From: Ariolimax columbianus
Taxonomy: Eukaryota > Mollusca > Gastropoda > Stylommatophora > Arionidae
Direction: 5' to 3'
NCBI GenBank assembly: GCA_036924085.1
Contig: JAVGWX010000013.1
Span: 65,057,157 to 65,121,156, forward strand
Length of the DNA: 64,000 bases
Shown one piece after another: positions 1-64,000 of this stretch. Every line of letters begins with the position of its first letter. The first letter of the stretch is position 1. A program made the translations under genes and the position numbers. The notes under the pieces were generated by a model. That model saw only the letters and a list, made by a program, of their open reading frames with translations, had not been told where the DNA came from and ran no database searches.

Positions 1-145
1 TGATCAGAATGTTTCACCTGACCCTGACTAACATAATCTGATCAGTATTTTTCACCTGATCCTGACTAACATAATCTGGTCAGTATGTTTCACCTGACCC
101 TGACTAACATAATCTGATCTTTATGTTTTGCCTGACCACTCCTCT
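1..145. repeat. 38-bp minisatellite (family A end), about 3.7 copies
   Basis: Three units of exactly 38 bp begin at 1, 39 and 77, and a fourth partial unit follows. Each contains CCTGACCCTGACTAACATAA followed by a TGATCAG-like step. The same unit appears as 38-bp copies at 56411-56590 and as 37-bp inverted copies at 32200-32497. Single copies end family-A elements near 21040, 33640 and 40000. The array is cut by the window edge. Confidence 0.9.
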
Positions 146-1397
146 CCCCCTCAGAACCGATAAAACCGGAGATTGAATCCGATTTCTGGACTGCGAGAAA
201 CAACAAACACTCCAGTAAATGATACAGTAATACACATATTACTTAATAACCTTGCGTCCCATCTGGGATCAGAAGAAGAATAACATATAAATAGTTTATT
301 TCTCCCACAAAACTAGACGGGTTTACAGCTTTGTGTGTCATTAACAGTTTCCAGGATGAAAACAGAATGCAAAGAGGGAAATTACGGATGGGGCATGCAG
401 TGACGAATCCAACAAACAAAAAATACAGCCAGTCAACGTTAGATTAAAACTCTAATTTTTTTATTTTTTTGTTTATCAGAACGATCAACAAAAGATTGCA
501 AAACTTTCAGTATTTAGCAAGAACTAAATCAAGGATAATAAATAGAATTGTTGTGAAAAAAATTAAATGTACGAGTGAATTAAGCAAGCAGAGTAGAAAT
601 ACAGCGCCCTTTTAAATTAGATTGTCATTTCTCTATCTTCTCATTTGTCCATTTTTACCGGTACATGTCATCGGAAGGTACATTTTTCTTTTCTGTGACT
701 TCTGTGTGAATGTTGATATCGCAAATCCTTGCATCTGTCGTGTTTCTTTAACATCAATCAATCGTTTTCTTTGGCCTGTAGCTTTGCTGTCTGTTTTTAT
801 AGGATCGTGCAACGGATATTTGGAGATATTCTTGTCACATGACCAAACAATTTATGTCAATGTCTGTCCATATCTGTTATGTAGCAGCAAAGATGGCACA
901 TAACCTGCCTCTTGTCTATATTGCTCTGCTGTTTTAGTTCATTATAGATGCCCCCAGACCACGGATTTGCCTGGAATTCAGTCGAAGACTTACACTTGTG
1001 TTCGCAGAAACATGTTGTTTTCCATTTGGACTGGTTAATTAGTTCGTTTTTTGTGCTTTTTCCAGTCCGATTATCACTGAATGGACATAAGCTATATGAA
1101 TAGCACTACGCTTAAACCTGTGTCGTATTTTCCCGGTTTATTTCACACGGCTGAGCTTCCAGGCATTGGCGCCCTTAGTTCTAGTTACAGATGCATTAAA
1201 TTTAGACACGACTATAATGGACTAGAGCACCTTGCCCGGAAGAGATGCCCAACTCACACGCTGATTGATGTCCATGCGACATATTGGGGTTATGGGATAG
1301 GCAAGACACATCGCGTTAGATGTCACTCCTCTTCTGCTGCCTGTTTACGGTAAAGGCGTCGTATATAAACCCTGAGGGAAAATCTACATCTTGTGCT
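146..1397. other. No recognisable gene or repeat
   Basis: About 1.25 kb of AT-rich, non-tandem sequence. Short open frames exist near 622-903 and 1081-1353. They show no domain, signal peptide or splice context I recognise, so I do not call them genes. Confidence 0.5.
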
Positions 1398-1507
1398 ATC
1401 TCCAGTCGTCTCGATATAATCTTGCCACTTAAAAAGCATAGCTGAGGACCAGAGAGTAAGGTTGACAAAAGGCCCAGTTTCTTCTTCGCTTTGATCAAAA
1501 TCACCAC
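1398..1507 (+). mobile_element. SINE-D 3' fragment
   Basis: It matches the 3' half of the SINE-D copies at 16078 and 62765. Shared order: CCAGTCGTCTCGAT, a TCTTGCCACT step, GGACCAGAGAGTAAGGTTGA, then CAGTTTCTTCTTC. The tRNA-like head is absent, so the copy is truncated and degraded. Confidence 0.65.
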
Positions 1508-1739
1508 GCAAGAGAGTGGACTTCATCCCATGTGATGGACGAACATCCTCATCATAATATTGTGCTATAATTTTAGTCGTATTTCTTAATGTCTCCGTGT
1601 CTGTTTCTTCTAGTGGCTCTGTGCAGCTTTTGTTAGCATCTCATCATAGTCGGGAAGCCATGATAGCACATGAGTTCTTCTCCTGGCGTATTTCTGGCTG
1701 TCTCTATTGCTGTTGATAATATTGATCTAGATGACCAGT

Positions 1740-2444
1740 AGAATGCGCTCGATGGTCTGGGAACCTCGTGGCATCAGCGTCAAGACCAAACTCAAAGTCT
1801 ACCGTGGTACCATCATTCCAACCCTACTCTACGCCTGCAAAAGCTGGACTGCACACTATGGACATATAAGGTGGTTAAACCACTTCCACACAGGTTGCCT
1901 GAGGCGAATATTCCACATCTAAGGACAAGATCGTGTCACTGGCATCGAGTTTCTCTCAAGGGCTAACATGCGCAGCATCCATGTACTGCTAGACTAGGAT
2001 GGGCCGGACACCTCGTCCGTATGTCAGACGAACGTCTCCCAAAGAAGCTTTTCTACTGCGAGCTGAGAGAGGAAAGGCGCGATAGAGGGCGTCAAAGAAA
2101 TGTTTTAAAAACAGTCTGAAGGACTCACTGACAAATTGCCAGATAGACATCGATACCTGAGAATGTCTTGCGCAAAACAGATCTGACTGGAGAAGCGCAG
2201 TCAAATCGGGTGTAACTACCGGCGAAGACGACCGTGTTGTGAAAGCCCAGAGCAGACGCGAGTCCCGGAAATCCCGAACAGCGGGAACACCATCACCTTC
2301 TACAAACCTCGTGTGTCCGATATGTAGCAGATGTTTTCGTGCCCGCATTGGCCTGTTCAGCCACATGCGCACCCACACCCAACAGGGAAATCTGTGACAA
2401 GGATGATCTCGGCGGTCCTCATCGACAATGACAGCTATTACTTA
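1740..2444 (+). pseudogene. LINE-A: C-terminal reverse-transcriptase remnant with zinc finger
   Basis: Frame fragments give the usual post-palm region of a non-LTR retrotransposon ORF2: RGISVKTKLKVYRGTIIPTL, LLYACKSWT, LNHFHTGCLRRI, then a terminal finger (C-x2-C with a FRARIGL-type helix and SHMRTHT). Stops and frameshifts break it. Its flanks carry a perfect 13-bp direct repeat, CTAGATGACCAGT, at 1727-1739 and 2445-2457. This is a target-site duplication, so the copy is a 5'-truncated insertion. The host sequence on both sides is LINE-K on the opposite strand. A sister copy lies at 28077-28802. Confidence 0.85.
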
Positions 2445-3510
2445 CTAGATGACCAGTTCCTCAACGTAGCTGCGGTTCTCAATCTCGTCACAAACGAACC
2501 TTGTCTTGGGTCACGGAAGTCCAAAGGATGGTAAACACTTCCCCCAGAGGCGTTTCGGATATCGTTGCATACAGCAAGGGAGTCTGACCAACACGTTGGA
2601 GGTCTTCCATGCGGTCTCTTTTTACTTCGTTTTTACCAGATTTCTGTCGCTGTGCTCCATCGACCGTCATTTCGTCGTAATATGTGATCTACCAATTTAT
2701 GTCTTACCTTGTCTGCATAGACTACCACATCATTCACCAGGGACAATCGTAATATGTGATCTGCCAATTTATGTCTTACCTTGTCTGCATAGACTACCAC
2801 ATCATTCACCAGGGACAATCGTAATTTGTGATCTGCCAATTTATGTCTTACCTTGTCTGCATAGACTACCACATCATTCACCAGGGACAATCGTAATATG
2901 TGATCTGCCAATTTATGTCTTACCTTGTCTGCATAGACTACCACATCATTCACCAGGGACAATCGTTGTATGTTAGAATTGTTGAAATTTTGCTAACATT
3001 GTTTCAGTAGAATAATTCTCTCAAGCGTCTCTCATTAGAGGCATGGGTCACTCTCATGTAGTCTTCCAGTGATTTTGTTAGTGCCAATATCTCAGCACTG
3101 TAGTACATTGGGGAGCACAGGGGAATTGATGAGAGTGGCTCGTAAGTTCTGGTCTTGTTGATAATGGAGCCGAGATGTTCGAAAATTGCCACATTTACGA
3201 TTTATTCCTTTTCTAGATGTACTTTATGTCTGTTTTGTCCGTGGTCATTATTTTGGTTTTACTAATGTTCGTGTAGCGATGTGTTTTTCATTATGTTGTT
3301 TAACAGACAGGTCGCCTGTTCTAACCCCTCTGCTCCTTTGGAGCTGATAACTATGTCTTCTGCATACCTGAATTTTAGTATTCAGTTTCTATTTATTGTA
3401 GGTAGATCAAATGTTTTCCGAATTTATGGTTGCTTTTTCACATTTCGCCGGATTACTTCGATTGTTGACACCAGACTACGAACAGACCTTTTCAATTCGA
3501 TTTAGTGGCC
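2445..3510 (-). pseudogene. LINE-K: reverse-transcriptase palm to C-terminus remnant
   Basis: Read on the minus strand, 3400-3510 gives an RT palm-like LKFRYAEDIVISSKGAEGL (YADD with the second position changed to E), then HLGSIINK near 3180 and a YYSAEILALTKSLEDYM segment near 3100. A 72-bp array follows, then LADHILRRNDGRW (near 2660-2690) and KRPHGRPPTCWSD (near 2600), the usual C-terminal W/H-RR-D and GRP motifs of LINE ORF2. Several stops and shifts make it a fossil. It continues left of the LINE-A insertion to about 1680. A palm fragment of the same family appears at 63600-63925. Confidence 0.75.
2676..2963. repeat. 72-bp minisatellite, 4 copies, inside LINE-K
   Basis: Four near-identical units start at 2676, 2748, 2820 and 2892. 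Because 72 is divisible by three, both strands stay open through the array. On the minus strand each unit reads as 24 LINE-K residues including VVVYADKVRHKLADHI. The array is therefore an in-frame amplification of retrotransposon codons, not a repeat-protein gene. Confidence 0.9.
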
Positions 3511-3650
3511 TTACCAGCGATATGCTGTGGAAGTGGAACTTGTTCTATGACAAGAACCATGGATAACCAGCTAAGGACAACGCATGCCTCGCCTGTGGGC
3601 TTATCGCTTAGGCAACAGGGCCAGATGTACTTACACAACAGTAACATTTC

Positions 3651-3912
3651 GGCATTGTCACACGTCAAGGCTGTCCTACAGTATTGTCACACGTCAAGGC
3701 TGTCCTACAGCATTGTCACACGTCAAGGCTGTCCTACAGCTTTGTCACACGTCAAGGCTGTCCTACAGCATTGTCACACATCAAGGCTGTCCTACAGCAT
3801 TGTCACACGTCAAGGCTGTCCTACAGCTTTGTCACACGTCAAGGCTGTCCTACAGCATTGTCACACGTCAAGGCTGTCCTACAGCATTGTCACACGTCAA
3901 GGCTGTCTTGCC
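3651..3912. repeat. 29-bp minisatellite, about 9 copies
   Basis: Unit TGTCACACGTCAAGGCTGTC plus CTACAGCAT, with starts at 3656 and 3685 and so on. Since 29 is not a multiple of three and the unit has no stop, all three plus frames stay open. The ORFs here are by-products of the array. I do not see the unit elsewhere. Confidence 0.9.
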
Positions 3913-3964
3913 AACAATTCCAAGCTCCACTGACCTGGCCATGTAGTCCAAAGAAAAGACGACT

Positions 3965-5012
3965 GCTGGAGCACTACAACCACTGTGTTTTAGCATAGTC
4001 TGGAGCACATCAACCACTCTGTGGTAGCATAGTCTGGAGCACATCAACCACTCTTTTAGCATAGTCTGGAGCACTACAACCACTCTGTGGTAGCATAGTC
4101 TGGAGCACTACAACCACTCTGTGGTAGCATAGTCTGGAGCACATCAACCACTCTTTTAGCATAGTCTGGAGCACTACAACCACTCTGTGGTAGCATAGTC
4201 TGGAGCACTACAACCACTCTGTGGTAGCATAGTCTGGAGCACATCAACCACTCTTTTAGCATAGTCTGGAGCACTACAACCACTCTGTGGTAGCATAGTC
4301 TGGAGCACTACAACCACTCTGTGGTAGCATAGTCTGGAGCACATCAACCACTCTGTGGTAGCATAGTCTGGAGCACTGCAGCCACTGTGTGGTAGCATAG
4401 TCTGGAGCACTGAGCCACTGTGTGGTAGCATAGTCTGGAGCACTGCAGCCACTGTGTGGTAGCATAGTCTGGAGCACTGAGCCACTGTGTGGTAGCATAG
4501 TCTGGAGCACTGCAGCCACTGTGTGGTAGCATAGTCTGGAGCACTGCAGCCACTGTGTGGTAGCATAGTCTGGAGCACTGCAGCCACTGTGTGGTAGCAT
4601 AGTCTGGAGCACTGAGCCACTGTGTGGTAGCATAGTCTGAAGCACTGCAGCCACTGTATGGTAGCATAGTCTATAGCACTGCAGCCACTGTGTGGTAGCA
4701 TAGTCTGGAGCACTACAGCCACTGTGTGGTAGCATAGTCTGGAGCACTGCAGCCACTGTGTGGTAGCATAGTCTGGAGCACTGCAGCCACTGTGTGGTAG
4801 CATAGTCTGGAGCACTGCAGCCACTGTGTGGTAGCATAGTCTGGAGCACTACAGCCACTGTGTGGTAGCATAGTCTGGAGCACTGCAGCCACTGTGTGGT
4901 AGCATAGTCTGGAGCACTGCAGCCACTGTGTGGTAGCATAGTCTGGAGCACTGCAGCCACTGTGTGGTAGCATAGTCTGGAGCACTGCAGCCACTGTGTG
5001 GTAGCATAGTGG
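3965..5012. repeat. 34-bp minisatellite, about 31 copies
   Basis: Core GTGGTAGCATAGTCTGGAGC followed by a variable ACTACAACCACTCT-like segment. The first third (about 3999-4340) cycles through three variants as a roughly 100-bp higher-order unit. The remainder uses a CTGCAGCCACTGT variant, with some 32-bp units lacking GC. Long minus-strand open frames here are repeat artefacts. Confidence 0.92.
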
Positions 5013-5189
5013 CAAAAAGAGACTTCAGTGAAGTCCCCCCCTCCCTACCCCCACTAGGTGGCAAGATACATTCCATTTGCACAATACTCAGGACTCTGAA
5101 GTGAACAAGCTAGCCATCAACTTGACAATCCTTGCCGGAGACATAACCGACTGAAAACTGAGCTGGTACTCGCACAAGACCAATAAACG

Positions 5190-5352
5190 CAGCACTGCTC
5201 GAGCCTAGCCCGCTAAGCAGAGAAATACACCTACCAGCTACCCCAAACACGCACAAGAATTTGTATCTGCACAAGGGCAACCACCTTTGAACAAGGGCAA
5301 CCACCCTTGAACAAGGGCAACCAGTCTTGAACAAGGGCAACTACCCTTGTAG
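5190..5352 (+). mobile_element. SINE-E 3' fragment with 20-bp tandem tail
   Basis: GCTCGAGCCTAGCCCGCTAA matches the 3' half of the SINE-E copy at 16460-16738. The following CTGCACAAGGGCAACCACC corresponds to that copy's CTGCACATGAGCATCCACC. This stretch is then repeated about four times as a 20-bp unit (GAACAAGGGCAACCACCCTT) at about 5266-5352. The tandem part appears to derive from the SINE tail. Confidence 0.65.
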
Positions 5353-6127
5353 AAGTACAATTCCACAAAGAGTATGACTAAGACTATTTCATTTACTTTC
5401 TTGGCGTACAAAAATGCCCAGGGCTTCCAGCCACCCGTACCTGTCCATCATCGCTACGCCGCTGCCTCAGTGAAAGGGGACTCAGCAACAAAAAAAATCA
5501 AATAGTCTCCATGTCAAAGAACGAATCTACGAGGGTTGACAAGATCTCTTTCAAACATTTCAACTCAACTGCCAATCACAAGAACGGCTTTTGGAGCCAA
5601 ATTTGGTTAACAGTTTCTGTGTAATGATTGGCCCTCATCCACTCATCGCGTCCAATCTCCAGCGACGGAGTAAACTAATTTGATTCTAAATTGCCTGGCC
5701 TGTCCGGGGTCAAAGGGCAGCCTGTGAAGGTGATTGTGACGCTGTCTCGAATGTTCTCAGACGCTGATTGATGTAGCAGGCCAGTTGTCTGGAATCGAAA
5801 AAAGTGATTAATTAGGTAAAGAAGGATTTAGAAATCCTGAACACAAATTTGACACGAAGGTTGTGAACTTAGAATTGAGGGTGTTGTATTGGGGTATACA
5901 ATCGAGAGATGTTCCAATATGCATTTTCGGGAAGAACGGAGCTGAGGGGGTGTTGGTGGGGTTGCTTGGGGGGGGGGGGGGTTTCTGATATCGAAAACGC
6001 TGAAAGGCAAAATGGGAGAAGAATACTTTTTACGTGGAATTTGAGAAGGATTTTTAAATTGAACCGATGTTGATGTCTTAAAGCATCATTACCATCAGCA
6101 CTATCATTATCCTAATCATTATTATTA
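5353..6127. other. No recognisable gene or repeat; G homopolymer
   Basis: Unassigned sequence. The only notable features are a run of 14 or so G at about 5969-5982 and weak ATC-rich sequence after 6080. Confidence 0.5.
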
Positions 6128-6560
6128 ACAACTTACTTACTTTACTTTCCGTGTCCTAGGCACTACGTCACACATCATTCTTCCAGTATTCAGCCACGTG
6201 GACTGACCTGTCACTGGCACTCAGAAGGTCCTCCATGCTACAATTCTCCGGGAGGTTTGGGCAGATCATCAGATGGTCCTGGTCTTGTGTTACTCCACAT
6301 TCGCATGTTTCATCATCACTTCATCCCCATCTTTTCAGGTTTTTCCTGCAGCGTGATACACCAGTTCGAAGTCTATTTAGTGACTTCCATGTTGCGTAGG
6401 GCAGGAGATGTCCAGGCGCAGGTTCCTCCCGTAACTCGATCAAGGGCACCTGTGTCGGCTGTTTCCAAATTTCGATTTCCTGGACTAGTCTGTAGGGCTG
6501 GGTTGACTGTAAGAAACTTTGTCTTGGGTGCTGCACCTGATGTCCGAACATAGAGTGGCT
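6128..6560 (-). pseudogene. LINE-M: C-terminal zinc-knuckle remnant
   Basis: The minus strand reads SLNRLRTGVSRCRKNLKRWG, then DDETCECGVTQDQDHLMICP, then an AEYWKNDV end. This is the R-L-R-T, C-x-C-G, H-L-x-x-C-P arrangement found at the C-terminus of many LINE ORF2 proteins. A TTACTTTACTT-type tail lies at the left end. A copy in the other orientation is at 59461-59735. Confidence 0.75.
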
Positions 6561-6579
6561 TGGGTCATTTACCTGTTTC

Positions 6580-6695
6580 TCTTATCCTTATCATTAACAA
6601 CTATATCACAATTAACATAATCTTCATTATCAACATCTTTATCACTTTCATCACCATCATCATTATCACCATTTTATCACTTTCCTCCATTCATT
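6580..6695. repeat. ATC/ATT-rich low-complexity stretch
   Basis: Imperfect trinucleotide sequence (CATCATCATTATCACC-like). It has no unit clean enough to count and probably descends from a LINE or SINE tail. Confidence 0.6.
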
Positions 6696-6934
6696 CATTG
6701 GCGTCTCAGTCTTTGCAGACCATGCGCGTGGCACCCTATGGGTAGTCTCTCAGGGCGCAAGCCTGGGCGCTGAATATGGAGACCTTGGGCTGCCCAAACT
6801 GCAGGATCCCTCTCTCGGCCTCGCTGGTGTAATCCAAAGGAATGCAAAGCATGACAATTTGGCACCAGCTCAGCTGCAGGAGCTGCCGGAATGAGTTCGC
6901 AATTTTGAAACCAGCCGAATTAAGTGCTACCACT

Positions 6935-7076
6935 CCGGATTTTATGTCTGGGTTTACTCCCGTAGCCCTACCCTCTCCCAAGGTTTCCACAAGGCAATGG
7001 AGTCGTTGCAGATGCTAGTTACTGGAGACATCCGTTGATACTCTCATCGTCCAAAGACCAGCCAGCACTTTCTGGG
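6935..7076 (-). mobile_element. Dispersed repeat family L, copy 1
   Basis: About 140 bp whose reverse complement recurs at 44265-44405. Shared landmarks are GGGTTTACTCCCGTAGCCCT, CACAAGGCAATGGA and TGATACTCTCATCGTCC. It is non-coding and I cannot assign a class. The similar sequence may extend on both sides. Confidence 0.65.
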
Positions 7077-8504
7077 ACTTGTAGGTTTAAAATCAGAGTT
7101 CCTTCTCTCCTAGGCGAACTGCCTGAACGAGCTTCGTCTACCCGGGTTTAGAGTCAGAGTTGCCCTTCTCTTAGATTGGCTACCACCAACCAAGGCTAAT
7201 AAGCCCAATCTGCCCTCCGCCGGGTACTCGGTCGTGCCCCACAGCAGGCTCTGTAAAAAAACAGGGGGCCCCTCATGAAGGTGCTGCTGGGGGCACAATA
7301 ATGTAGGAGAGGCCATTGGCATGGAAACTCCTGAACGGCAAGCCGAACAGTGAATCCAGCAGCGATTTCTACACCTGGAAAAGATAGGCTATATCAGACT
7401 TCACTTTCTTTTAACGAACGGGACGTCCAGCCGAGACCTCGGTTTTGTCATTTAACCATTTTTTTTTAAATATCGTAAAAAGAAAACGAAAAATGTAACT
7501 ATTTTTAGAATTCATTAAACCCTCAAATTTATTAAGTTATATCTACAGGCCTTCGCGTTAACGCGAGAGGGTGCACCGTTCAGCCATCCTGGTACAGCAA
7601 TCTGATTTCCTACTATTTATTTCCGTCCACCTATAGTGTTTCCTGCAATTGTTTTCTAGCCCTTTCACCTGTATGTCAAAGGTCAAGTTACAACTAGGCC
7701 TACCTTGCATTGCTATTATTGGCAAGCTGGAGAAAAAGAAGAAGATGGCGAAGACGAAGAAGAAGAAAAAGAAGAGGAAGAAGTAACTAATGTACGTTAC
7801 ACATTTGGCAGGGATCCCAAATGCTACCACCAGAAACACTGTGTATGACGTAGTAAACATAATGTTACTAGGTCAAGGTTAGCACGATGTAAACTTGCCA
7901 GCAGGCATATTCTTGTTTACGAAAACTTCTTTGATACGTGCACTGCAGATTGATCATAAAAAGTATGACAACAATTATCATACTAAATATTTTTTTCAGT
8001 AGTGTGGTACTGTGTTATTGTTTCTGTGTAATTTGCGTACTTTTACTTCAAAAATTGTTTAAGTTATGTATTTTGGCTCGAAAGTTGAGACAATCCTGGC
8101 TAGCTTACCGTACCCAGCTTCAAGGTTACGCTAGAACGTAGCTCAGACTGCGTCACAAGAGGTTCGCTACTGTTGTAAACAACAGAGGTCAATCAACATT
8201 CCAGGTTGCAAATCTGGTACGTGCGTGTAGAATTAGAGAGATTGCATTCAAGCAGCTAAAGATAAATGCAATTCCACGAAACGGTGTTTTCCATGAAAGG
8301 GCTCTGGTGGTTTGGAGAGTTATCATTGTTGACACACATAAAACGTTGCAGTTGTGGGTAGCGACCAAGCATCGCTATTTTTTATCACTCGTAAAGATGG
8401 ATGTTCTTTATAGAACGCTGGTCTCATCACAGCTCATCTGTAAGACTCAGTCAGTCACTGTCATCGTTAGAAATTTTGTGATGTTTTGTATTCATTTTCA
8501 CATT
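7077..8504. other. No recognisable gene; short GAA run
   Basis: Unassigned apart from an imperfect (GAA)n tract at about 7730-7787. An ORF at 7558-7860 on the minus strand is mostly a phenylalanine run translated from that tract. Confidence 0.5.
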
Positions 8505-9090
8505 AGGCTTCTTATTATTATTCCTTTTCCTTTTATTTTTCTTCTTCTTCGTTGTCTCAATCTTCTTTGTTTCTTTTTATTTCTCTACTTCTTCTTCTTC
8601 TTCCTCGTCTTCATTTTCTTCTTCTTCTTCCCAGACTTTGATTTCAATTACTCTAGCAAAGGCAGCAGTCATCTCGAGATTGAGTACACTTGAATACAGT
8701 TTTTCATGGAAGGACACTGGTTGCTACCACATGATACCACTTCCACTAGTGTATGATAAGGAGGACTGCAAAAGGTGTTGTCTCTCACGTGGACTGTGCC
8801 AGACGTGCAAGTCTGTAGCGCCAATCTTTAGTTTATTATAAAGAATACATATCAGTATGTTGTGTCCTGTGCATAGCCGAAGGATAATCAACTGACCTCG
8901 TCTGGATAGTTCGACGAAGTCGTCATTTTCTACCTGGCCAGGGTGACCCTTTTCGATAAATTCATTTGCCTAGTCAAATGTTGCTACTGTGTCCATTTGC
9001 TTCAGTAAACCACCTTCTTTGTCAAGTTTGTCTGCTTCTTCGCTGCCTGAGATGTTACAACGAACTGGCATCCACTAGATTCTGCTTCTA
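8505..9090 (-). pseudogene. LINE-B (RNase H type) 3' end, diverged, TTC/GAA tail
   Basis: At the left lies a (TTC)n tract (about 8535-8635), the (GAA)n tail read on the plus strand. Beyond it, TTTAGTTTATTATAAAG and CAGTATGTTGTGTCCTGTGC align with the equivalent part of the copy at 61226-61990. On the minus strand near 9040-9080 a frame gives CNISGSEEADKLDKEGG, corresponding to the HCNIQGNEEADRLAKEG end of the RNase H domain in sister copies. It is strongly degraded. Confidence 0.65.
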
Positions 9091-9436
9091 TAATACCACT
9101 GGGCCAAGAGTTCGAGAGTTTGCTAGGGCACCGAGTTAATTTTCTTGCTGGTTCTGTGCGTTGTTAACACTGAATTGGTATATGTACGTACAAACAACCA
9201 CTTTTTTCTCTGCCCGTTCTTTCCGGCGTATGCGGGTTTCGGCTGCCAGCCTCAGTATCGCAGCCTTGATATTGAAGTTATCGCAGTATATCCCAGTACT
9301 TTCAACCTCGTTCTCGTTTTCCAGGTAGAAACCCCTCCCCCAGCCCCTCCCCCACTTCCCCTTAGTATTTGGTTCTAAGCCATTGTGATTATTCATGTTT
9401 CACAAGCCACGGCTTCAATTGTCTCTATAGAGGTCA
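9091..9436. other. No recognisable gene or repeat
   Basis: Unassigned spacer between LINE-B and the TTA array, with a C-rich stretch at about 9330-9360. Confidence 0.5.
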
Positions 9437-9679
9437 GATGTTATTATTAGTATTATTAGTATTATTATTATTATTATTAGTAGTAGCAGTAGTATTATTA
9501 TTAGTAGTATTATTATTAGTATTATTATTAGTATTATTATTAGTAATATTATTATTAGTAATATTATTATTGTTTTTATTAGTATTATTATTATTATTAT
9601 TAGTAATATTATTATTAGTATTATTATTATTATTAGTAATATTATTATTAGTATTATTATTATTAGTAATATTATTATT

Positions 9680-9713
<34 letters not shown>

Positions 9714-10012
9714 GTAATATTATTATTAGTATTATTATTATTAGTAATATTATTATTATTATTATTATTATTATTAGTAATATTATTATTATTATTAGTA
9801 GTAGTAGCAGTAGTATTATTATTAGTAGTATTATTATTAGTATTATTATTAGTATTATTATTATTAGTAATATTATTATTATTTTTATTAGTATTATTAT
9901 TATTATTATTAGTTTTATTATTATTAGTATTATTATTATTAATAGTAATATTATTATTAGTATTATTATTATTATTAGTAATATTATTATTATTATTATT
10001 ATTAGTAATATT

Positions 10013-10049
<37 letters not shown>

Positions 10050-10330
10050 GTAATATTATTATTATTATCATTAGTAATATTATTATTAGTATTATTATTA
10101 TTATTAGTAATATTATTATTAGTATTATTATTATTATTAGTAATATTATTATTATTAGTGTTATTATTATTAGTATTATTATTATTAATAGTAATATTAT
10201 TATTAGTATTATTATTATTAGTAATATTATTATTATTTTTAGTATTATTATTATTAGTAATATTATTATTATTATTATTAGTAGTAGTAGTAGTAATATT
10301 ATTTTTTGTAGTATTATTATTATTAATATT
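9437..10330. repeat. (TTA)n-type trinucleotide array, about 0.9 kb
   Basis: Runs of TTATTA are punctuated by single GTA, GTAATA or GTAGCAGTA triplets, all in triplet register. Two related blocks begin with a GTAGTAGCAGTAGT segment (about 9480 and 9798), suggesting a long internal duplication. ORFs of several hundred codons reading as poly-Leu, poly-Ile or poly-Asn are artefacts of stop-free triplet repeats. Confidence 0.95.
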
Positions 10331-10344
10331 AGTTGTCAATTGCA

Positions 10345-10644
10345 AGCGATGATGGCCACATCATCGGACGGGTTTATCTTGATGATGTAACTTGCGCTAT
10401 ATTTGTATTAAAGTGAGCACGGAACTGCACTTGTTGTTGACCTCACTCTCTGATCGGGAGCTACCTTGGACCAGTAGCAAGACATGAGTCAAGACGACTG
10501 GAGGAAACTCAGGATGCAGACACTCTGGTCCCACCTCCCGTGAGACCAGGGGTCACTATAAAACTTGTGGGATTCGAAAGTCCACCATTCCTGTTCATCG
10601 ATTTGGGAGGCAAGGGCGTGACCTCTCAACCACAGCGACCCAAG
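10345..10644 (-). mobile_element. SINE-D (tRNA-derived), near full length
   Basis: On the minus strand the head starts near 10644. It has an A-box-like TGGTTGAGAGG and a B-box-like TTCGAATCCC, the pol III promoter elements of tRNA-derived SINEs. The body follows with the SINE-D order: CCTGAGTTTCCTCCAGTCGT, a CTTGCTACTGGTCCAAGGTA step, then TGATGTGGCCATCATCGC at the 3' end. It abuts the TTA array. Confidence 0.75.
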
Positions 10645-10720
10645 AAGACGTCTTTATGCTGGTTTAGAAGACACTGCAGAGTCTGTATACAACCAGTTTC
10701 ATTTACATCACCTTGCTCTA
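10645..10720 (-). mobile_element. Orphan LINE-E/SINE-H 3' end
   Basis: It contains GACGTCTTTATGCTGGTTTA, GAAGACACTGCAGAGTCTGT and ACAACCAGTTTC. The same block forms the 3' end of SINE-H (46600, 58930) and of the CR1-like LINE-E copies (31085, 40325). No coding part is attached. Confidence 0.65.
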
Positions 10721-10835
10721 AAAGCAACCAGTGTTGCATTGCAATTTAGTATTTTTGCCCAAAGGGACCAGCGAACGATTGGGATGTCCATGCCCCCACG
10801 AAGCCCCCCCCCCCCCACCCCGTCCCCATTATGGC

Positions 10836-10895
10836 GCTGAAGGGATCTGGGCTGATGGATCTAGGCTGATGGATCTAGGCTGATGGATCTAGGCT
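10836..10895. repeat. 14-bp direct repeat, about 4 copies
   Basis: GGCTGATGGATCTA is repeated in tandem. A C homopolymer lies just upstream at about 10807-10816. Confidence 0.8.
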
Positions 10896-10951
10896 TGTCA
10901 TTGGCCAGCTCTTTCCTGATCAGAGGACCAGTACTATTCAGGGATGAGGAT

Positions 10952-11239
10952 TTCACTAGTTCCGTCCAGCTGCATACCGCTCTATCTGCCTCCACTCTGT
11001 TCACTAGTTCCGTCCAGCTGCATACCGCTCTATCTGCCTCCACCCTGTTCACTAGTTCCGTCCAGCTGCATACCACTCTATCTCCCTCCACTCTGTTCAA
11101 TAGTTCCGTCCAGCTGCATACCGCTCTATCTGCCTCGACCCTGTTCACTAGATCCGTCCAGCTGCATACCACTCTATCTCCCTCCACCCTGTTCACTAGT
11201 TCCGTCCAGCTGCATACCGCTCTATCTGCCTCTATTCTG
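10952..11239. repeat. 48-bp minisatellite, 6 copies
   Basis: Each unit starts TTCACTAGTTCCGTCCAGCT and has exact 48-bp spacing (10952, 11000 and so on). Two unit subtypes alternate (CCGCTCTATCTGCC versus CCACTCTATCTCCC). At 16 codons per unit, frames on both strands stay open. I recognise no protein repeat and find no promoter or splice context. Confidence 0.9.
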
Positions 11240-11514
11240 TGTTGTTTACTTGGAAATTCACTGCTTATTGAGATGTGTATTTCATTATGTTGCTGGATGA
11301 TTTTCATAGATTTAATAGATTTCCCGCATGATATCTGCACGAGAACGGGTTGTGTAGAGAGATGTAAAGGTGGTATAATGCTACAACTGAATCACAAGAG
11401 AATATTCAATCTCATACCAATGCCTGCGATGGGGCAGTGGGATTGACAGACACGAGTATAGGGCCACTGACACCTTAAGGGAATGTTGTACGAGACCACT
11501 AACCTCTTAAATTA

Positions 11515-11697
11515 GTACTTCCGTTCTGCCGAAGACGGATGTGTTTGACAGAAAGGTGCAAATATCGCAGTCAAACTGTAAACTAGTGACACAACGCATG
11601 TCGTTCTCCGGACTACATCCTGCTACTTGCAAAACTCTGTTCAGGGCTTAGTAGCCGGAGACTGAGAACGAACGCAGAAGAAGTAGAAGAAGAAGAC
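11515..11697 (+). mobile_element. SINE-B 3' half with GAA tail
   Basis: It begins in GAAGACGGATGTGTTTGACA and passes through the conserved AAAGGTGCAAATATCGCAGT block. It ends in GAGACTGAGAACGAACGCAG followed by AGAAGTAGAAGAAGAAG. The 5' half is missing. Strand is assigned by treating (GAA)n as the tail. Confidence 0.8.
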
Positions 11698-11839
11698 GTG
11701 ATTCTGGAATTCACAAAAAGGTCTTTCCGTGTTCCTACAACAATTCACATTGTGTTCCTCTTTAGACTATCTTGTCAACTTCTCCTTACAATACGTCGTC
11801 ATCTGGACGAAGACTAACGTCTGGCCAGACAAAAGTTAG

Positions 11840-12139
11840 TCAGGGGTTTGTTAAATATTCTGGCCGAGACTCTCTCCTCGGCGTCATTGTAGCCCTTCCT
11901 GGAAACGGGCTGTTTTCATGATGTCTGTCTGGCCAACAAGGGGAGTGATCGACGTGTACCCTGCAGTAGTGAGCGACACGCAGATAAAGCCAAGCACATA
12001 GTAACCACCTGGAGAATCCCAGGTCCACCTTCATCAGCACGCTCGGGATGTGAGGAAAGCTACTGCAACCCGCCACTTATTTTCCTTTTCAGGGCGCACA
12101 ATAGAGTAAACACACTCATTGTGGGCATTCAGAACAACA
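11840..12139 (-). mobile_element. Family A repeat
   Basis: Landmarks in order: GTAGCCCTTCCTGGAAACGG, GCAGTAGTGAGCGACACGCA, TCCACCTTCATCAGCACGCT, CGGGATGTGAGGAAAGCTAC, CACTCATTGTGGGCATTC. It has at least six other copies in both orientations. It abuts a SINE-B directly, tail to tail. No coding capacity is seen. The (CAA)n found after GGGCATTC in other copies suggests a retroposon. Confidence 0.8.
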
Positions 12140-12515
12140 ACTTCATCTTCTTCTTTGTCTTCACCAGCTTCTTCGTTCGTTCTTAAACTACCGTTAGCAA
12201 GCCACGAAAAGGGGCTTTGTAAGTAGCATGATGTTGAGAATGGAATATGTTGTGTCATATTTTACAGCTTTTCTGCGATATTTGCCCCTTTTGGTCCGAC
12301 ACATCCGACTTCAGAATTGAATTTGTTGGTACCGGGTTAGCCTTCGCTCTTCGATCCATTTTCCTTAGCCAGTCTGCCATGTTGTAGCCTTTTACTCATG
12401 ATCGTCACGTGGAGGTGCAGAAAGGAATTGGCAGCTCGGGGCTGCTGGCCATGGCGCAGCAGTCAGCTTTAGGTTACTGACCGCTACAGCTCATGCCCCG
12501 CCCAGCATCTTGATC
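12140..12515 (-). mobile_element. SINE-B, near full length
   Basis: Read on the plus strand it starts with an imperfect TTC tract and TTCGTTCGTTCTTAAACTA. It continues through TTTGGTCCGACACATCCGAC, GTACCGGGTTAGCC, CAGTCTGCCATG and GACCGCTACAGCTCATGC to CAGCATCTTGATCCCTCC. This is the complete SINE-B order, in reverse. Confidence 0.85.
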
Positions 12516-12892
12516 CCTCCCTTCCAAATCGATTTCAAACAAGGTGTTATCTCTCCGGTTGATTGTGAGGACGAGAGACGGAAAATGGCCGTGCTCATCC
12601 AGAAGACGTCATCGAGGTCACCCTTGCAACGCATAGCTGAAACAGACCGCAGGTCTCATGGATGCAGCCATCAGACGTGATCACGGACATGGTCAAAGCA
12701 CGCGACGGGGCGTGGTCGCCTAAGCGTGCTATTGTATTGTATTGTTGCTACTTCTCGTTTACAATCCAAACTATTTAATTTGCAAAATCAATATTATTTA
12801 CACAACCTGACCAATGTGTCACTTTTTCAAAATGAAAATAATGGCTTCAGCTTTTATGATAGTAGCCATAGAATTCAAACTTCAGGGAATAT
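12516..12892. other. No recognisable gene or repeat
   Basis: Unassigned sequence between a SINE and a LINE remnant. Confidence 0.5.
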
Positions 12893-13855
12893 TGGATGCA
12901 AGGGAAACGGGGTTTTATAGACGAATGTTGAAAATGGTACTCTCCGACACGTTTCAATGTTTTTCTAAAACGTATTATGTCAGAAGCATTGGATGAACAC
13001 GTAGGGACGGTCAGTATAGGTGGACGCATACTAACCAACCTCCGGTTTGCCATCGACTTTACTGGTCTGGCTGGAACAGAGGCTGAACTTGCAAGGCTAG
13101 TTACAAACTTGGACTATGCTGCCTATAAATTTGGGGTGGAAATCAATGCAGAGAAAAGTAAGATTATGGTCAATGCCCCAGAGGGTTTTTAAAACCTGGT
13201 TATGGTCAAAGGTGAACCTCTGGAAAGTGTTACGCGGTTCAAATATCTGGGAGCAGAAATGAATGCGGAAGGGGTATAGAGCGGGGATCCAGTCAAGAAC
13301 AGAGGTGGCCTTGGTCGGCCTGACCAGATTGCGAATATTCTGGAAAGACAAGAACATTAGCCTTAAATCGAAGCTGCCTTTAATGTATTGGTCAACTCCG
13401 TATACCTCCACGCGTGTGAGACTTCGACTCTGACAGCTGTCTTAGAACGTACAATTTGCGCAATGGAAATAAGATGCTTGCAAAGCATTCTTGGCATTTC
13501 ATATCTGGATCGCGTTACAAACATGAGTGTTCTTGAAATTGTTAGGAAGGAGTTAGGCCAGTATAAAAACCAACAGATTAAAGTAAAAACACGAAAATTG
13601 ACATGGTATGGGCATATATCACGATCGCTGGGGCTGACCAAGACCGTCCTGCAAGGCCCTGTGCCTGGGAAGCGTGGGAGAGGGAGACCAAAAAAGAGAT
13701 GGGAGAACGATATAAAAGAGTGGACGGGAAGGTCTATAGCTGAGACTAATACCCTGGCGAAAAATCGAGACGTATGGCGGGAACTGGTTCGACAAACTGC
13801 AATAACAGTGCCTCAACGACCTTCTAGGTTACGGGACTGATGATGATGATGAATG
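12893..13855 (+). pseudogene. LINE-D: reverse-transcriptase palm to C-terminus
   Basis: Fragments in order: NVFLKRIMSEALDEH (before 12995), GRILTNLRFAIDFTGLAGTE (about 13030-13080, where FADD is expected, so the catalytic pair is lost), VEINAEKSKIMV, VTRFKYLGAEMNAEG, HACETSTL, CLQSILGISYLDRVTNMSVL, LTWYGHISRS, GKRGRGRPKKRWENDIKEWT. The C-terminus is at 13840. It is followed by TGATGATGATGATGAA, a simple-repeat tail. An in-frame stop at about 13190 and frameshifts make it a pseudogene. A sister 3' end is at 18375-18605. Confidence 0.88.
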
Positions 13856-14305
13856 GTACTTAAATGCATGCAATATTACTGGGTAATCAGGCATCCTTCA
13901 TCGAAACTAAATTGTTATTGATTCAAAATTTGTTCTGTCCTAATGTTCTCACACATGTACCCTAATTTGCGTTGCATTCTTCACAAATGGAAAACTTTTC
14001 TAATAGCACATTCCTCTCAATTTTTAAACGTAAATTACCCACTACAATTTCAGGCAAGTCTTTGCCGCAGGTTTTTCCCACAACTGCGACTTAGCTTTTC
14101 AGAATTCATTTCAAATGTGGTGATGCTTTGTTATCTGGCGTTGTAAATATGCTTCACATTTGGAAAAGTTAATAAAAACAATGCATAGCTATGTCTTTTT
14201 TGCAGGTTTTTTTTGTTTCTGGTTGTGAATATTAGGACATGGATTCCCGCTCGGTTTCTTAGTAAAGGAGGTGCATTGAGAATCGGTGCTGAATGTATAG
14301 ATAAA
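13856..14305. other. No recognisable gene or repeat
   Basis: AT-rich unassigned sequence. Confidence 0.5.
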
Positions 14306-14840
14306 AAATAAAAAAGATGGAAATAAGAGAGGGAAATAATAAAGATGGAAAAAGGGCGATATAATAAAGATGGAAAAAGGGGGATATAAGAAAGATGGAA
14401 ATAAGAAAGGGGGAAATAAGAAAGGAGAAAATAAGAAAGGGGGAAATAAGAAAGGAGGAAATAAGAAAGGGGTAAATAAGAAAGGGGGAAATAGTAAAGG
14501 GGAGAAAAAAAAAGGGGGGAAATATTAAAGGGGGAAATAAGAAAGGGGAGAAAAAATAAAGGAGAAAAAAGAAATGGGGAAATAAGAAAGGGGAGAAAAA
14601 AGAAAGAGGAGAACAATGAAAGGGGGAAATAGGAAAGATGGAAAAGGGGGGAAATAAGAAAGGGGAGAAAAAGGAAAGTAGGAAATAAGAAAGGGGAAAT
14701 AATACAGATGGGAAAAAGGGGGAAATAAGAAATGGGGAAATAAGAAAGAGGAGATAAAAGAAAGGGGGAATACGTAAGGGGGAAATAAGAAAGAGGGAAA
14801 AAGGGGGAATGAAGAAAGAGGGAAAAAGGGGGAAATAAGA
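14306..14840. repeat. Purine-rich minisatellite (GGGGGAAATAAGAAA-type)
   Basis: About 535 bp that is nearly all purine on the plus strand apart from T at regular positions. The units are variable, roughly 14-17 bp, built from GGGGGAAATAAGAAAG with GATGGAAA inserts. The register is loose. Serine/phenylalanine/proline-rich minus-strand ORFs are artefacts. It ends exactly where a truncated SINE-B begins. Confidence 0.9.
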
Positions 14841-14841
14841 A

Positions 14842-15050
14842 ACATCCGACTTCAGCAAGCATTTTTGAGTCACGTGTTAGCCTTCCTTCTTCGATCACTT
14901 TTCCTTAGCAATCCTGCTCTTTTGGAGCCTGTCATCGAGGATCGCCATGTGAAGATGTAGACGGAACTTGGCAGTTCTGGTTCGCTGATCCTGACACTAG
15001 CAGTCAGCAATGGGTAGCTCATGCGCTGCACAGCGTCTACAGTCACACTC
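14842..15050 (-). mobile_element. SINE-B 5' portion
   Basis: It starts at ACATCCGACTTCAGCAAGCA and runs through TTCGATCACTTTTCCTTAGC, GGCAGTTCTGGTTCGCTGAT and GGTAGCTCATGCGCTGC. The GAA-tail half is missing and the purine array stands in its place. Confidence 0.8.
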
Positions 15051-15272
15051 TTGCACAACTTTCACACGTGCCCTCAGGGTGAGGCCCTTCCATTGCACTT
15101 TGGTTGGGCTCGCTTCTGAGGGCGCACAAACCTAGCATAGGTACATACAGACGCATACATTCATCCAAGCACTGGTTTATGCGTCCTGATATCGCATAAT
15201 GGACCTCGGTCTGGGGTGGAAGTTGGCGCGCCTCCGCCAGTAGAAACTTGTGAGGCAAACATCTAAGAAACA
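15051..15272. mobile_element. Dispersed repeat family I, copy 1
   Basis: About 220 bp including GGTTGGGCTCGCTTCTGAGG, CATACAGACGCATACATTCA and AGTAGAAACTTGTGAGGCAA. The same sequence occurs inverted at 21120-21320. No coding or tRNA-like part seen. Confidence 0.75.
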
Positions 15273-15564
15273 ACAAAACATCTTGATTCTCCAGGGGATT
15301 ACAAGTACGCTCTTCTGGTTGAGCAGGCTAACAACTTTGCTTCTAACAGCCCAGTAGAAGAGTCCAGATTTTGGAACTCGTAGAACTGGAAGGGGACGAC
15401 ACAGGTTATGCAAATTCGAAGCTTTGTTTTCAATTAAAGTCTCTGCAGGTTCGAGACTTGGTGCAGGGCTTCCATAGAGGCGGTGACAATGTCTTATTTT
15501 TGAAATTATCTCCGAGTGACTATGTGCATCGGAGTTGTGTTGGCTGATCAGGTAAATTGGCTTT
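15273..15564. other. No recognisable feature
   Basis: Short unassigned spacer. Confidence 0.45.
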
Positions 15565-15903
15565 TCTTGGCTTCGTTCGTTCTCAATCTGCCGCTACCAA
15601 ACCCTGAAAGGGCTTAAGTATCAGAATGTAGTCGAGAGAACGGAATGCGTTGTGCCGTAGTTTACAGATTGACTGCGATATTTGCACCTTTCGGTCCAAT
15701 ACATCCGACTTCAGCAAGCATTTTTTGAGTACCGGGTTAGCATTCCCTCTTCGATCCCTTCTCCTTAGCCAGTCCGCCCTGCTGCAGCCTGTTGTCCAGG
15801 ATCACCGCGTGGAGGTGTAGAAGGGTCTTGGCAGCTCTGGTTCGCTGGCCTTGACGCTAGCAGCCAGCTATGGGTCGCTGACTACTGCAGCTCACGCGCT
15901 TAA
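15565..15903 (-). mobile_element. SINE-B, full length, CCAAG-type tail
   Basis: On the plus strand, CTTGGCTTCGTTCGTTCTCA opens the reversed element. TTTCGGTCCAATACATCCGA, GAGTACCGGGTTAGCATTCC, CACCGCGTGGAGGTGTAGAA and CTACTGCAGCTCACGCGC follow. Its tail is TTGGCTTTTCTTGGC rather than TTC. Confidence 0.88.
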
Positions 15904-16077
15904 TGAATGATATGATAATAATTTGGTGCCTCCATGTAGGAGGAACCTGTTCAGTTGACTAAACTCTTGCGAACAGTTGATGCAGGGTGGCGCTCATTTA
16001 GGGCTACGTGCTGATTGCAACATCTTGTGAGCAATACTATCAGGTGCTATGCCTCGGCGATCTTTCAACTCATGTGG

Positions 16078-16402
16078 GGTGGCGCGAGGGTTGCTGTGGT
16101 CGAGAGGACAGACACTTGATTCTGAAATCGATGAACGGAAACGGCATGGGTTCAAACCCTGCAGGTGTCAAGTGACCGCTGGTCTCAAAGAGATGGGACA
16201 AGAGTGCCTGTATCCTGAATTAACTCCAATCGTTTTGACTTAAGTCTTGCCACTGGCCCAAGGTAGTTCGGGACCAGAAAGTGACGTTGATGACCAGCGC
16301 AGTTACTTCTTCACTATAATCCAGACAGCGCACGTTACGTCATCAAGACAAAAACCGTCTGATGATGTCGGTATCTTCGCTTGCGATGGGCAACTAACTT
16401 TT
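16078..16402 (+). mobile_element. SINE-D (tRNA-derived), full length
   Basis: The head has an A-box-like GTGGTCGAGAGG (about 16096) and a B-box-like GGGTTCAAACCC (about 16149), spaced as in a tRNA gene. The body runs GGTCTCAAAGAGATGGGACA, CTTGCCACTGGCCCAAGGTA, GTTGATGACCAGCGCAG, TCTGATGATGTCGGTATCTT and CGATGGGCAACTAAC. This is the best reference copy of the family in the window. Confidence 0.85.
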
Positions 16403-16459
16403 CTTTTCATGTGGGCGGCGCATCTTTCTGCAATGGTAGCGAACCGCCATATAGAGAGC

Positions 16460-16738
16460 CACGTAGCGCAGTGTTTAGCGCACTTGCTTCGCATCTGAGT
16501 GGTCCTGGGCTCATTCCCATTGTTTCATTCCGCAACGGCACCCGGGTCTAGTTTGCTCGTGTTTAAGTCTGTTAAGATAGATTTGCACATCAGTTAATCA
16601 CCCCAGCAACAATTGTCTCAGCGCAGCGGAGTACTAAGCAGCTCGAGCCTAGCCCGCTAAGCAGGAAATGTTCCTCCCGGCTACATTCAGCTCTCACCGG
16701 AGCTGGGACCTGCACATGAGCATCCACCCGCGTTGATA
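16460..16738 (+). mobile_element. SINE-E (tRNA-derived)
   Basis: The tRNA-like head contains CACGTAGCGCAGTGTTTAGC and, after an anticodon-arm-like ACTTGCTTCGCATCTGAG, a degenerate B box GGGCTCATTCCC. The body includes AGCTCGAGCCTAGCCCGCTA. It ends in a CACATGAGCATCCACCCG stretch next to the hexamer array. Confidence 0.7.
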
Positions 16739-16746
16739 TACAGGTC

Positions 16747-17765
16747 GACTAGGACTAAGACTAAACCTAAGACTAAACCTAAGACTAAGACTAAACCTAA
16801 GACTAAGACTAAGACTAAACATAAAACTAATACTAAACCTAAGACTAAACGTAAGACTAAATCTAAGACTAAATCTATGACTAAGACTAAACCTAAGACT
16901 AAAACTAAACCTAAGGTTAAACTGAAGACTAAACCTATGACTAAACCTAAGACTAAGACTAAACCTAAGACTAAGACTAAACCTAAGACTAAACCCAAAC
17001 CTAAGACTAAGACTAAACCTAAAACTAAACCTAAGACTAAGACTAAGACTAAACCTAAACCTAAGACTAAGACTAAACCTAAGACTAAACCTAAGACTAA
17101 GACTAAACCTGAGACTAAACCTAAGAATAAAACTAAACCTAAGACTAAACCTAAGACTAAACCTAAGACTAAACCTAAGACTAAACCTAAGACTAAGACT
17201 AAACCTAAAACTAAGACTAAGACTAAACCTTAGACTAAGACTAAACCTTAGACTAAGACTAAACCTTAGACTAAGACTAAACATAAGACTAAACCTAAGG
17301 CTAAGACTCAAACTAAGACTAAGACTAAACCTAAGACTAAGACTAAACATAAAACTACACCTAAGACTAAACCTAAGACTAAACCAAAGACTAAGACTAA
17401 ACCTAAAACTAAGTCTAAGACTAAACCTAAGACTTAAGACTAAACCTAAGACTAAACCTAAATCTAAGACTAAACCTAAGACTAACACTAAGATTAAGAC
17501 TAAGACTAAACCTAAGACTAGACCTAAAACTAAGACTAAACCTAAGACTAAGACTCAAACTAAGACTAAGACTAAACCTAAACCTAAGACTAAACCTAAG
17601 ACTAAGACTAAAACTAAACCTAAGACTAAGACTGAAACTAAACCTAAGACTAAACATAAGACTAAAACTAAGACTAAACCTAGACTAAAACTAAACCTAA
17701 GACTAAAACTAAGACTAAACCTAAGACTAAAACTAAACTTAAGACTAAAACTAAATCTAAGACTA
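16747..17765. repeat. Hexamer array (CTAAAC/CTAAGA), about 1 kb
   Basis: The plus strand alternates ACTAAG and ACTAAACCTAAG steps; on the complement this reads as TTAGTC/TTAGGT hexamers. Lys/Thr/Pro-rich plus-strand and Ser/Leu/Arg/Phe-rich minus-strand ORFs are artefacts. The hexamers share a TTAGNN frame with the array at 48290-49478 but lie in the opposite orientation. Confidence 0.93.
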
Positions 17766-18374
17766 AGGTGAACAGAATACTATTATATGAATTCTTGTTT
17801 CACCTATTCTTCCTCGGTTCTTCAAAGCAACGACTTCTCTTCATCAATCCCCATTCTTGCCACCCTCTTGAGCTCTGCGCGTGAGACCCCCACCTGTCCT
17901 GATCGCTTCTTTAGCCGTTCTTTGCCAGGCCGCTTTGACCGCCCCATTTTCGCTCCCCCTAAATGTTTCAACACACCGCACACATATCTATATAGTTTGA
18001 TACACTTCAGAATTTTTACTTTACAGGTATAAGAATATCGCAATGTTAATATGTCTCGTATGGACCGACAACAGGCATAGGCGTCTCAGATTTTAGGGGC
18101 CTGTAGAAATACAAACCACCCCTCCCACCCCCCCACACCCCAAACAAAAAAAACCCAAGTAATTTCAATGCAGACAGGAAAGTGGTATATGTATATAGCA
18201 AAATGATATGTCTGTGTACCAGGAAATTAGTATGTGGATGCACACATGAAAGTTGTATGTGGATGCACACAGGAGAACATTTATTTGACAGATTACTTGC
18301 AAAATACATAACTACACGAGTCAGTAAAACTTCTTTCAATTGTTAAACATTTAGGTACATAATATAAATATATA
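17766..18374. other. No recognisable gene; short TA and ATC runs at right
   Basis: Unassigned sequence. Overlapping small ORFs at 17787-18043 on both strands show no domain. A duplicated GTATGTGGATGCACACA lies at about 18230-18270. TATATATA at 18368-18382 leads into the LINE-D tail. Confidence 0.45.
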
Positions 18375-18605
18375 TATATATATCATCATCATCATCATCA
18401 TCATTATGTAGCATGTCCTTTGTAGAACGTCGCTCCCATCACAGTCTGTCTGAAAGAAACTCGTTCCCTTGCCAAAACTCCAGCCTCCGCCATAGTCATA
18501 CTCAGGCATTCCTGGATATCTTGGTACCATTGTCTTCTTGGTCTACCCCTTCCTCTTTTGCCCGGCACCATACCTTCCATCATCGTTCTCTCACGTTGTT
18601 ATCAG
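18375..18605 (-). pseudogene. LINE-D 3' end
   Basis: The minus strand reads GMVPGKRGRGRPRRQWYQDI, then an ECLSMTMAEAGVLARERVSF-type end, terminating next to (ATG/TGA)n (plus strand CATCATCATCATCATCAT at 18383-18405). This parallels the C-terminus and TGATGA tail of the 12893-13855 copy. It is severely 5'-truncated. Confidence 0.8.
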
Positions 18606-18624
18606 ATGTTATATATATATATAA

Positions 18625-18870
18625 TAGTTGTCCATCACAAGTGGTGAAGACCACTCTCTTTGCTCAGCCGTGTGGACAGTCGTATCTCTTGCTGTGTCCG
18701 CTGAAATGAGTGACTTGCGCGGTGATTTGGATTAAAGTGAGGAAGAAACTGCGCCTTTTGTCAACCTCACTCATAGAGCCTAAGCTACCTTTTGCCAGTG
18801 GCAAGACATTCATCGAGACGACTGGAGATAGCATAGGATGCAGATTTTGCCTCAAGGCTACCACCGAAGC
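18625..18870 (-). mobile_element. SINE-D body, inverted
   Basis: Plus-strand order: GTTGTCCATCACAAG, GACTTGCGCGGTGATTTGGA, TTAAAGTGAGGAAGAAACTG, GCCAGTGGCAAGACA, CGAGACGACTGGAGATAGC. This is the reversed SINE-D body. The tRNA-like head at the right is degraded. Confidence 0.72.
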
Positions 18871-19148
18871 CTTTCCGTAAACATGTAACCTGCAGGGTAG
18901 AAAGGTGGGATGGCATCTAACGCAGTTTGTCGTGCCTTTTCGATAATCACAAGAGGTCGTATGGACAACACTCAGCGTGTGAGTGAGTCTGCCATCTCTC
19001 CCCAGCTGTATTCAGCTCATCATAGTAGCATCTACAATTCCCACACGCCAAATTCGTGAAGGTGAACCGGCAGAATTAACCGGTGAAATACGACACAGGT
19101 ATAAGCGTAGTGCCATTCAGCCGGCGTCCAGACCAGGATAAAGTAGAA

Positions 19149-19151
<3 letters not shown>

Positions 19152-19207
<56 letters not shown>
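19152..19207. repeat. (TA)n microsatellite, left of SINE-F
   Basis: About 28 uninterrupted TA dinucleotides. It pairs with the run at 19496-19558 on the other side of a SINE. Confidence 0.95.
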
Positions 19208-19209
<2 letters not shown>

Positions 19210-19493
19210 ATATCGTTGCGAAGTGGTTAAACCGTCGGCCTCTTGGTCAGGTGCTGTGGGTTCGACTCGGGACTCCACCTCATTGTCACGGGTGCTTGAT
19301 GCGGAGTCCCCTGCATCTCGAAGTCTCCCCCTCATCGTCTTGTCTTTGACTTTGCCACTGGGGTCGGGCGGCTCGAGACGAGAGAGTGAGGATAAAAAGT
19401 AGCGCAGTTAATCCTTACTAAAAATAGCGCTAGCAAATAAATGACACCATCATCGTCTACGGTGGACGGTGGCCTTTGCCTTGGCCTTGGCCT

Positions 19494-19495
<2 letters not shown>
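19208..19495 (+). mobile_element. SINE-F (tRNA-derived) between two (TA)n runs
   Basis: The head has an A-box-like TTGCGAAGTGGTTAAACCGT and a B-box-like GGGTTCGACTCGG. The body includes GCCACTGGGGTCGGGCGGCT, GAGAGTGAGGAT and CATCATCGTCTACGGTGGAC. It ends in repeated CCTTGG. A second copy in reverse is at 24361-24623. Confidence 0.82.

Positions 19496-19558
<63 letters not shown>
19496..19558. repeat. (TA)n microsatellite, right of SINE-F
   Basis: About 31 TA dinucleotides directly after the SINE tail. Confidence 0.95.
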
Positions 19559-19559
<1 letters not shown>

Positions 19560-20032
19560 CATCTGATAACAAAGTTCAACTCCTGGCCTTCGCGCGGCAG
19601 AACTGTTTTTACTAACAGGAGATGGGGAAAAGGGGTGACTCTCGCCCATTAAAACCAGTAGTTTCGGGCAGATGGGGGTCGAAAACACAGGAAGGCAGTT
19701 CATCTATGAGATAAACAATTCTGATTTCAAACCATCTAAAGCCTTGCATATAAGATACTGGCGTATTTTGTTATCTTGTCTTATTTTGTCACAAATGGCT
19801 GTCCAACCGGTGCGACCTGTTTTCTGATAACTCTGAAAGTTGGCCAGCATCTACCAAACCTGACAACCCACGATCTGCGGAGGAGCACACGCAAGAGGAT
19901 AAAATGCCTTATCCTAGAGCGAGTAAAGACAGTCTCAGCTGAGTGTTGGGACAGGGCAGACCAGGCCCTTAGCCTTGGTTGGTGGCTGGTCTAGGGATGA
20001 AGCCGTTACAGGTGAATAAATAGAGCATAGCT
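19559..20032. other. No recognisable feature
   Basis: Unassigned. An ORF at 19776-19994 may be an extension of the LINE fragment that follows, but I see no diagnostic motif. Confidence 0.4.
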
Positions 20033-20287
20033 TTGCTGATCCGGCAGCTTCGGCAGCTTGTCTTGTTCCAAATCTATTGGTATCATATTTCCTTTGCAGC
20101 AAACAAGGCAGAACGAGAGAGGGGCAACACAGGCTTTGTGCTATGGACAGGTGCAACTCCATCCCTGGTCTTAACAGGTCTCGGAATCAAAATGGGAGAC
20201 AGCAGTCTTTCCTGCACACACTGCGGAAGACGCTTCTGTGCTAGGATTGGTCTTACGAATCATGTGCGCTATCGCCATGGACTGTAG
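20033..20287 (+). pseudogene. Possible LINE C-terminus with C2H2-type finger
   Basis: The last 30 codons read LSCTHCGRRFCARIGLTNHV and RYRHGL then stop. The C-x2-C, R-x-F-x-ARIGL, H-x4-H pattern resembles the finger ending LINE-A (1740, 28077) and the one at 63080. Upstream sequence has no clear RT motif, so a host zinc-finger exon cannot be excluded. Confidence 0.45.
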
Positions 20288-20394
20288 TTTCATCCCTTTT
20301 TTCAAAGCACAATTACTATCGTCTGACAAGGCGGAAAGACATAATGAATACATATATATATATATATTGTTGTTGTTTCGAATGACTCCAGTGA

Positions 20395-20757
20395 GATCAA
20401 GATGCAGAGCAGCGCATGAGCTGCAGTGGTCAGCGACCCATAGCTGACTGCTAGCGTCAGTGCCAGCGAACCATAGCTGCCAAGACCCTTACACACCTCC
20501 ACGTGGTGATCCGGGATAACAGGCTGCAGTAGAGCAGACTGGCTAAGAAGAAGGGATCGAAGAGGGAATGCTAACCCGGTACTCAAAAAATGCTTGCTGA
20601 AGTCGGATGTGTTGGACCGAAAGGTGCAAATAACGAAACCAAGCTGTAAACTACGACGGAACGCATTCCGTTCTCTGGACTACATTCTGCTACTTAAGCC
20701 CTTTCAGGGTTTGGCAGCGGGAGATTGAGAACGAACGAAGGAGAAGAAGAAGAAGAA
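20395..20757 (+). mobile_element. SINE-B, full length, GAA tail
   Basis: Order: GAGATCAAGATGCAGAGCAG, GCATGAGCTGCAGTGGTCAG, CACGTGGTGATCCGGGATAA, GGATCGAAGAGGGAATGCTA, TGCTTGCTGAAGTCGGATGT, AACGCATTCCGTTCTCTGGA, then GAGATTGAGAACGAACGAAG and GAGAAGAAGAAGAAG. It is a good reference for the GAA-tailed subtype. Confidence 0.9.
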
Positions 20758-20764
20758 TGACTCC

Positions 20765-21085
20765 AGTGAGTAGATTTACTCTTTTGTGCGCCATGAAAAG
20801 AACGTTAATTGGCGGGTTGTCGTAGTTTACCTCTTATCCCGAGATTGCTGTAAGTGGCTCGGGATCCTCCATGCGGTTGTGCTATGATTGGCTTCATCTG
20901 CATGTCACTCACTACTACAGGGATCACGTCGATCCCTCACCTCGTTAGGCAGGCTGTCATGAAAACAGCCGGTTTTTTGTAAGGGCTACAAGAAATCGAG
21001 ATAAGAGTCTTGACTAGCATCTTTTGTCTGACTCTGACTAACATGTCTGAACAGTATATTTTGCCTAACCAGAAGTTAGTCTCCC
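20765..21085 (+). mobile_element. Family A repeat with one 38-bp unit
   Basis: AGTGAGTAGATTTACTCTTT, GGCGGGTTGTCGTAG, CATGCGGTTGTGCTATGATT and ACTACAGGGATCACGTCGAT follow the family order. It ends with CTGACTCTGACTAACATGTC and CAGTATATTTTGCCTAACC, one copy of the 38-bp unit. Confidence 0.82.
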
Positions 21086-21119
21086 TCCACATATATATAT
21101 ATAATTTTTTTTTAAATTT

Positions 21120-21320
21120 TACGTGTTTGCCTCACAAGTTTCTACTAGTGGAGGCGCGCCTATTCCACCCCAGACCGTAGTCAATTGGGCGATATTAAGA
21201 CGCATAAGCCAGTGCGTGGATGTATGTGTGCGTCTGTATGTACATATGCTAGGTGTGTGCGCTCTCAGAAGCCAGCCCAACCAAAGTATGAAAGTTGTGC
21301 GAGAATGTGATGTTGGACAA
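21120..21320. mobile_element. Dispersed repeat family I, copy 2 (inverted)
   Basis: TTGCCTCACAAGTTTCTACT, GGAGGCGCGCC, TGCGTCTGTATGTACATATG and CTCAGAAGCCAGCCCAACC are the reverse complement of 15051-15272. The two copies thus form a widely spaced inverted pair. Confidence 0.75.
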
Positions 21321-21954
21321 AGTAAAATGAAACAGAGTGAGGCAAGAAGAGAGATGAAGGCCAAGGGAGTCGCTGGGGCCATACAATTACAAGTCAGAGT
21401 TACATATAAATATAGAAATGTTATAACGGGACGTCTGCCGTTTCATGAAGTGGAGAGAAACTTTTACTTAATTTAACGAACGGTGTAAATGTTCATTTTC
21501 ACCCCATGCCCATTTATCCCTCGTTTCCGACTGGTACATGGCTACGTTCTACCTCGGATCTTTTAATCTGGGGGCACCTACGAACCGTGCGCCGGGTTTC
21601 AAGGCTTCTGTTTCGCTTGAAAGGATTTTCAGTGTGTATTGGTTTCTCACGGAGTACGAGTTGTCTTAGAGTTCTGTATGAGTGTTTGTGTATATATCCA
21701 GGATTTCGTAGCCTGTAGTAGTGTGTTAGCTATAATAAGTGTTTTGTTAGTTCTATAATTGAAACTGGTGTAGAGGATGAAGTGCTAAATGTTTCGTTGC
21801 CTTCACTAATTGTAAGTATGAAACCCATTTGCAGTTGGGTAAACTTGAGAGTAATATGACGGTGGCATGATAATTGGCTCTCTGCTGTGTCGGGGTAAGT
21901 TGTTTAACCGCTATACCTATGCTACAATTACTAATGTGACTTTGGAGGAGAAAG
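21321..21954. other. No recognisable gene or repeat
   Basis: Unassigned; TATA-like and GT-rich short stretches only. Confidence 0.45.
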
Positions 21955-23190
21955 ATAGTAAGTTAGTCACCCTGTTAGTAAGTCAGTCAGCCAGTTAGTT
22001 AGTAAGTTAGTCAGTCAGTTGTCAGTCAGTCAGTAAGTCAGTGAGTTAGTCAGTCTGTCAGTAGTTAGGTTAGTCATTCAGTTTGTAAGTTATTCAGTCA
22101 GTCATTTATTCAGTCAGTTAGTAAGATAATCAGTAAGTTATTCAGTAAGTCAGTAGGTAAGTCAGTCAATTAGTCAGCCATTTAGTAAGTTAGTCAGTTA
22201 TTAAGTCAGTTAGTAAGTCAGTCAGTTAGTATCTCAGTTAGTCAGTAAGTCAGTCAGTTAGTTAGTGTTAGTCAGTTTGTATGTAAATTATTCAGTCAGT
22301 CAGTAAGACAGTAAGTAAGTAAGTAAGTTAGTACCTCAGTCAGTAAGTCAGTCAGTTAGTACGTTAGTCAGTCAGTCAGTTAGTCAGTAAGTTATTCAGT
22401 CAGTTATTTATTCAGTCAGTTAATACGTTAGTCAGTCAGTAAGTCAGTAGGTAAGTCAGTCATTTAGTGAGCCATTTAGTAAGTTATACAGTCAGTTGGT
22501 AATTCAGTCAGTTAGTACCTCAGCTAGTCAGTAAGTCAGTCAGTTAGCTAGTAAGTTAGTCTGTTTGTAAGTAAATTATTCAGTCAGTCAGTCAGACAGT
22601 AAGTAAGTAAGTCAGTTAGTTAGTCAATCAGTACCTCAGTCAGTAAGTCAGTCAGTTAGTCAGTAAGTTAGTACGTTATTCAGTAAGTCATTTATTCAGT
22701 CAGTTAATAAGTTAGTCAGTCAGTAAGTCAGTAGGTAAGTCAGTCATTTAGTCAGCCAGTTAGTAAGTTATTAAGTCTGTTGGTAATTCAGTCAGTTAGT
22801 AACTCAGCCAGTCAGTAAGTCAGTCAGTTAGTTAGTTAGTAAGCTAGTCAGTTAGTAAGTAAATTATTCAGCCAGTCATTCAGAAAGTCAGTCAGTTAGT
22901 AAGTCAGTCAGTTAGTAAGTTAGTCAGTCAGCCAATACGTCAGTCAGTAATTCAGTCTGTTAGTCAGTTAGTAAGTCAGTCAGTTAGTAAGTTATTTAGT
23001 CAGTCAGTTAGTAAGTTAGTCAGTCAGTTAGTTAGTTAGTCCAGTTAGTCTGTCAATTATAAAGTTAGTTAGTCAGTTAGTTAGTCAGCTAGTAAGTTAG
23101 GCAGTCAGTTAGTAAGTTAGTCAGTCTGTCAGTTAGTCAGTCGGTTAGTAAGTTAGTCAATTAGTAAGCTAGTTGGCTGGTTTATTGTTG
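21955..23190. repeat. Tetranucleotide array (GTCA/GTTA/GTAA), about 1.2 kb
   Basis: Almost every four bases read AGTC, AGTT or AGTA, for example GTCAGTCAGTTAGTAAGTCA. Repeats of CAGTCATTTATTCAGTCAGT-like segments (about 22095, 22400, 22685) show a looser higher-order period of roughly 300 bp. Confidence 0.93.
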
Positions 23191-23224
23191 GATTGTTGGT
23201 CGGTCGGTTGGTTATCGATTCACT

Positions 23225-24330
23225 TGTACCCTGTTGGACGCCGTGGGGAGCCTTAGCCGCCTCTGCTGGCCCACACGTCTGGCGTTCTCAATACGTGTCG
23301 CTGATAAAATCATCTTTACGTCTATCCACCTACCCCTCGGTCGTCCTCTTGCTCGGAAGCCGGACGTAAGCTCGCATGGGAATCTGATCTATGGACATTC
23401 CCATGAGCTGACCGAACCCGTGTACCTACTGTCTAGACGTGTATTCGGTACACGAGATGGCATGGATCCTTTGGCGAATATCCTCGTTCTTCAACCAGTC
23501 TCCCTTGGAGACGTCGGCAGCCATTCACAACTATCTTATTTCGCAGTCTGATTTAAAAAGTAATCTTTCTTAGAGGCCATAATATTTCTCTTTCGTGCCT
23601 TGGACATGGCCCATGTTTGTCTTTGGTAGCACAGGGTTGGTAGGAAGATGTGGATTAGTTACTGTTTTATTGCCAGACTAACGTGATGATGTTTGAGCAG
23701 TGCCGCCAGTTGATAAGTCACTCCTGCTGTTTTCTTACATCTGGTCTCAATCTTTCTGTCGCCACTGCCGTCCTCTGAGAAAATGCTGCACAGGAAGGGA
23801 GTGATCTGAGCTCCTGAGCCTGCTAGAGAGCCACGTTCTGAATGCTCAGGGTAAGCGACACCTGCATTCTACCCAGGTGACCTTTTGATCCTGCTGGAGA
23901 GCCAAGTTATGAAAGATTAAGTTAATCAACCCCTGCGTTCTATCCAGGTGACCTCCTGATCCTGCTGGAGAGCCAAGTTCTGAAAGATCAAGTTAATCAA
24001 CCCCTGCGTTCTGCCCAGGTGACCTCCTGCTCTTGTTGGAGAGCCAAGTTCTGAAAGATCAAATTAATCTACCACTCCGTTCTGCCCAGGTGACCTCCTG
24101 TTAGAGAGCCAAGTTCTGAATGCTCAAGGTAAGCGACGCCTGCATTCTGTCCACCTTCAGAGTTTTCGTCTTAGCCGCGCTGATACGCATACAGTCCTTA
24201 TCGCAGGTCGCGTCCAACCTGCGGAGAACATTCGTCAAAGTGTCGGTGCCATCTCAAGTGCGGAATATATATCCAGTCATATGATATGCTGGTTCGGTCA
24301 TCTCATTAGTATGTTCCTTGAACGTTTCGG
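23225..24330 (-). pseudogene. LINE-C: reverse-transcriptase remnant interrupted by its own 71-bp array
   Basis: Minus-strand fragments run right to left. 24170-24290 reads LRRLDATCDKDCMRISAAKT and KTLKVDRMQASLTL. A 71-bp array follows. 23560-23790 reads RKIETRCKKTAGVTYQLAAL, LKHHHVSLAIK and IFLPTLCYQRQTWAMSKA. 23225-23560 holds NEDIRQRIHA, TEYTSRQ and MRAYVR motifs. These correspond to the post-palm, thumb and C-terminal regions of a non-LTR RT. Stops and shifts are frequent. The copy at 37345-38742 is the same family, also with an internal array. Confidence 0.82.
23818..24140. repeat. 71-bp minisatellite, about 4 copies, within LINE-C
   Basis: Units share AGAGAGCCAAGTTCTGAA and CAGGTGACCTCCTG at 71-bp spacing (23890, 23961 and so on). 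On the minus strand the outermost unit is continuous with LINE-C codons following TKTLKVDR, so the array is an amplified part of the retrotransposon. Confidence 0.88.
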
Positions 24331-24360
24331 GCTGTTGTTGTTGATCCCGAATGCCCACAA

Positions 24361-24623
24361 GGCAAAGGCCACCGTCCATCGTAGACGATGATGGCATAAT
24401 TTATTTGTTACCGCTATTTTTAGTAAGGATTAACTGCGCTACTTGTTATCCCCACTCTCTCGTCTCGATCCGCCCGACCTTAGTGGCAAGTTAAGGACAA
24501 TACGACTAAGGGGCGAATACGAGACGCAGGTGACTCCGCATCAAGCGTGAAAAAGGAAGTGGAGTCCGGAGTCGAACCCACATCACCTGATAACGAGGCC
24601 GACGGCTTAACCACTTCGCCACG
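24361..24623 (-). mobile_element. SINE-F inserted in a family A repeat
   Basis: Reverse-complement head: TGGCGAAGTGGTTAAGCCGT (A box) and GGGTTCGACTCC (B box), both close to consensus. Flanks GAATGCCCACAA (24349-24360) and GAATCCACAA (24624-24633) are near-identical. They coincide with the GAATGCCCACAATGAG segment of family A, so they look like a worn target-site duplication. Confidence 0.82.
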
Positions 24624-24880
24624 GAATCCACAATGAGCAGATAAATCTATTGTGCCCCCTCAAAAAGACGTTAAGTGGCGGATTGTTGTAGCTTTCCTCT
24701 CGTCCCGAGCGTCCTGATGAAAGGACCGGGGTCCTCCAGGAGGTTGTGCTATGCTTGGCTTCATGTGCGTGTCGTTCACTACTTCGGGAATTACGTCGAT
24801 TCTTCACCACGTTAGCCAATCATCCATGAAAGCAGTCTGTTTCCAGAGAGGACTACGAGGAAGTCGAGGTAAAAACAGAC
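24624..24880 (+). mobile_element. Family A repeat, right part
   Basis: ACAATGAGCAG, GACGTTAAGTGGCGGATTGT, GGTCCTCCAGGAGGTTGTGC and TTCACTACTTCGGGAATTAC follow the family order. Its first bases (about 24331-24360, including GTTGTTGTTG) lie left of the SINE-F insertion. Confidence 0.8.
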
Positions 24881-25004
24881 ACTTACCTGACATTCTCATA
24901 TTTAGTTTAGAATTTCACATAATTTGTTGAATTTCACATAATTTGTTGAATTCCATGTCTACAATGAATAATGATTTATACTGATAATGGCTGACAGAAT
25001 TATT

Positions 25005-25930
25005 TCTTCTTCTTCTTTTTCATTCATCCTCAGATCAAGGTTACGGTTTCTCTTACAAAGGACACCGCTGTTTGTAAGGCTGTTTTATCTTCATGCAGCT
25101 TTTGTCTCCTATATGTCTAACGAGGTCTGTATTGTTCTCTCTTTACCTTCGTGAGTGTGCAGCTTTCTGGGTTTTGTTCCACGGTCATGATATGCTCCCC
25201 ACATGGGCACCTGCCATCTGTCCCAATTCTCATATTGTTGTAAAGATGACCCTTGAGTCTGTTATGCCCAGTTCTCAGTCTGAAGATGATGACTTGCTCT
25301 TCTCTAGTTAAATTATAGTAACTGTCTTTTTTCGTAAGTCAGGGTGTTGATCAGCCGATTTTACCCGGAAGTTGGCTTTAATTATGGTCTTGGCCTCATT
25401 ATATGTGATACTCAGGTCTGTTTGTGGGGATGGTCCTCCACTCTTTGCTAGTTTGCAGCTTCATTGCCTTCAATATTGCAGTGGGATGGGATCCACTGTA
25501 GGACAACCTTGGGTGTTCTGCTGAGAGCTGTGTCAGAAAGAACATACATTGCTCGAGATCTTCATCTTTGTGTTGTTTTAGCGCTGCTAATACTGACCCA
25601 GCATCCTTCATGAATACTATGTTTTCTTGGTGGATATCTTTATCTTGGATTACAAGCTCAGCTGCAGCCTTCAGTGCCTCTGCTTCTGCACGGAAATTAC
25701 TGGAATATGTTCCCGTTGTTAATACTCGAGTTTTTTTCTTCTCCATTCCTTAGTCTGTAATAGACACCTCCACCTCCATTGGACGTGGCTTTGTTAGATG
25801 AGCCATCTGTATATACGTGTATCCATATTTCTGGTGGGTATACTCTCCTAAGATATTCTTCTGTGATAAATTTGAATGATTTCGATTTTGGTCTCCTGAC
25901 CCTCGTTCCGAACTTCGGTAAAGTAAAACT
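25005..25930 (-). pseudogene. LINE-B2: RNase H domain and C-terminus, TTC/GAA tail
   Basis: Minus-strand reading: SKSFKFITEEYLRRVYPPEI then HVYTDGSSNKATSNGGGGVY (first catalytic Asp of RNase HI), NFRAEAEALKAAAELV (catalytic Glu), IVFMKDAGSVLAALK (expected TDS/TDA, first residue changed), then QWIPSHCNIEGNEAA in another frame. The C-terminal part resembles the copy at 38089. The left end has TTCTTCTTCTTTTTC as the tail. Frameshifts separate the blocks. Confidence 0.83.
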
Positions 25931-26104
25931 GTTTTTCTTTAAAAGGGTGTGGTGGTTGTTGTTACCGATCCAGCAGACTCCGAGCTCTCGCCCTTCGGCC
26001 CAGTCCCATGTAATGATGATATATGCACGTGTGTGTTAGTTATTGTTTAGTGCCATACAAGGTGTTCCATTTAATCTGGCCTCTGAGTGAGATTACTTTT
26101 TAAA

Positions 26105-26395
26105 TCAGGCTTTGACAATTTTTTTATCAGGTTGTTTGAAAGATGACTTTTTTCAGGTTATTTCAAAGACGATTTTTATCAAGCTTTTAAAGAAGATTTT
26201 TATCAGGCTGTTTGAACGACGATTTTTACCTAACTGCTTTGACGACGGTTTTTACCACGCTGCTTGAGCGACGATTTTTACTAAGCTGTTTGAACAATGA
26301 TTATTACCAGGCTATTTGGACGATGATTTTTACCGGGCTGTTTGAACGACGATTTTTACCAGGCTGTTTAAACGACGATTTTTATCAGGCGATAT
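26105..26395. repeat. 26-bp minisatellite, about 10 diverged copies
   Basis: Unit GCTGTTTGAACGACGATTTT plus TACCAG, with frequent substitutions; the best copies are at 26200-26390. The origin of the unit is not seen elsewhere in the window. Confidence 0.82.
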
Positions 26396-26781
26396 ACAAG
26401 ATGTTTCAGACTACATCTAAATAGCTACTCTAGCTTGTAGGATAAGACCACTTTCCAGGTTACCATGCGTTATCAGAGATATAAGACGTTATCAATCTTC
26501 GTTATTTGGTGAAAGAAACTGAGTGTGTCCGGATCTTCCCGTTCTGTTCTGTTATTTTATTAATCGACCTCGTTGCACCTCTGGCAGATTCATAGGTGCT
26601 CAATCCCTTTTACTTGTTGCTGCTACTTATGTCATTAGTGCTTGAGTTTAATACTCTTACGATTTTCTTTAGTGGCGGGTTTCAGTGGCTCTCCTCACAT
26701 CCCAAGGCGTGCTTAAGAAGGTGGATTTCAAAAACAGTACTCTGTTCACGGGCTTGGTAGCGGGAGTTTGGTTTGGCTAGG
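26396..26781. other. Mostly unassigned; short family A fragment
   Basis: About 26655-26735 (GTGGCGGGTTTCAGTGGCTC, TCCCAAGGCGTGCTTAAGAA) matches the centre of family A. The remainder shows nothing I recognise. Confidence 0.5.
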
Positions 26782-27520
26782 CTTCGTTCGTTCTCAATCT
26801 CCCGCTACCAAACCCTGACAGGGCTTAAGTAGCAGAATGTAGTCCAGAAAACGGAATGCGTTGTGTCGTAGTTTACAGCTTGACTGCGATATTTGCACCT
26901 TTCGGTCTAACACATCCGACTTCAGCAAGCATTTTTTGAGTACCGGGTTAGCATTCCCTCTTCTATCCCTTCTCCTTAGCCAGTCTGCCCTACTGCAGCC
27001 TGTTATCCAGGATCACAGCATGGAGGTGTAGAAGGGTCTTGGCAGCTCTGGTTCGCGGGCCCTGACGCTAGCAGTCAGCTATGGGTCGCTGACCACTGCA
27101 GCTCATGCGCTGCTCTAACTCAAACAGTTTGAGGTCTTCCATAGATAAATGTTTATTCATCCTTCTCCTTAGCCAGTCTGCCCTACTGCAGCCTGTTATC
27201 CAGGATCACAGCATAGAGGTGTAGAAGGGTCTTGGCAGCTCTGGTTCGCGGGCCCTGACGCTAGCAGTCAGCTAGCTATCATGCGCTGCTCTAACTCAAA
27301 CAGTTTGAGGTCTTCCATAGATAAATGTTTATTCATCCTTCTCCTTAGCCAGTCTGCCCTACTGCAGCCTGTTATCCAGGATCACAGCATGGAGGTGTAG
27401 AAGGGTCTTGGCAGCTCTGGTTCGCGGGCCATGACGCTAGCAGTCAGCTATGGGTCGCTGACCACTGCAGCTCATGCGCTGCTCTACCTCAAACAGTTTG
27501 AGGTCTTCCATGTTTATTCA
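26782..27520 (-). mobile_element. SINE-B with internal segment triplicated (176-193 bp)
   Basis: The element starts with a CCAAG-type tail (plus strand GGCTAGGCTTCGTTCGTTCT). From 26968 a segment from CCTTCTCCTTAGCCAGTCTG to the SINE 5' end, plus flanking CAAACAGTTTGAGGTCTTCC and ATAAATGTTTATTCAT, is repeated at 27161 and 27337. The middle copy lacks 17 bp. The unit includes SINE and flank, so this is a local tandem duplication after insertion. Confidence 0.9.
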
Positions 27521-27591
27521 TCCCTCTCCTTGTCGTGTTGTCGTCTTTTACAATTGCCTCCCCGAAATATGGTCCATTGTTGCTGTATCCT

Positions 27592-27795
27592 CCGGGGACA
27601 ACGTGGGCTAGTGGTTATGTGACACGGCTCACAACCCGAAGGTGCTTGGTTCGATCCGCATCTCAGCAGCGGCCGTTATCCCGGGAAAGCAAATCCCTAT
27701 AAGAGCCTTACATAAAATGCATGCTGAAGTCGGATGCACTGGACCGATAGGCGCAGAAATAAAACTACAGTGCAACGCACACCACCTTGAGAAAT
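27592..27795 (+). mobile_element. SINE-G (tRNA-derived)
   Basis: The head has an A-box-like GTGGGCTAGTGGTTATG and a B-box-like TTGGTTCGATCC. The body has GCGGCCGTTATCCCGGGAAA. Then ATGCATGCTGAAGTCGGATG and CACTGGACCGATAGGCGCAG resemble the SINE-B central block. Copies in reverse are at 37085-37325 and 55990-56222. Confidence 0.82.
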
Positions 27796-28076
27796 AAGAA
27801 GAACGCAAAAGAAATAGACAAACAAAAGAAACGTGTATCCCCCAACCCTAGTCGAGTTTGAAAATGAAAACAAAGAATAAATATTCTATTTCCAATTCCG
27901 GAAAAAAAAATGTGAATTATTGTTTTAAAAACTTTGTAAATCCAAGATGGCAACCCAGTTCACAGCAGGCGTTTGGATGAGTGTATGACGAGATGTGGGT
28001 ACTTATCGGTTTATTTACCTGAATTAAAATGTATCCCTAACAGTAATCCCTGCCAGACCGCAGTAAAGACAGAAAT

Positions 28077-28802
28077 GTAAGTTGTCCATCGTTGTCGATG
28101 AGGACCGCCGACATCATCCTTGTCACAAATTTCCCTGTTGGGTGTGGGTGCGCATGTGGCTGAACAGGCCAATGCGGGCACGAAAACATCTGCTACATAT
28201 CGGGCACACGAGGGTTGTAGAAGGGGATGGTGTTCCCGCTGCTCGGGATTTCCGCGTCTCGCGTCTGCTCTGGACTTTCACAACACGGTCGTCTTCACCG
28301 GCAGCTACACCCGATTTGACTGCGCTTCTCCAGTCAGATCTGTTTTGCGAAAGACATTCCCAGGTGTTGATGTCTATCTGGCAACTTTTCAGTGAGTCCT
28401 TCAGACCGTCTTTAAAACGTTTCTTTGGGCGCCCTCTCTTGCGCCATTCCTTTCTCAGCTCGCCGTAGAGAGGCTTCTTTGGGAGCCGCTCGTCTGACAT
28501 ACGGACGAGGTGTCCGGCCCATCCTAGTCGTGCTTTCTAGCAGTGCATGTATGCTGGGCATGTTAGCCCTCGAGAGAACCTCGATGTCAGTGACACGATC
28601 TTGCCATCGGATGTGGAATATTCGCCTCAGGCAACCAACCTGTGTGGAAGTGGTTTAATCTCCTTGCATGTCCAGAGTATACAGTCCAGCTTTCGCAAGC
28701 GTATAGTAGGGTTGGAATGATGGTTGCACGGTAGACTGAGTTTGGTCTTGACGCTGATGCCACGACGTGCCCAGACCATCGTGCGCATTCTACCAAAGGC
28801 TG
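28077..28802 (-). pseudogene. LINE-A: C-terminal RT remnant with zinc finger, inserted in a TIR element
   Basis: Minus-strand blocks: RATIIPTLLYACESWTVYSG, LNHFHTGWL, MSDERLPKKPLYGELRKEW, GRPKKRFKDGLKDSLKS, WRSAVKSGV, and the terminal LVCPICSRCFRARIGLFSHM followed by RTHTQQGNL and a stop. It is flanked by a perfect 12-bp repeat AAAGACAGAAAT (28065-28076 and 28803-28814). Its 5' truncation point lies within about 12 nt of that of the 1740-2444 copy. Confidence 0.9.
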
Positions 28803-28819
28803 AAAGACAGAAATAGCTT

Positions 28820-28877
28820 GCAGTATGATTTATAATGACCTATAAAGACAGAAATAGGTCATTATAAATCATACTGC
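28820..28877. repeat. Perfect inverted repeat, 22-bp arms, 14-nt loop
   Basis: Arms 28820-28841 and 28856-28877 are exact reverse complements (GCAGTATGATTTATAATGAC plus CT). The loop contains AAAGACAGAAAT, identical to the LINE-A target-site duplication next door. It is AT-rich with no T-run after it, so it is not a terminator. It belongs to the TIR element. Confidence 0.92.
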
Positions 28878-29309
28878 ATGATAAACAACATTGAAACACA
28901 ACAGAAACCATCAAAGGGAAGTCGAGACACAAATTATTCAATGTTTTAACCATAAATTACCAATTCAAATATTTAACATACTATATATTACATAATTCCA
29001 CAGCAGTTGTGGCGTAACTCACGTAATCACTATACAGATGTTACTACATCGGCCGTCAAAAAGATGTTGTCAAATCGGGTTGAAGAAACAATTTTACTGC
29101 GGTGCGACAGGGGGACTGTTAGGGATACATTTTAATTCAGGTTAATAAACTGACAAGAACCCAGATGTGTACAACTATGAGTTGTATAGCCTCTACCTTA
29201 GAGCGATGCTTGCCAAACTAGCAATCCGCGGTCCGAACCAGGTCCTTGCGCCTCCAGTCACCGGTCTACTGAAGAAAATATTTACAGGCACGCTCGTTTT
29301 TGTCTCGGC

Positions 29310-29715
29310 TCTCATAGCTGGCTGATTGCATCAATGTCGGCGAACCACAGCTGTCCAAGATCCTACTTCGCCTTCAAGGGGCGGTCCTGGAAACAGGCTG
29401 CACAAATGTGGTCTGACGTAGAGAATAGGTTTCGCGGTTGGAAGGCAAACACGGTATTCAAAAAAAGGTTAACTGAAATCGAACATCGACAGAAAGGCGC
29501 AGATATCGTATCCTAGCTGTAAACTACGACACAACGTCAGAATGTTCTTTTCAGAACGAACGCCGAAGAAGAAGAAGAAGAAGAAGAAGAAGAAGAAATA
29601 GAGACAAATAAAAGAAGAAGAAGAAAAAGAAGAGACAAATAAAAGAAGAAGAAGAAGAAGTGAAAAATAAAAGAAGAAGAAGAAGAAGAAGAAGAAAAAG
29701 AAGAAGAAGAATCTT
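29310..29715 (+). mobile_element. SINE-C with long GAA tail
   Basis: GGAAACAGGCTGCACAAATG, GAAAGGCGCAGATATCGTAT, TAGCTGTAAACTACGACACA and TTCTTTTCAGAACGAACGCC match the copies at 44470 and 59780. The tail (about 29568-29712) is (GAA)n with AAATAAAAGAAG interruptions. The central block is related to SINE-B. Confidence 0.8.
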
Positions 29716-30120
29716 AAAAAATAAACACGATTGTTTCTTGACGAAACTACAAAAGTTTTTGAAAAAAATAAAAAAACAAATAACATATTTTTGAGCTAAA
29801 TAATTAAATAGATTAAAATGAAATGCCATTTTTCTACATAATTACTCTTCTTGTCAGTACACTTTTCACACCATTGCACCAAAACCTCTATTTAATTAGA
29901 AGAAAAACATGTTTTCTGTTTTGTTGCCAGGACAGAAAGCACTGCTGCTTTGACCTTATTATCATTCCAAAATCTTCGTCCTCTGACAGCGTCCTTCAGG
30001 GGTTCAAACTCATGATAATCAAAGGGAGCAAGGTCACGGCTGTATAGAGGATGCAATTGGATCTGAAATATCAATCACCGAGTGGCGTCAAAAGTTGCAA
30101 CTTGTAAGAGAACGCCTTTA
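29716..30120 (-). pseudogene. Mariner-like transposase, C-terminal fragment
   Basis: The minus strand encodes LHPLYSRDLAPFDYHEFEPL then KDAVRGRRFWND, and after a stop VLVQWCEKCTDKKSNYVEKW. These are the mariner signature around the third catalytic Asp (YSPDLAPSDY) and the W-x-K-C, YVE end of the transposase. The N-terminus and the first two catalytic Asp are absent. The 29716-29820 part is probably 3' UTR. Confidence 0.83.
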
Positions 30121-30330
30121 GATAAAAAGTCCTCTACAACGCGTGGATTTCGTTGACAGTGAGCTGGCTTGCTAAGACTGCGATTATAGCGTGTCAGGGT
30201 TCGAAATCACGAACATACAGTTAAAACATCCGACATGTGACTCGCCTTCGCCTTTACATCCACGACGGCTCCGTATTTTTAGTTTCAGCACCGCCTTCCA
30301 AAGTGCGCTGTAAAAAAAAAAAGTTAAGAA
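30121..30330. other. No recognisable feature
   Basis: Possible 5' continuation of the mariner remnant, but no motif is seen. Confidence 0.4.
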
Positions 30331-30600
30331 ACCGTTTCACGACATACGGCGAATGGGAATTATAGTGGATCCCGTTTCACGACATACGGCGAATGGGAAA
30401 TACAGCGGATACCGTTTCACACGGCGAATGGGAAATATAGTGGATCCCGTTTCACGAAACATACGGCGAATGGGAAATACAGTGGATCCCGTTTCACACG
30501 GCGAATTGGAAATATAGTGGATCCCGTTTCATGACATACGGCGAATGGGAAATATAGTGGATCTCGTTTCACGACATACGGCGAATGGGAAATACAGTGT
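30331..30600. repeat. 40-bp minisatellite (35-bp variants), about 7 copies
   Basis: Unit: CCCGTTTCACGACATACGGC and GAATGGGAAATATAGTGGAT. Units lacking GACAT are shorter. The last unit runs directly into a tRNA-derived element. Confidence 0.9.
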
Positions 30601-30604
30601 TAGG

Positions 30605-30752
30605 CCCATTTTATTTGGTAACCCATGGCATATAATGGGTGGTGTGGTCATTATCACTACGGCCATCTTTACATCCCAGATTGAACCCGGATCGCTTGAC
30701 TGGGAAGCCAGTGTACTAACCAATGAGCTACAGCCCCTAGGGCACTTTCTAT
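30605..30752 (-). mobile_element. SINE-K or tRNA-derived pseudogene
   Basis: The minus strand reads GGGGCTGTAGCTCATTGGTT (near-consensus A box TAGCTCATTGG), CACTGGCTTCCCAGT (anticodon-stem-like) and CCGGGTTCAATCTGGGATG (B box and T arm). Acceptor-stem pairing is poor and non-tRNA sequence continues to about 30605. A tRNA-derived SINE is therefore more likely than a functional tRNA. Confidence 0.65.
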
Positions 30753-31084
30753 TATCTCACTGTTTTTCCGATAGTGTCATAGAAGAGAGTGAACAGGATC
30801 TTGTCCGTGGAGGATTTAGACGAACGTTTTCTGGACTGAAAACAATGTATGCCGACAGTTTAAATACTTTCTCCTGATCGTGGGTTCATAGTTGTGTCAT
30901 TTATTGGGCTGTGTCAAAACATTCTCTAAGAATGTATCTTCCCTGCGCTGGATTTTGAAATACTGGGGTAGTTCGTTTCGTGAAATATTCTCAATTTGGT
31001 GTTACCTTTTGAAAAGTCCTCGCATGATTTCCGCCGCTTATTTTACGTAAACCCGGATGGAAGTTAACTTAATTTAACTTCGTC
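30753..31084. other. No recognisable gene or repeat
   Basis: Unassigned spacer. Confidence 0.45.
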
Positions 31085-31690
31085 ATGGTGGTTTAGAAGA
31101 ATCTGCATAGTCTGTTTACAACCAGTTTCTTTCATTCAACTTAACTTTCTTTTCAACTATGTGCATTAACCGACCCTGCCCCAACTATTTCCCGTGGCAA
31201 TGCATTCCAAGCAATTACACTCTGATCATTTTTTATCCTAATATCTAATCTTGACCTTTCTTTAAATAATTTGTGACTGTATCGTTTTGTTCTAGTGGCC
31301 GTCTGTATCTTGTTATCTTATAAACCTGCATTAAATTTCCTCGAATTCTTCGCTTTTCTAGACATTGTATGCGAAGGCCAGATTTTCTCATCACTATAAT
31401 TCCGAAATCCCACTATCAGTTTTGCCGCTCGTCTTTATAACCCTTCCAGCATGTTGATATCCCCTTCGATAAAAACCCCACAGCTGAACACAGTAACTTC
31501 AATTTAGGTCTAACTAATTCTTTAAACAGTTTGACAATCACTTCCTTGCTCCTATGTTTAATATTTCTTTAAATCATATCTAACATTGCAGTTGCCTTTT
31601 TTACTGCTACCTGGACTTGTTCACTCACCTTACCTGTATGATCTACTATAACGCATAGGTCCCTTTTAGATATATACATTATTAAATTTT
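31085..31690 (-). pseudogene. LINE-E (CR1/L2-like) 3' end
   Basis: On the minus strand, 31600-31690 reads SKRDLCVIVDHTGKVSEQVQ then VAVKKATAMLDMI, the post-palm motif typical of CR1/L2-clade ORF2. The remainder to 31085 is a degraded C-terminus. The 3' UTR contains GGTTTAGAAGAATCTGCATA and ACAACCAGTTTC, shared with SINE-H. A better copy is at 40317-40945. Confidence 0.75.
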
Positions 31691-32199
31691 TAAAAAAACA
31701 AACAAATGTAAGTTTAACGATAAATAACTTTAAAAATAAATAAATAAAATAAAAATGCAGTGGATACTCGTTTTGAGGCACTGTCCTGGACAGGTTCGAG
31801 CAAAAGTCTAAATCGTAACATGTATAAGTCGTATCTTTCCTGCGGGTTTGGTATTGTCCAGTATATTTCAATTGAGTTTAAGGTTGAGACCTGAGATATT
31901 CCATTTCTGCTCCTCGTGCATTATGGGATACATGAACGCAGGAATGGCTTCATAAATAAACCCTAAGATAAAACTGCACCCTCTTCTGTGCTCATTCGTC
32001 ATGACTATGTCCTGCGCCTGAATCAAAGAGATGAAAGTTCCTTTGATATTTGGTGCATGAAACATTTGCACCCTCCCTCATGGAATGTACAAAGAATGCT
32101 CCACCCAGGTGAAACGGGGTGTCCATTTTGTGTAATAAGTGCCGAGGACAATGACGGATTCGGACCGGTCTATTTAACCAACTTCCAGGGGAACTGAGA
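31691..32199. other. No recognisable gene or repeat
   Basis: Unassigned. Overlapping ORFs at 31868-32197 have no recognised motif. Confidence 0.45.
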
Positions 32200-32497
32200 C
32201 ATACTGACTAGGACGTCGCATCAGGGTCAGGCGCAACATACTGACCAGGACGTCGGATCAGGGTCAGACGCAACATACTGACCAGGACGGCGCATCAGGG
32301 TCAGGCGCAACATACTGACCAGGACGTCGGATCAGGGTCAGGCACAACATATTGACCAGGACTTCAGATCAGAGTCAGGCACAACATACTTTCCAGGACT
32401 TCGGATCAGGGTCAGACGCAACATACTGACCAGGACGTCGGATCAGGGTCAGGCACAACATACTGACCAGGACGGCGCATCAGGGTCAGGAAGAATC
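32200..32497. repeat. 37-bp minisatellite, 8 copies (family A unit, inverted)
   Basis: Unit CATACTGACCAGGACGTCGG plus ATCAGGGTCAGGCACAA, at exact 37-bp steps (32200, 32237, 32274 and so on). Its reverse complement aligns with the 38-bp unit at 1-145 and 56411-56590. It directly precedes a family A body in the expected orientation. Confidence 0.92.
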
Positions 32498-32700
32498 TAC
32501 CGAGCAAGACCATTATCTCTGGCTGACGATATGTAGATGAACGTGATCCCCGCAGTAGTTAGCGTCACGCAGATGAAGCCAAGCATAGCTCAACTGAATG
32601 GATGACCCTAGTCCACCTTTATCAGCACGCTTGGGATGTGAGGAAAGCTACAAGAACACACCACTAAACGCCCTTATCTGGTTGCACAAAATAGTAAGCC
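32498..32700 (-). mobile_element. Family A repeat, partial
   Basis: GAACGTGATCCCCGCAGTAG, GATGAAGCCAAGCATAGC, TCCACCTTTATCAGCACGCT and GGGATGTGAGGAAAGCTACA. The part near GGAAACGGGCTG is missing; the 37-bp array takes its place. Confidence 0.8.
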
Positions 32701-32713
32701 TAATCTTTGTAGG

Positions 32714-33025
32714 TATTTGGCTTGGCTTCGTTCGTTCTCAATCTCCCGCTACCAAACACTGAAAGGGCTTAAGTAGCAGAATCTAGTCCAGAGAGCGGAA
32801 TGCGTTGTGTCGTAATTTACAGCTTGACTGCGATATTTGCATCTTTCGGTCCAAGACATCCGACATCAGCAAGCATGTTTTAATTACCGGGTTAGCATTC
32901 CCTCTTCGATCCCTTCTCCTTAGCCAGTCTGCCCAGCTCTGGTTCGCTGGCCCTGACGCTAGCAGTCAGCTATGGGTCGCTGACCACTGCAGCTCATGCG
33001 ATGCTCAGCATCTTGATCCCTCATG
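32714..33025 (-). mobile_element. SINE-B with internal deletion, CCAAG tail
   Basis: It starts CTTGGCTTCGTTCGTTCTCA. After CCTTAGCCAGTCTGCCC it jumps straight to AGCTCTGGTTCGCTGGCCC, losing about 65 bp relative to 15565-15903. It ends CAGCATCTTGATCCCTC. Confidence 0.87.
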
Positions 33026-33296
33026 GTAGGTTTTTGATAACAAACAGCAATATATTATATACACCTACTGTTCAGTACACGAGAAACTGTCAAGAGGACC
33101 GCAGTCGTCTTCATCCTGAAGAAGGTCGTTCATGTTGGTAGCAAACCTTGTTCAAAAAAGAAGCGACTGGAACAGACCACCGCAAATGCTTTGATACGAG
33201 CAAACATGTAACGTGCCAGCTGCAATTATGACATCCGTGCTTCACATTGGAGAAATAAAGTGAGTGATGATGATGAATGTGATATTACGGAGTCAT
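33026..33296. other. Unassigned; possible LINE 3' end
   Basis: AATAAAGTGAGTGATGATGA near 33253 resembles a LINE-D-type TGATGA tail, but no coding motif is recognisable upstream. Confidence 0.35.
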
Positions 33297-33690
33297 TGTT
33301 GTTGTTGTTGTTGTTATTGTTGTTGTTGTTGTTGAATGCCCACAATGTGTAGGATTACTTTTGTGTGCGCCCTAGAAAGGACGTTAAGTGGCATAGCTTT
33401 TCTCCCATCCCGAGCGTGCTGATGAAGGTGGATCGGGGTCCTCCAGGTGGTTGTGCTATGCTTGGCTGCATCTTCGCGTCGCTCACTACTGCGGGATTAC
33501 GTCAATCACTCACGTTGTTAGCCACGATGCCATGAACACAGCCCGTTTCCAGGGAGGGATACAAAAAAGCCGAGGTGTGGATCGTGGCCTGTATTTTTTT
33601 TACCTGTCTTATTCGTTTGTTTTACCTGACCCTGACTAACTTGTCTAATCAGTATATTTACCTCACCAGGCGTTAGTCTTCCTTCCCTAC
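33297..33690 (+). mobile_element. Family A repeat with (GTT)n and one 38-bp unit
   Basis: It opens with (GTT)n (33297-33335), then GAATGCCCACAATGTGTAGG, CATCCCGAGCGTGCTGATGA, CCAGGTGGTTGTGCTATGCT and GCCCGTTTCCAGGGAGGGAT. It ends in CTGACCCTGACTAACTTGTC and CAGTATATTTACC. This is the most complete + copy. Read in reverse, (GTT)n is a (CAA)n tail. Confidence 0.85.
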
Positions 33691-33897
33691 GGAGTCATAA
33701 AATCTATACAGCTAAGGTAACAATTTCCCAATAGCAGATCTGCTGCAATGGGTCTTCAAGGTCCTCTATGTCTTGCCTTGGTGATACAGTCTGCACGTGT
33801 TTTCCTTTTGTTTTCTAACGACTTATAGCTCTGTTATCTTCTGCCAGATTTGTCCCCCAAAGTTCCTTTCCAGTATTCTTTTCAGTCCCTCGTAAGT

Positions 33898-34860
33898 CTC
33901 AGCCAGTCGGATGTGTTAGACAAAAAGGGGAAAAAATTGCAGTTCAGCTGTAAACTACGTCACAACGCATTCCGTTTTCTGCACTACATTTTGCTACTTG
34001 CAAAGCCTTTTCCATGGCTTGGTAGCGGGAAATTGAGAACGTTCAGGGCTTGGTAGCGGGAAATTGAGAACGTTCAGGGCTTGGTAGCGGGAAATTGAGA
34101 ACGTTCAGGGCTTGGTAGCGGGAGATTGAGAACGTTCAGGGCTTGGTAGTGGGAGATTGAGAACGTTCAGGGCTTGGTAGCGGGACATTGAGAACGTTTA
34201 GGGCTTGGTAGCGGGAGATTGAGAACGTTCAGGGCTTGGTAGTGGGAGATTGAGAACGTTCAGGGCTTGGTAGCGGGAGATTGAGAACGTTCAGGGCTTG
34301 GTAGTGGGAGATTGAGAACGTTCAGGGCTTGGTAGCGGGACATTGAGAACGTTCAGGGCTTGGTAGCGGGACATTGAGAACGTTCAGGGCTTGGTAGCGG
34401 GACATTGAGAACGTTCAGGGCTTGGTAGCGGGAGATTGAGAACGTTCAGGGCTTGGTAGCGGGAGATTGAGAACGTTCAGGACTTGGTCGTGGGAGATTG
34501 AGAACGTTCAGGACTTGTAGTGGGAGATTGAGAACGTTCAGGGCTTGGTAGTGGGAGATTGAGAACGTTCAGGGCTTGGTAGCGGGAAATTGAGAACGTT
34601 CAGGACTTGGTCGTGGGAGATTGAGAACGTTCAGGGCTTGGTAGTGGGAGATTGAGAACGTTCAGGACTTGGTCGTGGGAGATTGAGAACGTTCAGGGCT
34701 TGGTAGCGGGAGATTGAGAACGTTCAGGGCTTGGTAGCGGGAGATTGAGAACGTTCAGGGCTTGGTAGCGGGAGATTGAGAACGTTCAGGGCTTGGTAGC
34801 GGGAGATTGAGAACGTTCAGAGTTTGGTAGCGGGAGATTGAGAACGAACGAAGACAAAGT
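33898..34860 (+). mobile_element. SINE-B whose 3' end is amplified into a 31-bp array
   Basis: The SINE-B central block (CAGTCGGATGTGTTAGACAA, AAACTACGTCACAACGCATT) leads into GGCTTGGTAGCGGGAAATTG. It closes at 34835-34855 with GAGATTGAGAACGAACGAAG. Between them lie about 27 copies of the same 3' segment. Confidence 0.92.
34015..34846. repeat. 31-bp minisatellite, about 27 copies, derived from SINE-B
   Basis: Unit GTTCAGGGCTTGGTAGCGGG plus AGATTGAGAAC. Variants AAATTG, ACATTG, GTAGTGGG and GACTTGGTCGTGGG recur in blocks, indicating multi-unit duplication. The unit equals the penultimate 31 bp of SINE-B. Confidence 0.95.
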
Positions 34861-35134
34861 AGACGTTTTAAGCAGTGTTGTCTTTTAATGTGACCAAAAT
34901 ATCATAAATGTCGGATTCTAGTTTCGTTCATCCATTGTCTTTAGATCCCTAATTTTTTCCAAGATTTCTTTCTTTGTTTTCTTTTCTTTCCAGAAGAAGC
35001 GCCACGACCTTCTATAATCGTTAGATCATTGTCTATGTTTGCTCCTCGTTACACAGTATAGTCGAATTTGTATAACACCTGACCATTCTCATTTATAATA
35101 TGTGAATTACTTGTTTAGATTTCAATATATCTTC

Positions 35135-36325
35135 TTCTTCTTCTTCTTCTTCTTCTTTTTCTTCTTCTTCTTCTTCTTCTTCTATTTGTTCCTCTTCTTC
35201 TTCTTCTTGTTCTTTTAGTTGTTGTTGTTGTTGTTTTTCTTCTTCTTCTTCTTCTTCTTCTTCTTCTTCTTCTTCTTTTTCTTCTTCTTCTTCTTCTCCG
35301 TCTACTTCCTCTTCTTCTTCTACATCTACTTCCTCTTCTTCTTCTTCTACTTCGTTCGTTCCTTCCTACGTTCGTTCGTTCTCAGTCTCGCGCATAAAGA
35401 ACTGTGAAAAGGACGTTGCAAGAAGCAGAATGTCGTCCAGAGATCGGAATGCACTGTGTCGTGGTTTACAGCTTGCCTACGATATTTGAACCTTTCAGTC
35501 CGACAAATCCGACCTCATCAGGCGTTTTTGGGTACCGGGTTATCCTTCTCTCTTCGATCCCTTCTCATTAGCCCATTTCCAGCATGTTATCCAGGATATG
35601 AGGTGTGTTTAAGGGTATTGGCAGCTTTGGTTCGCTGGCCCTGACGCTGGCAGTCAGCTTCAGTTCGCTGGCCCTGTCGCTGGCAGTCAGCTTCAGTTCG
35701 CTGGCCCTGTCGCTGGCAGTCAGTTTCAGTTCGCTGGCCCTGTCGCTGGCAGTCAGCTTTGGTTAGCTAGCCCTGACGCTGGCAGTCAACTTCAGTTCGC
35801 TGGCCCTGACACTGGCAGTCAGCTTTGGTTCGCTGGCCCTGACGCTGGCAGTCAGCTTTGGTTAGCTAGCCCTGACGCTGGCAGTCAACTTCAGTTCGCT
35901 GGCCCTGTCGCTGGCAGTCAGCTTTGGTTCGCTGGCCCTGTCGCGGCAGTCAACTTCAGTTCGCTGGCCCTGACGCTGGCAGTCAGCTTTGGTTAGCTAG
36001 CCCTGACGCTGGCAGTCAGCTTCAGTTCGCTGGCCCTGTCGCTGGCAGTCAGCTTTGGTTAGCTAGCCCTGACGCTGGCAGTCAGCTTCAGTTCGCTGGC
36101 CCTGTCGCTGACAGTCAGCTTTGGTTAGCTAGCCCTGACGCTGGCAGTCAACTTCAGTTCGCTGGCCCTGACGCGGCAGTCAACTTCAGTTCGCTGGCCC
36201 TGTCGCTGGCAGTCAGCTTTGGTTAGCTAGCCCTGACGCTGGCAAACAACTTCAGTTCTCTGGCCCTGACACTGGCAGTCAGCTTTGGTTCGCTGACCGC
36301 TGCAGCTCATGCACTGCTCAGCATA
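35135..36325 (-). mobile_element. SINE-B with (TTC)n tail and internal 33-bp array
   Basis: A (TTC)n tract with GTTGTTGTTG interruptions (35135-35358) precedes TTCGTTCGTTCTCAGTCTCG. The reversed SINE-B follows through TCGATCCCTTCTCATTAGCC. At TTGGTTCGCTGGCCCTGACG it enters a long array, and it exits at 36295-36325 into CGCTGCAGCTCATGCACTGC, the SINE 5' end. The poly-Phe ORF at 35219 is a TTC artefact. Confidence 0.92.
35632..36292. repeat. 33-bp minisatellite, about 20 copies, internal to SINE-B
   Basis: Units alternate between CTTCAGTTCGCTGGCCCTGT and CTTTGGTTAGCTAGCCCTGA, each followed by CGCTGGCAGTCAG or similar. The 66-bp pair recurs as a higher-order unit. The unit matches SINE-B's GGTTCGCTGGCCCTGACGCT and AGCAGTCAGCT. 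At 11 codons per unit it produces a stop-free ORF at 35924-36226 that is an artefact. Confidence 0.94.
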
Positions 36326-36479
36326 TTCGGATTTAAATATATGACTCTTGTTCGTTAAAACATAATTGACTATTGCTTATCTTTTCCTGATTTTTTATTT
36401 GCATCTTCCATTTTCCGTTATAATATTTCCAAGATAGAAGAGGCCTTGAACGTATCCAAGTATTTGACACGCTGTTTGT

Positions 36480-36775
36480 TTTTATTGTTGCGGTTATCGT
36501 TGAGTACTCACAATGAGTAGGTTTACTCTTTTGTGTACCCTGAAAAGGACGTTAAGTTGCAAGTTTCAGTAGCTTTCATCACATTTAGAGCGTGCTGATG
36601 AAGCTGGACCGGGGTCATCCAGGCGGTTGTGTTATGCTTGTCTTCATCAGCGGGTCACTCACTACTACATGGATCGTATCTATCCCCCACCTCGTTAACC
36701 AAGCTGCTATGAATACAGACCGTTTCCAGGGAGGACTGCGTAGAAGTCGACGTCGTTTTTTATTTGTAGAGTAGT
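36480..36775 (+). mobile_element. Family A repeat
   Basis: TTGTTGCGGTTATCGTTGAG, CACAATGAGTAGGTTTACTC, GACGTTAAGTTGCAAGTTTC, CATCCAGGCGGTTGTGTTAT and CCGTTTCCAGGGAGGACTGC. It stops before any 38-bp unit. Confidence 0.82.
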
Positions 36776-37084
36776 TTTCGAGTCTACTTTCCTAATTATG
36801 ATAGTTTACCTTTTTTTCTGTATCAATATCCAATCCATACACCTGACTTCCGTTCGTTACAAGAGTCACACATTTATGTAGTTCTTGTCTGCTCAGAACT
36901 CAATACATGTATTGCACATTACAGATGATCAGTGCTTGCTGTACGATGATGAAAATAAACTGCAAAATCACACGAAAACGCTTACGACTACCTGTGCTAA
37001 ATATAATATGTGAATTAACGAGAGTAAAACAGCAACTATGATCAGAAGAACACCTGGATCACTCAACATAAGTGTGATTTTTGT
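36776..37084. other. No recognisable gene or repeat
   Basis: AT-rich unassigned sequence. Confidence 0.45.
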
Positions 37085-37325
37085 TTTACAGCGTCCGCCA
37101 TATTGCCCTAATCCCCTAGGTGGTGTGCTTTGCACTGTGGTTTTTATTTTGAGCCTGTCGGCCCAGTGCATCTGACTTCGGCATGCATTTTATGTAAGGA
37201 CCTGCTTTCTTCTGCATTTTCTAAGGGTTTGCTTCCCCGGGGTAACGACCGGTGCTGTGATAGGGATCAAACCCAGCACCTTCTGTGTGTGAGCCGTGTC
37301 ACTTAAACACTAGCCCACGCCGTCC
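37085..37325 (-). mobile_element. SINE-G, inverted
   Basis: Plus-strand order GTCGGCCCAGTGCATCTGAC, TTCGGCATGCATTTTATGTA, CTTCCCCGGGGTAACGACCG, GGGATCAAACCCAGCACC (B box complement), TGTCACTTAAACACTAGCCC (A box complement). Confidence 0.82.
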
Positions 37326-37465
37326 CCCATACGTGTATATGATATTGCCCTTCAACAGGTTCATGAGTTCAAGTATTTGGGCAGCATTTGTTCGACAGAC
37401 GTCATGATCCACAGGAAAATTGCGACTAATTGTCAGAGAGCATCTGCTGTGACTTATCAGCTGTT

Positions 37466-37985
37466 CCCACTGCTTAGGGTCCCTAGCTTTAGTTTCCGCA
37501 ACAACTGCTTAGGGTCCCTAGCTTTAGTTTCCGCAACAACTGCTTAGGCTTCCGAGCATTAGTTCCGCAACAAGTGCTTAGGGTCACGAGCATTAGTTCC
37601 GCAACAAGTGCTTAGGGTCACGAGCATTAGTTCCGCAACAAGTGCTTAGGGTCACGAGCATTAGTTCCGCAAGAACTGCTCAGTATCTCGAGCATTAGTT
37701 CCGCAAGAACTGCTCAGGATCTCGAGCATTAGTTCCGCAAGAACTACTTAGGGTCTCGAGCATTAGTTCCGCAAGAACTGCCCATGATCTCGAGCATTAG
37801 TTCCGCAAGAACTGCTCAGGGTCTCGAACATTAGTTCCGCAAGAACTGCTTAGGGTATCGAGCATTAGTTCCGCAACAACTGCTTAGGGTCTCGAGCATT
37901 AGTTCCGCAAAAATGCTTAGCGTCTCGAGCATTAGTTCCGCAGCAACTGCTTAGGGTCTCGAGCATTAGTTCCGCAACAAAGCAA
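37466..37985. repeat. 34-bp minisatellite, about 15 copies, within LINE-C
   Basis: Unit TGCTTAGGGTCTCGAGCATT plus AGTTCCGCAACAAC. The first units (CTTAGGGTCCCTAGCTTTAG) are the LINE-C codons LLRVPSFSFRN. The last unit flows into the codons KQQLIY. The array is amplified retrotransposon coding sequence. Confidence 0.93.
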
Positions 37986-38088
37986 CAGCTGATATACAGT
38001 ATCTTTATGCCGGCTCTGTGCTACCAGTGCCAAACATGACCTCTGTCTAGGGCGAGGGAGAGCAGCATTTCGATATGTGAATTGAGGT

Positions 38089-38389
38089 ATTTCTTCTTCT
38101 TCTTTCAGATCAAGGTTCCGGTTTCTCTTACAAAGGACACCTTTGTTTATAAGGTTGTTTCATCTCCATACAGCTCCTGTCTCATATATGTCTCACGAGG
38201 CCAGCATTGTTCTCTCTTTTCCTTCGTGAGCATGCAGCTTTGCAGGATGTGTTCTACGGTCGTGATATGCTCCCCACATGGGCACCTGTCATCTGTCACA
38301 ATCCTCATTTTGTTGTAAAGATGACTCTTGAGTCTGTTATGCACAGTTCTCAGTCTGAAGATGATGACTTGCTCTTCTCTAGTTAAGTT
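38089..38389 (-). pseudogene. LINE-B2 3' end inserted in LINE-C
   Basis: The minus strand reads HNRLKSHLYNKMRIVTDDRC, then PCGEHITTVEHILQSCML and KREQCWPRE. This is the C-terminal C-x-C-G, H-I-L-x-x-C knuckle downstream of RNase H. TTCTTCTTCTTTC at the left is the (GAA)n tail. A 9-bp direct repeat AATTGAGGT flanks it (38080-38088 and 38390-38398). Confidence 0.88.
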
Positions 38390-38819
38390 AATTGAGGTGT
38401 TTGAGGAAGGTCATCGGTGTTACCAGGAGAGACAGAGTACGGAATTACAACATTCGTAGTATGGTCGGCACTACGTCTTGTGCAGAATACATTTCCAGGG
38501 AGAAAATACGTTCATTTGGTCATCTCATGAGAAGGCACTATCATCAACGTCCACTGATGGCTTACAACGATGGTAGATCTGGCTGCAGGTTAAGGGGACA
38601 ACCACGAGGCAGGTGGATAGATGGCATTAGAGTGATTGTGCAGGGACACGAGCTCACATTGATCGAAGCAACGCCCTTAGCGAATGACAGACGACTTAAA
38701 CTGCCCACGACTCTTTACGGCACAAGTGGGAAAAAAAAGTAAATAACTTGTCTGCACTCAGTTATCAGATCTGCGTCATTCGCATATTTTAATCTATACA
38801 GCTTATCAAATGTTTGTGT

Positions 38820-39180
38820 GGGATCAAGATGCTGAGCAGCGCCTGAGCTGCAGTGGTCAGCCACCCATAGCTGACTGCTAACGTCAGGGCCAGCGAACCA
38901 GATCTGCCAAGACCCTTCTACACCTCCACGCGGTGATCCGGGATAACAGGCTGCAGCAGGGCAGACTGGCTAAGGAGAAGGGATCGAAGAGGGAATGCTA
39001 GCCCGGTACTATAAAAATGCTTGCTGAAGTCGGATGTGTTGGACTGAAAGGTGCAAATATCGCAGTCAAGTTGTAAACTACGACACAACGCATTCCGTTC
39101 TCTAGACTACATTCTGCCACTTAAGCCCTTTCAGGGTTTGGTAGCGGGAGATTGAGAATGAACGAAGCCAAGCCAAGCCA
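38820..39180 (+). mobile_element. SINE-B, full length, (CCAAG)n tail
   Basis: It starts GGGATCAAGATGCTGAGCAG and ends GAGATTGAGAATGAACGAAG followed by CCAAGCCAAGCCAA. The body is intact and is the reference copy for the CCAAG-tailed subtype. Confidence 0.9.
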
Positions 39181-39984
39181 AATATGTGTGCAAAAAACTC
39201 TTCTAACTGACAATGCTATAGCGCTGGGTACCAATTGTCGCTCGTATGTCAATCAATGTGAACAATAACATTACCTAAAGATTTCAGGATTGCGGAAAGC
39301 GCGCTACTGCATGCTGGGAAAGTTTTCAAGAGCACGCCAATCACGAGATTGTATTCAGTTCGGCGCCCGCCTATTTCTTCGGTGACAGATTATCGTGTGG
39401 GTGAGATCTAAACAGACTTGAATGTGTTCTTAACAGTACAAGAGCAAGAATAAAATACTGGAATTCTCTGGCGTCGCACAATATGGACTTTTGCGTTTCC
39501 AGCTTGTGTGTTTAACAATAGTGTAGTGTATAATAATATTTAGCGTGAATTACATGCGCCCGCGGGAAATATGTGATGGGTAAAGTATTCATTGTGCTAT
39601 GACCATTTTTGTTTCAAATTACTGGAGATGTTGTGGGACTTGTACTTAATTCACCCCAAACATAATTTCTTTGGTTCCGATCATACGAATTTGACAACTT
39701 ATGACTGTAGCGGGGCATTTCATTTCGGGTTGTCGTTATTTTATTTTAAATAAATAAGTAAAAGTTAGATAACGATAGGTTGTTATAGTTAGTTGCAAAA
39801 ATGGATGCTTGTCAGCTATTCGGACCAGCAGCACACAAACGGAATGATCTGCATGTAGGCAATGCGCGAGCCTAGTAGCTGAGTGCCTCGCCTCACAGGG
39901 ATGTCCTGCCCACATTGTGCCTGTTGACATCTTCATCTAGCCTGTCGTTCAGTGAAGAACAACGCCTTAACATGGTTTGATTAG
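39181..39984. other. Unassigned, repeat-poor stretch
   Basis: No repeat family or coding motif recognised. At 39310-39400 there is GCATGCTGGGAAAG, a CGCCAATCAC CCAAT-type box and GGCGCCCGCC, followed by GTGGGTGAGAT, which could be a splice donor. This might be a TATA-less promoter, but base composition alone cannot show it. Confidence 0.35.
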
Positions 39985-40283
39985 ACAATGTTAGCCAGGG
40001 TCAGGAGAAATATACTGGCCAAGACCCTCACCTGACCTCCTCGTTGGTCGTCCTGGAAACGGGCTGTTGTTGAGGACAACAGTATGGCTAACAAGGTGAG
40101 GCTCGACGTGATCCCGTAGTAGTGAGCGACACGCAGATGAGGCCAAGCATGGCACAACCGCCTGGATGATCCCGGTCCACCTTCATCAGCACGCTCGGGA
40201 TGTGAGGAAAGCTACGACAACCTGCCACATAACGCCCTTATCATGGCGCATAAAAGAGTAACCTACTCATTGTGGGCATTCGC

Positions 40284-40315
<32 letters not shown>

Positions 40316-40316
40316 T
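39985..40316 (-). mobile_element. Family A repeat with (AAC)n tail
   Basis: It starts with one 38-bp unit in reverse (TTAGCCAGGGTCAGGAGAAA), then GTCCTGGAAACGGGCTGTTG, AGTAGTGAGCGACACGCAGA, CACGCTCGGGATGTGAGGAA and CATTGTGGGCATTCGC, and ends (AAC)n at 40289-40316. The element and its tail are complete. Confidence 0.87.
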
Positions 40317-40945
40317 CATTATGAATTGGTTTGGAAGAATCTGCAGTCTGTATACATCCAGTTTATTTGATCTTTCATTGATCTAAACATACCTACACGC
40401 ATCCAATCTATTCTTGAATGCATTAATTGACACTGTCTCCATTATCTCCTTTGACAATGCATTCCAGTCATTGACTACTCTGACTAACAAAATATTTCCT
40501 GGTATCTAATCTGGACCTTTCTTTAATTAATTTGTACCTATTTGTCCTCTTGTTCTTATAGGTGGCTGTAGTGTTATAGTCTAATTTATCCTTTTCTTTG
40601 ATTATTTTATAAATCTGTATTGTCACCTAGAATTCTTCTCTTTTCTAGACACTGTAAGCCGGGTTTTTTTAATCTTTCCTCATAACTATAATTCTGGAAT
40701 CCCACTATCAGCTTTGTATCTCTTCTTTGTATCCTTTCCAGCATGTTTATATCCTCTTTGCGATAAGGACATCTGAACACAGTACTCCAATCTAGGTTTC
40801 ACTAATGCTGTATATAGTTTGACAAGCACTTCTTTGCACCTATGTTTTCTTTTTATCATACTTAGCATTGTCTTTGCTTTTTTCCCTGCTACCTTGACTT
40901 GCTCACTCACCTCACGTATGATCTATTACAACCCCTAGGCCCTTT
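40317..40945 (-). pseudogene. LINE-E (CR1/L2-like) C-terminus and 3' UTR
   Basis: Minus strand: EVSEQVKVAGKKAKTMLSMI, KRKHRCKEVLVKLYTALVKP, RLEYCVQMSL (the LYKALVRPHLEYCVQ motif of CR1/L2-like LINEs), then near the 3' end METVSINAFKNRLDACRYV. The 3' UTR has GGATGTATACAGACTGCAGA and TTCTTCCAAACCAATTC, homologous to the end of SINE-H. It is frameshifted. Confidence 0.82.
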
Positions 40946-40954
40946 TCCTTTTCT

Positions 40955-41135
40955 ATCATTCTTCTTCTTCTTCTTCTGCGTTCATTCTCAATCTCCCGCT
41001 ACCAAATCCTGAACAGGGCTTTGCAAGTAGCATGATGTAGTCCGGAGAACGGATTTGCGTTGTATCGCTAGTTCACAGTTTGACTGCGATATTTGCACCT
41101 TTTGGCCCGACACATCCGTCTTCGGCAGTTTTATA
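40955..41135 (-). mobile_element. SINE-B 3' half with TTC/GAA tail
   Basis: TTCTTCTTCTTCTTCTGCGT, TCATTCTCAATCTCCCGCTA, AGTTTGACTGCGATATTTGC and GACACATCCGTCTTCGGCAG, then it stops at the central block. Confidence 0.82.
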
Positions 41136-41324
41136 ATTCTAATATTGTTCTCTCCCATTTTGTGATTATGTTCAATATTTGATGTTCCAATGTTCATACC
41201 TGTATCTCGCAAATTTAGTTTCCTTAAAACCTTATAAGGTCAGAAAGCGAATTGTTTTGAGAATATAATTTCGCCCTGTCGAAAGCTACGTTGCATTGGC
41301 GTGTTCGTTGGCCGATAGACTAAT

Positions 41325-43735
41325 GTGATATATTGCTGATAACCCTATCTCACTGATAGCCCGATCTAGCTGATAACCTTATCTCGCTAAAAACCCTATC
41401 TCGCTGATAACCCTATCTCACTGATAGCCCGATCTAGCTGTTAGCCCTATCTCGCTGATAACCCTATCTCACTGATAGCCCGATCTAGCTGTTAGCCCTA
41501 TCTCGCTGATATCCCTATCTGGCCGATCGCCCTATATCGCCGATCGCCCTATATTGCCGATCTCGCTGATCCTCCTATATCGCTGATCCTCCTATATCTA
41601 TGATCCTCCTATATCCCTGATTCTCATATATCCCTTATCCTCATATATCGCTGATCCTCCTATATCTTTGATCCTCCTATATCCCTGATCCTCATGTATC
41701 CCCGACCCTCCTATATCACTAATCCTCTCCCTGATCCTTCTATATCTCTAATCTTCATATATCCCTGATTCTCATATATCCCAAATCCTCACATATCGCT
41801 GATCCTTCTATATCCCTGATACAAATGTATCCCTGATCCTTCTATATCCCGGACCCTCCTATATCACTAATCCTCTCCCTGATCCTCCTATATCCCTGAT
41901 TCTCATATATCGCTGATCCTCCTATATCCCTGATTCTCATATATCGCTGATCCTCCTATATCTTTGATCCTCCTATATCCCTGATCCTCATGTATCCCCG
42001 ACCCTCCTATATCACTAATCCTCTCCCTGATCCTTCTATATCTCTAATCTTCATATATCCCTGATTCTCATATATCCCAAATCCTCACATATCGCTGATC
42101 CTTCTATATCCCTGATACAAATGTATCCCTGATCCTTCTATATCCCGGACCCTCCTATATCACTAATCCTCTCCCTGATCCTCCTATATCCCTGATTCTC
42201 ATATATCGCTGATCCTCCTATATCCCTGATTCTCATATATCGCTGATCCTCCTATATCTTTGATCCTCCTATATCCCTGATCCTCATGTATCCCCGACCC
42301 TCCTATATCACTAATCCTCTCCCTGATCCTTCTATATCTATAATCTTCATATATCCCTGATTCTCATATATCCTATATCCTCACATATCGCTGATCCTTC
42401 TATATCCCTGATGCTAATGTATCCCTGATCCTTCTATATCCCGGACCCTCCTATATCACTAATCCTCTCCCTGATCCTCCTATATCCCTGATTCTCATAT
42501 ATCGCTGATCCTCCTATATCCCTGATTCTCATATATCGCTGATCCTCCTATATCTTTGATCCTCCTATATCCCTGATCCTCATGTATCCCCGACCCTCCT
42601 ATATCACTAATCCTCTCCCTGATCCTTCTATATCTATAATCTTCATATATCCCTGATTCTCATATATCCTATATCCTCACATATCGCTGATCCTTCTATA
42701 TCCCTGATACTAATGTATCCCTGATCCTTCTATATCCCGGACCCTCCTATATCACTAATCCTCTCCCTGATCCTCCTATATCCCTGATCCCCCTATATCC
42801 ATGAACCTCATATATCCCTGATCCTCCTATATCCCTGACCCTCCTATATCACTAATCCTTTCCCTGATCCTCATATCTCCCTGATTCTCATATATCCCTG
42901 ATCCTCCTATATCCCTGATCTTCCTATATCCATTATCCTCATATATCTCTAATCCTTATATATCGCTGATCCTCCCATATCCTTGATCCTCCTATATCAC
43001 TGATCCTCCTATATCGCTGATCCTCCCATATCCTTGATCCTCCTATATCACTGCTCCTCCTATATCGCTGATCCTCCCATATCCTTGATCCTCCTATATC
43101 GCTGATCCTCCTATATCCCTGATCCTCCTGGTTTAGAAGACCATATCAGAGAGAGCCCTGATCCTTTTGCTGATCCTCCTATATCTCTGACCCTCCTATA
43201 TCTCTGACCCTCCTATATCTCTGACCCTCCTATATCTCTGACCCTCCTATATCGCTGACCCTCCTATATCTCTGACCCTCCTATATCTCTGACCCTCCTA
43301 TATCTCTGACCCTCCTATATCTCTGACCCTCCTATATCTCTGGCCCTCCTGTATCTCTGACCCTCCTATATCTCTGGCCCTCCTGTATCTCTGACCCTCC
43401 TATATCTCTGGCCCTCCTGTATCTCTGACCCTCCTATATCTCTGACCCTCCTATATCTCTGACCCTCCTATATCTCTGGCCCTCCTATATCTCTGACCCT
43501 CCTATATCTCTGACCCTCCTATATCTCTGACCCTCCTATATCTCTGGCCCTCCTATATCTCTGACCCTCCTATATCTCTGACCCTCCTATATCTCTGACC
43601 CTCCTATATCTCTGACCCTCCTATATCTCTGACCCTCCTATATCTCTGACGCTCCTATATCTCTGACCTTCCTATATCTCTGACCCTCCTATATCTCTGA
43701 CCCTCCTATATCGCTGATTCTCCTATATCACTGCT
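41325..43735. repeat. 17-bp satellite, 2.4 kb, with 296-bp higher-order repeat
   Basis: Base unit CTGATCCTCCTATATCC with variants. Three zones. 41325-41530 is the ACCCTATCTCGCTGATA type. 41640-42780 has a higher-order unit of exactly 296 bp: CTCATGTATCCCCGACC recurs at 41691, 41987, 42283 and 42579. 43170-43720 is almost uniform CTGACCCTCCTATATCT. A GGTTTAGAAGACC insert at about 43130 interrupts it. No ORF meaning. Confidence 0.95.
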
Positions 43736-44264
43736 ATTATATGCCCTTTTCTTGTTTTACATTACCTTCCTTCCTTCCGTTAACGTCCCTATCGACTCAG
43801 GATGAATTCCATAAATTCCAATTCATGAAACTATTTTTGGGGAAGGAGTATATTAACTTAAGGAACAACATTTAAACAAAAAATAGATAACCACTGTTTT
43901 TTTCATAAAAAAAAATAAAAAATTTTTAGTCCAAATCTTCATGAATATAGGAATGAAAATTAGAAATCATATCCACATAAAAACAACATTCAAAATATAT
44001 AATGGAACTGAAATATAATGACAAGATATTGAAATGAAATGAATGAAGATGATACATGAAATAAAAAAGAAATTACAATTAGAAATATTTCAATAGTTCA
44101 TTTAAAAAATAAAATTACTGAATTGATATATTCAACGCAGCAGCGACGTCTACTGATCTTCATTTCCCTAACTTTTCCGGGCGTTCACCGTGGCGGTTAC
44201 TTCAATACGCTGAAAGATTTTTACAGTGCACACATAATGTACAAAGAGACATCTACTTCCCACA
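43736..44264. other. No recognisable gene; very AT-rich
   Basis: A/T-rich unassigned sequence with A-runs. Confidence 0.5.
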
Positions 44265-44405
44265 AGTGCCAGGGAGTGGTGGCTAGTCCTGGGACGATGA
44301 GAGTATCATCGGATGTCTGCGGGCAACGATTCCACTGCCTTGTGGGAACCTCGGGAGAGGGTAGGGCTACGGAAGTAAACCCAGACAGAAAATCCTTAGT
44401 TGACC
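44265..44405 (+). mobile_element. Dispersed repeat family L, copy 2
   Basis: GGACGATGAGAGTATCATCG, CATTG/CACTGCCTTGTGG, GGGAGAGGGTAGGGCTACGG and AGTAAACCCAGACA are the reverse complement of 6935-7076. Confidence 0.65.
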
Positions 44406-44469
44406 ACGCACGCTGGTATCCCAGTCTAGTAAGCCAGCTCACTGTTGGATAGGCTACAAGCTCCAGAAC

Positions 44470-44756
44470 GATGGATCACAGTGAATGAGCTGACAGAGGT
44501 CAGCGACTCGTAGCTGACTGCTTGCGTCAGGTTCAGCGACCCAGAACTGGCTAACACCCAATTCCGTCTCCAAGCGACGGCCCTTGAAACAGGCTGCATA
44601 GTGTAGCCTGGCTAAAAGAATAGAGATGGCAGTGGAAAGACAAACTATGTGCACCAAAAAAAACCCATCTGAAACCGGATATGTCGTGCCGAAAGCCACA
44701 ACTATCGTAGTCTCGCTATAAACTACTGTCCTTTTCAGAACAAACGACGAAGACCG
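44470..44756 (+). mobile_element. SINE-C
   Basis: GAATGAGCTGACAGAGGTCA, CTTGAAACAGGCTGCATAGT, GAAACCGGATATGTCGTGCC, CTCGCTATAAACTACTGTCC and TTTTCAGAACAAACGACGAA. The 5' part resembles SINE-B's AGCTGCAGTGGTCAGCGACC. The tail is only GAAG because the flanking LINE-B inserted at once downstream. Confidence 0.78.
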
Positions 44757-44768
44757 ATTGGATGCAAA

Positions 44769-45744
44769 GCCCATCCCTACTGTACGAAAACCTACCTGGA
44801 AGCAGCATATATTTCCAGAGGTGGTAGAAAACATACCAGGTATTCGAAAAAAGAACAGCCAGACTGAAAAAGAAAGAAGACACATAACCCTCAGGTACAT
44901 AACGGAAAACTACCCAAGCATGGACTGGACCCATGCATTCACCGACGGCTCTGTAACAAACACAACACAGAACGGAGAGGCAGGGGTGTTCCAAATGGTA
45001 GAAAAACAACACTATCAGATGCAACTGGAAAATACTCAAGCAATTTCAGAGCGGAGGCAGAGGTACTGAGGGCTGCAGTAGCAGAAATGGTGACATGCAA
45101 CATAAATGAAAGCCATATAGCCCTGCTTACAGATGCCCTGGCCGTAGTCACAGCACTAAAATGCCAGAAAAATACTGAACTTAATGATTTAAGAGCAGTA
45201 CTCTGTCAACTATGCCCGCAGTCCGCACCAAAAAGAGTAGTGGTACAGTGGGTTCTATCCCACTGTAACATCCAAGGCAACGAGGGGGCAGACAGACTGG
45301 CAAAAGAAGGTGCAAGACTACCACAACCATATACTAGTGTGACCTACGAAGAGTCAAAAAGGCTTATTAGAGCTAGATACATGACCAAATGGGAAACAGA
45401 ACATACTGGCTACACAAAACCGATGCCTATTACCAGTTGAACAGAAGAGAGCAGGTCGTGGTCTTCAGACTTCGCACTGGCCACAATAGACTGAGGTACC
45501 ACCTATTCAACAAATTGAAGATAGGTTGCACTGACGAATGCATGTGTTGTACTGGGAAAATGACCGCTGATCATCTGCTGCAAAACTGCCCGACATACGA
45601 GGATCAGAGAAAGCAGATGTGGCCATCATCAGTGGCAACACTAGACAAGCTCTATGGCAGTGTCGACAGCCGCAGGATGACCGCTGCTTTTTTCGAAAAA
45701 ATAAAGGTTGACGTCTGACAGCGTACGAAGAAGAAGAAGAAGAA
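44769..45744 (+). pseudogene. LINE-B: RNase H domain and C-terminal knuckle with (GAA)n tail
   Basis: Three frames carry it. Frame 1 to 45069 has MDWTHAFTDGSV (first catalytic Asp). Frame 3, 45087-45440, has HIALLTDALAVVTALK (Asp) and VVVQWVLSHCNIQGNEGADR (His and Asp). Frame 2, 45389-45718, has VVFRLRTGHNRLRYHLFNKL, CMCCTGKMTADHLLQNCP and the C-terminus KIKVDV. The tail is GAAGAAGAAGAAGAAGA. Perfect 12-bp duplications GATTGGATGCAA flank it (44757-44768 and 45745-45756), so it is a 5'-truncated retrotransposition event. Two frameshifts inactivate it. Confidence 0.93.
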
Positions 45745-45756
45745 GATTGGATGCAA

Positions 45757-46589
45757 CTGGAACATCTCATCAACCAATTGAAAGGAATCGACAGAAATAG
45801 ACTGTGCGGTGATGGAAGAGTATGTGATACTAGGCCAGTTGCTTGACAATGTAAACGCTCTTGATCGACAGAGTCGAGAGATGTGAAGGTTCCTCAAAAC
45901 CTGACAATAGTCTACATACATTAAAAGAACATTGGTACGTGAACAGGAATCGAGCTGGTACAAGAAAGGCATGCATGCACTCGTTTCCTACTGGCGTATG
46001 GTCGTAAAAGTGACAAGAGATTATGTGGAGAAATATCATGTGTAAAGAAACATTCATTTATACTGCGCATGAATTTCATACATCGCGAATACGTAGTTCC
46101 AGACAAGAATTTCGGGTATTACTTTCTTAACAGCTCTCGTACATTGGTTCCTGGATTACTGTTATGGAAGAAAAGGCAATAGGAAGGGTACTGGCCACCG
46201 AACCTCATAGAAAGTTTAGGCTTAGTTAAATGGAATCTCTAACACTTCATCCATGACAGCAGTATATGTTTTGGACGTACCTTATTATCGAAGACGACTG
46301 AGTCACGTTGGGCGATTGAGTTTCGCCTGACTTCCGTCTTGGGGTATTCATTTAAAGAAGTTAGCAACCAAAATAACAATAAAGATACAAAGTAGCTTCG
46401 TAAAGTTATTTTGGTCATACAAAAACAAGAGACAGAAAGTGTGATGGTTCGGTCATCATAAGAAACCTTTCTTGGCAGCTTCCCATGTGGGCTTTCAATC
46501 TTTGATAGTCTGGCTTCTGAGCGGGATGACGACCAAGAGACATGTGGATAGACGACGTACATGCCATTATCCAGTCACACTGGTTGACA
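45757..46589. other. Mostly unassigned; possible LINE trace
   Basis: Around 46440-46570 the plus strand weakly resembles a LINE C-terminus (FGH-like and RRR-rich region). It is too degraded to call. Confidence 0.35.
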
Positions 46590-47075
46590 ACATCTTAACT
46601 TAACGTCTTTATACTGGTTTAGAAGACTCTGCAGAGGGTGGTTTAAACAATGTGCGAGTCCATTTTAATAGACTCAAACACTAGAGCTAAGTAGACCCGC
46701 AGCCAGTTAGGCGCCATCTATAGCTGCTCTTAACAATGTACTTAGGAAAAGGTACAAATAACTTGGGTAGATTTATAACTTCAATTTGGACCGAGTAGCG
46801 GCCGTTAAGCCTACTTTTTCGGTTTCTAACCGCCAATACATTTTTCGCGTGCTCAACACTGAACACGGGAGTCCGATCTCATTACCCATAGATCAGAGGT
46901 CCGATCTCACTACCCAGAGATCAGAGGTCCGATCTCACCACCCAGAGATTAGAGGAATTTTAACCAGAAGATCCACGTGAAACAAAATCCCGTTCTCCAC
47001 CGTGATTCGAACACGGGACTTCCAGCACCCGAGGCGGACACCTTACCTCGAGACCCCTGAGTCCCTCTAAATCCG
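46590..47075 (-). mobile_element. SINE-H (tRNA-derived), inverted
   Basis: The minus-strand head has GGGGTCTCGAGGTAAGGTGT (A box) and CCCGTGTTCGAATCACGG (B box and T arm), a convincing tRNA-like fold. The body includes three direct copies of GATCAGAGGTCCGATCTCA-type sequence (about 46870-46960). The 3' end is CTGCAGAGTCTTCTAAACCA then GTATAAAGACGTTAAGTT. Confidence 0.85.
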
Positions 47076-47739
47076 GTCCAGGAGAGGCCCCCTATGCTCC
47101 ACACGGAGCCCATCAGGAGACACGTCGACTGGTAACTAACGAACTATACAAAAAATTATTAGTTGATTAAAATACATTAATATCATTTTGATTTTTATTT
47201 CAGTTCGTTACCCTATAATCCCTCCTTGGAAGATTATATGCTTGAAGAATAAAGGCCGCTTACCACTACATTCGTTATGAAGTGTGCATGCTAGGTTTTT
47301 ATTTGTTACTTCAGAATTTTACCAAGGTTTGGAATTAAGAGGCAGACACGATACGCGCTAGGTTGTACTTCTTTATCCCGTTGCTCATTTTACTAAACAG
47401 GTCCAAACCAGTGGCGTCACTGGAGGTTAAGGTGGGGTTGGGGGAGAGGATTCGGACCGCACCACGTGACACTATATTTCGTAGCTGACTGGAACTTTGT
47501 AGATACTTTCCCAACCCTTTCACTAATCCTATAATTATTTCTGACGATCTGTGTGTATTTAGCTTCAGGTAAGAATGGCTTTTCAAAGATCCAACTTGCA
47601 AAATAGCTATTTGCGATCCCACCATGGGACAATCAAACATGGTGAAGGGGTGACAATATGAGTTACTGTACTGGGTGACACCAACGCTAGTAACGCCCCT
47701 GACTCCAACAGTCCGTTTGGTCTTTCAACCAGCTTTTAA
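47076..47739. other. No recognisable gene; possible degraded repeat
   Basis: Unassigned. CCAGTGGCGTCACTGGAG (about 47410) and GTAACGCCCCTGAC (about 47690) look like the ends of a degraded element, but I cannot define it. Confidence 0.35.
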
Positions 47740-48195
47740 GAGATCTTGACTCAGGTCAATAATTAAAGGGGGATAATGCTACTTCCAGTGTATGGAGTGA
47801 TATTAACCAAGATCAAACTTTAGATTAAAAAGGCAATTGACACACCTTTGAGAAAGGAACATACGGGCTTTTGACAAAATAGATCCGCACGTAGCAGATA
47901 GCCAAACAAGTGATAGTTGAATGCCAGAGTGTGGAGTGTCATTCATCATTCCATGTTTGTTTGAAGGATTACGAAAGAGTATTTGACAGCCTTGGATAAT
48001 GACTCACCATGGGAGCTTCTCAGCCACTGTGACGGGTTTCAAAAGTTTTCTAACTTAATTTAGATACCCTTTGAGTGTATGGAGTGTAGAATGCTTCATG
48101 ACGAATAGTTGTCTGCCATGTTTGAGAAACCAGAACTGATGTGAGACGGGGTTGTCTCCTGTCACCATTTCTCTATCATCTGGTAAATAACTGCG
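47740..48195 (+). pseudogene. LINE-G: heavily decayed reverse-transcriptase fingers/palm
   Basis: Across frames: IDTPLRKEHTGF (family PLR-x-EQAGFR), VCLKDYERVFDSL (FVDYEKAFDSLDR), PWELLSHCDGFQKF (LWKLLRHYGIPEK), ECMECRMLHDE (YEGMxCRVLH). The order and spacing match RT motifs of a non-LTR element, but stops are frequent. It lies just left of the telomere-like array. Confidence 0.7.
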
Positions 48196-48289
48196 ATAGG
48201 CGGAAAATAAAATAACTCCAGCCAATGATTGTTGGATTAAATGGACTCCAAAGAATGAATTAAGGAAATCTGGAATGTGCGGACGACTT

Positions 48290-49478
48290 AAAGTTAGGGT
48301 TAGGGTTAGGCTAAGGGTTAGTGTTAGAATGTCGGTTAGGATTATGGTTTATATAAGGGCTAGGGATATCATTTTTTGTTTGGGTTAGATTTAGTGTTAA
48401 AATTTATGTTAGGGTTAGTAATAGTGTTAGGGTTACTATTAGGGTTGGGGTTACTGTTAGAGTAAGTGTTAGGGTTACTATTAGGGTTAGGGTTACTGTT
48501 AGAGTAAGTGTTAGTGTTACTATTAGGGTTGGGGTTACTGTTAGAGTTAGTGTTAGGGTTACTATTAGGGTTGGGGTTACTGTTAGAGTTAGTGTTAGGG
48601 TTACTATTAGGGTTGGGGTTACTGTTAGGGTTGGGGTTACTGTTAGAGTAAGTGTTAGGGTTACTATTAGGGTTGGGGTTACTGTTAGAGTTAGTGTTAG
48701 GGTTACTATTAGGGTTGGGGTTACTGTTAGAGTAAGTGTTAGTAATAGTGTTAGGGTTGAGGTTAGGGTTACTGTTACGGTTGGGCTTATTGTTAGAGTT
48801 AGTGTTAGTAATAGTGTTAGGGTTGATGTTAAGGTTAGGGTTACTGTTACGGTTGGGCTTATTGTTAGAGTTAGTGTTAGTAATAGTGTTAGGGTTGATG
48901 TTAAGGTTAGGGTTACTGTTACGGTTGGGCTTATTGTTAGAGTTAGTGTTAGTAATAGTGTTAGGGTTAGTGTTAGTAATAGTGTTAGGGTTAGAGTTGA
49001 GGTTAGGCTTAGGGTTAATGTTAGAGTTAGGGTTAGTATTAGTGTTAGAGTTGGGTTAGTGTTAGGGATAGGGTAGGGTTAGTATTAAGGATAGGGTTAG
49101 TAAAGGTGTTAGGGTTAGTGCTTGTGTTAGGGTTATGGTTAGTGTTAGGGCTAGGGTTAGGGCTTGTGTTCAGGTTAGTGTTAGGACTAGGGTTAGAGTT
49201 TGCGTTGAAGTTAGGGTGAGTATTAGTGGTATAGTTAGGTTTAGTAATAGTGTTAGGGTTAGGGTTAAGGTTAATGCCTGTGTTAGGCTTAGAGTTAGTA
49301 TTAGGGCTATGTCTTGTGTTAGGGTTAGGTCCAATGTTATGGTTAGATCTTCTGTTAGGTTTAGGCTTGTATTAGGGGTAAGCTTAGGTCTTATGTTAGG
49401 GTTAGGTTGTCTGTTAGGGTTATGTCTTGTGTTAGGGTTAGGTCTTGTGTTAGGGTTAGGTCTTGTCTTAATGAGGCG
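48290..49478. repeat. Telomere-like TTAGGG/TTAGTG hexamer array, 1.2 kb
   Basis: Exact GTTAGGGTTAGGGTTAGG occurs at the start. Most of the array is hexamers TTAGGG, TTAGTG, TTACTG, TTACTA and TTGGGG. A period of about 66 bp is visible in 48430-48740 and a longer unit in 48736-48960. It ends at an RT remnant. Val/Leu- or Arg/Val-rich ORFs are artefacts. Confidence 0.92.
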
Positions 49479-50560
49479 ATAAATCGTCTGCCACAAATAG
49501 AAACTAATGAGACTCTGGCCCGCTGTCGTACTGTCCAGGAAACACAGAAAACCATCGACCTCACTAGTGGAAAGACTCCGGGATCGACTCAATGCCTGCC
49601 GAAATCTACAAATGCTGGGTGAACCCAGACTGACATACTCTTCTGTAAAATGTGAAATCTGCAGCGTATCTCACAGGACTTCAAAGATGCACTCATGATT
49701 AATCTCTATAAGAGAAAAGGAAATTGGCAAGTCTGTGGCAACAATAAGGGGATATCTCTGCTTTGTGTTGGAGGAAAGATACCTGCAAGAAATCTACTAG
49801 ACAGACTTTCGCATCACCTAGAAAAAGGGCTACTTCCAGAGAGTCAAAGTGGATTTAGAAAAAGACGAGGCACCACTGGCATGATCTTTACAGCTAAGCA
49901 AATACAATAAAAGTGTCAACAGTAAAATGTCCACCTTCTCACCACATTTGTGAATTATACAAAAGCTTTACTCTTCTTCTTCTTCTTCTTCTTCTTCTTC
50001 TTCTTCTTCTTCTTCTTCTTCTTCTTCTTCTTCGTTCATCCTCAGAACAAGGTTCCGGTTTCTCTTACAAAGGACACCGTTGTTTGTAAAGCTGTTGCAT
50101 CTCAATACAGCTTATGTCATATCTGTCTCACGAGGCCAGTATTGTTCTCTCTTTTCCTGCGTGAACGTGCAGCTTTGCAGGATGTGTTCCACGGTTACGA
50201 TATGCTCCCCACATGGACACCTGTCATCTGTCCCAATCCTCATTTTGTTGTAAAGAAGACCGTTGCGTCTGTTATGCCCAGTTCTCAGTCTGAAGATGAT
50301 GACTTGCTCTTCTCTAGTTCAGTTAAAGTAGCTGTCTTCTTTTCGGAAGTCGGGGTGTTGATCAGCCCATTTTACCCGGAAGTTGGCTCTAATTATGGTC
50401 TTGGCCTCATTATATGTGCTATTCAGGTCTGTTTGTGGGGATGCTCCTCCACTCTTTGCTAGTTGAACAAAAAGCTTTCGATACTGTAAGACGTGACGCC
50501 CTATGGAAGATCATGGCCTAATTTGGATGTCCCAGTGCATTTATTATAATGGTTTGGCAG
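49479..50560 (+). pseudogene. LINE-H: RT fingers/palm, split by a LINE-B2 insertion
   Basis: 49480-49690 resembles the pre-RT region (ETQKTIDLTSGKTPGS, then ISQDFKDALM). 49695-49910 reads INLYKRKGNWQVCGNNKGIS, LLCVGGKIPARNLLDRLSHH and LLPESQSGFRKRRGTTGMIF. Next comes TTFVNYTKA, an insertion, then FDTVRRDALWKIMA and FGCPSAFIIMVWQFHD (about 50480-50560). The KAFD motif, with the first catalytic Asp, is cut exactly by the insertion. The 3' side is cut by a SINE-B. Confidence 0.9.
49975..50465 (-). pseudogene. LINE-B2 3' end inserted in LINE-H
   Basis: A (TTC)n tract (49975-50033) is the reversed (GAA)n tail. Then CTCAGAACAAGGTTCCGGTT, GTCTGTTATGCCCAGTTCTC and TTTGTGGGGATGCTCC match 25005-25930 and 38089-38389. 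The flanks ACAAAAGCTTTAC and ACAAAAAGCTTTCG form a near-perfect duplication of about 10 bp around the LINE-H AFD codons. Confidence 0.87.
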
Positions 50561-50570
50561 TTCCATGATA

Positions 50571-51490
50571 GGTGACAGCTAGCTTCAGGGCAAGCGAACC
50601 AGAACTGCCAAGATCCTTACCCACTTCCACGTTATGATCCTGGATATCAGACTGCTACAGGACATACTGACTAAGGAGAAGGGATGAAGAAGGAAGGCGA
50701 ATCCGGTACCAGCAATTTCAGAGCAGAGGAGAGGCACTGAAGGCTGCAGTAAAAGCAATGCTGACAGGCGAAAGCAATGAAAGCCAGATAGTTCTGTTTA
50801 CAGATACCCTGTCCGTGGTTACAGCACTAAAAAGCCAGAAAAATACAGAACTTAATGATTTAAGAGCAGTACTCTGTCAACTATGCCAGCAGTCCGCACC
50901 AAAAAGAGTAGTGGTACAGTGGGTTCAATCCCACTGTAACATCCAAGGAAACGAGGAGGCAGACAGACTGGCAAAAGAAGGTGCAAGATTACCACAACCA
51001 GATTCTAGTGTGACCTACGAAGAGTCCAAAAGGTTTATTAGGGCCAGATACATGGCCAAATGGGAAACAGAACATACTGGCTACACAAAAAACGATGCCT
51101 ATTACCAGTTGAACATAAAATAGCTGGTCGTGGTCTTCAGACTCCGCACAGGCCACAACAGACTGAGGTACCATCTATTCAATAAACTGAAGATAGGTGG
51201 CACTGACGAATGCACCTGTGGTACAGGGAAAATAACCCCTGAACATTTGCTGCAAAATTACCCAACATACGAGGACCAGAGAAAGCAGATGTGGCCATCA
51301 CCAGTGGCAATACTAGACAAGCTGTAGGGCAGTGTCGACAGCCTCAGGATGACAGCTACTTTCTTCGAACAAATTCAAGTTGACGTCTGACAGCGTACGA
51401 AGAAGAAGAAGAAGAAGAAGAAGAAGAAGAAGATGAAGAAGAAGAAGAATAATCCGGTACCAACAAATTCGTGCTGAAGTCGGATATAAT
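50571..51490 (+). mobile_element. SINE-B interrupted by a LINE-B insertion
   Basis: The left part (50571-50711) has CAAGCGAACCAGAACTGCCA, AAGGAGAAGGGATGAAGAAG and AATCCGGTACCA. The right part (51451-51490) resumes AATCCGGTACCAACAAATTC and GTGCTGAAGTCGGATA. Joined, they follow the SINE-B order. Confidence 0.87.
50712..51450 (+). pseudogene. LINE-B 3' portion with (GAA)n tail, inserted in SINE-B
   Basis: SQIVLFTDTLSVVTALKSQ (RNase H Asp), VVVQWVQSHCNIQGNEEADR (His/Asp), FIRARYMAKWETEHTGYTK, then in another frame FRLRTGHNRLRYHLFNKLKI, GGTDECTCGTGKITPEHLLQ and EDQRKQMWPS. The tail is (GAA)n, 51402-51450. Perfect 12-bp duplication AATCCGGTACCA at 50700-50711 and 51451-51462. It is closely related to the 44769 copy, with one frameshift and a premature stop at about 51327. 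Confidence 0.93.
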
Positions 51491-52112
51491 AATCATCTTC
51501 GCTTAGGCGTCAAAGGATCATTGCGTCTAGCGGCCACTACCATGTCCAACTGCCAGGGCTATGTGCATGCGTAAAGGTCGACCGAAATCCCTACAGACTT
51601 CCCTGGTGGAGCCGAGTACTTCGCTGCTTTGTGATGGGGGCAACGAGGAGTATGTGTTAGACTCATGTTTGTGTCAGGCTTTCTGTGTCTGTCCGTGTCT
51701 GACTCCATGTTTTTCGAGAGCGTTAGCGGGACCCTTGCGGTGCTGAGAATACGAGCACGGGGCGGTATCGTGTAACCTCCGGTAAAGAGGGGCGGGCGGA
51801 AGGCGGCTTCTGTCCGAGCAGAGAGGTCCTTGAGTAGTGATGACCTGGAGGGAAATCTGGGTGCAATCAAGCGGAACAGCGAACACCATCTTGTGCGGGT
51901 TTCTAATGATTTAAGAAAGGACAAAATGAGGGAAATGCAGCATAACAAACAGGATAACTGGTCGAAAGCACATCAATTCCACAGAATAAAGTCCTTTACA
52001 CCACCTGGAGAAGGAGTCGTGATTTATAATCCGAACAGAAACCAGCAAACTTCAGAAAACGACACAATCACCGGAGCGAGTCGAGAGCGCACTGATTCAA
52101 GCACGGGCATCT
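51491..52112. other. Unassigned; open frames on both strands
   Basis: Frames of about 115-129 codons overlap on both strands (51559-51948 minus, 51830-52174 plus). Neither has a recognised domain, and the plus frame runs into a SINE-B. They may be LINE remnants. Confidence 0.35.
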
Positions 52113-52275
52113 TACTTTGTCTCAAAGTCGGATATATCGGACCAAAAGTTGCCAATATCGCAGTCAAGCTGTAAACTACGACACAATGCATTCAGTTCTC
52201 CAGACCACATTCTTCAACTTGCAAAGCCCTTTTCAGGGCTTGCTAGTGGGAGTTTGAGAATGAACGAGGAAGAAG
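52113..52275 (+). mobile_element. SINE-B 3' half with GAA tail
   Basis: AAAGTCGGATATATCGGACC, CAATATCGCAGTCAAGCTGT, ATGCATTCAGTTCTCCAGAC, then TTTGAGAATGAACGAGGAAG and AAGAAGAAGATG. Confidence 0.83.
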
Positions 52276-52995
52276 AAGAAGATGATAGTGATGACGATGA
52301 TGTCGATGTCAAGTGCGATATACGCATTGAAAGTTGTCTGCAATCGACATTCTTCAATACCGTTCACCCCCGGGATGTAATAAACGCCACTGTAAACAAA
52401 CTACAATAAAGAAATCAGTTGGAGTAGCTGTAAAAAGAACATATCAAACGTACCTGGAAAAAAATTCCCATAAAAAACCCCGTTTATGTCGATGTTCTTT
52501 GTTACGAAATGCTAGCCCATCTTGAAATAACGGCAATCAGCGAAAAATTATTGAGGTAAATCAAGCAAATAACCGGGACTATTTTTAGCGCACGGAGCTC
52601 ATATACTGATGTGTAAATCTCGCAGTAATCTAGAATATATCTGCTTGCCGCTTTAATTATCGAAGTAGTTCTCGAGAGGTAAACCATCTTATTTTTGAGC
52701 CAAAAGAATTAATAGCCAGTCAAGGAATGCAAGTACTGGGAATACATTAGCAGTTGCAGATGTTAGAATAGTTTTGCTCGGAAGAAAAGAAAAGGCTGCG
52801 CTCAAGCAAGTACTATAGAAAGGACATACTTTGATACCAGTTTCTTTTATGTTTTAAGCTTTCGGAATCTTACAACAGCATCGGCGTATCTTATGTAATT
52901 GATTGCCTAACTTACGTTCCTCTAGTCGACATACAGTTTTATTGTTGTCTTATTGTTCACATACAAGTGTCCTTTAACACCTTCCTCTAGAGGGT
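52276..52995. other. No recognisable gene or repeat
   Basis: Unassigned, AT-rich. Confidence 0.45.
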
Positions 52996-52999
52996 ATGT

Positions 53000-53430
53000 A
53001 TGGATGGATGGATGGATGGACGGACGGACGGACGGACGGACGGACGTCCGTTATGTTGTCTTAGTGCTGCACTTTGTTCATTATATTGTCTTCTGCTGCA
53101 CTTTGTTCACTATATTATTTTAGAGCTGCACTTTTTTCATTATATTGTCTTAGTGCTGCACTTTGTTCACTATATTATCTTAGTGCTGCACTTTGTTCAC
53201 TATATTGTCTTCGTGCTGCACTTTGCTCATTATATTGTCTTAGTGCTGCACTTTGTTCATTATATTATCTTAGAGCTGCACTTTGTTCATTATGTTGACT
53301 TCCCACGACCTTTTGATTAATAAGTTGGCTTCATATTTCACTTTGTTTAACATTTTGACTTCTTGCGGCCATTTGTTTAATATATTGACTTCATGCGGCC
53401 TGTCGTTAATTAATTACGTTAATGTTTGGC
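53000..53430. repeat. (GGAT)n(GGAC)n run and 30-bp minisatellite, about 9-12 copies
   Basis: 53000-53045 is GGATGGATGGATGGAC followed by GGAC repeats. From 53050 the unit is TATATTGTCTTAGTGCTGCA plus CTTTGTTCAT, mostly at 30-bp spacing. It decays to TTGACTTCATGCGGCC-like forms after 53290. Confidence 0.9.
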
Positions 53431-53609
53431 GGTCTTCTTTTTTGTCTCATCTTGAGACTCCATCTCTTGACAATCAGTAGCTGGCTTCAGCCTAATTACA
53501 CATTTCAGCGAGAAGACATCTTGGTAGAAACTACAGGTTCTTGTGAAAACACCGATGCACGTGTAGCAATTAATAGGAATAACAATCGTTTGTGTGTTTA
53601 CTCGCGCGC

Positions 53610-53662
53610 GCGTGTGTGTGTGTGTGTGTGTGTGTGATAAAGAGAAAGAGAGAGAGAGAGAG
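53610..53662. repeat. (GT)n then (GA)n microsatellite
   Basis: CGCGCGCGTGTGTGTGTGTG followed, after TGATAAA, by GAGAGAGAGAGAGAG. Confidence 0.95.
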
Positions 53663-53699
53663 TTTTAAGCAGAGTACATAGTTCCAATCTGACGCACTT

Positions 53700-54670
53700 A
53701 TTAATACTGATAATGTTCGCTTAGGGGTCTGAGGCCCGTTGCGTCCGTCGGTCACATCCATGATCCACTGCCGCGGTATGGGATCCAGGCCTCGGCCAGA
53801 GCGGAGGTAGAGGTTGCTAGCTGCTGGAGCCATACGGTGCAGGACCGGCCTCTTTTCCGCCTCCAGTCGGTCGGGGAAAGACTTTTGGCGCTGAGGAACG
53901 ACTTGCGTAGTATCTTGTGGGCAGGGGTTTCCTGGTCCAGCCGTACAACATGATCGAGCAAAGAAACTCGGCGGCGGTCAAGTGTTTATAAGATTAGGTT
54001 GAAGCTTATTTTAGCAGAGACCTCCACGTTGTGGATGTAGTCATGCCATCAGATGCCCAGGATACGCTGTTGGTTGCGCATGTGAAATGTCCCTAGTCAC
54101 ATCATGTCATGTTTCGTAATTTCCATGTTTCGGAACCATAAATCAGGACTGGGACCACGCAGAATTGGTAGATGCGGGTTTTTGTTTCAATGGAGATCTT
54201 GCCGTTGCTTCATACACGTTCGAGATGATGCACAGCAGGCGCAGCTAGTCCGATACGCCTCGACATATCGGGTCCTCTGCGCCCAACGGATGATATCATG
54301 CGGCCGAGGTAAATGAATCTGTTTATGGCCTCCACCGTTTGACCTTGATACCCTGGTGTGCTGTGTCGGAAATGAAGTTCTCAAGTTTGGTTTTGGCTCA
54401 GGAAATAGACAGGCCTAGAAGGGCGTTTCGCTGTTTAAGATTTCCAGGGAGTACTGCAGCGCAGAGTTGTCTGTGCCGAACAGAAAAAAAGTCGTTTGCG
54501 CAAATGAGATTAGTGAAGATTAATTCGTCGATAGCGATTCCCTCAGGTCGATGCACACTGAGGCGGTCAATGCACCAGTCGACGATACGGCAGAATAGGT
54601 CGGGTGGTAAAAACACATACCTGTCTGACTGTATCAACTTAAAGGAGACCATTTTGTTGCATCTCAAGTG
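53700..54670 (-). pseudogene. LINE-I: RT palm to C-terminus
   Basis: Minus strand: DLFCRIVDWCIDRLSVHRPE, GIAIDELIFTNLICANDFFS (expected L-x-YADD, now ICAND), PKPNLRTSF, then CMKQRQDLH, KNPHLPILRGPSPDLWFRNM, NQQRILGIWWHDYIHN, VSLLDHVVRLDQETPAHKIL, RKRGRSCTVWLQQLATSTS. The order fits a non-LTR RT palm, thumb and C-terminal W/H-VVR, GR-x-W motifs. Both catalytic Asp of motif C are compromised. Confidence 0.8.
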
Positions 54671-54774
54671 ACAGTTTAAATAGCAATTATTTTACGACAT
54701 ACAACTTACTGACTTACATGCAACCCTTGTTTGTCTCAGACTTTTACAACATATTTAAAAGTTATTGTTTCTAG

Positions 54775-55560
54775 AAGGTAAGTAAGTTGCCCATCACAAG
54801 CGAAGATGGCGACATGATCAGACTGTCTTCGTCTCAAGTGAAGATGGCGACATGATCAGACTGTTCTCGTCTAAAGCGAAGATGGCGACTTCATCAGACT
54901 GTCTTCGTCTCAAGTGAAAATGGCGACATGATCAGACTGTCTTCGTCTCAAGTGAAGATGGCGACATGATCAGACTGTTCTCGTCTAAAGCGAAGATGGC
55001 GACTTCATCAGACTGTCTTCGTCTCAAGCGAAGATGTCATAATCAGACTGTCCTCGTCTCAAGCGAAGATGGCGACTTCATCAGACTGTCTTCGTCTCAA
55101 GTGAAAATGGCGACATGATCAGACTGTCTTCGTCTCAAGTGAAGATGGCGACATGATCAGACTGTTCTCGTCTAAAGCGAAGATGGCGACTTCATCAGAC
55201 TGTCTTCGTCTCAAGCGAAGATGTCGACATCATCAGACTGTCCTCGTCTCAAGCGAAGATGTCGACATCATCAGACTGTCCTCGTCCTGAAGATGTAACT
55301 TGCGATGAGTTTGGATTATAGTGAGAAAGAAACTGCGCTGGACATCAGTCTCACTCTCTCGTCCTGAGTTACCGGGAACCTGTGGCAAGACATACAATCA
55401 AGACGACTGGAAGTAGCTCAAGATGCAGACATTCAGGTCGTACAATCCGAGAGATCAGGGGTCGCTTGAAACTTGTAAGAGTCGATCGTCCACCGTTTCC
55501 TTGACGTTGTAAGAAGCGAATGTCGTACCTGTCGACAGAAGCAGCCCCCACGCGTGGATT
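54775..55560 (-). mobile_element. SINE-D with its 3' part amplified into a 38-bp array
   Basis: It opens AAGTAAGTTGCCCATCACAA, enters the array, then leaves at 55280 into GATGTAACTTGCGATGAGTT, TGGATTATAGTGAGAAAGAA, GTGGCAAGACATACAATCAA and GATCAGGGGTCGCTTGAAAC. The tRNA-like head at the right end is weak. Confidence 0.88.
54800..55290. repeat. 38-bp minisatellite, about 13 copies, within SINE-D
   Basis: Unit AGCGAAGATGGCGACATGAT plus CAGACTGTCTTCGTCTCA. Three unit types (GTGAAGATGGCGACATG, GCGAAGATGGCGACTTC, GTGAAAATGGCGACATG) recur as a 114-bp higher-order unit. The unit equals the 3' end of SINE-D. It is unrelated to the family A 38-bp unit despite the same length. Confidence 0.93.
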
Positions 55561-55989
55561 AGAAGGCGCTGCTGCTGATAAGCGCCCACATCTGTAGGTC
55601 TAGGTCAGGGACAATTAACCCATGGCTCAGGGGAGATTCCTGTCGTGGCATGCAATGGAAATGGACGCAATTTCCAAGTAGGTCATGCACACCAACAAAG
55701 GACGGTGCGTAATCTGTAGTGACGTCCTATCCTACAACGTGTATTCTATAACACATGAAGAACAGATCGTGTTTTCTCCGAATTCCGAGGAAAATCACAC
55801 ACATAGGCTTCCTGTGAATAGCGTAGGACCTGTTAGAAAATGATCGCCACACAACACTGCACTCTATACATTAAATGGAACGAACAAAGCGCACGAAACT
55901 AGCAGACCATGAGAGCTGCTGTTGCATGGTCGCTATCTTACCGGAAGTCCTCTGTTTCTGGAAACAGCAATTTTATAATTTTTTTTTTT
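55561..55989. other. No recognisable gene; T-run at right
   Basis: Unassigned, with a T homopolymer at about 55978-55991. Confidence 0.45.
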
Positions 55990-56222
55990 TTGCATTCAGT
56001 TTATTTCTCATTCCCAAGGCGGCGTGTGCTGCACTATGTTTTAATTTTGCTCCTGGTGGCCTAGTGCATCCGACTTCGGCATCCATTTTATGTTAGGGTC
56101 TGCTTCCTTCTGCATTTTCTAAGCGTTTGTTTCATCGGGGTAACGGCCGGTGCTTGTAATTAGGGAGCGAACTTAGCCCTTCGAGTTGTGAGCCGTGTCA
56201 CTTAACCACTAGCCCGCGCCGG
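55990..56222 (-). mobile_element. SINE-G, inverted
   Basis: CCTGGTGGCCTAGTGCATCC, GACTTCGGCATCCATTTTAT, TTCATCGGGGTAACGGCCGG, then TGTCACTTAACCACTAGCCC (A box complement) and GCGCCGGCCCC. Confidence 0.83.
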
Positions 56223-56224
56223 CC

Positions 56225-56410
56225 CCAATTTTATTATAAACTGCATATACTTACTAGAGTATGTATAACGAAAAATCGTATTTCAGGAAACAAAATGGCT
56301 GTTTGGCAATACTCCAGAATGCGCATGCGCAGTATAACGTACAACATGGCCGCCCCAGTGTCGAATTGCACCTCCGAAGAACCTAGAGGCGGTATTCGTT
56401 TTATGTGGCA
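56225..56410 (+). mobile_element. Fragment shared with the 5' side of the 60.7-kb mariner remnant
   Basis: GTATGTATAACGAAAAATCG, TTTCAGGAAACAAAATGG, GCATGCGCAGTATAACGTAC, AATTGCACCTCCGAAGAAC and GGTATTCGTTTTATGTGG align with 60690-60870. It is probably a solo 5' piece of the same mariner-type element, cut at 56411 by the 38-bp array. Confidence 0.6.
56321..56330. promoter_or_regulatory. GCGCATGCGC palindrome (NRF1-like site)
   Basis: TGCGCATGCGCA matches the known NRF1 consensus. It sits inside a transposon fragment 0.88 kb upstream of the Notch-ligand start codon. The equivalent position at 60.79 kb reads GCACATGCGCA. A role in transcription is inference only. Confidence 0.35.
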
Positions 56411-56590
56411 TGGTATTCCTGGCTAACATTGTTTGATCAGTATGTTTTGCCTGACCCTGGCTAACATTGTTTGATCAGTGTGTTTTGCCTGACCCTGGCT
56501 AACATTGTTTGATCAGTGTGTTTTGTCTGACCCCGGCTAACATTGTTTGATCAGTGTGTTTTGCCTAACCAGACATTAGCCTCATCGTCC
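56411..56590. repeat. 38-bp minisatellite (family A unit), about 4.5 copies
   Basis: Units CTAACATTGTTTGATCAGTG plus TGTTTTGCCTGACCCTGG at exact 38-bp spacing. It ends in CCTAACCAGACATTAGCCTC, as does family A at 21080 and 33670. Confidence 0.92.
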
Positions 56591-57208
56591 AATGTAGGTT
56601 GATTAAATACTTTATGTGTATCGTATTTATTTTTCTCAGACAATTTTTTGATTTCATTAATCATAAAATGTTTCTGGTTTGATCGTATGATTGCCCTTTC
56701 GCCACTAGTCATGAGTAAACCGCCTTTACAGTTTGCCTCTTAACAGGACGCCGGGGTCCGAACATCTGCAGAGGGGATTTCAAAGCATTGGTTTTAATAA
56801 TGAAGTTGTTAGTGGTATGCCCAACGGTATTTACTCACATTTTACGATGTGCTTTGAACGTTACAGATGTTCTCTTCTTGACTGCTCGTATAGTTTATCT
56901 TAGTTTGGTGGATTCCCAGCTTTGTGAAGGATGGACGAAAAACCCCATTTGAATTTATCGACCAGATTTGTGGACATTTCAGAGCTCTGATGACTGTTTC
57001 CGATTTTCCCACTGGACACTTGAAGGAATGTTGATTCCCGACATCCCCCGAAACAGCCTGCACAATCTTTTTTTAAATATTCGACTACGGAAATATGAAG
57101 CTGGAGCAAGCCAAACAAACAGTTGGGGTGCTGGTTGCAAAGAAACTGCTTCTACAGTAAGAACCACGCAAGACCCACAGCCTCAAAGCAAGGCTGACGA
57201 GGCAAAAT
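56591..57208 (+). promoter_or_regulatory. Upstream region and 5' leader of the Notch-ligand gene
   Basis: No repeat family recognised here. The leader contains an in-frame TAA at 57158-57160, 17 codons before the start codon, which bounds the ORF. The transcription start is not visible: no clear TATA box at a convincing place, and a 5' non-coding exon further upstream is possible. Confidence 0.45.
57095..57160 (+). CDS. Candidate upstream ORF (21 codons)
   Basis: ATG at 57095-57097 opens MKLEQAKQTVGVLVAKKLLL and one more residue, then TAA at 57158. It is in the same frame as the downstream Notch-ligand start at 57209, 48 nt after its stop. If the transcript starts upstream of 57095, this uORF could lower initiation at the main start. 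There is no evidence that it is translated. Confidence 0.3.
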   Translation: MKLEQAKQTVGVLVAKKLLLQ

Positions 57209-57319
57209 ATGTGTCGTCTGGCAATCGCTTGGCTTTTGCTGAAATTCTTGCTTCATCTTCTACCACTGCTGATGTTGTTGGTTCGACAGACAAAGGGATC
57301 TGGTATCTTCCAGTTGCAG
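57209..57319 (+). CDS. jagged-like: Notch ligand (Jagged/Serrate-like), exon 1 coding part: signal peptide
   Basis: Transmembrane ligand of Notch, made at the cell surface. This exon gives 37 residues. A hydrophobic signal peptide (MCRLAIAWLLLKFLLHLLPL then LMLL, ending about residue 25) is followed by RQTKGSGIFQLQ. GSGIFQLQ matches the S-G-x-F-E-L start of mature Jagged and Delta proteins, with Q in place of E. It ends TTGCAG at a consensus donor GTGAGT (57320-57325), phase 0. Exon 2 at 62362 starts in phase 0, and the joined reading continues the MNNL domain (FQLQ then IESVRNIRGE). A stop 17 codons upstream supports this ATG. A different frame is longer here and hides this exon. The 5' UTR limit is unknown. 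Confidence 0.82.
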
Positions 57320-57483
57320 GTGAGTGGTTTCGCTGATTTTTATATTCAGTAATTTGTTTATATTAATTAATGGTCACACAAATATGACAAAAATGAAGAT
57401 TTCAACTCTATACTACGTCTAGCAACATAAGAGGAAAATGAGGTGATCAATCAATCTACCAATTAAAATAATGTAAGCTCCGT
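57320..57483 (+). other. Start of intron 1 (57320-62361)
   Basis: The intron is 5,042 bp: donor GTGAGT at 57320, acceptor TTTGTTCCAG ending at 62361. It contains LINE-F, SINE-H, SINE-B, LINE-M, SINE-C with a long GAA tract, and a mariner with a LINE-B inside. No other exon-like stretch was found in it. Confidence 0.75.
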
Positions 57484-58255
57484 ATGGAGTATTGGTCGTT
57501 TGCAGATGACGTGGCCTTGATCACGAAATCCGAGGCACATCTGCAGATCAACTTGCAGGTCTGGGAAAAAGAGAGAGAGCGGCACATTAGCAGCTCCAAG
57601 ACAAAAACCATGATGATCACCAGAGATGAGAAGAGACATCAGATATCCCTGGGAACACGAGCAGTGGAGCAGGTCAGCAACTTTAAATGTCTAGGAGTGG
57701 TAATAGACAGCAGGGGAGGAATCAAAGAGGAGTTAACTGCTCGAAGGGCAGCAGCAGGTAGACTTTTCCATGCAATAAATGGAGGATTCCTCAGCAAAAG
57801 AGAAATAAGCAGGAAAACAAAGATGGGTGTGAGTCATGGGCAATGACTACAGCCCACGAAAGGCAACTACAACCATCAGAAATGAGGTATCTAAGAAAGA
57901 CGGCTCAGGTGACGAAAAGGGACAAGATCCGTAACTAGACAATACGTAGCAATCTCGAAGTTCAACCCCTGCAGACACGAGTGGAGCAGTTCCAACTACA
58001 GTAGTTTGGCCATGTCTGTAGAATGGAAGAAGATCGGATACCAAAGCGGTCATGGGAGATACAACGTCAAGGGCGCAGACACCCAGGACGTCCAAAAGTA
58101 CTTTATGAAGACAACATACGACTGTCCCTAAGTGATCGAGGCCTGGATTGGAAAGAGGCCAGGAAAAAGACGGCGGAAAGAGCAGTGTGGCGTTCTCTTT
58201 GGAAAACCTCTACACCTCACGGTAGAAGAGGAGCGACTAAGTAAGTAAGTAAGAA
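57484..58255 (+). pseudogene. LINE-F: RT palm (FADD) to C-terminus, (AAGT)n tail
   Basis: EYWSFADDVALITKSEAHLQ keeps an intact F-A-D-D catalytic motif. Then SSSKTKTMMI, VEQVSNFKCLGVVIDSRGGI, AAAGRLFHAINGGFLSKREI and SRKTKM. After a frameshift come MRYLRKTAQVTKRDKIRN, FGHVCRMEEDRIPKRSWEIQ, RRHPGRPKVLYEDNIRLSLS and WRSLWKTSTPHGRRGATK, ending in TAAGTAAGTAAGTAAG. This is the most complete RT C-terminal half in the window, but it lacks the fingers and endonuclease and is frameshifted at about 57840. It lies in intron 1, same sense as the host gene. Confidence 0.9.
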
Positions 58256-58454
58256 GTATTGGTCATCAACAGAATACGTCCCAGCTATCAAAGGAGACTG
58301 GCTGGAGAGTTACAAGATGTGTGAAGCCTACTCCATGATATAAATATACCCCATGATCGGAGTAGTACCACCTCAGATACAAAGAAATGTGGCATCAGAA
58401 GTTAACAGAGAGAAACAGGCAAATGGCTCAAAGTCCTCTATGTTTGGACACCAT

Positions 58455-59095
58455 GAGAGACTCAGTGGTCTCGAGGTAAGGATCCGTCTCGGGTGGGGGA
58501 CTCAGTGATCTCGAGGTAAGGTTCCGTCTCGGGTGGAGGACTCAGTGATCTCGAGGTAAGGTTCTCTGTCTCGGATGGGGGACTCAGTGGTCTCGAGGTA
58601 AGGTTCCTTCTCGGATGCCGGAGGTCGCGGGTTCGAATCATGGTGAAGACCGTGATTTTTTCACATGGATCTTCTGGTAAGAGTTCCACTGATCTCTGGG
58701 TAGTGAGATCGGACTCCCGCACGTTAAAAATTCCTTGGCAGTTGGAAATCGAAACGAACAAAATTCAAGTAAAAAATCAACGCAAGTTATTTGTACCTTT
58801 TCCCAGGTGGATTGATGAAAGCAGCTATAGATGGCGCCTAACTGGCTGTGGGTCTAATTAGCTCTAGTGTTTGTCTATTTAGATGGACTCACACATCGGT
58901 TAAACCACTCTCCAAGAAACTGGTTGTATTCATACTCTGTAGAGTCTTCTAAACCAGTATAAAGACGTTAAGTTAAGTTTAGTTAAGTCAAGTCAAATTT
59001 AGTTTAGTTTAGTTTAGTTTAATTTAGTTTAGTTTAGTCAAGTTAAGTTTAGTTTAGTTTAGTTTAGTTTAGTCTAGTTCAGTTAAGCTAAGCTC
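58455..59095 (+). mobile_element. SINE-H (tRNA-derived) with head repeated and (TTTAG)n tail
   Basis: The first 40 bp of the head (GACTCAGTGGTCTCGAGGTA, AGGTTCC) is repeated about four times (58455-58600). The last copy continues into CGCGGGTTCGAATCATGGTG (B box). The body has GATCTCTGGGTAGTGAGATC and GATGGCGCCTAACTGGCTGT. The 3' end is AACTGGTTGTATTCATACTC, TAGAGTCTTCTAAACCAGTA, TAAAGACGTTAAGTT, followed by a (TTTAG)n tract (58975-59095). Confidence 0.88.
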
Positions 59096-59097
59096 AG

Positions 59098-59460
59098 CTC
59101 AGCAGCGCATGAGCGGTAACGGTCAGCGACCCATAGCTGACTGCTAGTGTCAGGGCCAGCGAACCAGAGCTGCCAAGACCCTTCTACTTCTCCACGTGGT
59201 GATCCTGGATAACAGGCTGCAACATGTCAGAATAGCTAAAGTAGAAGGGATCGAAGAGGGAATGGAACACGTTACTCAAAAATGCTTGCTGAAGTCGGAT
59301 GTGTCGAACCGAAAAATGCAAATACCGCAGCCTAGCTGTGAACTACGACACAACGCATTCCGTTCTCTGGACTACATCCTGCTACTTGCAAAGCCCTTTT
59401 CAAGGCTTGGTAGCGGGAGATTGAGAACGAACGAAGAAGAGGAAGAGAAAGAGCTGTAGG
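59098..59460 (+). mobile_element. SINE-B, full length, GAA tail
   Basis: CAGCAGCGCATGAGCGGTAA, CACGTGGTGATCCTGGATAA, TTGCTGAAGTCGGATGTGTC, CGTTCTCTGGACTACATCCT, GATTGAGAACGAACGAAGAA then GAGGAAGAG. It inserted between the SINE-H tail and LINE-M. Confidence 0.9.
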
Positions 59461-59735
59461 AGGATCCTGCGCCTGGACACCACTTGTCGTACGCAACATG
59501 GAAGTCACTAAACAGACCCTGAAGTGATGCATCACTTCAAGAGATACGACTGTTGGGGCAACTTAATACACAGACCACCTGATGATCTGCCTAAACCTGA
59601 AACATGCAATGTGGATGCCATGTTTAGGGCGATAGACAAGGCAACCCACGGGGCTGAACATTGGAAACATGATGTCTGACGTAGTGATCAGGACTGTCTG
59701 ACGTAGTGCCCAGGACAGGGGAAGTAAGTAAGCTA
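59461..59735 (+). pseudogene. LINE-M C-terminal remnant
   Basis: CGCAACATGGAAGTCACTAA, CACCTGATGATCTGCCTAAA and GAACATTGGAAACATGATGT correspond to the TWKSLNR, DHLMICP and AEYWKNDV segments of the 6128-6560 copy. It ends GGGGAAGTAAGTAAG. It is heavily frameshifted. Confidence 0.7.
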
Positions 59736-59779
59736 TCAAACATTATCTGGAGCCATGGTCGACGCAGCACCATGAAATA

Positions 59780-60500
59780 AACGGCGACTTACATCAGGTT
59801 CAGCGAATCAGAGCTGATCAAGACCGTACTCCACCTCCAAAACGCCGGACATGGAAACAGGCTGCACTGGTGTAGTTTTGTTACGAGAATATGAATCACA
59901 AAGGCAGGCAAACGTGGTGCAAGAAGACGACGAAGATGAAATTTGATGCATCGGGTAGAAGGGCACAGATGTTGCAGCAAGGCTGTAAGATATGACAGAG
60001 AGAGCGGCACAACGTTATTTTCAGAACAAACGCCGAAGAAGAGGAAGAAGAAAAAGATAAAGAAGAAAAAAAAAGAAAAGGGAAAGGAAGAACAATAACA
60101 AGAAGAAGAAAAAGAAGAAGTAGAAAGAAGAAAAAGAAACAGTAGAAAAAACAGAAATAGAAGAAAAAGAGGAAGATGGCGAAGAAGAAGAATAATAAGA
60201 AGAAAAATAAAAAGAACGAGAATAAGTAAAAAGAAGAAGAAAAAGAATGAGAACAAAAAGATAAAGAAGAAGAAGAAGAAATAGAAGAAGAAGAAGAAGA
60301 AGAAGAACAAGAAAGAGAAGAAAAAGAAGAAGAAGAAGAAAAAGAAGAAAGAGAAAAAGAAGATGAACAAGAAGAAATACAATAAATAGAAAGAAAGAGA
60401 AAAAATTAAAAAGATAAAAAGAAAAAGAAGAAGAAAACAAGAAGACGGAGAAGAAGAATAATAAGAAGGAGAAGAAGAAGAAGAAAAAGAAGTAGAAGAA
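59780..60500 (+). mobile_element. SINE-C with a 450-bp GAA/AAG tail
   Basis: CATGGAAACAGGCTGCACTG, GAAGGGCACAGATGTTGCAG, CACAACGTTATTTTCAGAAC and AAACGCCGAAGAAG. Then an almost pure A/G tract (60036-60500) of GAAGAAGAAAAAGAAG-like repeats with rare T. It is the longest GAA tail seen. The Phe/Leu-rich minus-strand ORFs are artefacts. Confidence 0.85.
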
Positions 60501-60659
60501 ACGTTAACCTTTCTTTATATGTAGAAGTTATTGTGACAAAGTTTATACAGGAGGAAGTAGGCAGCGCTATACCTAACTTTGTTTCATGGCTTCCTCTGAC
60601 AAGTTAAAGGAGATGTTAATATATTTGCTTGCGTTAAGATTTATAAACACGATTGACTG

Positions 60660-62053
60660 TCATTAAGTAACATCAATTTTATTACAAAGTGCATGAAAGA
60701 GTATATATAACGAGAAATCTAATTTCAGGACACAAAATGATTTTTTTTAGCAATACTTCATGTCGGGATTGTGACGAAATAGCAGAATGCACATGCGCAA
60801 TATAACTTATAACACCTACCGTCGACTTGCACCATTGGAGAACAACGAGGCGTTATTCGTTTTATGTAGTCAGAGGGTGTGAAGCTTTCAGAAATATAAG
60901 AAGAAGGAAGCTTCAGCATGGAGACAGTTGTTTGAGGTCAGAGGAAAGTGTATGAATGGTAGAAAGATTTTTAAATGGAAGACAAGACGTCATTAATGAA
61001 CAGCGGCGTTGGAGACCAGCAAACGTGGCAACTGGCGCAGGGAAGCAGAAGATCAACCAGCTAGTCCGTGGTAACTATTGATGAAAGAGCCAAATATTTC
61101 AACATGTGTAACCGCGCTGTGCACAAAATTGTCATTCAAGACCTCGGTTATAGGAAAATGTAGGTTCCAAGACAGATGACGAGGTAAAGGAGGCGGTGCA
61201 AAATTGGATAAAGGTCATACCAAATGTCTTTTTTCTAGAAGGCATTTTTCTTCTTCTTCTTCTTGTTCTTTTTCTTGTTTTTCTTCTTGTTCTTTTTCTT
61301 GTTCTTGTTCTTCCTCTTCTTCTTCTTCTTCTTCTTCTTTTTCTTCTTCTTCTTCTTCTTCTTCTTCTTCTTCTTCTTCTTCTTCTTCTTCTTCTTCATC
61401 TTTTTCTTCTTCTTCTTCTTCTTCTTCTTCTTCTTCTTCTTCTTCTTCTTCTTCTTCGCTTGCTGTCAGACATCAACTTGAATTTGTTCGAAGTAAGCAG
61501 CTGTCATCCTGAGGCTGTCGACACTGCCATAGAGCTTGTCTAGTGTTGGCACTGGTGATGGCCACATGTGGTTTCTCTGGTTCTCGTATTTCGAGCAATT
61601 TTGCAGCAAATGTTCAGCGGTTATTTTCCATGTACCACAAGTGCATTCGTCGGTGTCACTTATCTTCAGTTTATTGAATAGATGGTACCTCAGTCTGTTG
61701 TGGCCTGTGCGGAGTCTAAAGACTACGACCTGTTCTCTTCTGTTCAACTGGTAATAAGCATAATTTTGTGTGTAGCCAGTATGCTCTGTTTCCCATTTGG
61801 CCATGTATCTGGCCCTAATAAACCTTTTGGACTCTTCGTAGGTCACACTAGAATCTTCCACCTTATGTCAGACCGTCTGCCGCTTCGTTGCCTTGAATGT
61901 TACAATGGGATGGAAGCCACTGGACCACTACTCCTTTGGGTGTGGACTGCTGGCATAGTTGACAGAGCACTGCTCTTAGAGGACTTTCACAAACTAGTGG
62001 ACGCGTGGACAAAGTGTGTTGTCAGGCAAAGAGACTATATCGAAAAATAAGAC
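60660..62053 (+). pseudogene. Mariner-like transposon, internally deleted and split by a LINE-B
   Basis: 60690-60880 is a presumed 5' region (also at 56225-56410). Transposase fragments: WYRRFLNGRQDVINEQRRWR and PANVATG (N-terminal HTH region, frame-shifted, about 60955-61035), IDERAKYFNMCNRAVHKIVI with QDLGYRKM (61080-61160), then directly TDDEVKEAVQNWIKVIPNVF and FLEG (61170-61240). After the LINE-B insertion the frame resumes as DFHKLVDAWTKCVVRQRDYI and EK, then a stop (61982-62050). The whole catalytic core between RKM and the late helix is deleted, so it cannot encode an active enzyme. Confidence 0.87.
61226..61990 (-). pseudogene. LINE-B 3' portion with about 210-bp TTC/GAA tail, inserted in mariner
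   Basis: Minus strand: QWLPSHCNIQGNEAAD (61870-61930), SSVTYEESKRFIRARYMAKW, FRLRTGHNRLRYHLFNKLKI, TDECTCGTWKITAEHLLQNC, KLYGSVDSLRMTAAYFEQIQ and VDV stop at 61466. The tail (TTC on plus) is 61245-61457. The flanking TAGAAGGCATTT and TAGAGGACTTT are an imperfect duplication. The open frame from 61861 to 61466 is the longest intact piece of this family here. Confidence 0.9.
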
Positions 62054-62361
62054 ACATAAAATGTCTGGTTTACACTCTTTTAAAAATGTTATAACATTAC
62101 TGTTACTTAATGACTGCCCCTCGTACAATAGAAGTTCTGCTTGAGGAAAACGACACGACAATCATGGAGCCGTAAGACATGATTCAATCAACACGGAAAG
62201 TAAGTAAATGACAGTATGCCAGGTACTCATTTGCAGCTAGTTACATTCGAACGTATCTATAACGTAGATCAAACTCTTTTCATCGAAAAAACCAGCTCTC
62301 TACTACTCTACTCGGAGACTCTACCCATCATCAAGTTTATATCATCATATATTTGTTCCAG
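62054..62361 (+). other. End of intron 1
   Basis: No repeat recognised. The splice acceptor ATATTTGTTCCAG ends at 62361 with a modest pyrimidine tract. Confidence 0.6.
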
Positions 62362-62622
62362 ATCGAAAGTGTGCGCAATATTCGGGGCGAGACGGCGTCA
62401 GGAACATGTTGTGATGGTGGCGAGGTGACGATAGATGGATGCAAAGATCCCTGCGAGACCTACGTTCGAGTCTGCCTCAAGGAGTATATGGATCGTGTGT
62501 CCATGGAAGGATACTGTACCTTTGGCAACTACACCACTGACGTTCTTGGAGAGAATAACTTCAAGTACCCGTTGAACACCCATGAGACTTTAATACAACT
62601 TCCCTTTAATTTTGCGTGGTTG
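62362..62622 (+). CDS. jagged-like: Notch ligand (Jagged/Serrate-like), exon 2: MNNL domain
   Basis: The exon is 261 nt, 87 residues, phase 0 at both ends: acceptor CAG at 62359-62361, donor GTGAGT at 62623-62628. It encodes the N-terminal MNNL (C2-like) domain that starts Notch ligands and contributes to Notch binding. Visible signature: TASGTCCDGG, then a spacer, DPCETYVRVCLKEYMDRV, EGYCTFGNYTTDVLGENNF and LIQLPFNFAW. All six MNNL cysteines are present (two adjacent, three in the C-x3-C-x6-C block, one before TFG). V-C-L-K-E-Y favours Jagged/Serrate over Delta, where C-L-K-H-Y is usual. The loop after NNF is short. The DSL domain and EGF repeats must lie on later exons beyond the window. 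No stop or shift is seen. Confidence 0.92.
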
Positions 62623-62764
62623 GTGAGTATTCTAACTTGTTGTGATGGCTGTAAAGAGGTCCATCTTCCTTGTGCCTTTGTCTTCAAGAGGGAAGAGGGT
62701 GGTTTATGTGTCATGAGCTTGGTTTACAAGCCCAGGGTATCTGTGGTAGGGGGCTGGGGGGGGG
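62623..62764 (+). other. Start of intron 2; G homopolymer
   Basis: After the donor, sequence is unassigned, with a run of about 10 G at 62757-62767 just before a SINE-D. Confidence 0.6.
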
Positions 62765-63075
62765 GGGTGTCTCTTTGGTCGAGAGTTAAGGCACTTGCCT
62801 TTAACAGTGATTAACGGAAATGATGGGCGGTGAAATCCACTATGGTCAAGCGACTCCTGGTCTCAACGGAGGAGGCACCAGAATGCCTGCATAATGAGTT
62901 ACCTAGATTTTTTACTTAAATAGTGCCACTAGTCCAAGGTTGCTCGGAACCAGAGAATGAGGTTGATGACCAACACAGTTTCTTCCTCACACAAATCCAA
63001 ATACAGAGCAAGTTACATCATCAAGGCAACAACCATCTGATGATGTCAGCATCTTCGCTTGTGATGGGCAACTAA
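62765..63075 (+). mobile_element. SINE-D (tRNA-derived), near full length
   Basis: Head TTTGGTCGAGAGTTAAGGCA (A box region) with a weak B box (GGTGAAATCCA). Body TGGTCTCAACGGAGGAGGCA, TAGTGCCACTAGTCCAAGGT, GAGGTTGATGACCAACACAG, CATCTGATGATGTCAGCATC and GTGATGGGCAACTAACTACC. Confidence 0.85.
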
Positions 63076-63079
63076 CTAC

Positions 63080-63296
63080 CTGGCATAGCAACATATCTAC
63101 TGGCGCGGCTCATATGGAGCATACAAGAATCAAGGAAGCTGCACGGAGACGGGTGACACGAAAGGCAAGTGAAGAGTTGCCTCCATCTAAAGGTCAGACA
63201 GTGCTTCTCTGTCCTTAGTGTGACAGACGCTTTCGGGCTCGGAATGGTTTGACCAGCCACCTCCAAACCCACTCCAGGATTGACAGATAGCAGTGT
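63080..63296 (+). pseudogene. LINE C-terminus with zinc finger
   Basis: Reading HTRIKEAARRRVTRKASEEL, PPSKGQTVLLCP, stop, CDRRFRARNGLTSHLQTHSR and IDR, stop. The C-x2-C, F-RARNGL-x-SH-x-x-TH finger resembles the LINE-A ending. The stop replacing the residue between the two cysteines marks it as decayed. Confidence 0.6.
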
Positions 63297-63570
63297 TATC
63301 TGCTTCTATTGGTTTGACCAGCCACCTCCAAACCCACTCCAGGATTGACAGATGGCAATGTAGTTCTCTTCGATTGGTTTGACCAGACACCTCCAAACCC
63401 ACTCCAGGATTGACAGATGGCAATGTAGTTCACTTCGATTGGTTTGACCAGCCACCTCCAAACCCACTCCAGGATTGACAGATGGCAATGTAGTTCTCTT
63501 CGATTGGTTTGACCAGCCACCTCCAAACCTACTCCAGGATTGACAGATGGCAATGTGGTCTGCTTCGGAA
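63246..63570. repeat. 65-bp minisatellite, about 5 copies, from the LINE finger
   Basis: GGTTTGACCAGCCACCTCCA begins units at 63246, 63311, 63376, 63441 and 63506 (exact 65-bp steps). The first unit is the LINE's own GLTSHLQTHSRIDR codons plus its 3' flank. Minus-strand ORFs here are artefacts. Confidence 0.94.
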
Positions 63571-63599
63571 GTGATGAACAAACAGCAATCAAGTTCAAA

Positions 63600-63925
63600 T
63601 CACGTCACCCTCGCTTTAACAGACCTGGCGGTATGTCGTTGATTATTTTTCCAAGCTTCATTCAACTCGACCCGACAGTTGTCCGTTTGGGTGGACTTCG
63701 AACTTTCATTGAGGCTTGCGGCTGAAATTAGCTGTTCTAACCCCTCAGTTATGTTTGGTGGTATCACATAATCGTCTGCATATGTTAGCTCTTGGATCTT
63801 GCATCCGCCGATTGTAAAGGGATCGTAACTTTCGATATTATCATCCCCTCTAACGTTCCTCATTACGCATTCTGCATACATGATAAATAGGTATGGGGAA
63901 AAGACACCAGATACTCTGATAACAG
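63600..63925 (-). pseudogene. LINE-K: RT palm with YADD
   Basis: Minus strand: FSPYLFIMYAECVMRNVRGD, then GGCKIQELTYADDYVIPPNI and TEGLEQLISAASL. The intact Y-A-D-D and the following E-G-L-E-Q resemble the YAED region of 2445-3510. A frameshift upstream at about 63900 separates it from the preceding motif. It lies antisense to the host gene in intron 2. Confidence 0.8.
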
Positions 63926-64000
63926 CTTCTTGTTACTGATATCATTCGATTCGATAATATGATTCGATTAGATGGATTAGATGTGCTGGAAACCCCAAAT

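Follow-up and report, generated by a model that had tools for sequence, protein, structure and literature searches.

The 64,000-nucleotide stretch of the Ariolimax columbianus contig C13 analysed here (the window) almost certainly contains the 5' end of a protein-coding gastropod Jagged/Serrate-type Notch ligand gene, which has a constrained paralogue on C7, another chromosome-sized contig. Jagged is a cell-surface signal that turns on the Notch receptor. As read from its sequence, the locus is ordinary biology, an additional member of the known Jagged family encoded by a very long gene. Exons 1 and 2 would encode a predicted signal peptide and most of the MNNL domain, and the downstream exons would finish MNNL and go on to a DSL domain and at least six matched EGF repeats. 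By the precedent of the family, the signal peptide would carry the protein to the cell surface, the MNNL-DSL-EGF1-2 region would bind Notch of a neighbouring cell, and pull on the bound ligand would start Notch cleavage. The features, in window-relative coordinates, are as follows.

57209-57319, + strand: exon 1 (coding part), 111 nt, predicted signal peptide and first mature residues, MCRL...GSGIFQLQ
57320-62361, + strand: intron 1, 5,042 nt, phase 0, GT-AG
62362-62622, + strand: exon 2, 261 nt, most of the MNNL (C2-like) domain, phase-0 donor GTGAGT
62623-64000 (window end), + strand: first part of intron 2, which continues to 149368 (total 86,746 nt)
149369-149420, 151407-151563, 163700-163791, 166356-166416 and 171373-171506, + strand: further exons, GT-AG junctions
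near 177246, 180414, 186348 and 189574, same strand as exons 1 and 2: EGF3-EGF6 matches

The preliminary description had placed two phase-0 exons here, about 5 kb apart among repeats, and re-reading of the sequence returned the same coordinates, phases and splice sites, with GT-AG joins. Exon 1 ends at a phase-0 donor, CAG/GTGAGT, and exon 2 runs from TTCCAG/ATC to TTG/GTGAGT; intron 1 holds repeats and a reverse-transcriptase-like fragment. A longer, spurious open reading frame does overlap exon 1 in another frame, as had been claimed (56968-57336, 122 aa). Exon 2 contains six Cys, VCLKEY and LPFNFAW, and its proposed identity as an MNNL exon is borne out by the Pfam MNNL profile, which matches exon 2 by itself at 99 bits (E 2.4e-28; cut-off 22.5) and the joined 124-residue product of exons 1 and 2 at 110.5 bits (E 7.2e-32).

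Because exon 1 is below usable profile length, it was tested separately. It aligned end-to-end with residues 1-37 of a protein from Candidula unifasciata (25/37 identical, E 8e-4), which was the best match across the 264 kb of C13 and C7 sequence searched, and a stop codon lies in frame 17 codons ahead of its ATG. In a scan of the 20 kb that precede exon 2, three frames began with an ATG and stayed open for at least 20 codons up to a phase-0 GTRAGT donor. Exon 1 was the only one of them whose start is strongly hydrophobic (peak hydropathy over 11 residues 2.54, versus 0.87 and 0.86); the signal peptide predicted from this start is followed by MNNL. Rfam and tRNA scans of the whole window gave no matches.

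The DSL and EGF exons sought beyond position 64,000 were found on the same strand, those for DSL lying outside the window because intron 2 is approximately 87 kb long. DSL was located by tblastn starting approximately 87-101 kb past exon 2, and a genome-wide Pfam DSL search, independent of tblastn, returned C13:65220854-65220943 on the + strand (E 1.7e-8). Seven exons, joined across six GT-AG introns with running phases 0, 0, 1, 2, 1, 2, 1, give 868 nt that translate into 289 residues with zero stops, in the order predicted signal peptide, whole MNNL, DSL, EGF1 and EGF2. On this product the Pfam MNNL profile is covered from positions 1 to 157 of 157 (E 3.4e-46), DSL is matched at E 4.8e-19, and EGF_DL_JAG scores above its cut-off (E 8.3e-12). 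Tandem EGF repeats follow DSL: the joined product includes EGF1 and EGF2, and EGF3-EGF6 are further matches, making at least six in the C13 sequence examined, which extends to 65251156 and ends after EGF6. The matched exons span at least 132 kb on one strand. A conserved developmental signalling gene can end up shortened in annotation when, as here, an intron of this length separates exons 1 and 2 from the rest.

All six DSL cysteines are present in the C13 copy. At the position of the GWMG found in the C7 copy, Jagged-1 and Jagged-2, it reads GWMEREC. The C13 DSL also reads YYNTTC, a possible N-glycosylation site. An intron interrupts this DSL after CTKLC-R; in human JAG1 the corresponding region is a single exon, and the first intron lies about ten residues earlier than in the snail gene.

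Three gastropod homologues were recovered, again the only ones when 224 residues were used as query, and all of them carry MNNL alone by precomputed domains. The Candidula record ('unnamed protein product, partial', P0003, 124 aa) shares its first and last residues with the joined exons 1 and 2, is 80% identical across 124 residues with MNNL in both, and stops at exon 2, without DSL. Bulinus truncatus 'Protein jagged-2' (P0005) and a Biomphalaria glabrata MNNL protein (P0004) have MNNL, the same MCR start and FQLQ; exon 2 is identical to them at 68/87 and 67/87 residues, respectively, and both records continue with residues unlike the Jagged continuation. In vertebrate Notch ligands, as reported in PMC2725086, a phase-2 and a phase-1 intron flank a single exon that encodes the last part of EGF1 together with the whole of EGF2. 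The predicted C13 gene has the same arrangement, introns of phase 2 and phase 1 included, so that this odd layout of vertebrate ligands is found in a mollusc too.

The C7 paralogue has counterparts of exon 1, exon 2 and the DSL exon. Differences between the C13 and C7 copies of exon 2 number 7, 5 and 38 by codon position (38/50 at the third), with dN 0.06-0.07 and dS 1.16-1.45, and 13/18 differences in the DSL exon are at the third position. By this substitution pattern the C7 paralogue is old and constrained, and the pair has been under purifying selection. A tblastn search of 110 kb of C7 (27728001-27838000, reaching 89 kb past exon 2) found exons 1 and 2 and did not find exons 3 and 4a. A second exon-1-like match, at C7 27743432-27743476, was dropped, as it runs on without a donor in a long open frame that we take to be retrotransposon-like from its appearance.

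The two copies offer a Notch-ligand case for the fate of duplicated genes in land snails, and they are likely a pair retained since the known land-snail genome duplication. The dS between them is near the Ks values that PMC9392753 gives for Arion and Lissachatina (1.61-1.71), and Candidula sides with C7 and not with C13 at 8 sites, the reverse holding at 2; the Candidula exon 2 is slightly nearer C7 (80/87) than C13 (74/87). A second C13-C7 gene pair, matched by its VWC content rather than by sequence comparison, also points to the genome duplication, with six Pfam VWC matches in each member:

C13 45.66-45.70 Mb: cluster of six VWC matches
C7 47.57-47.61 Mb: cluster of six VWC matches

These observations leave less room, although a real minority share, for the pair having arisen by a later, separate duplication rather than the stylommatophoran one, a reading that concerns the pair only and is favoured by exon-2 sites 56, 84 and 86, where C7 and C13 agree with each other and differ from Candidula and the two outgroups. 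The exon 2 comparison does not settle the C7/C13 split relative to Candidula. More doubtful still is the fuller proposal that two Jagged genes were kept from the whole-genome duplication approximately 100 million years ago and that the C13 copy took on a role of its own, under which C13 may bind Notch differently from C7 because it has lost the Gly of GWMG and carries YYNTTC.

That same missing Gly, together with exon-2 sites at which C13 alone deviates from the other copy and both outgroups (4, versus 2 for C7 alone), might suggest that C13 is degenerating or already dead as a gene, leaving C7 as the working copy, but this is highly improbable given the 868 nt without a stop, the intactness of every splice site, the six retained cysteines and the predominance of third-position differences in both exons compared.

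It is equally improbable that the gene is real but encodes a Delta-type ligand. MNNL, DSL and EGF are common to Delta and Jagged, as is the EGF1/EGF2 exon layout (PMC2725086), and VWC (Cys-rich), an added domain of Jagged (PMC8166818), is not matched at the locus: the genome gave 31 matches to Pfam VWC, none of them at the C13 locus, followed to EGF6, or near the C7 copy. With exons 1 and 2 only, Jagged-1 and Jagged-2 rank first (70-74 bits), and fly Serrate (40.5 bits) falls under Delta proteins (47-49 bits). Against a Delta assignment, the other MNNL exons of the genome read differently, and the Bulinus relative carries the source name jagged-2, a name rather than a test. The Jagged/Serrate assignment of the preliminary description is favoured over Delta because of the order of the scores obtained with the 289 residues: human Jagged-1 and Jagged-2 chains (PDB 4cbz, 5uk5, 5mw5), collinear with the snail product from signal peptide through MNNL, DSL, EGF1 and EGF2, score 291-299 bits (E 4e-88 to 1e-85); Drosophila Serrate (PDB 7alt), collinear over residues 32-289, is weaker at 272 bits (E 6.4e-80); and the best Delta-like protein reaches 209 bits (E 7e-61).

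The preliminary description of this DNA had placed the first two coding exons of a Jagged/Serrate-type Notch ligand in the window, and both were recovered as described. Exon 1 at 57209-57319 comprises 37 codons, with a hydrophobic leader running to GSGIFQLQ and then GTGAGT, and exon 2 at 62362-62622 comprises 87 codons between an upstream TTCCAG and a downstream GTGAGT. The phase 0 assigned to both junctions holds, and a longer overlapping open reading frame does exist in another frame (56968-57336). Against the Pfam MNNL profile (cut-off 22.5 bits), the comparison proposed earlier, the joined 124 residues scored 110.5 bits (E 7.2e-32) and exon 2 alone 99 bits (E 2.4e-28).

Exon 1 is too short for a profile and was therefore assessed by other routes. 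The Candidula unifasciata protein P0003 ('unnamed protein product, partial'), a third-party protein model and not a transcript, has 124 residues, starts with MCR and ends with WL as in the joined exons, and is 80% identical to their product. When residues 1-37 of P0003 were compared by tblastn with 264 kb of this contig (C13) and contig C7, the top match was exactly 57209-57319 (25/37 identical, E 8e-4). The 20 kb upstream of exon 2 contain only three frames of at least 20 codons that open with an ATG and reach a phase-0 GTRAGT donor, and among these the start is strongly hydrophobic in the exon 1 frame only; the closest in-frame stop lies 17 codons 5' of its ATG.

The window occupies C13:65057157-65121156 in a genome of 2.29 Gb and 401 contigs, which we searched for the remaining domains. 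The DSL domain expected downstream on the same strand was found at C13:65220854-65220943 (+), one of 16 matches in a genome-wide Pfam DSL search. In the downstream C13 DNA examined beyond the window (100 kb + 10 kb + 20 kb), matches to human Jagged-1 were collinear and on the same strand as exons 1 and 2.

Predicted downstream exons and matches of the C13 gene (window-relative coordinates)
149369-149420, + strand, exon 3 (52 nt, splice sites placed)
151407-151563, + strand, exon 4a (157 nt, splice sites placed)
163700-163791, + strand, exon 4b (92 nt, splice sites placed)
166356-166416, + strand, exon 5 (61 nt, splice sites placed)
171373-171506, + strand, exon 6 (134 nt, splice sites placed)
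near 177246, 180414, 186348 and 189574, + strand, EGF3-EGF6 matches to Jagged-1 (approximate positions)

All six introns of the predicted model are GT-AG, with running phases 0, 0, 1, 2, 1, 2, 1, and the 868 nt of joined exons encode 289 residues without a stop. Two Pfam models, MNNL over its whole length (E 3.4e-46) and DSL (E 4.8e-19), match the product through exon 4b (224 residues). Among Pfam EGF models, EGF_DL_JAG exceeds its cut-off in the 289 residues (45.4 bits vs 27), and JAG1-like_EGF2 (22.6 vs 27) and a teneurin EGF model (27.9 vs 65) fall below theirs.

Compared with sequences of solved structures, the 289 residues scored 299 and 291 bits with Jagged-2, 298 and 297 with Jagged-1, 272 with Serrate, and 209, 208 and 208 with the top Delta-like structures. 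Judged by sequence, the predicted C13 gene is a Jagged and not a Delta. With exons 1 and 2 alone, Jagged-1 and Jagged-2 lead and Serrate (40.5 bits) ranks below Delta proteins (47-49 bits). The exon that completes EGF1 and contains EGF2 in full is flanked by phase-2 and phase-1 introns, a layout that PMC2725086 describes, with three exceptions, for JAG1, JAG2, DLL1, DLL4, DLK1 and DLK2; being common to Jagged and Delta-type genes, it marks a Notch-ligand gene and not Jagged specifically. An added VWC domain is what separates Jagged from Delta, according to PMC8166818. Pfam VWC gave 31 matches genome-wide, none of them near the C7 copy or at the C13 locus, where DNA was examined through EGF6.

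A genome search for MNNL returned nine matches, four of them strong, and included a paralogue on contig C7 that P0003 also matched. Its exons 1 and 2 lie within a stretch of 110 kb searched by tblastn (C7:27728001-27838000), and its DSL exon, found in the genome-wide DSL search, lies beyond that stretch.

Exons of the C7 paralogue
C7:27740451-27740564, exon 1 (MCHL...GSGVFQLQ)
C7:27748318-27748578, exon 2
C7:27860224-27860315, DSL exon, counterpart of C13 exon 4b

In both copies the DSL match covers model positions 15-44. In each, the DSL exon opens at an acceptor site ahead of RPRDD; the intron that splits DSL is therefore common to the two. Exon 2 is identical at 211/261 nt between the copies, with 7, 5 and 38 differences by codon position, dN of 0.06-0.07 and dS of 1.16-1.45 by three methods; the DSL exon is identical at 74/92 nt (differences 4, 1 and 13) and at 28/31 residues. 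The two copies look old and constrained.

Genome duplication in Stylommatophora is reported in PMC12328838 and PMC9392753, the latter giving 93-109 million years and Ks 1.61-1.71, and the exon 2 dS lies near this Ks. At eight exon 2 sites Candidula sides with C7 and differs from C13, and at two sites the reverse holds; at sites 56, 84 and 86 the two copies are united against Candidula and both outgroups. As read from these sites, the evidence on the timing of the split is divided. We consider the stylommatophoran genome duplication the likely origin of the pair; the nearest protein is that of Candidula, which points to a stylommatophoran source of this DNA. The origin by genome duplication is also favoured by VWC clusters of six matches each at C13:45661378-45697261 and C7:47565228-47607164, which seemingly represent a second duplicated gene common to these contigs; further clusters lie on C11 (42.6 Mb) and C6 (101.2 Mb).

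No report of duplicated Jagged genes in land snails was found in a literature search limited to open-licence papers. Two papers touch on these ligands: Delta, Jagged and Notch were not found in land-snail mantle and dart-sac transcriptomes (PMC6368272), and a jagged-1-like protein is named in Cornu aspersum mucus (PMC10475054).

By analogy with the family, Jagged would reach the cell surface by way of its signal peptide and bind Notch of an adjacent cell through MNNL, DSL and its first EGF repeats; ligand uptake would then pull the receptor open, leading to its cleavage. The C13 DSL reads GWMEREC, whereas Jagged-1, Jagged-2 and the C7 copy have GWMG, and it contains a possible N-glycosylation site (YYNTTC, predicted). 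It is conceivable, albeit doubtful, that both genes have been kept since duplication with a separate role for the C13 copy, which may bind Notch differently.

Other DSL and MNNL loci were present. Four DSL matches lie at C10:42203343-42212562 (-), three within one 2830-residue open frame, possibly a single giant exon encoding a protein with multiple DSL domains. MNNL+DSL loci at C4:58511868-58532172 (-) and C4:59504111-59521831 (+), separated by about 1 Mb and oppositely oriented, share 79.5% identity over 2.3 kb around their MNNL exons; from this likeness, they are a putative inverted duplicate of a Delta-like gene. Related Delta-like MNNL exons occur at C213:40603-61810 (82 kb contig) and C143:36921-37229 (143 kb contig), with 79% identity over 293 nt, and the genome's best DSL match is on C213.

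Repeats are frequent in the window. Intron 1 holds a reverse-transcriptase-like fragment at 57484-57846 (RVT_1 19 bits, below the 29.6 cut-off). The fragments 45087-45718, 50758-51123 and 61466-61861 have peptide strings in common and look like a single retrotransposon bearing RNase H. Of these, 45087-45437 and 50758-51120 pass the Pfam RNase_H profile, and 61469-61861 has no Pfam match. A 40-nt tandem repeat (58459-58614, 3.8 copies) is followed by GGTTCGAATC, which we take to resemble the B box of a tRNA-derived SINE; ARAGORN and Rfam scans of the window reported nothing. Degenerate TTAGGG-like tandem repeats extend for about 1 kb at 48407-49459 (18-nt unit TGTTAGGGTTAGTGTTAG, 58.7 copies, 69% matches) and resemble an interstitial telomere-like array. 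The minisatellites listed are some of many.

Minisatellite arrays in the window
3966-5010, 34-nt unit, 31 copies
34016-34846, 31-nt unit, 26.8 copies
41566-43733, 17-nt unit, 130 copies
63245-63567, 65-nt unit, 5 copies
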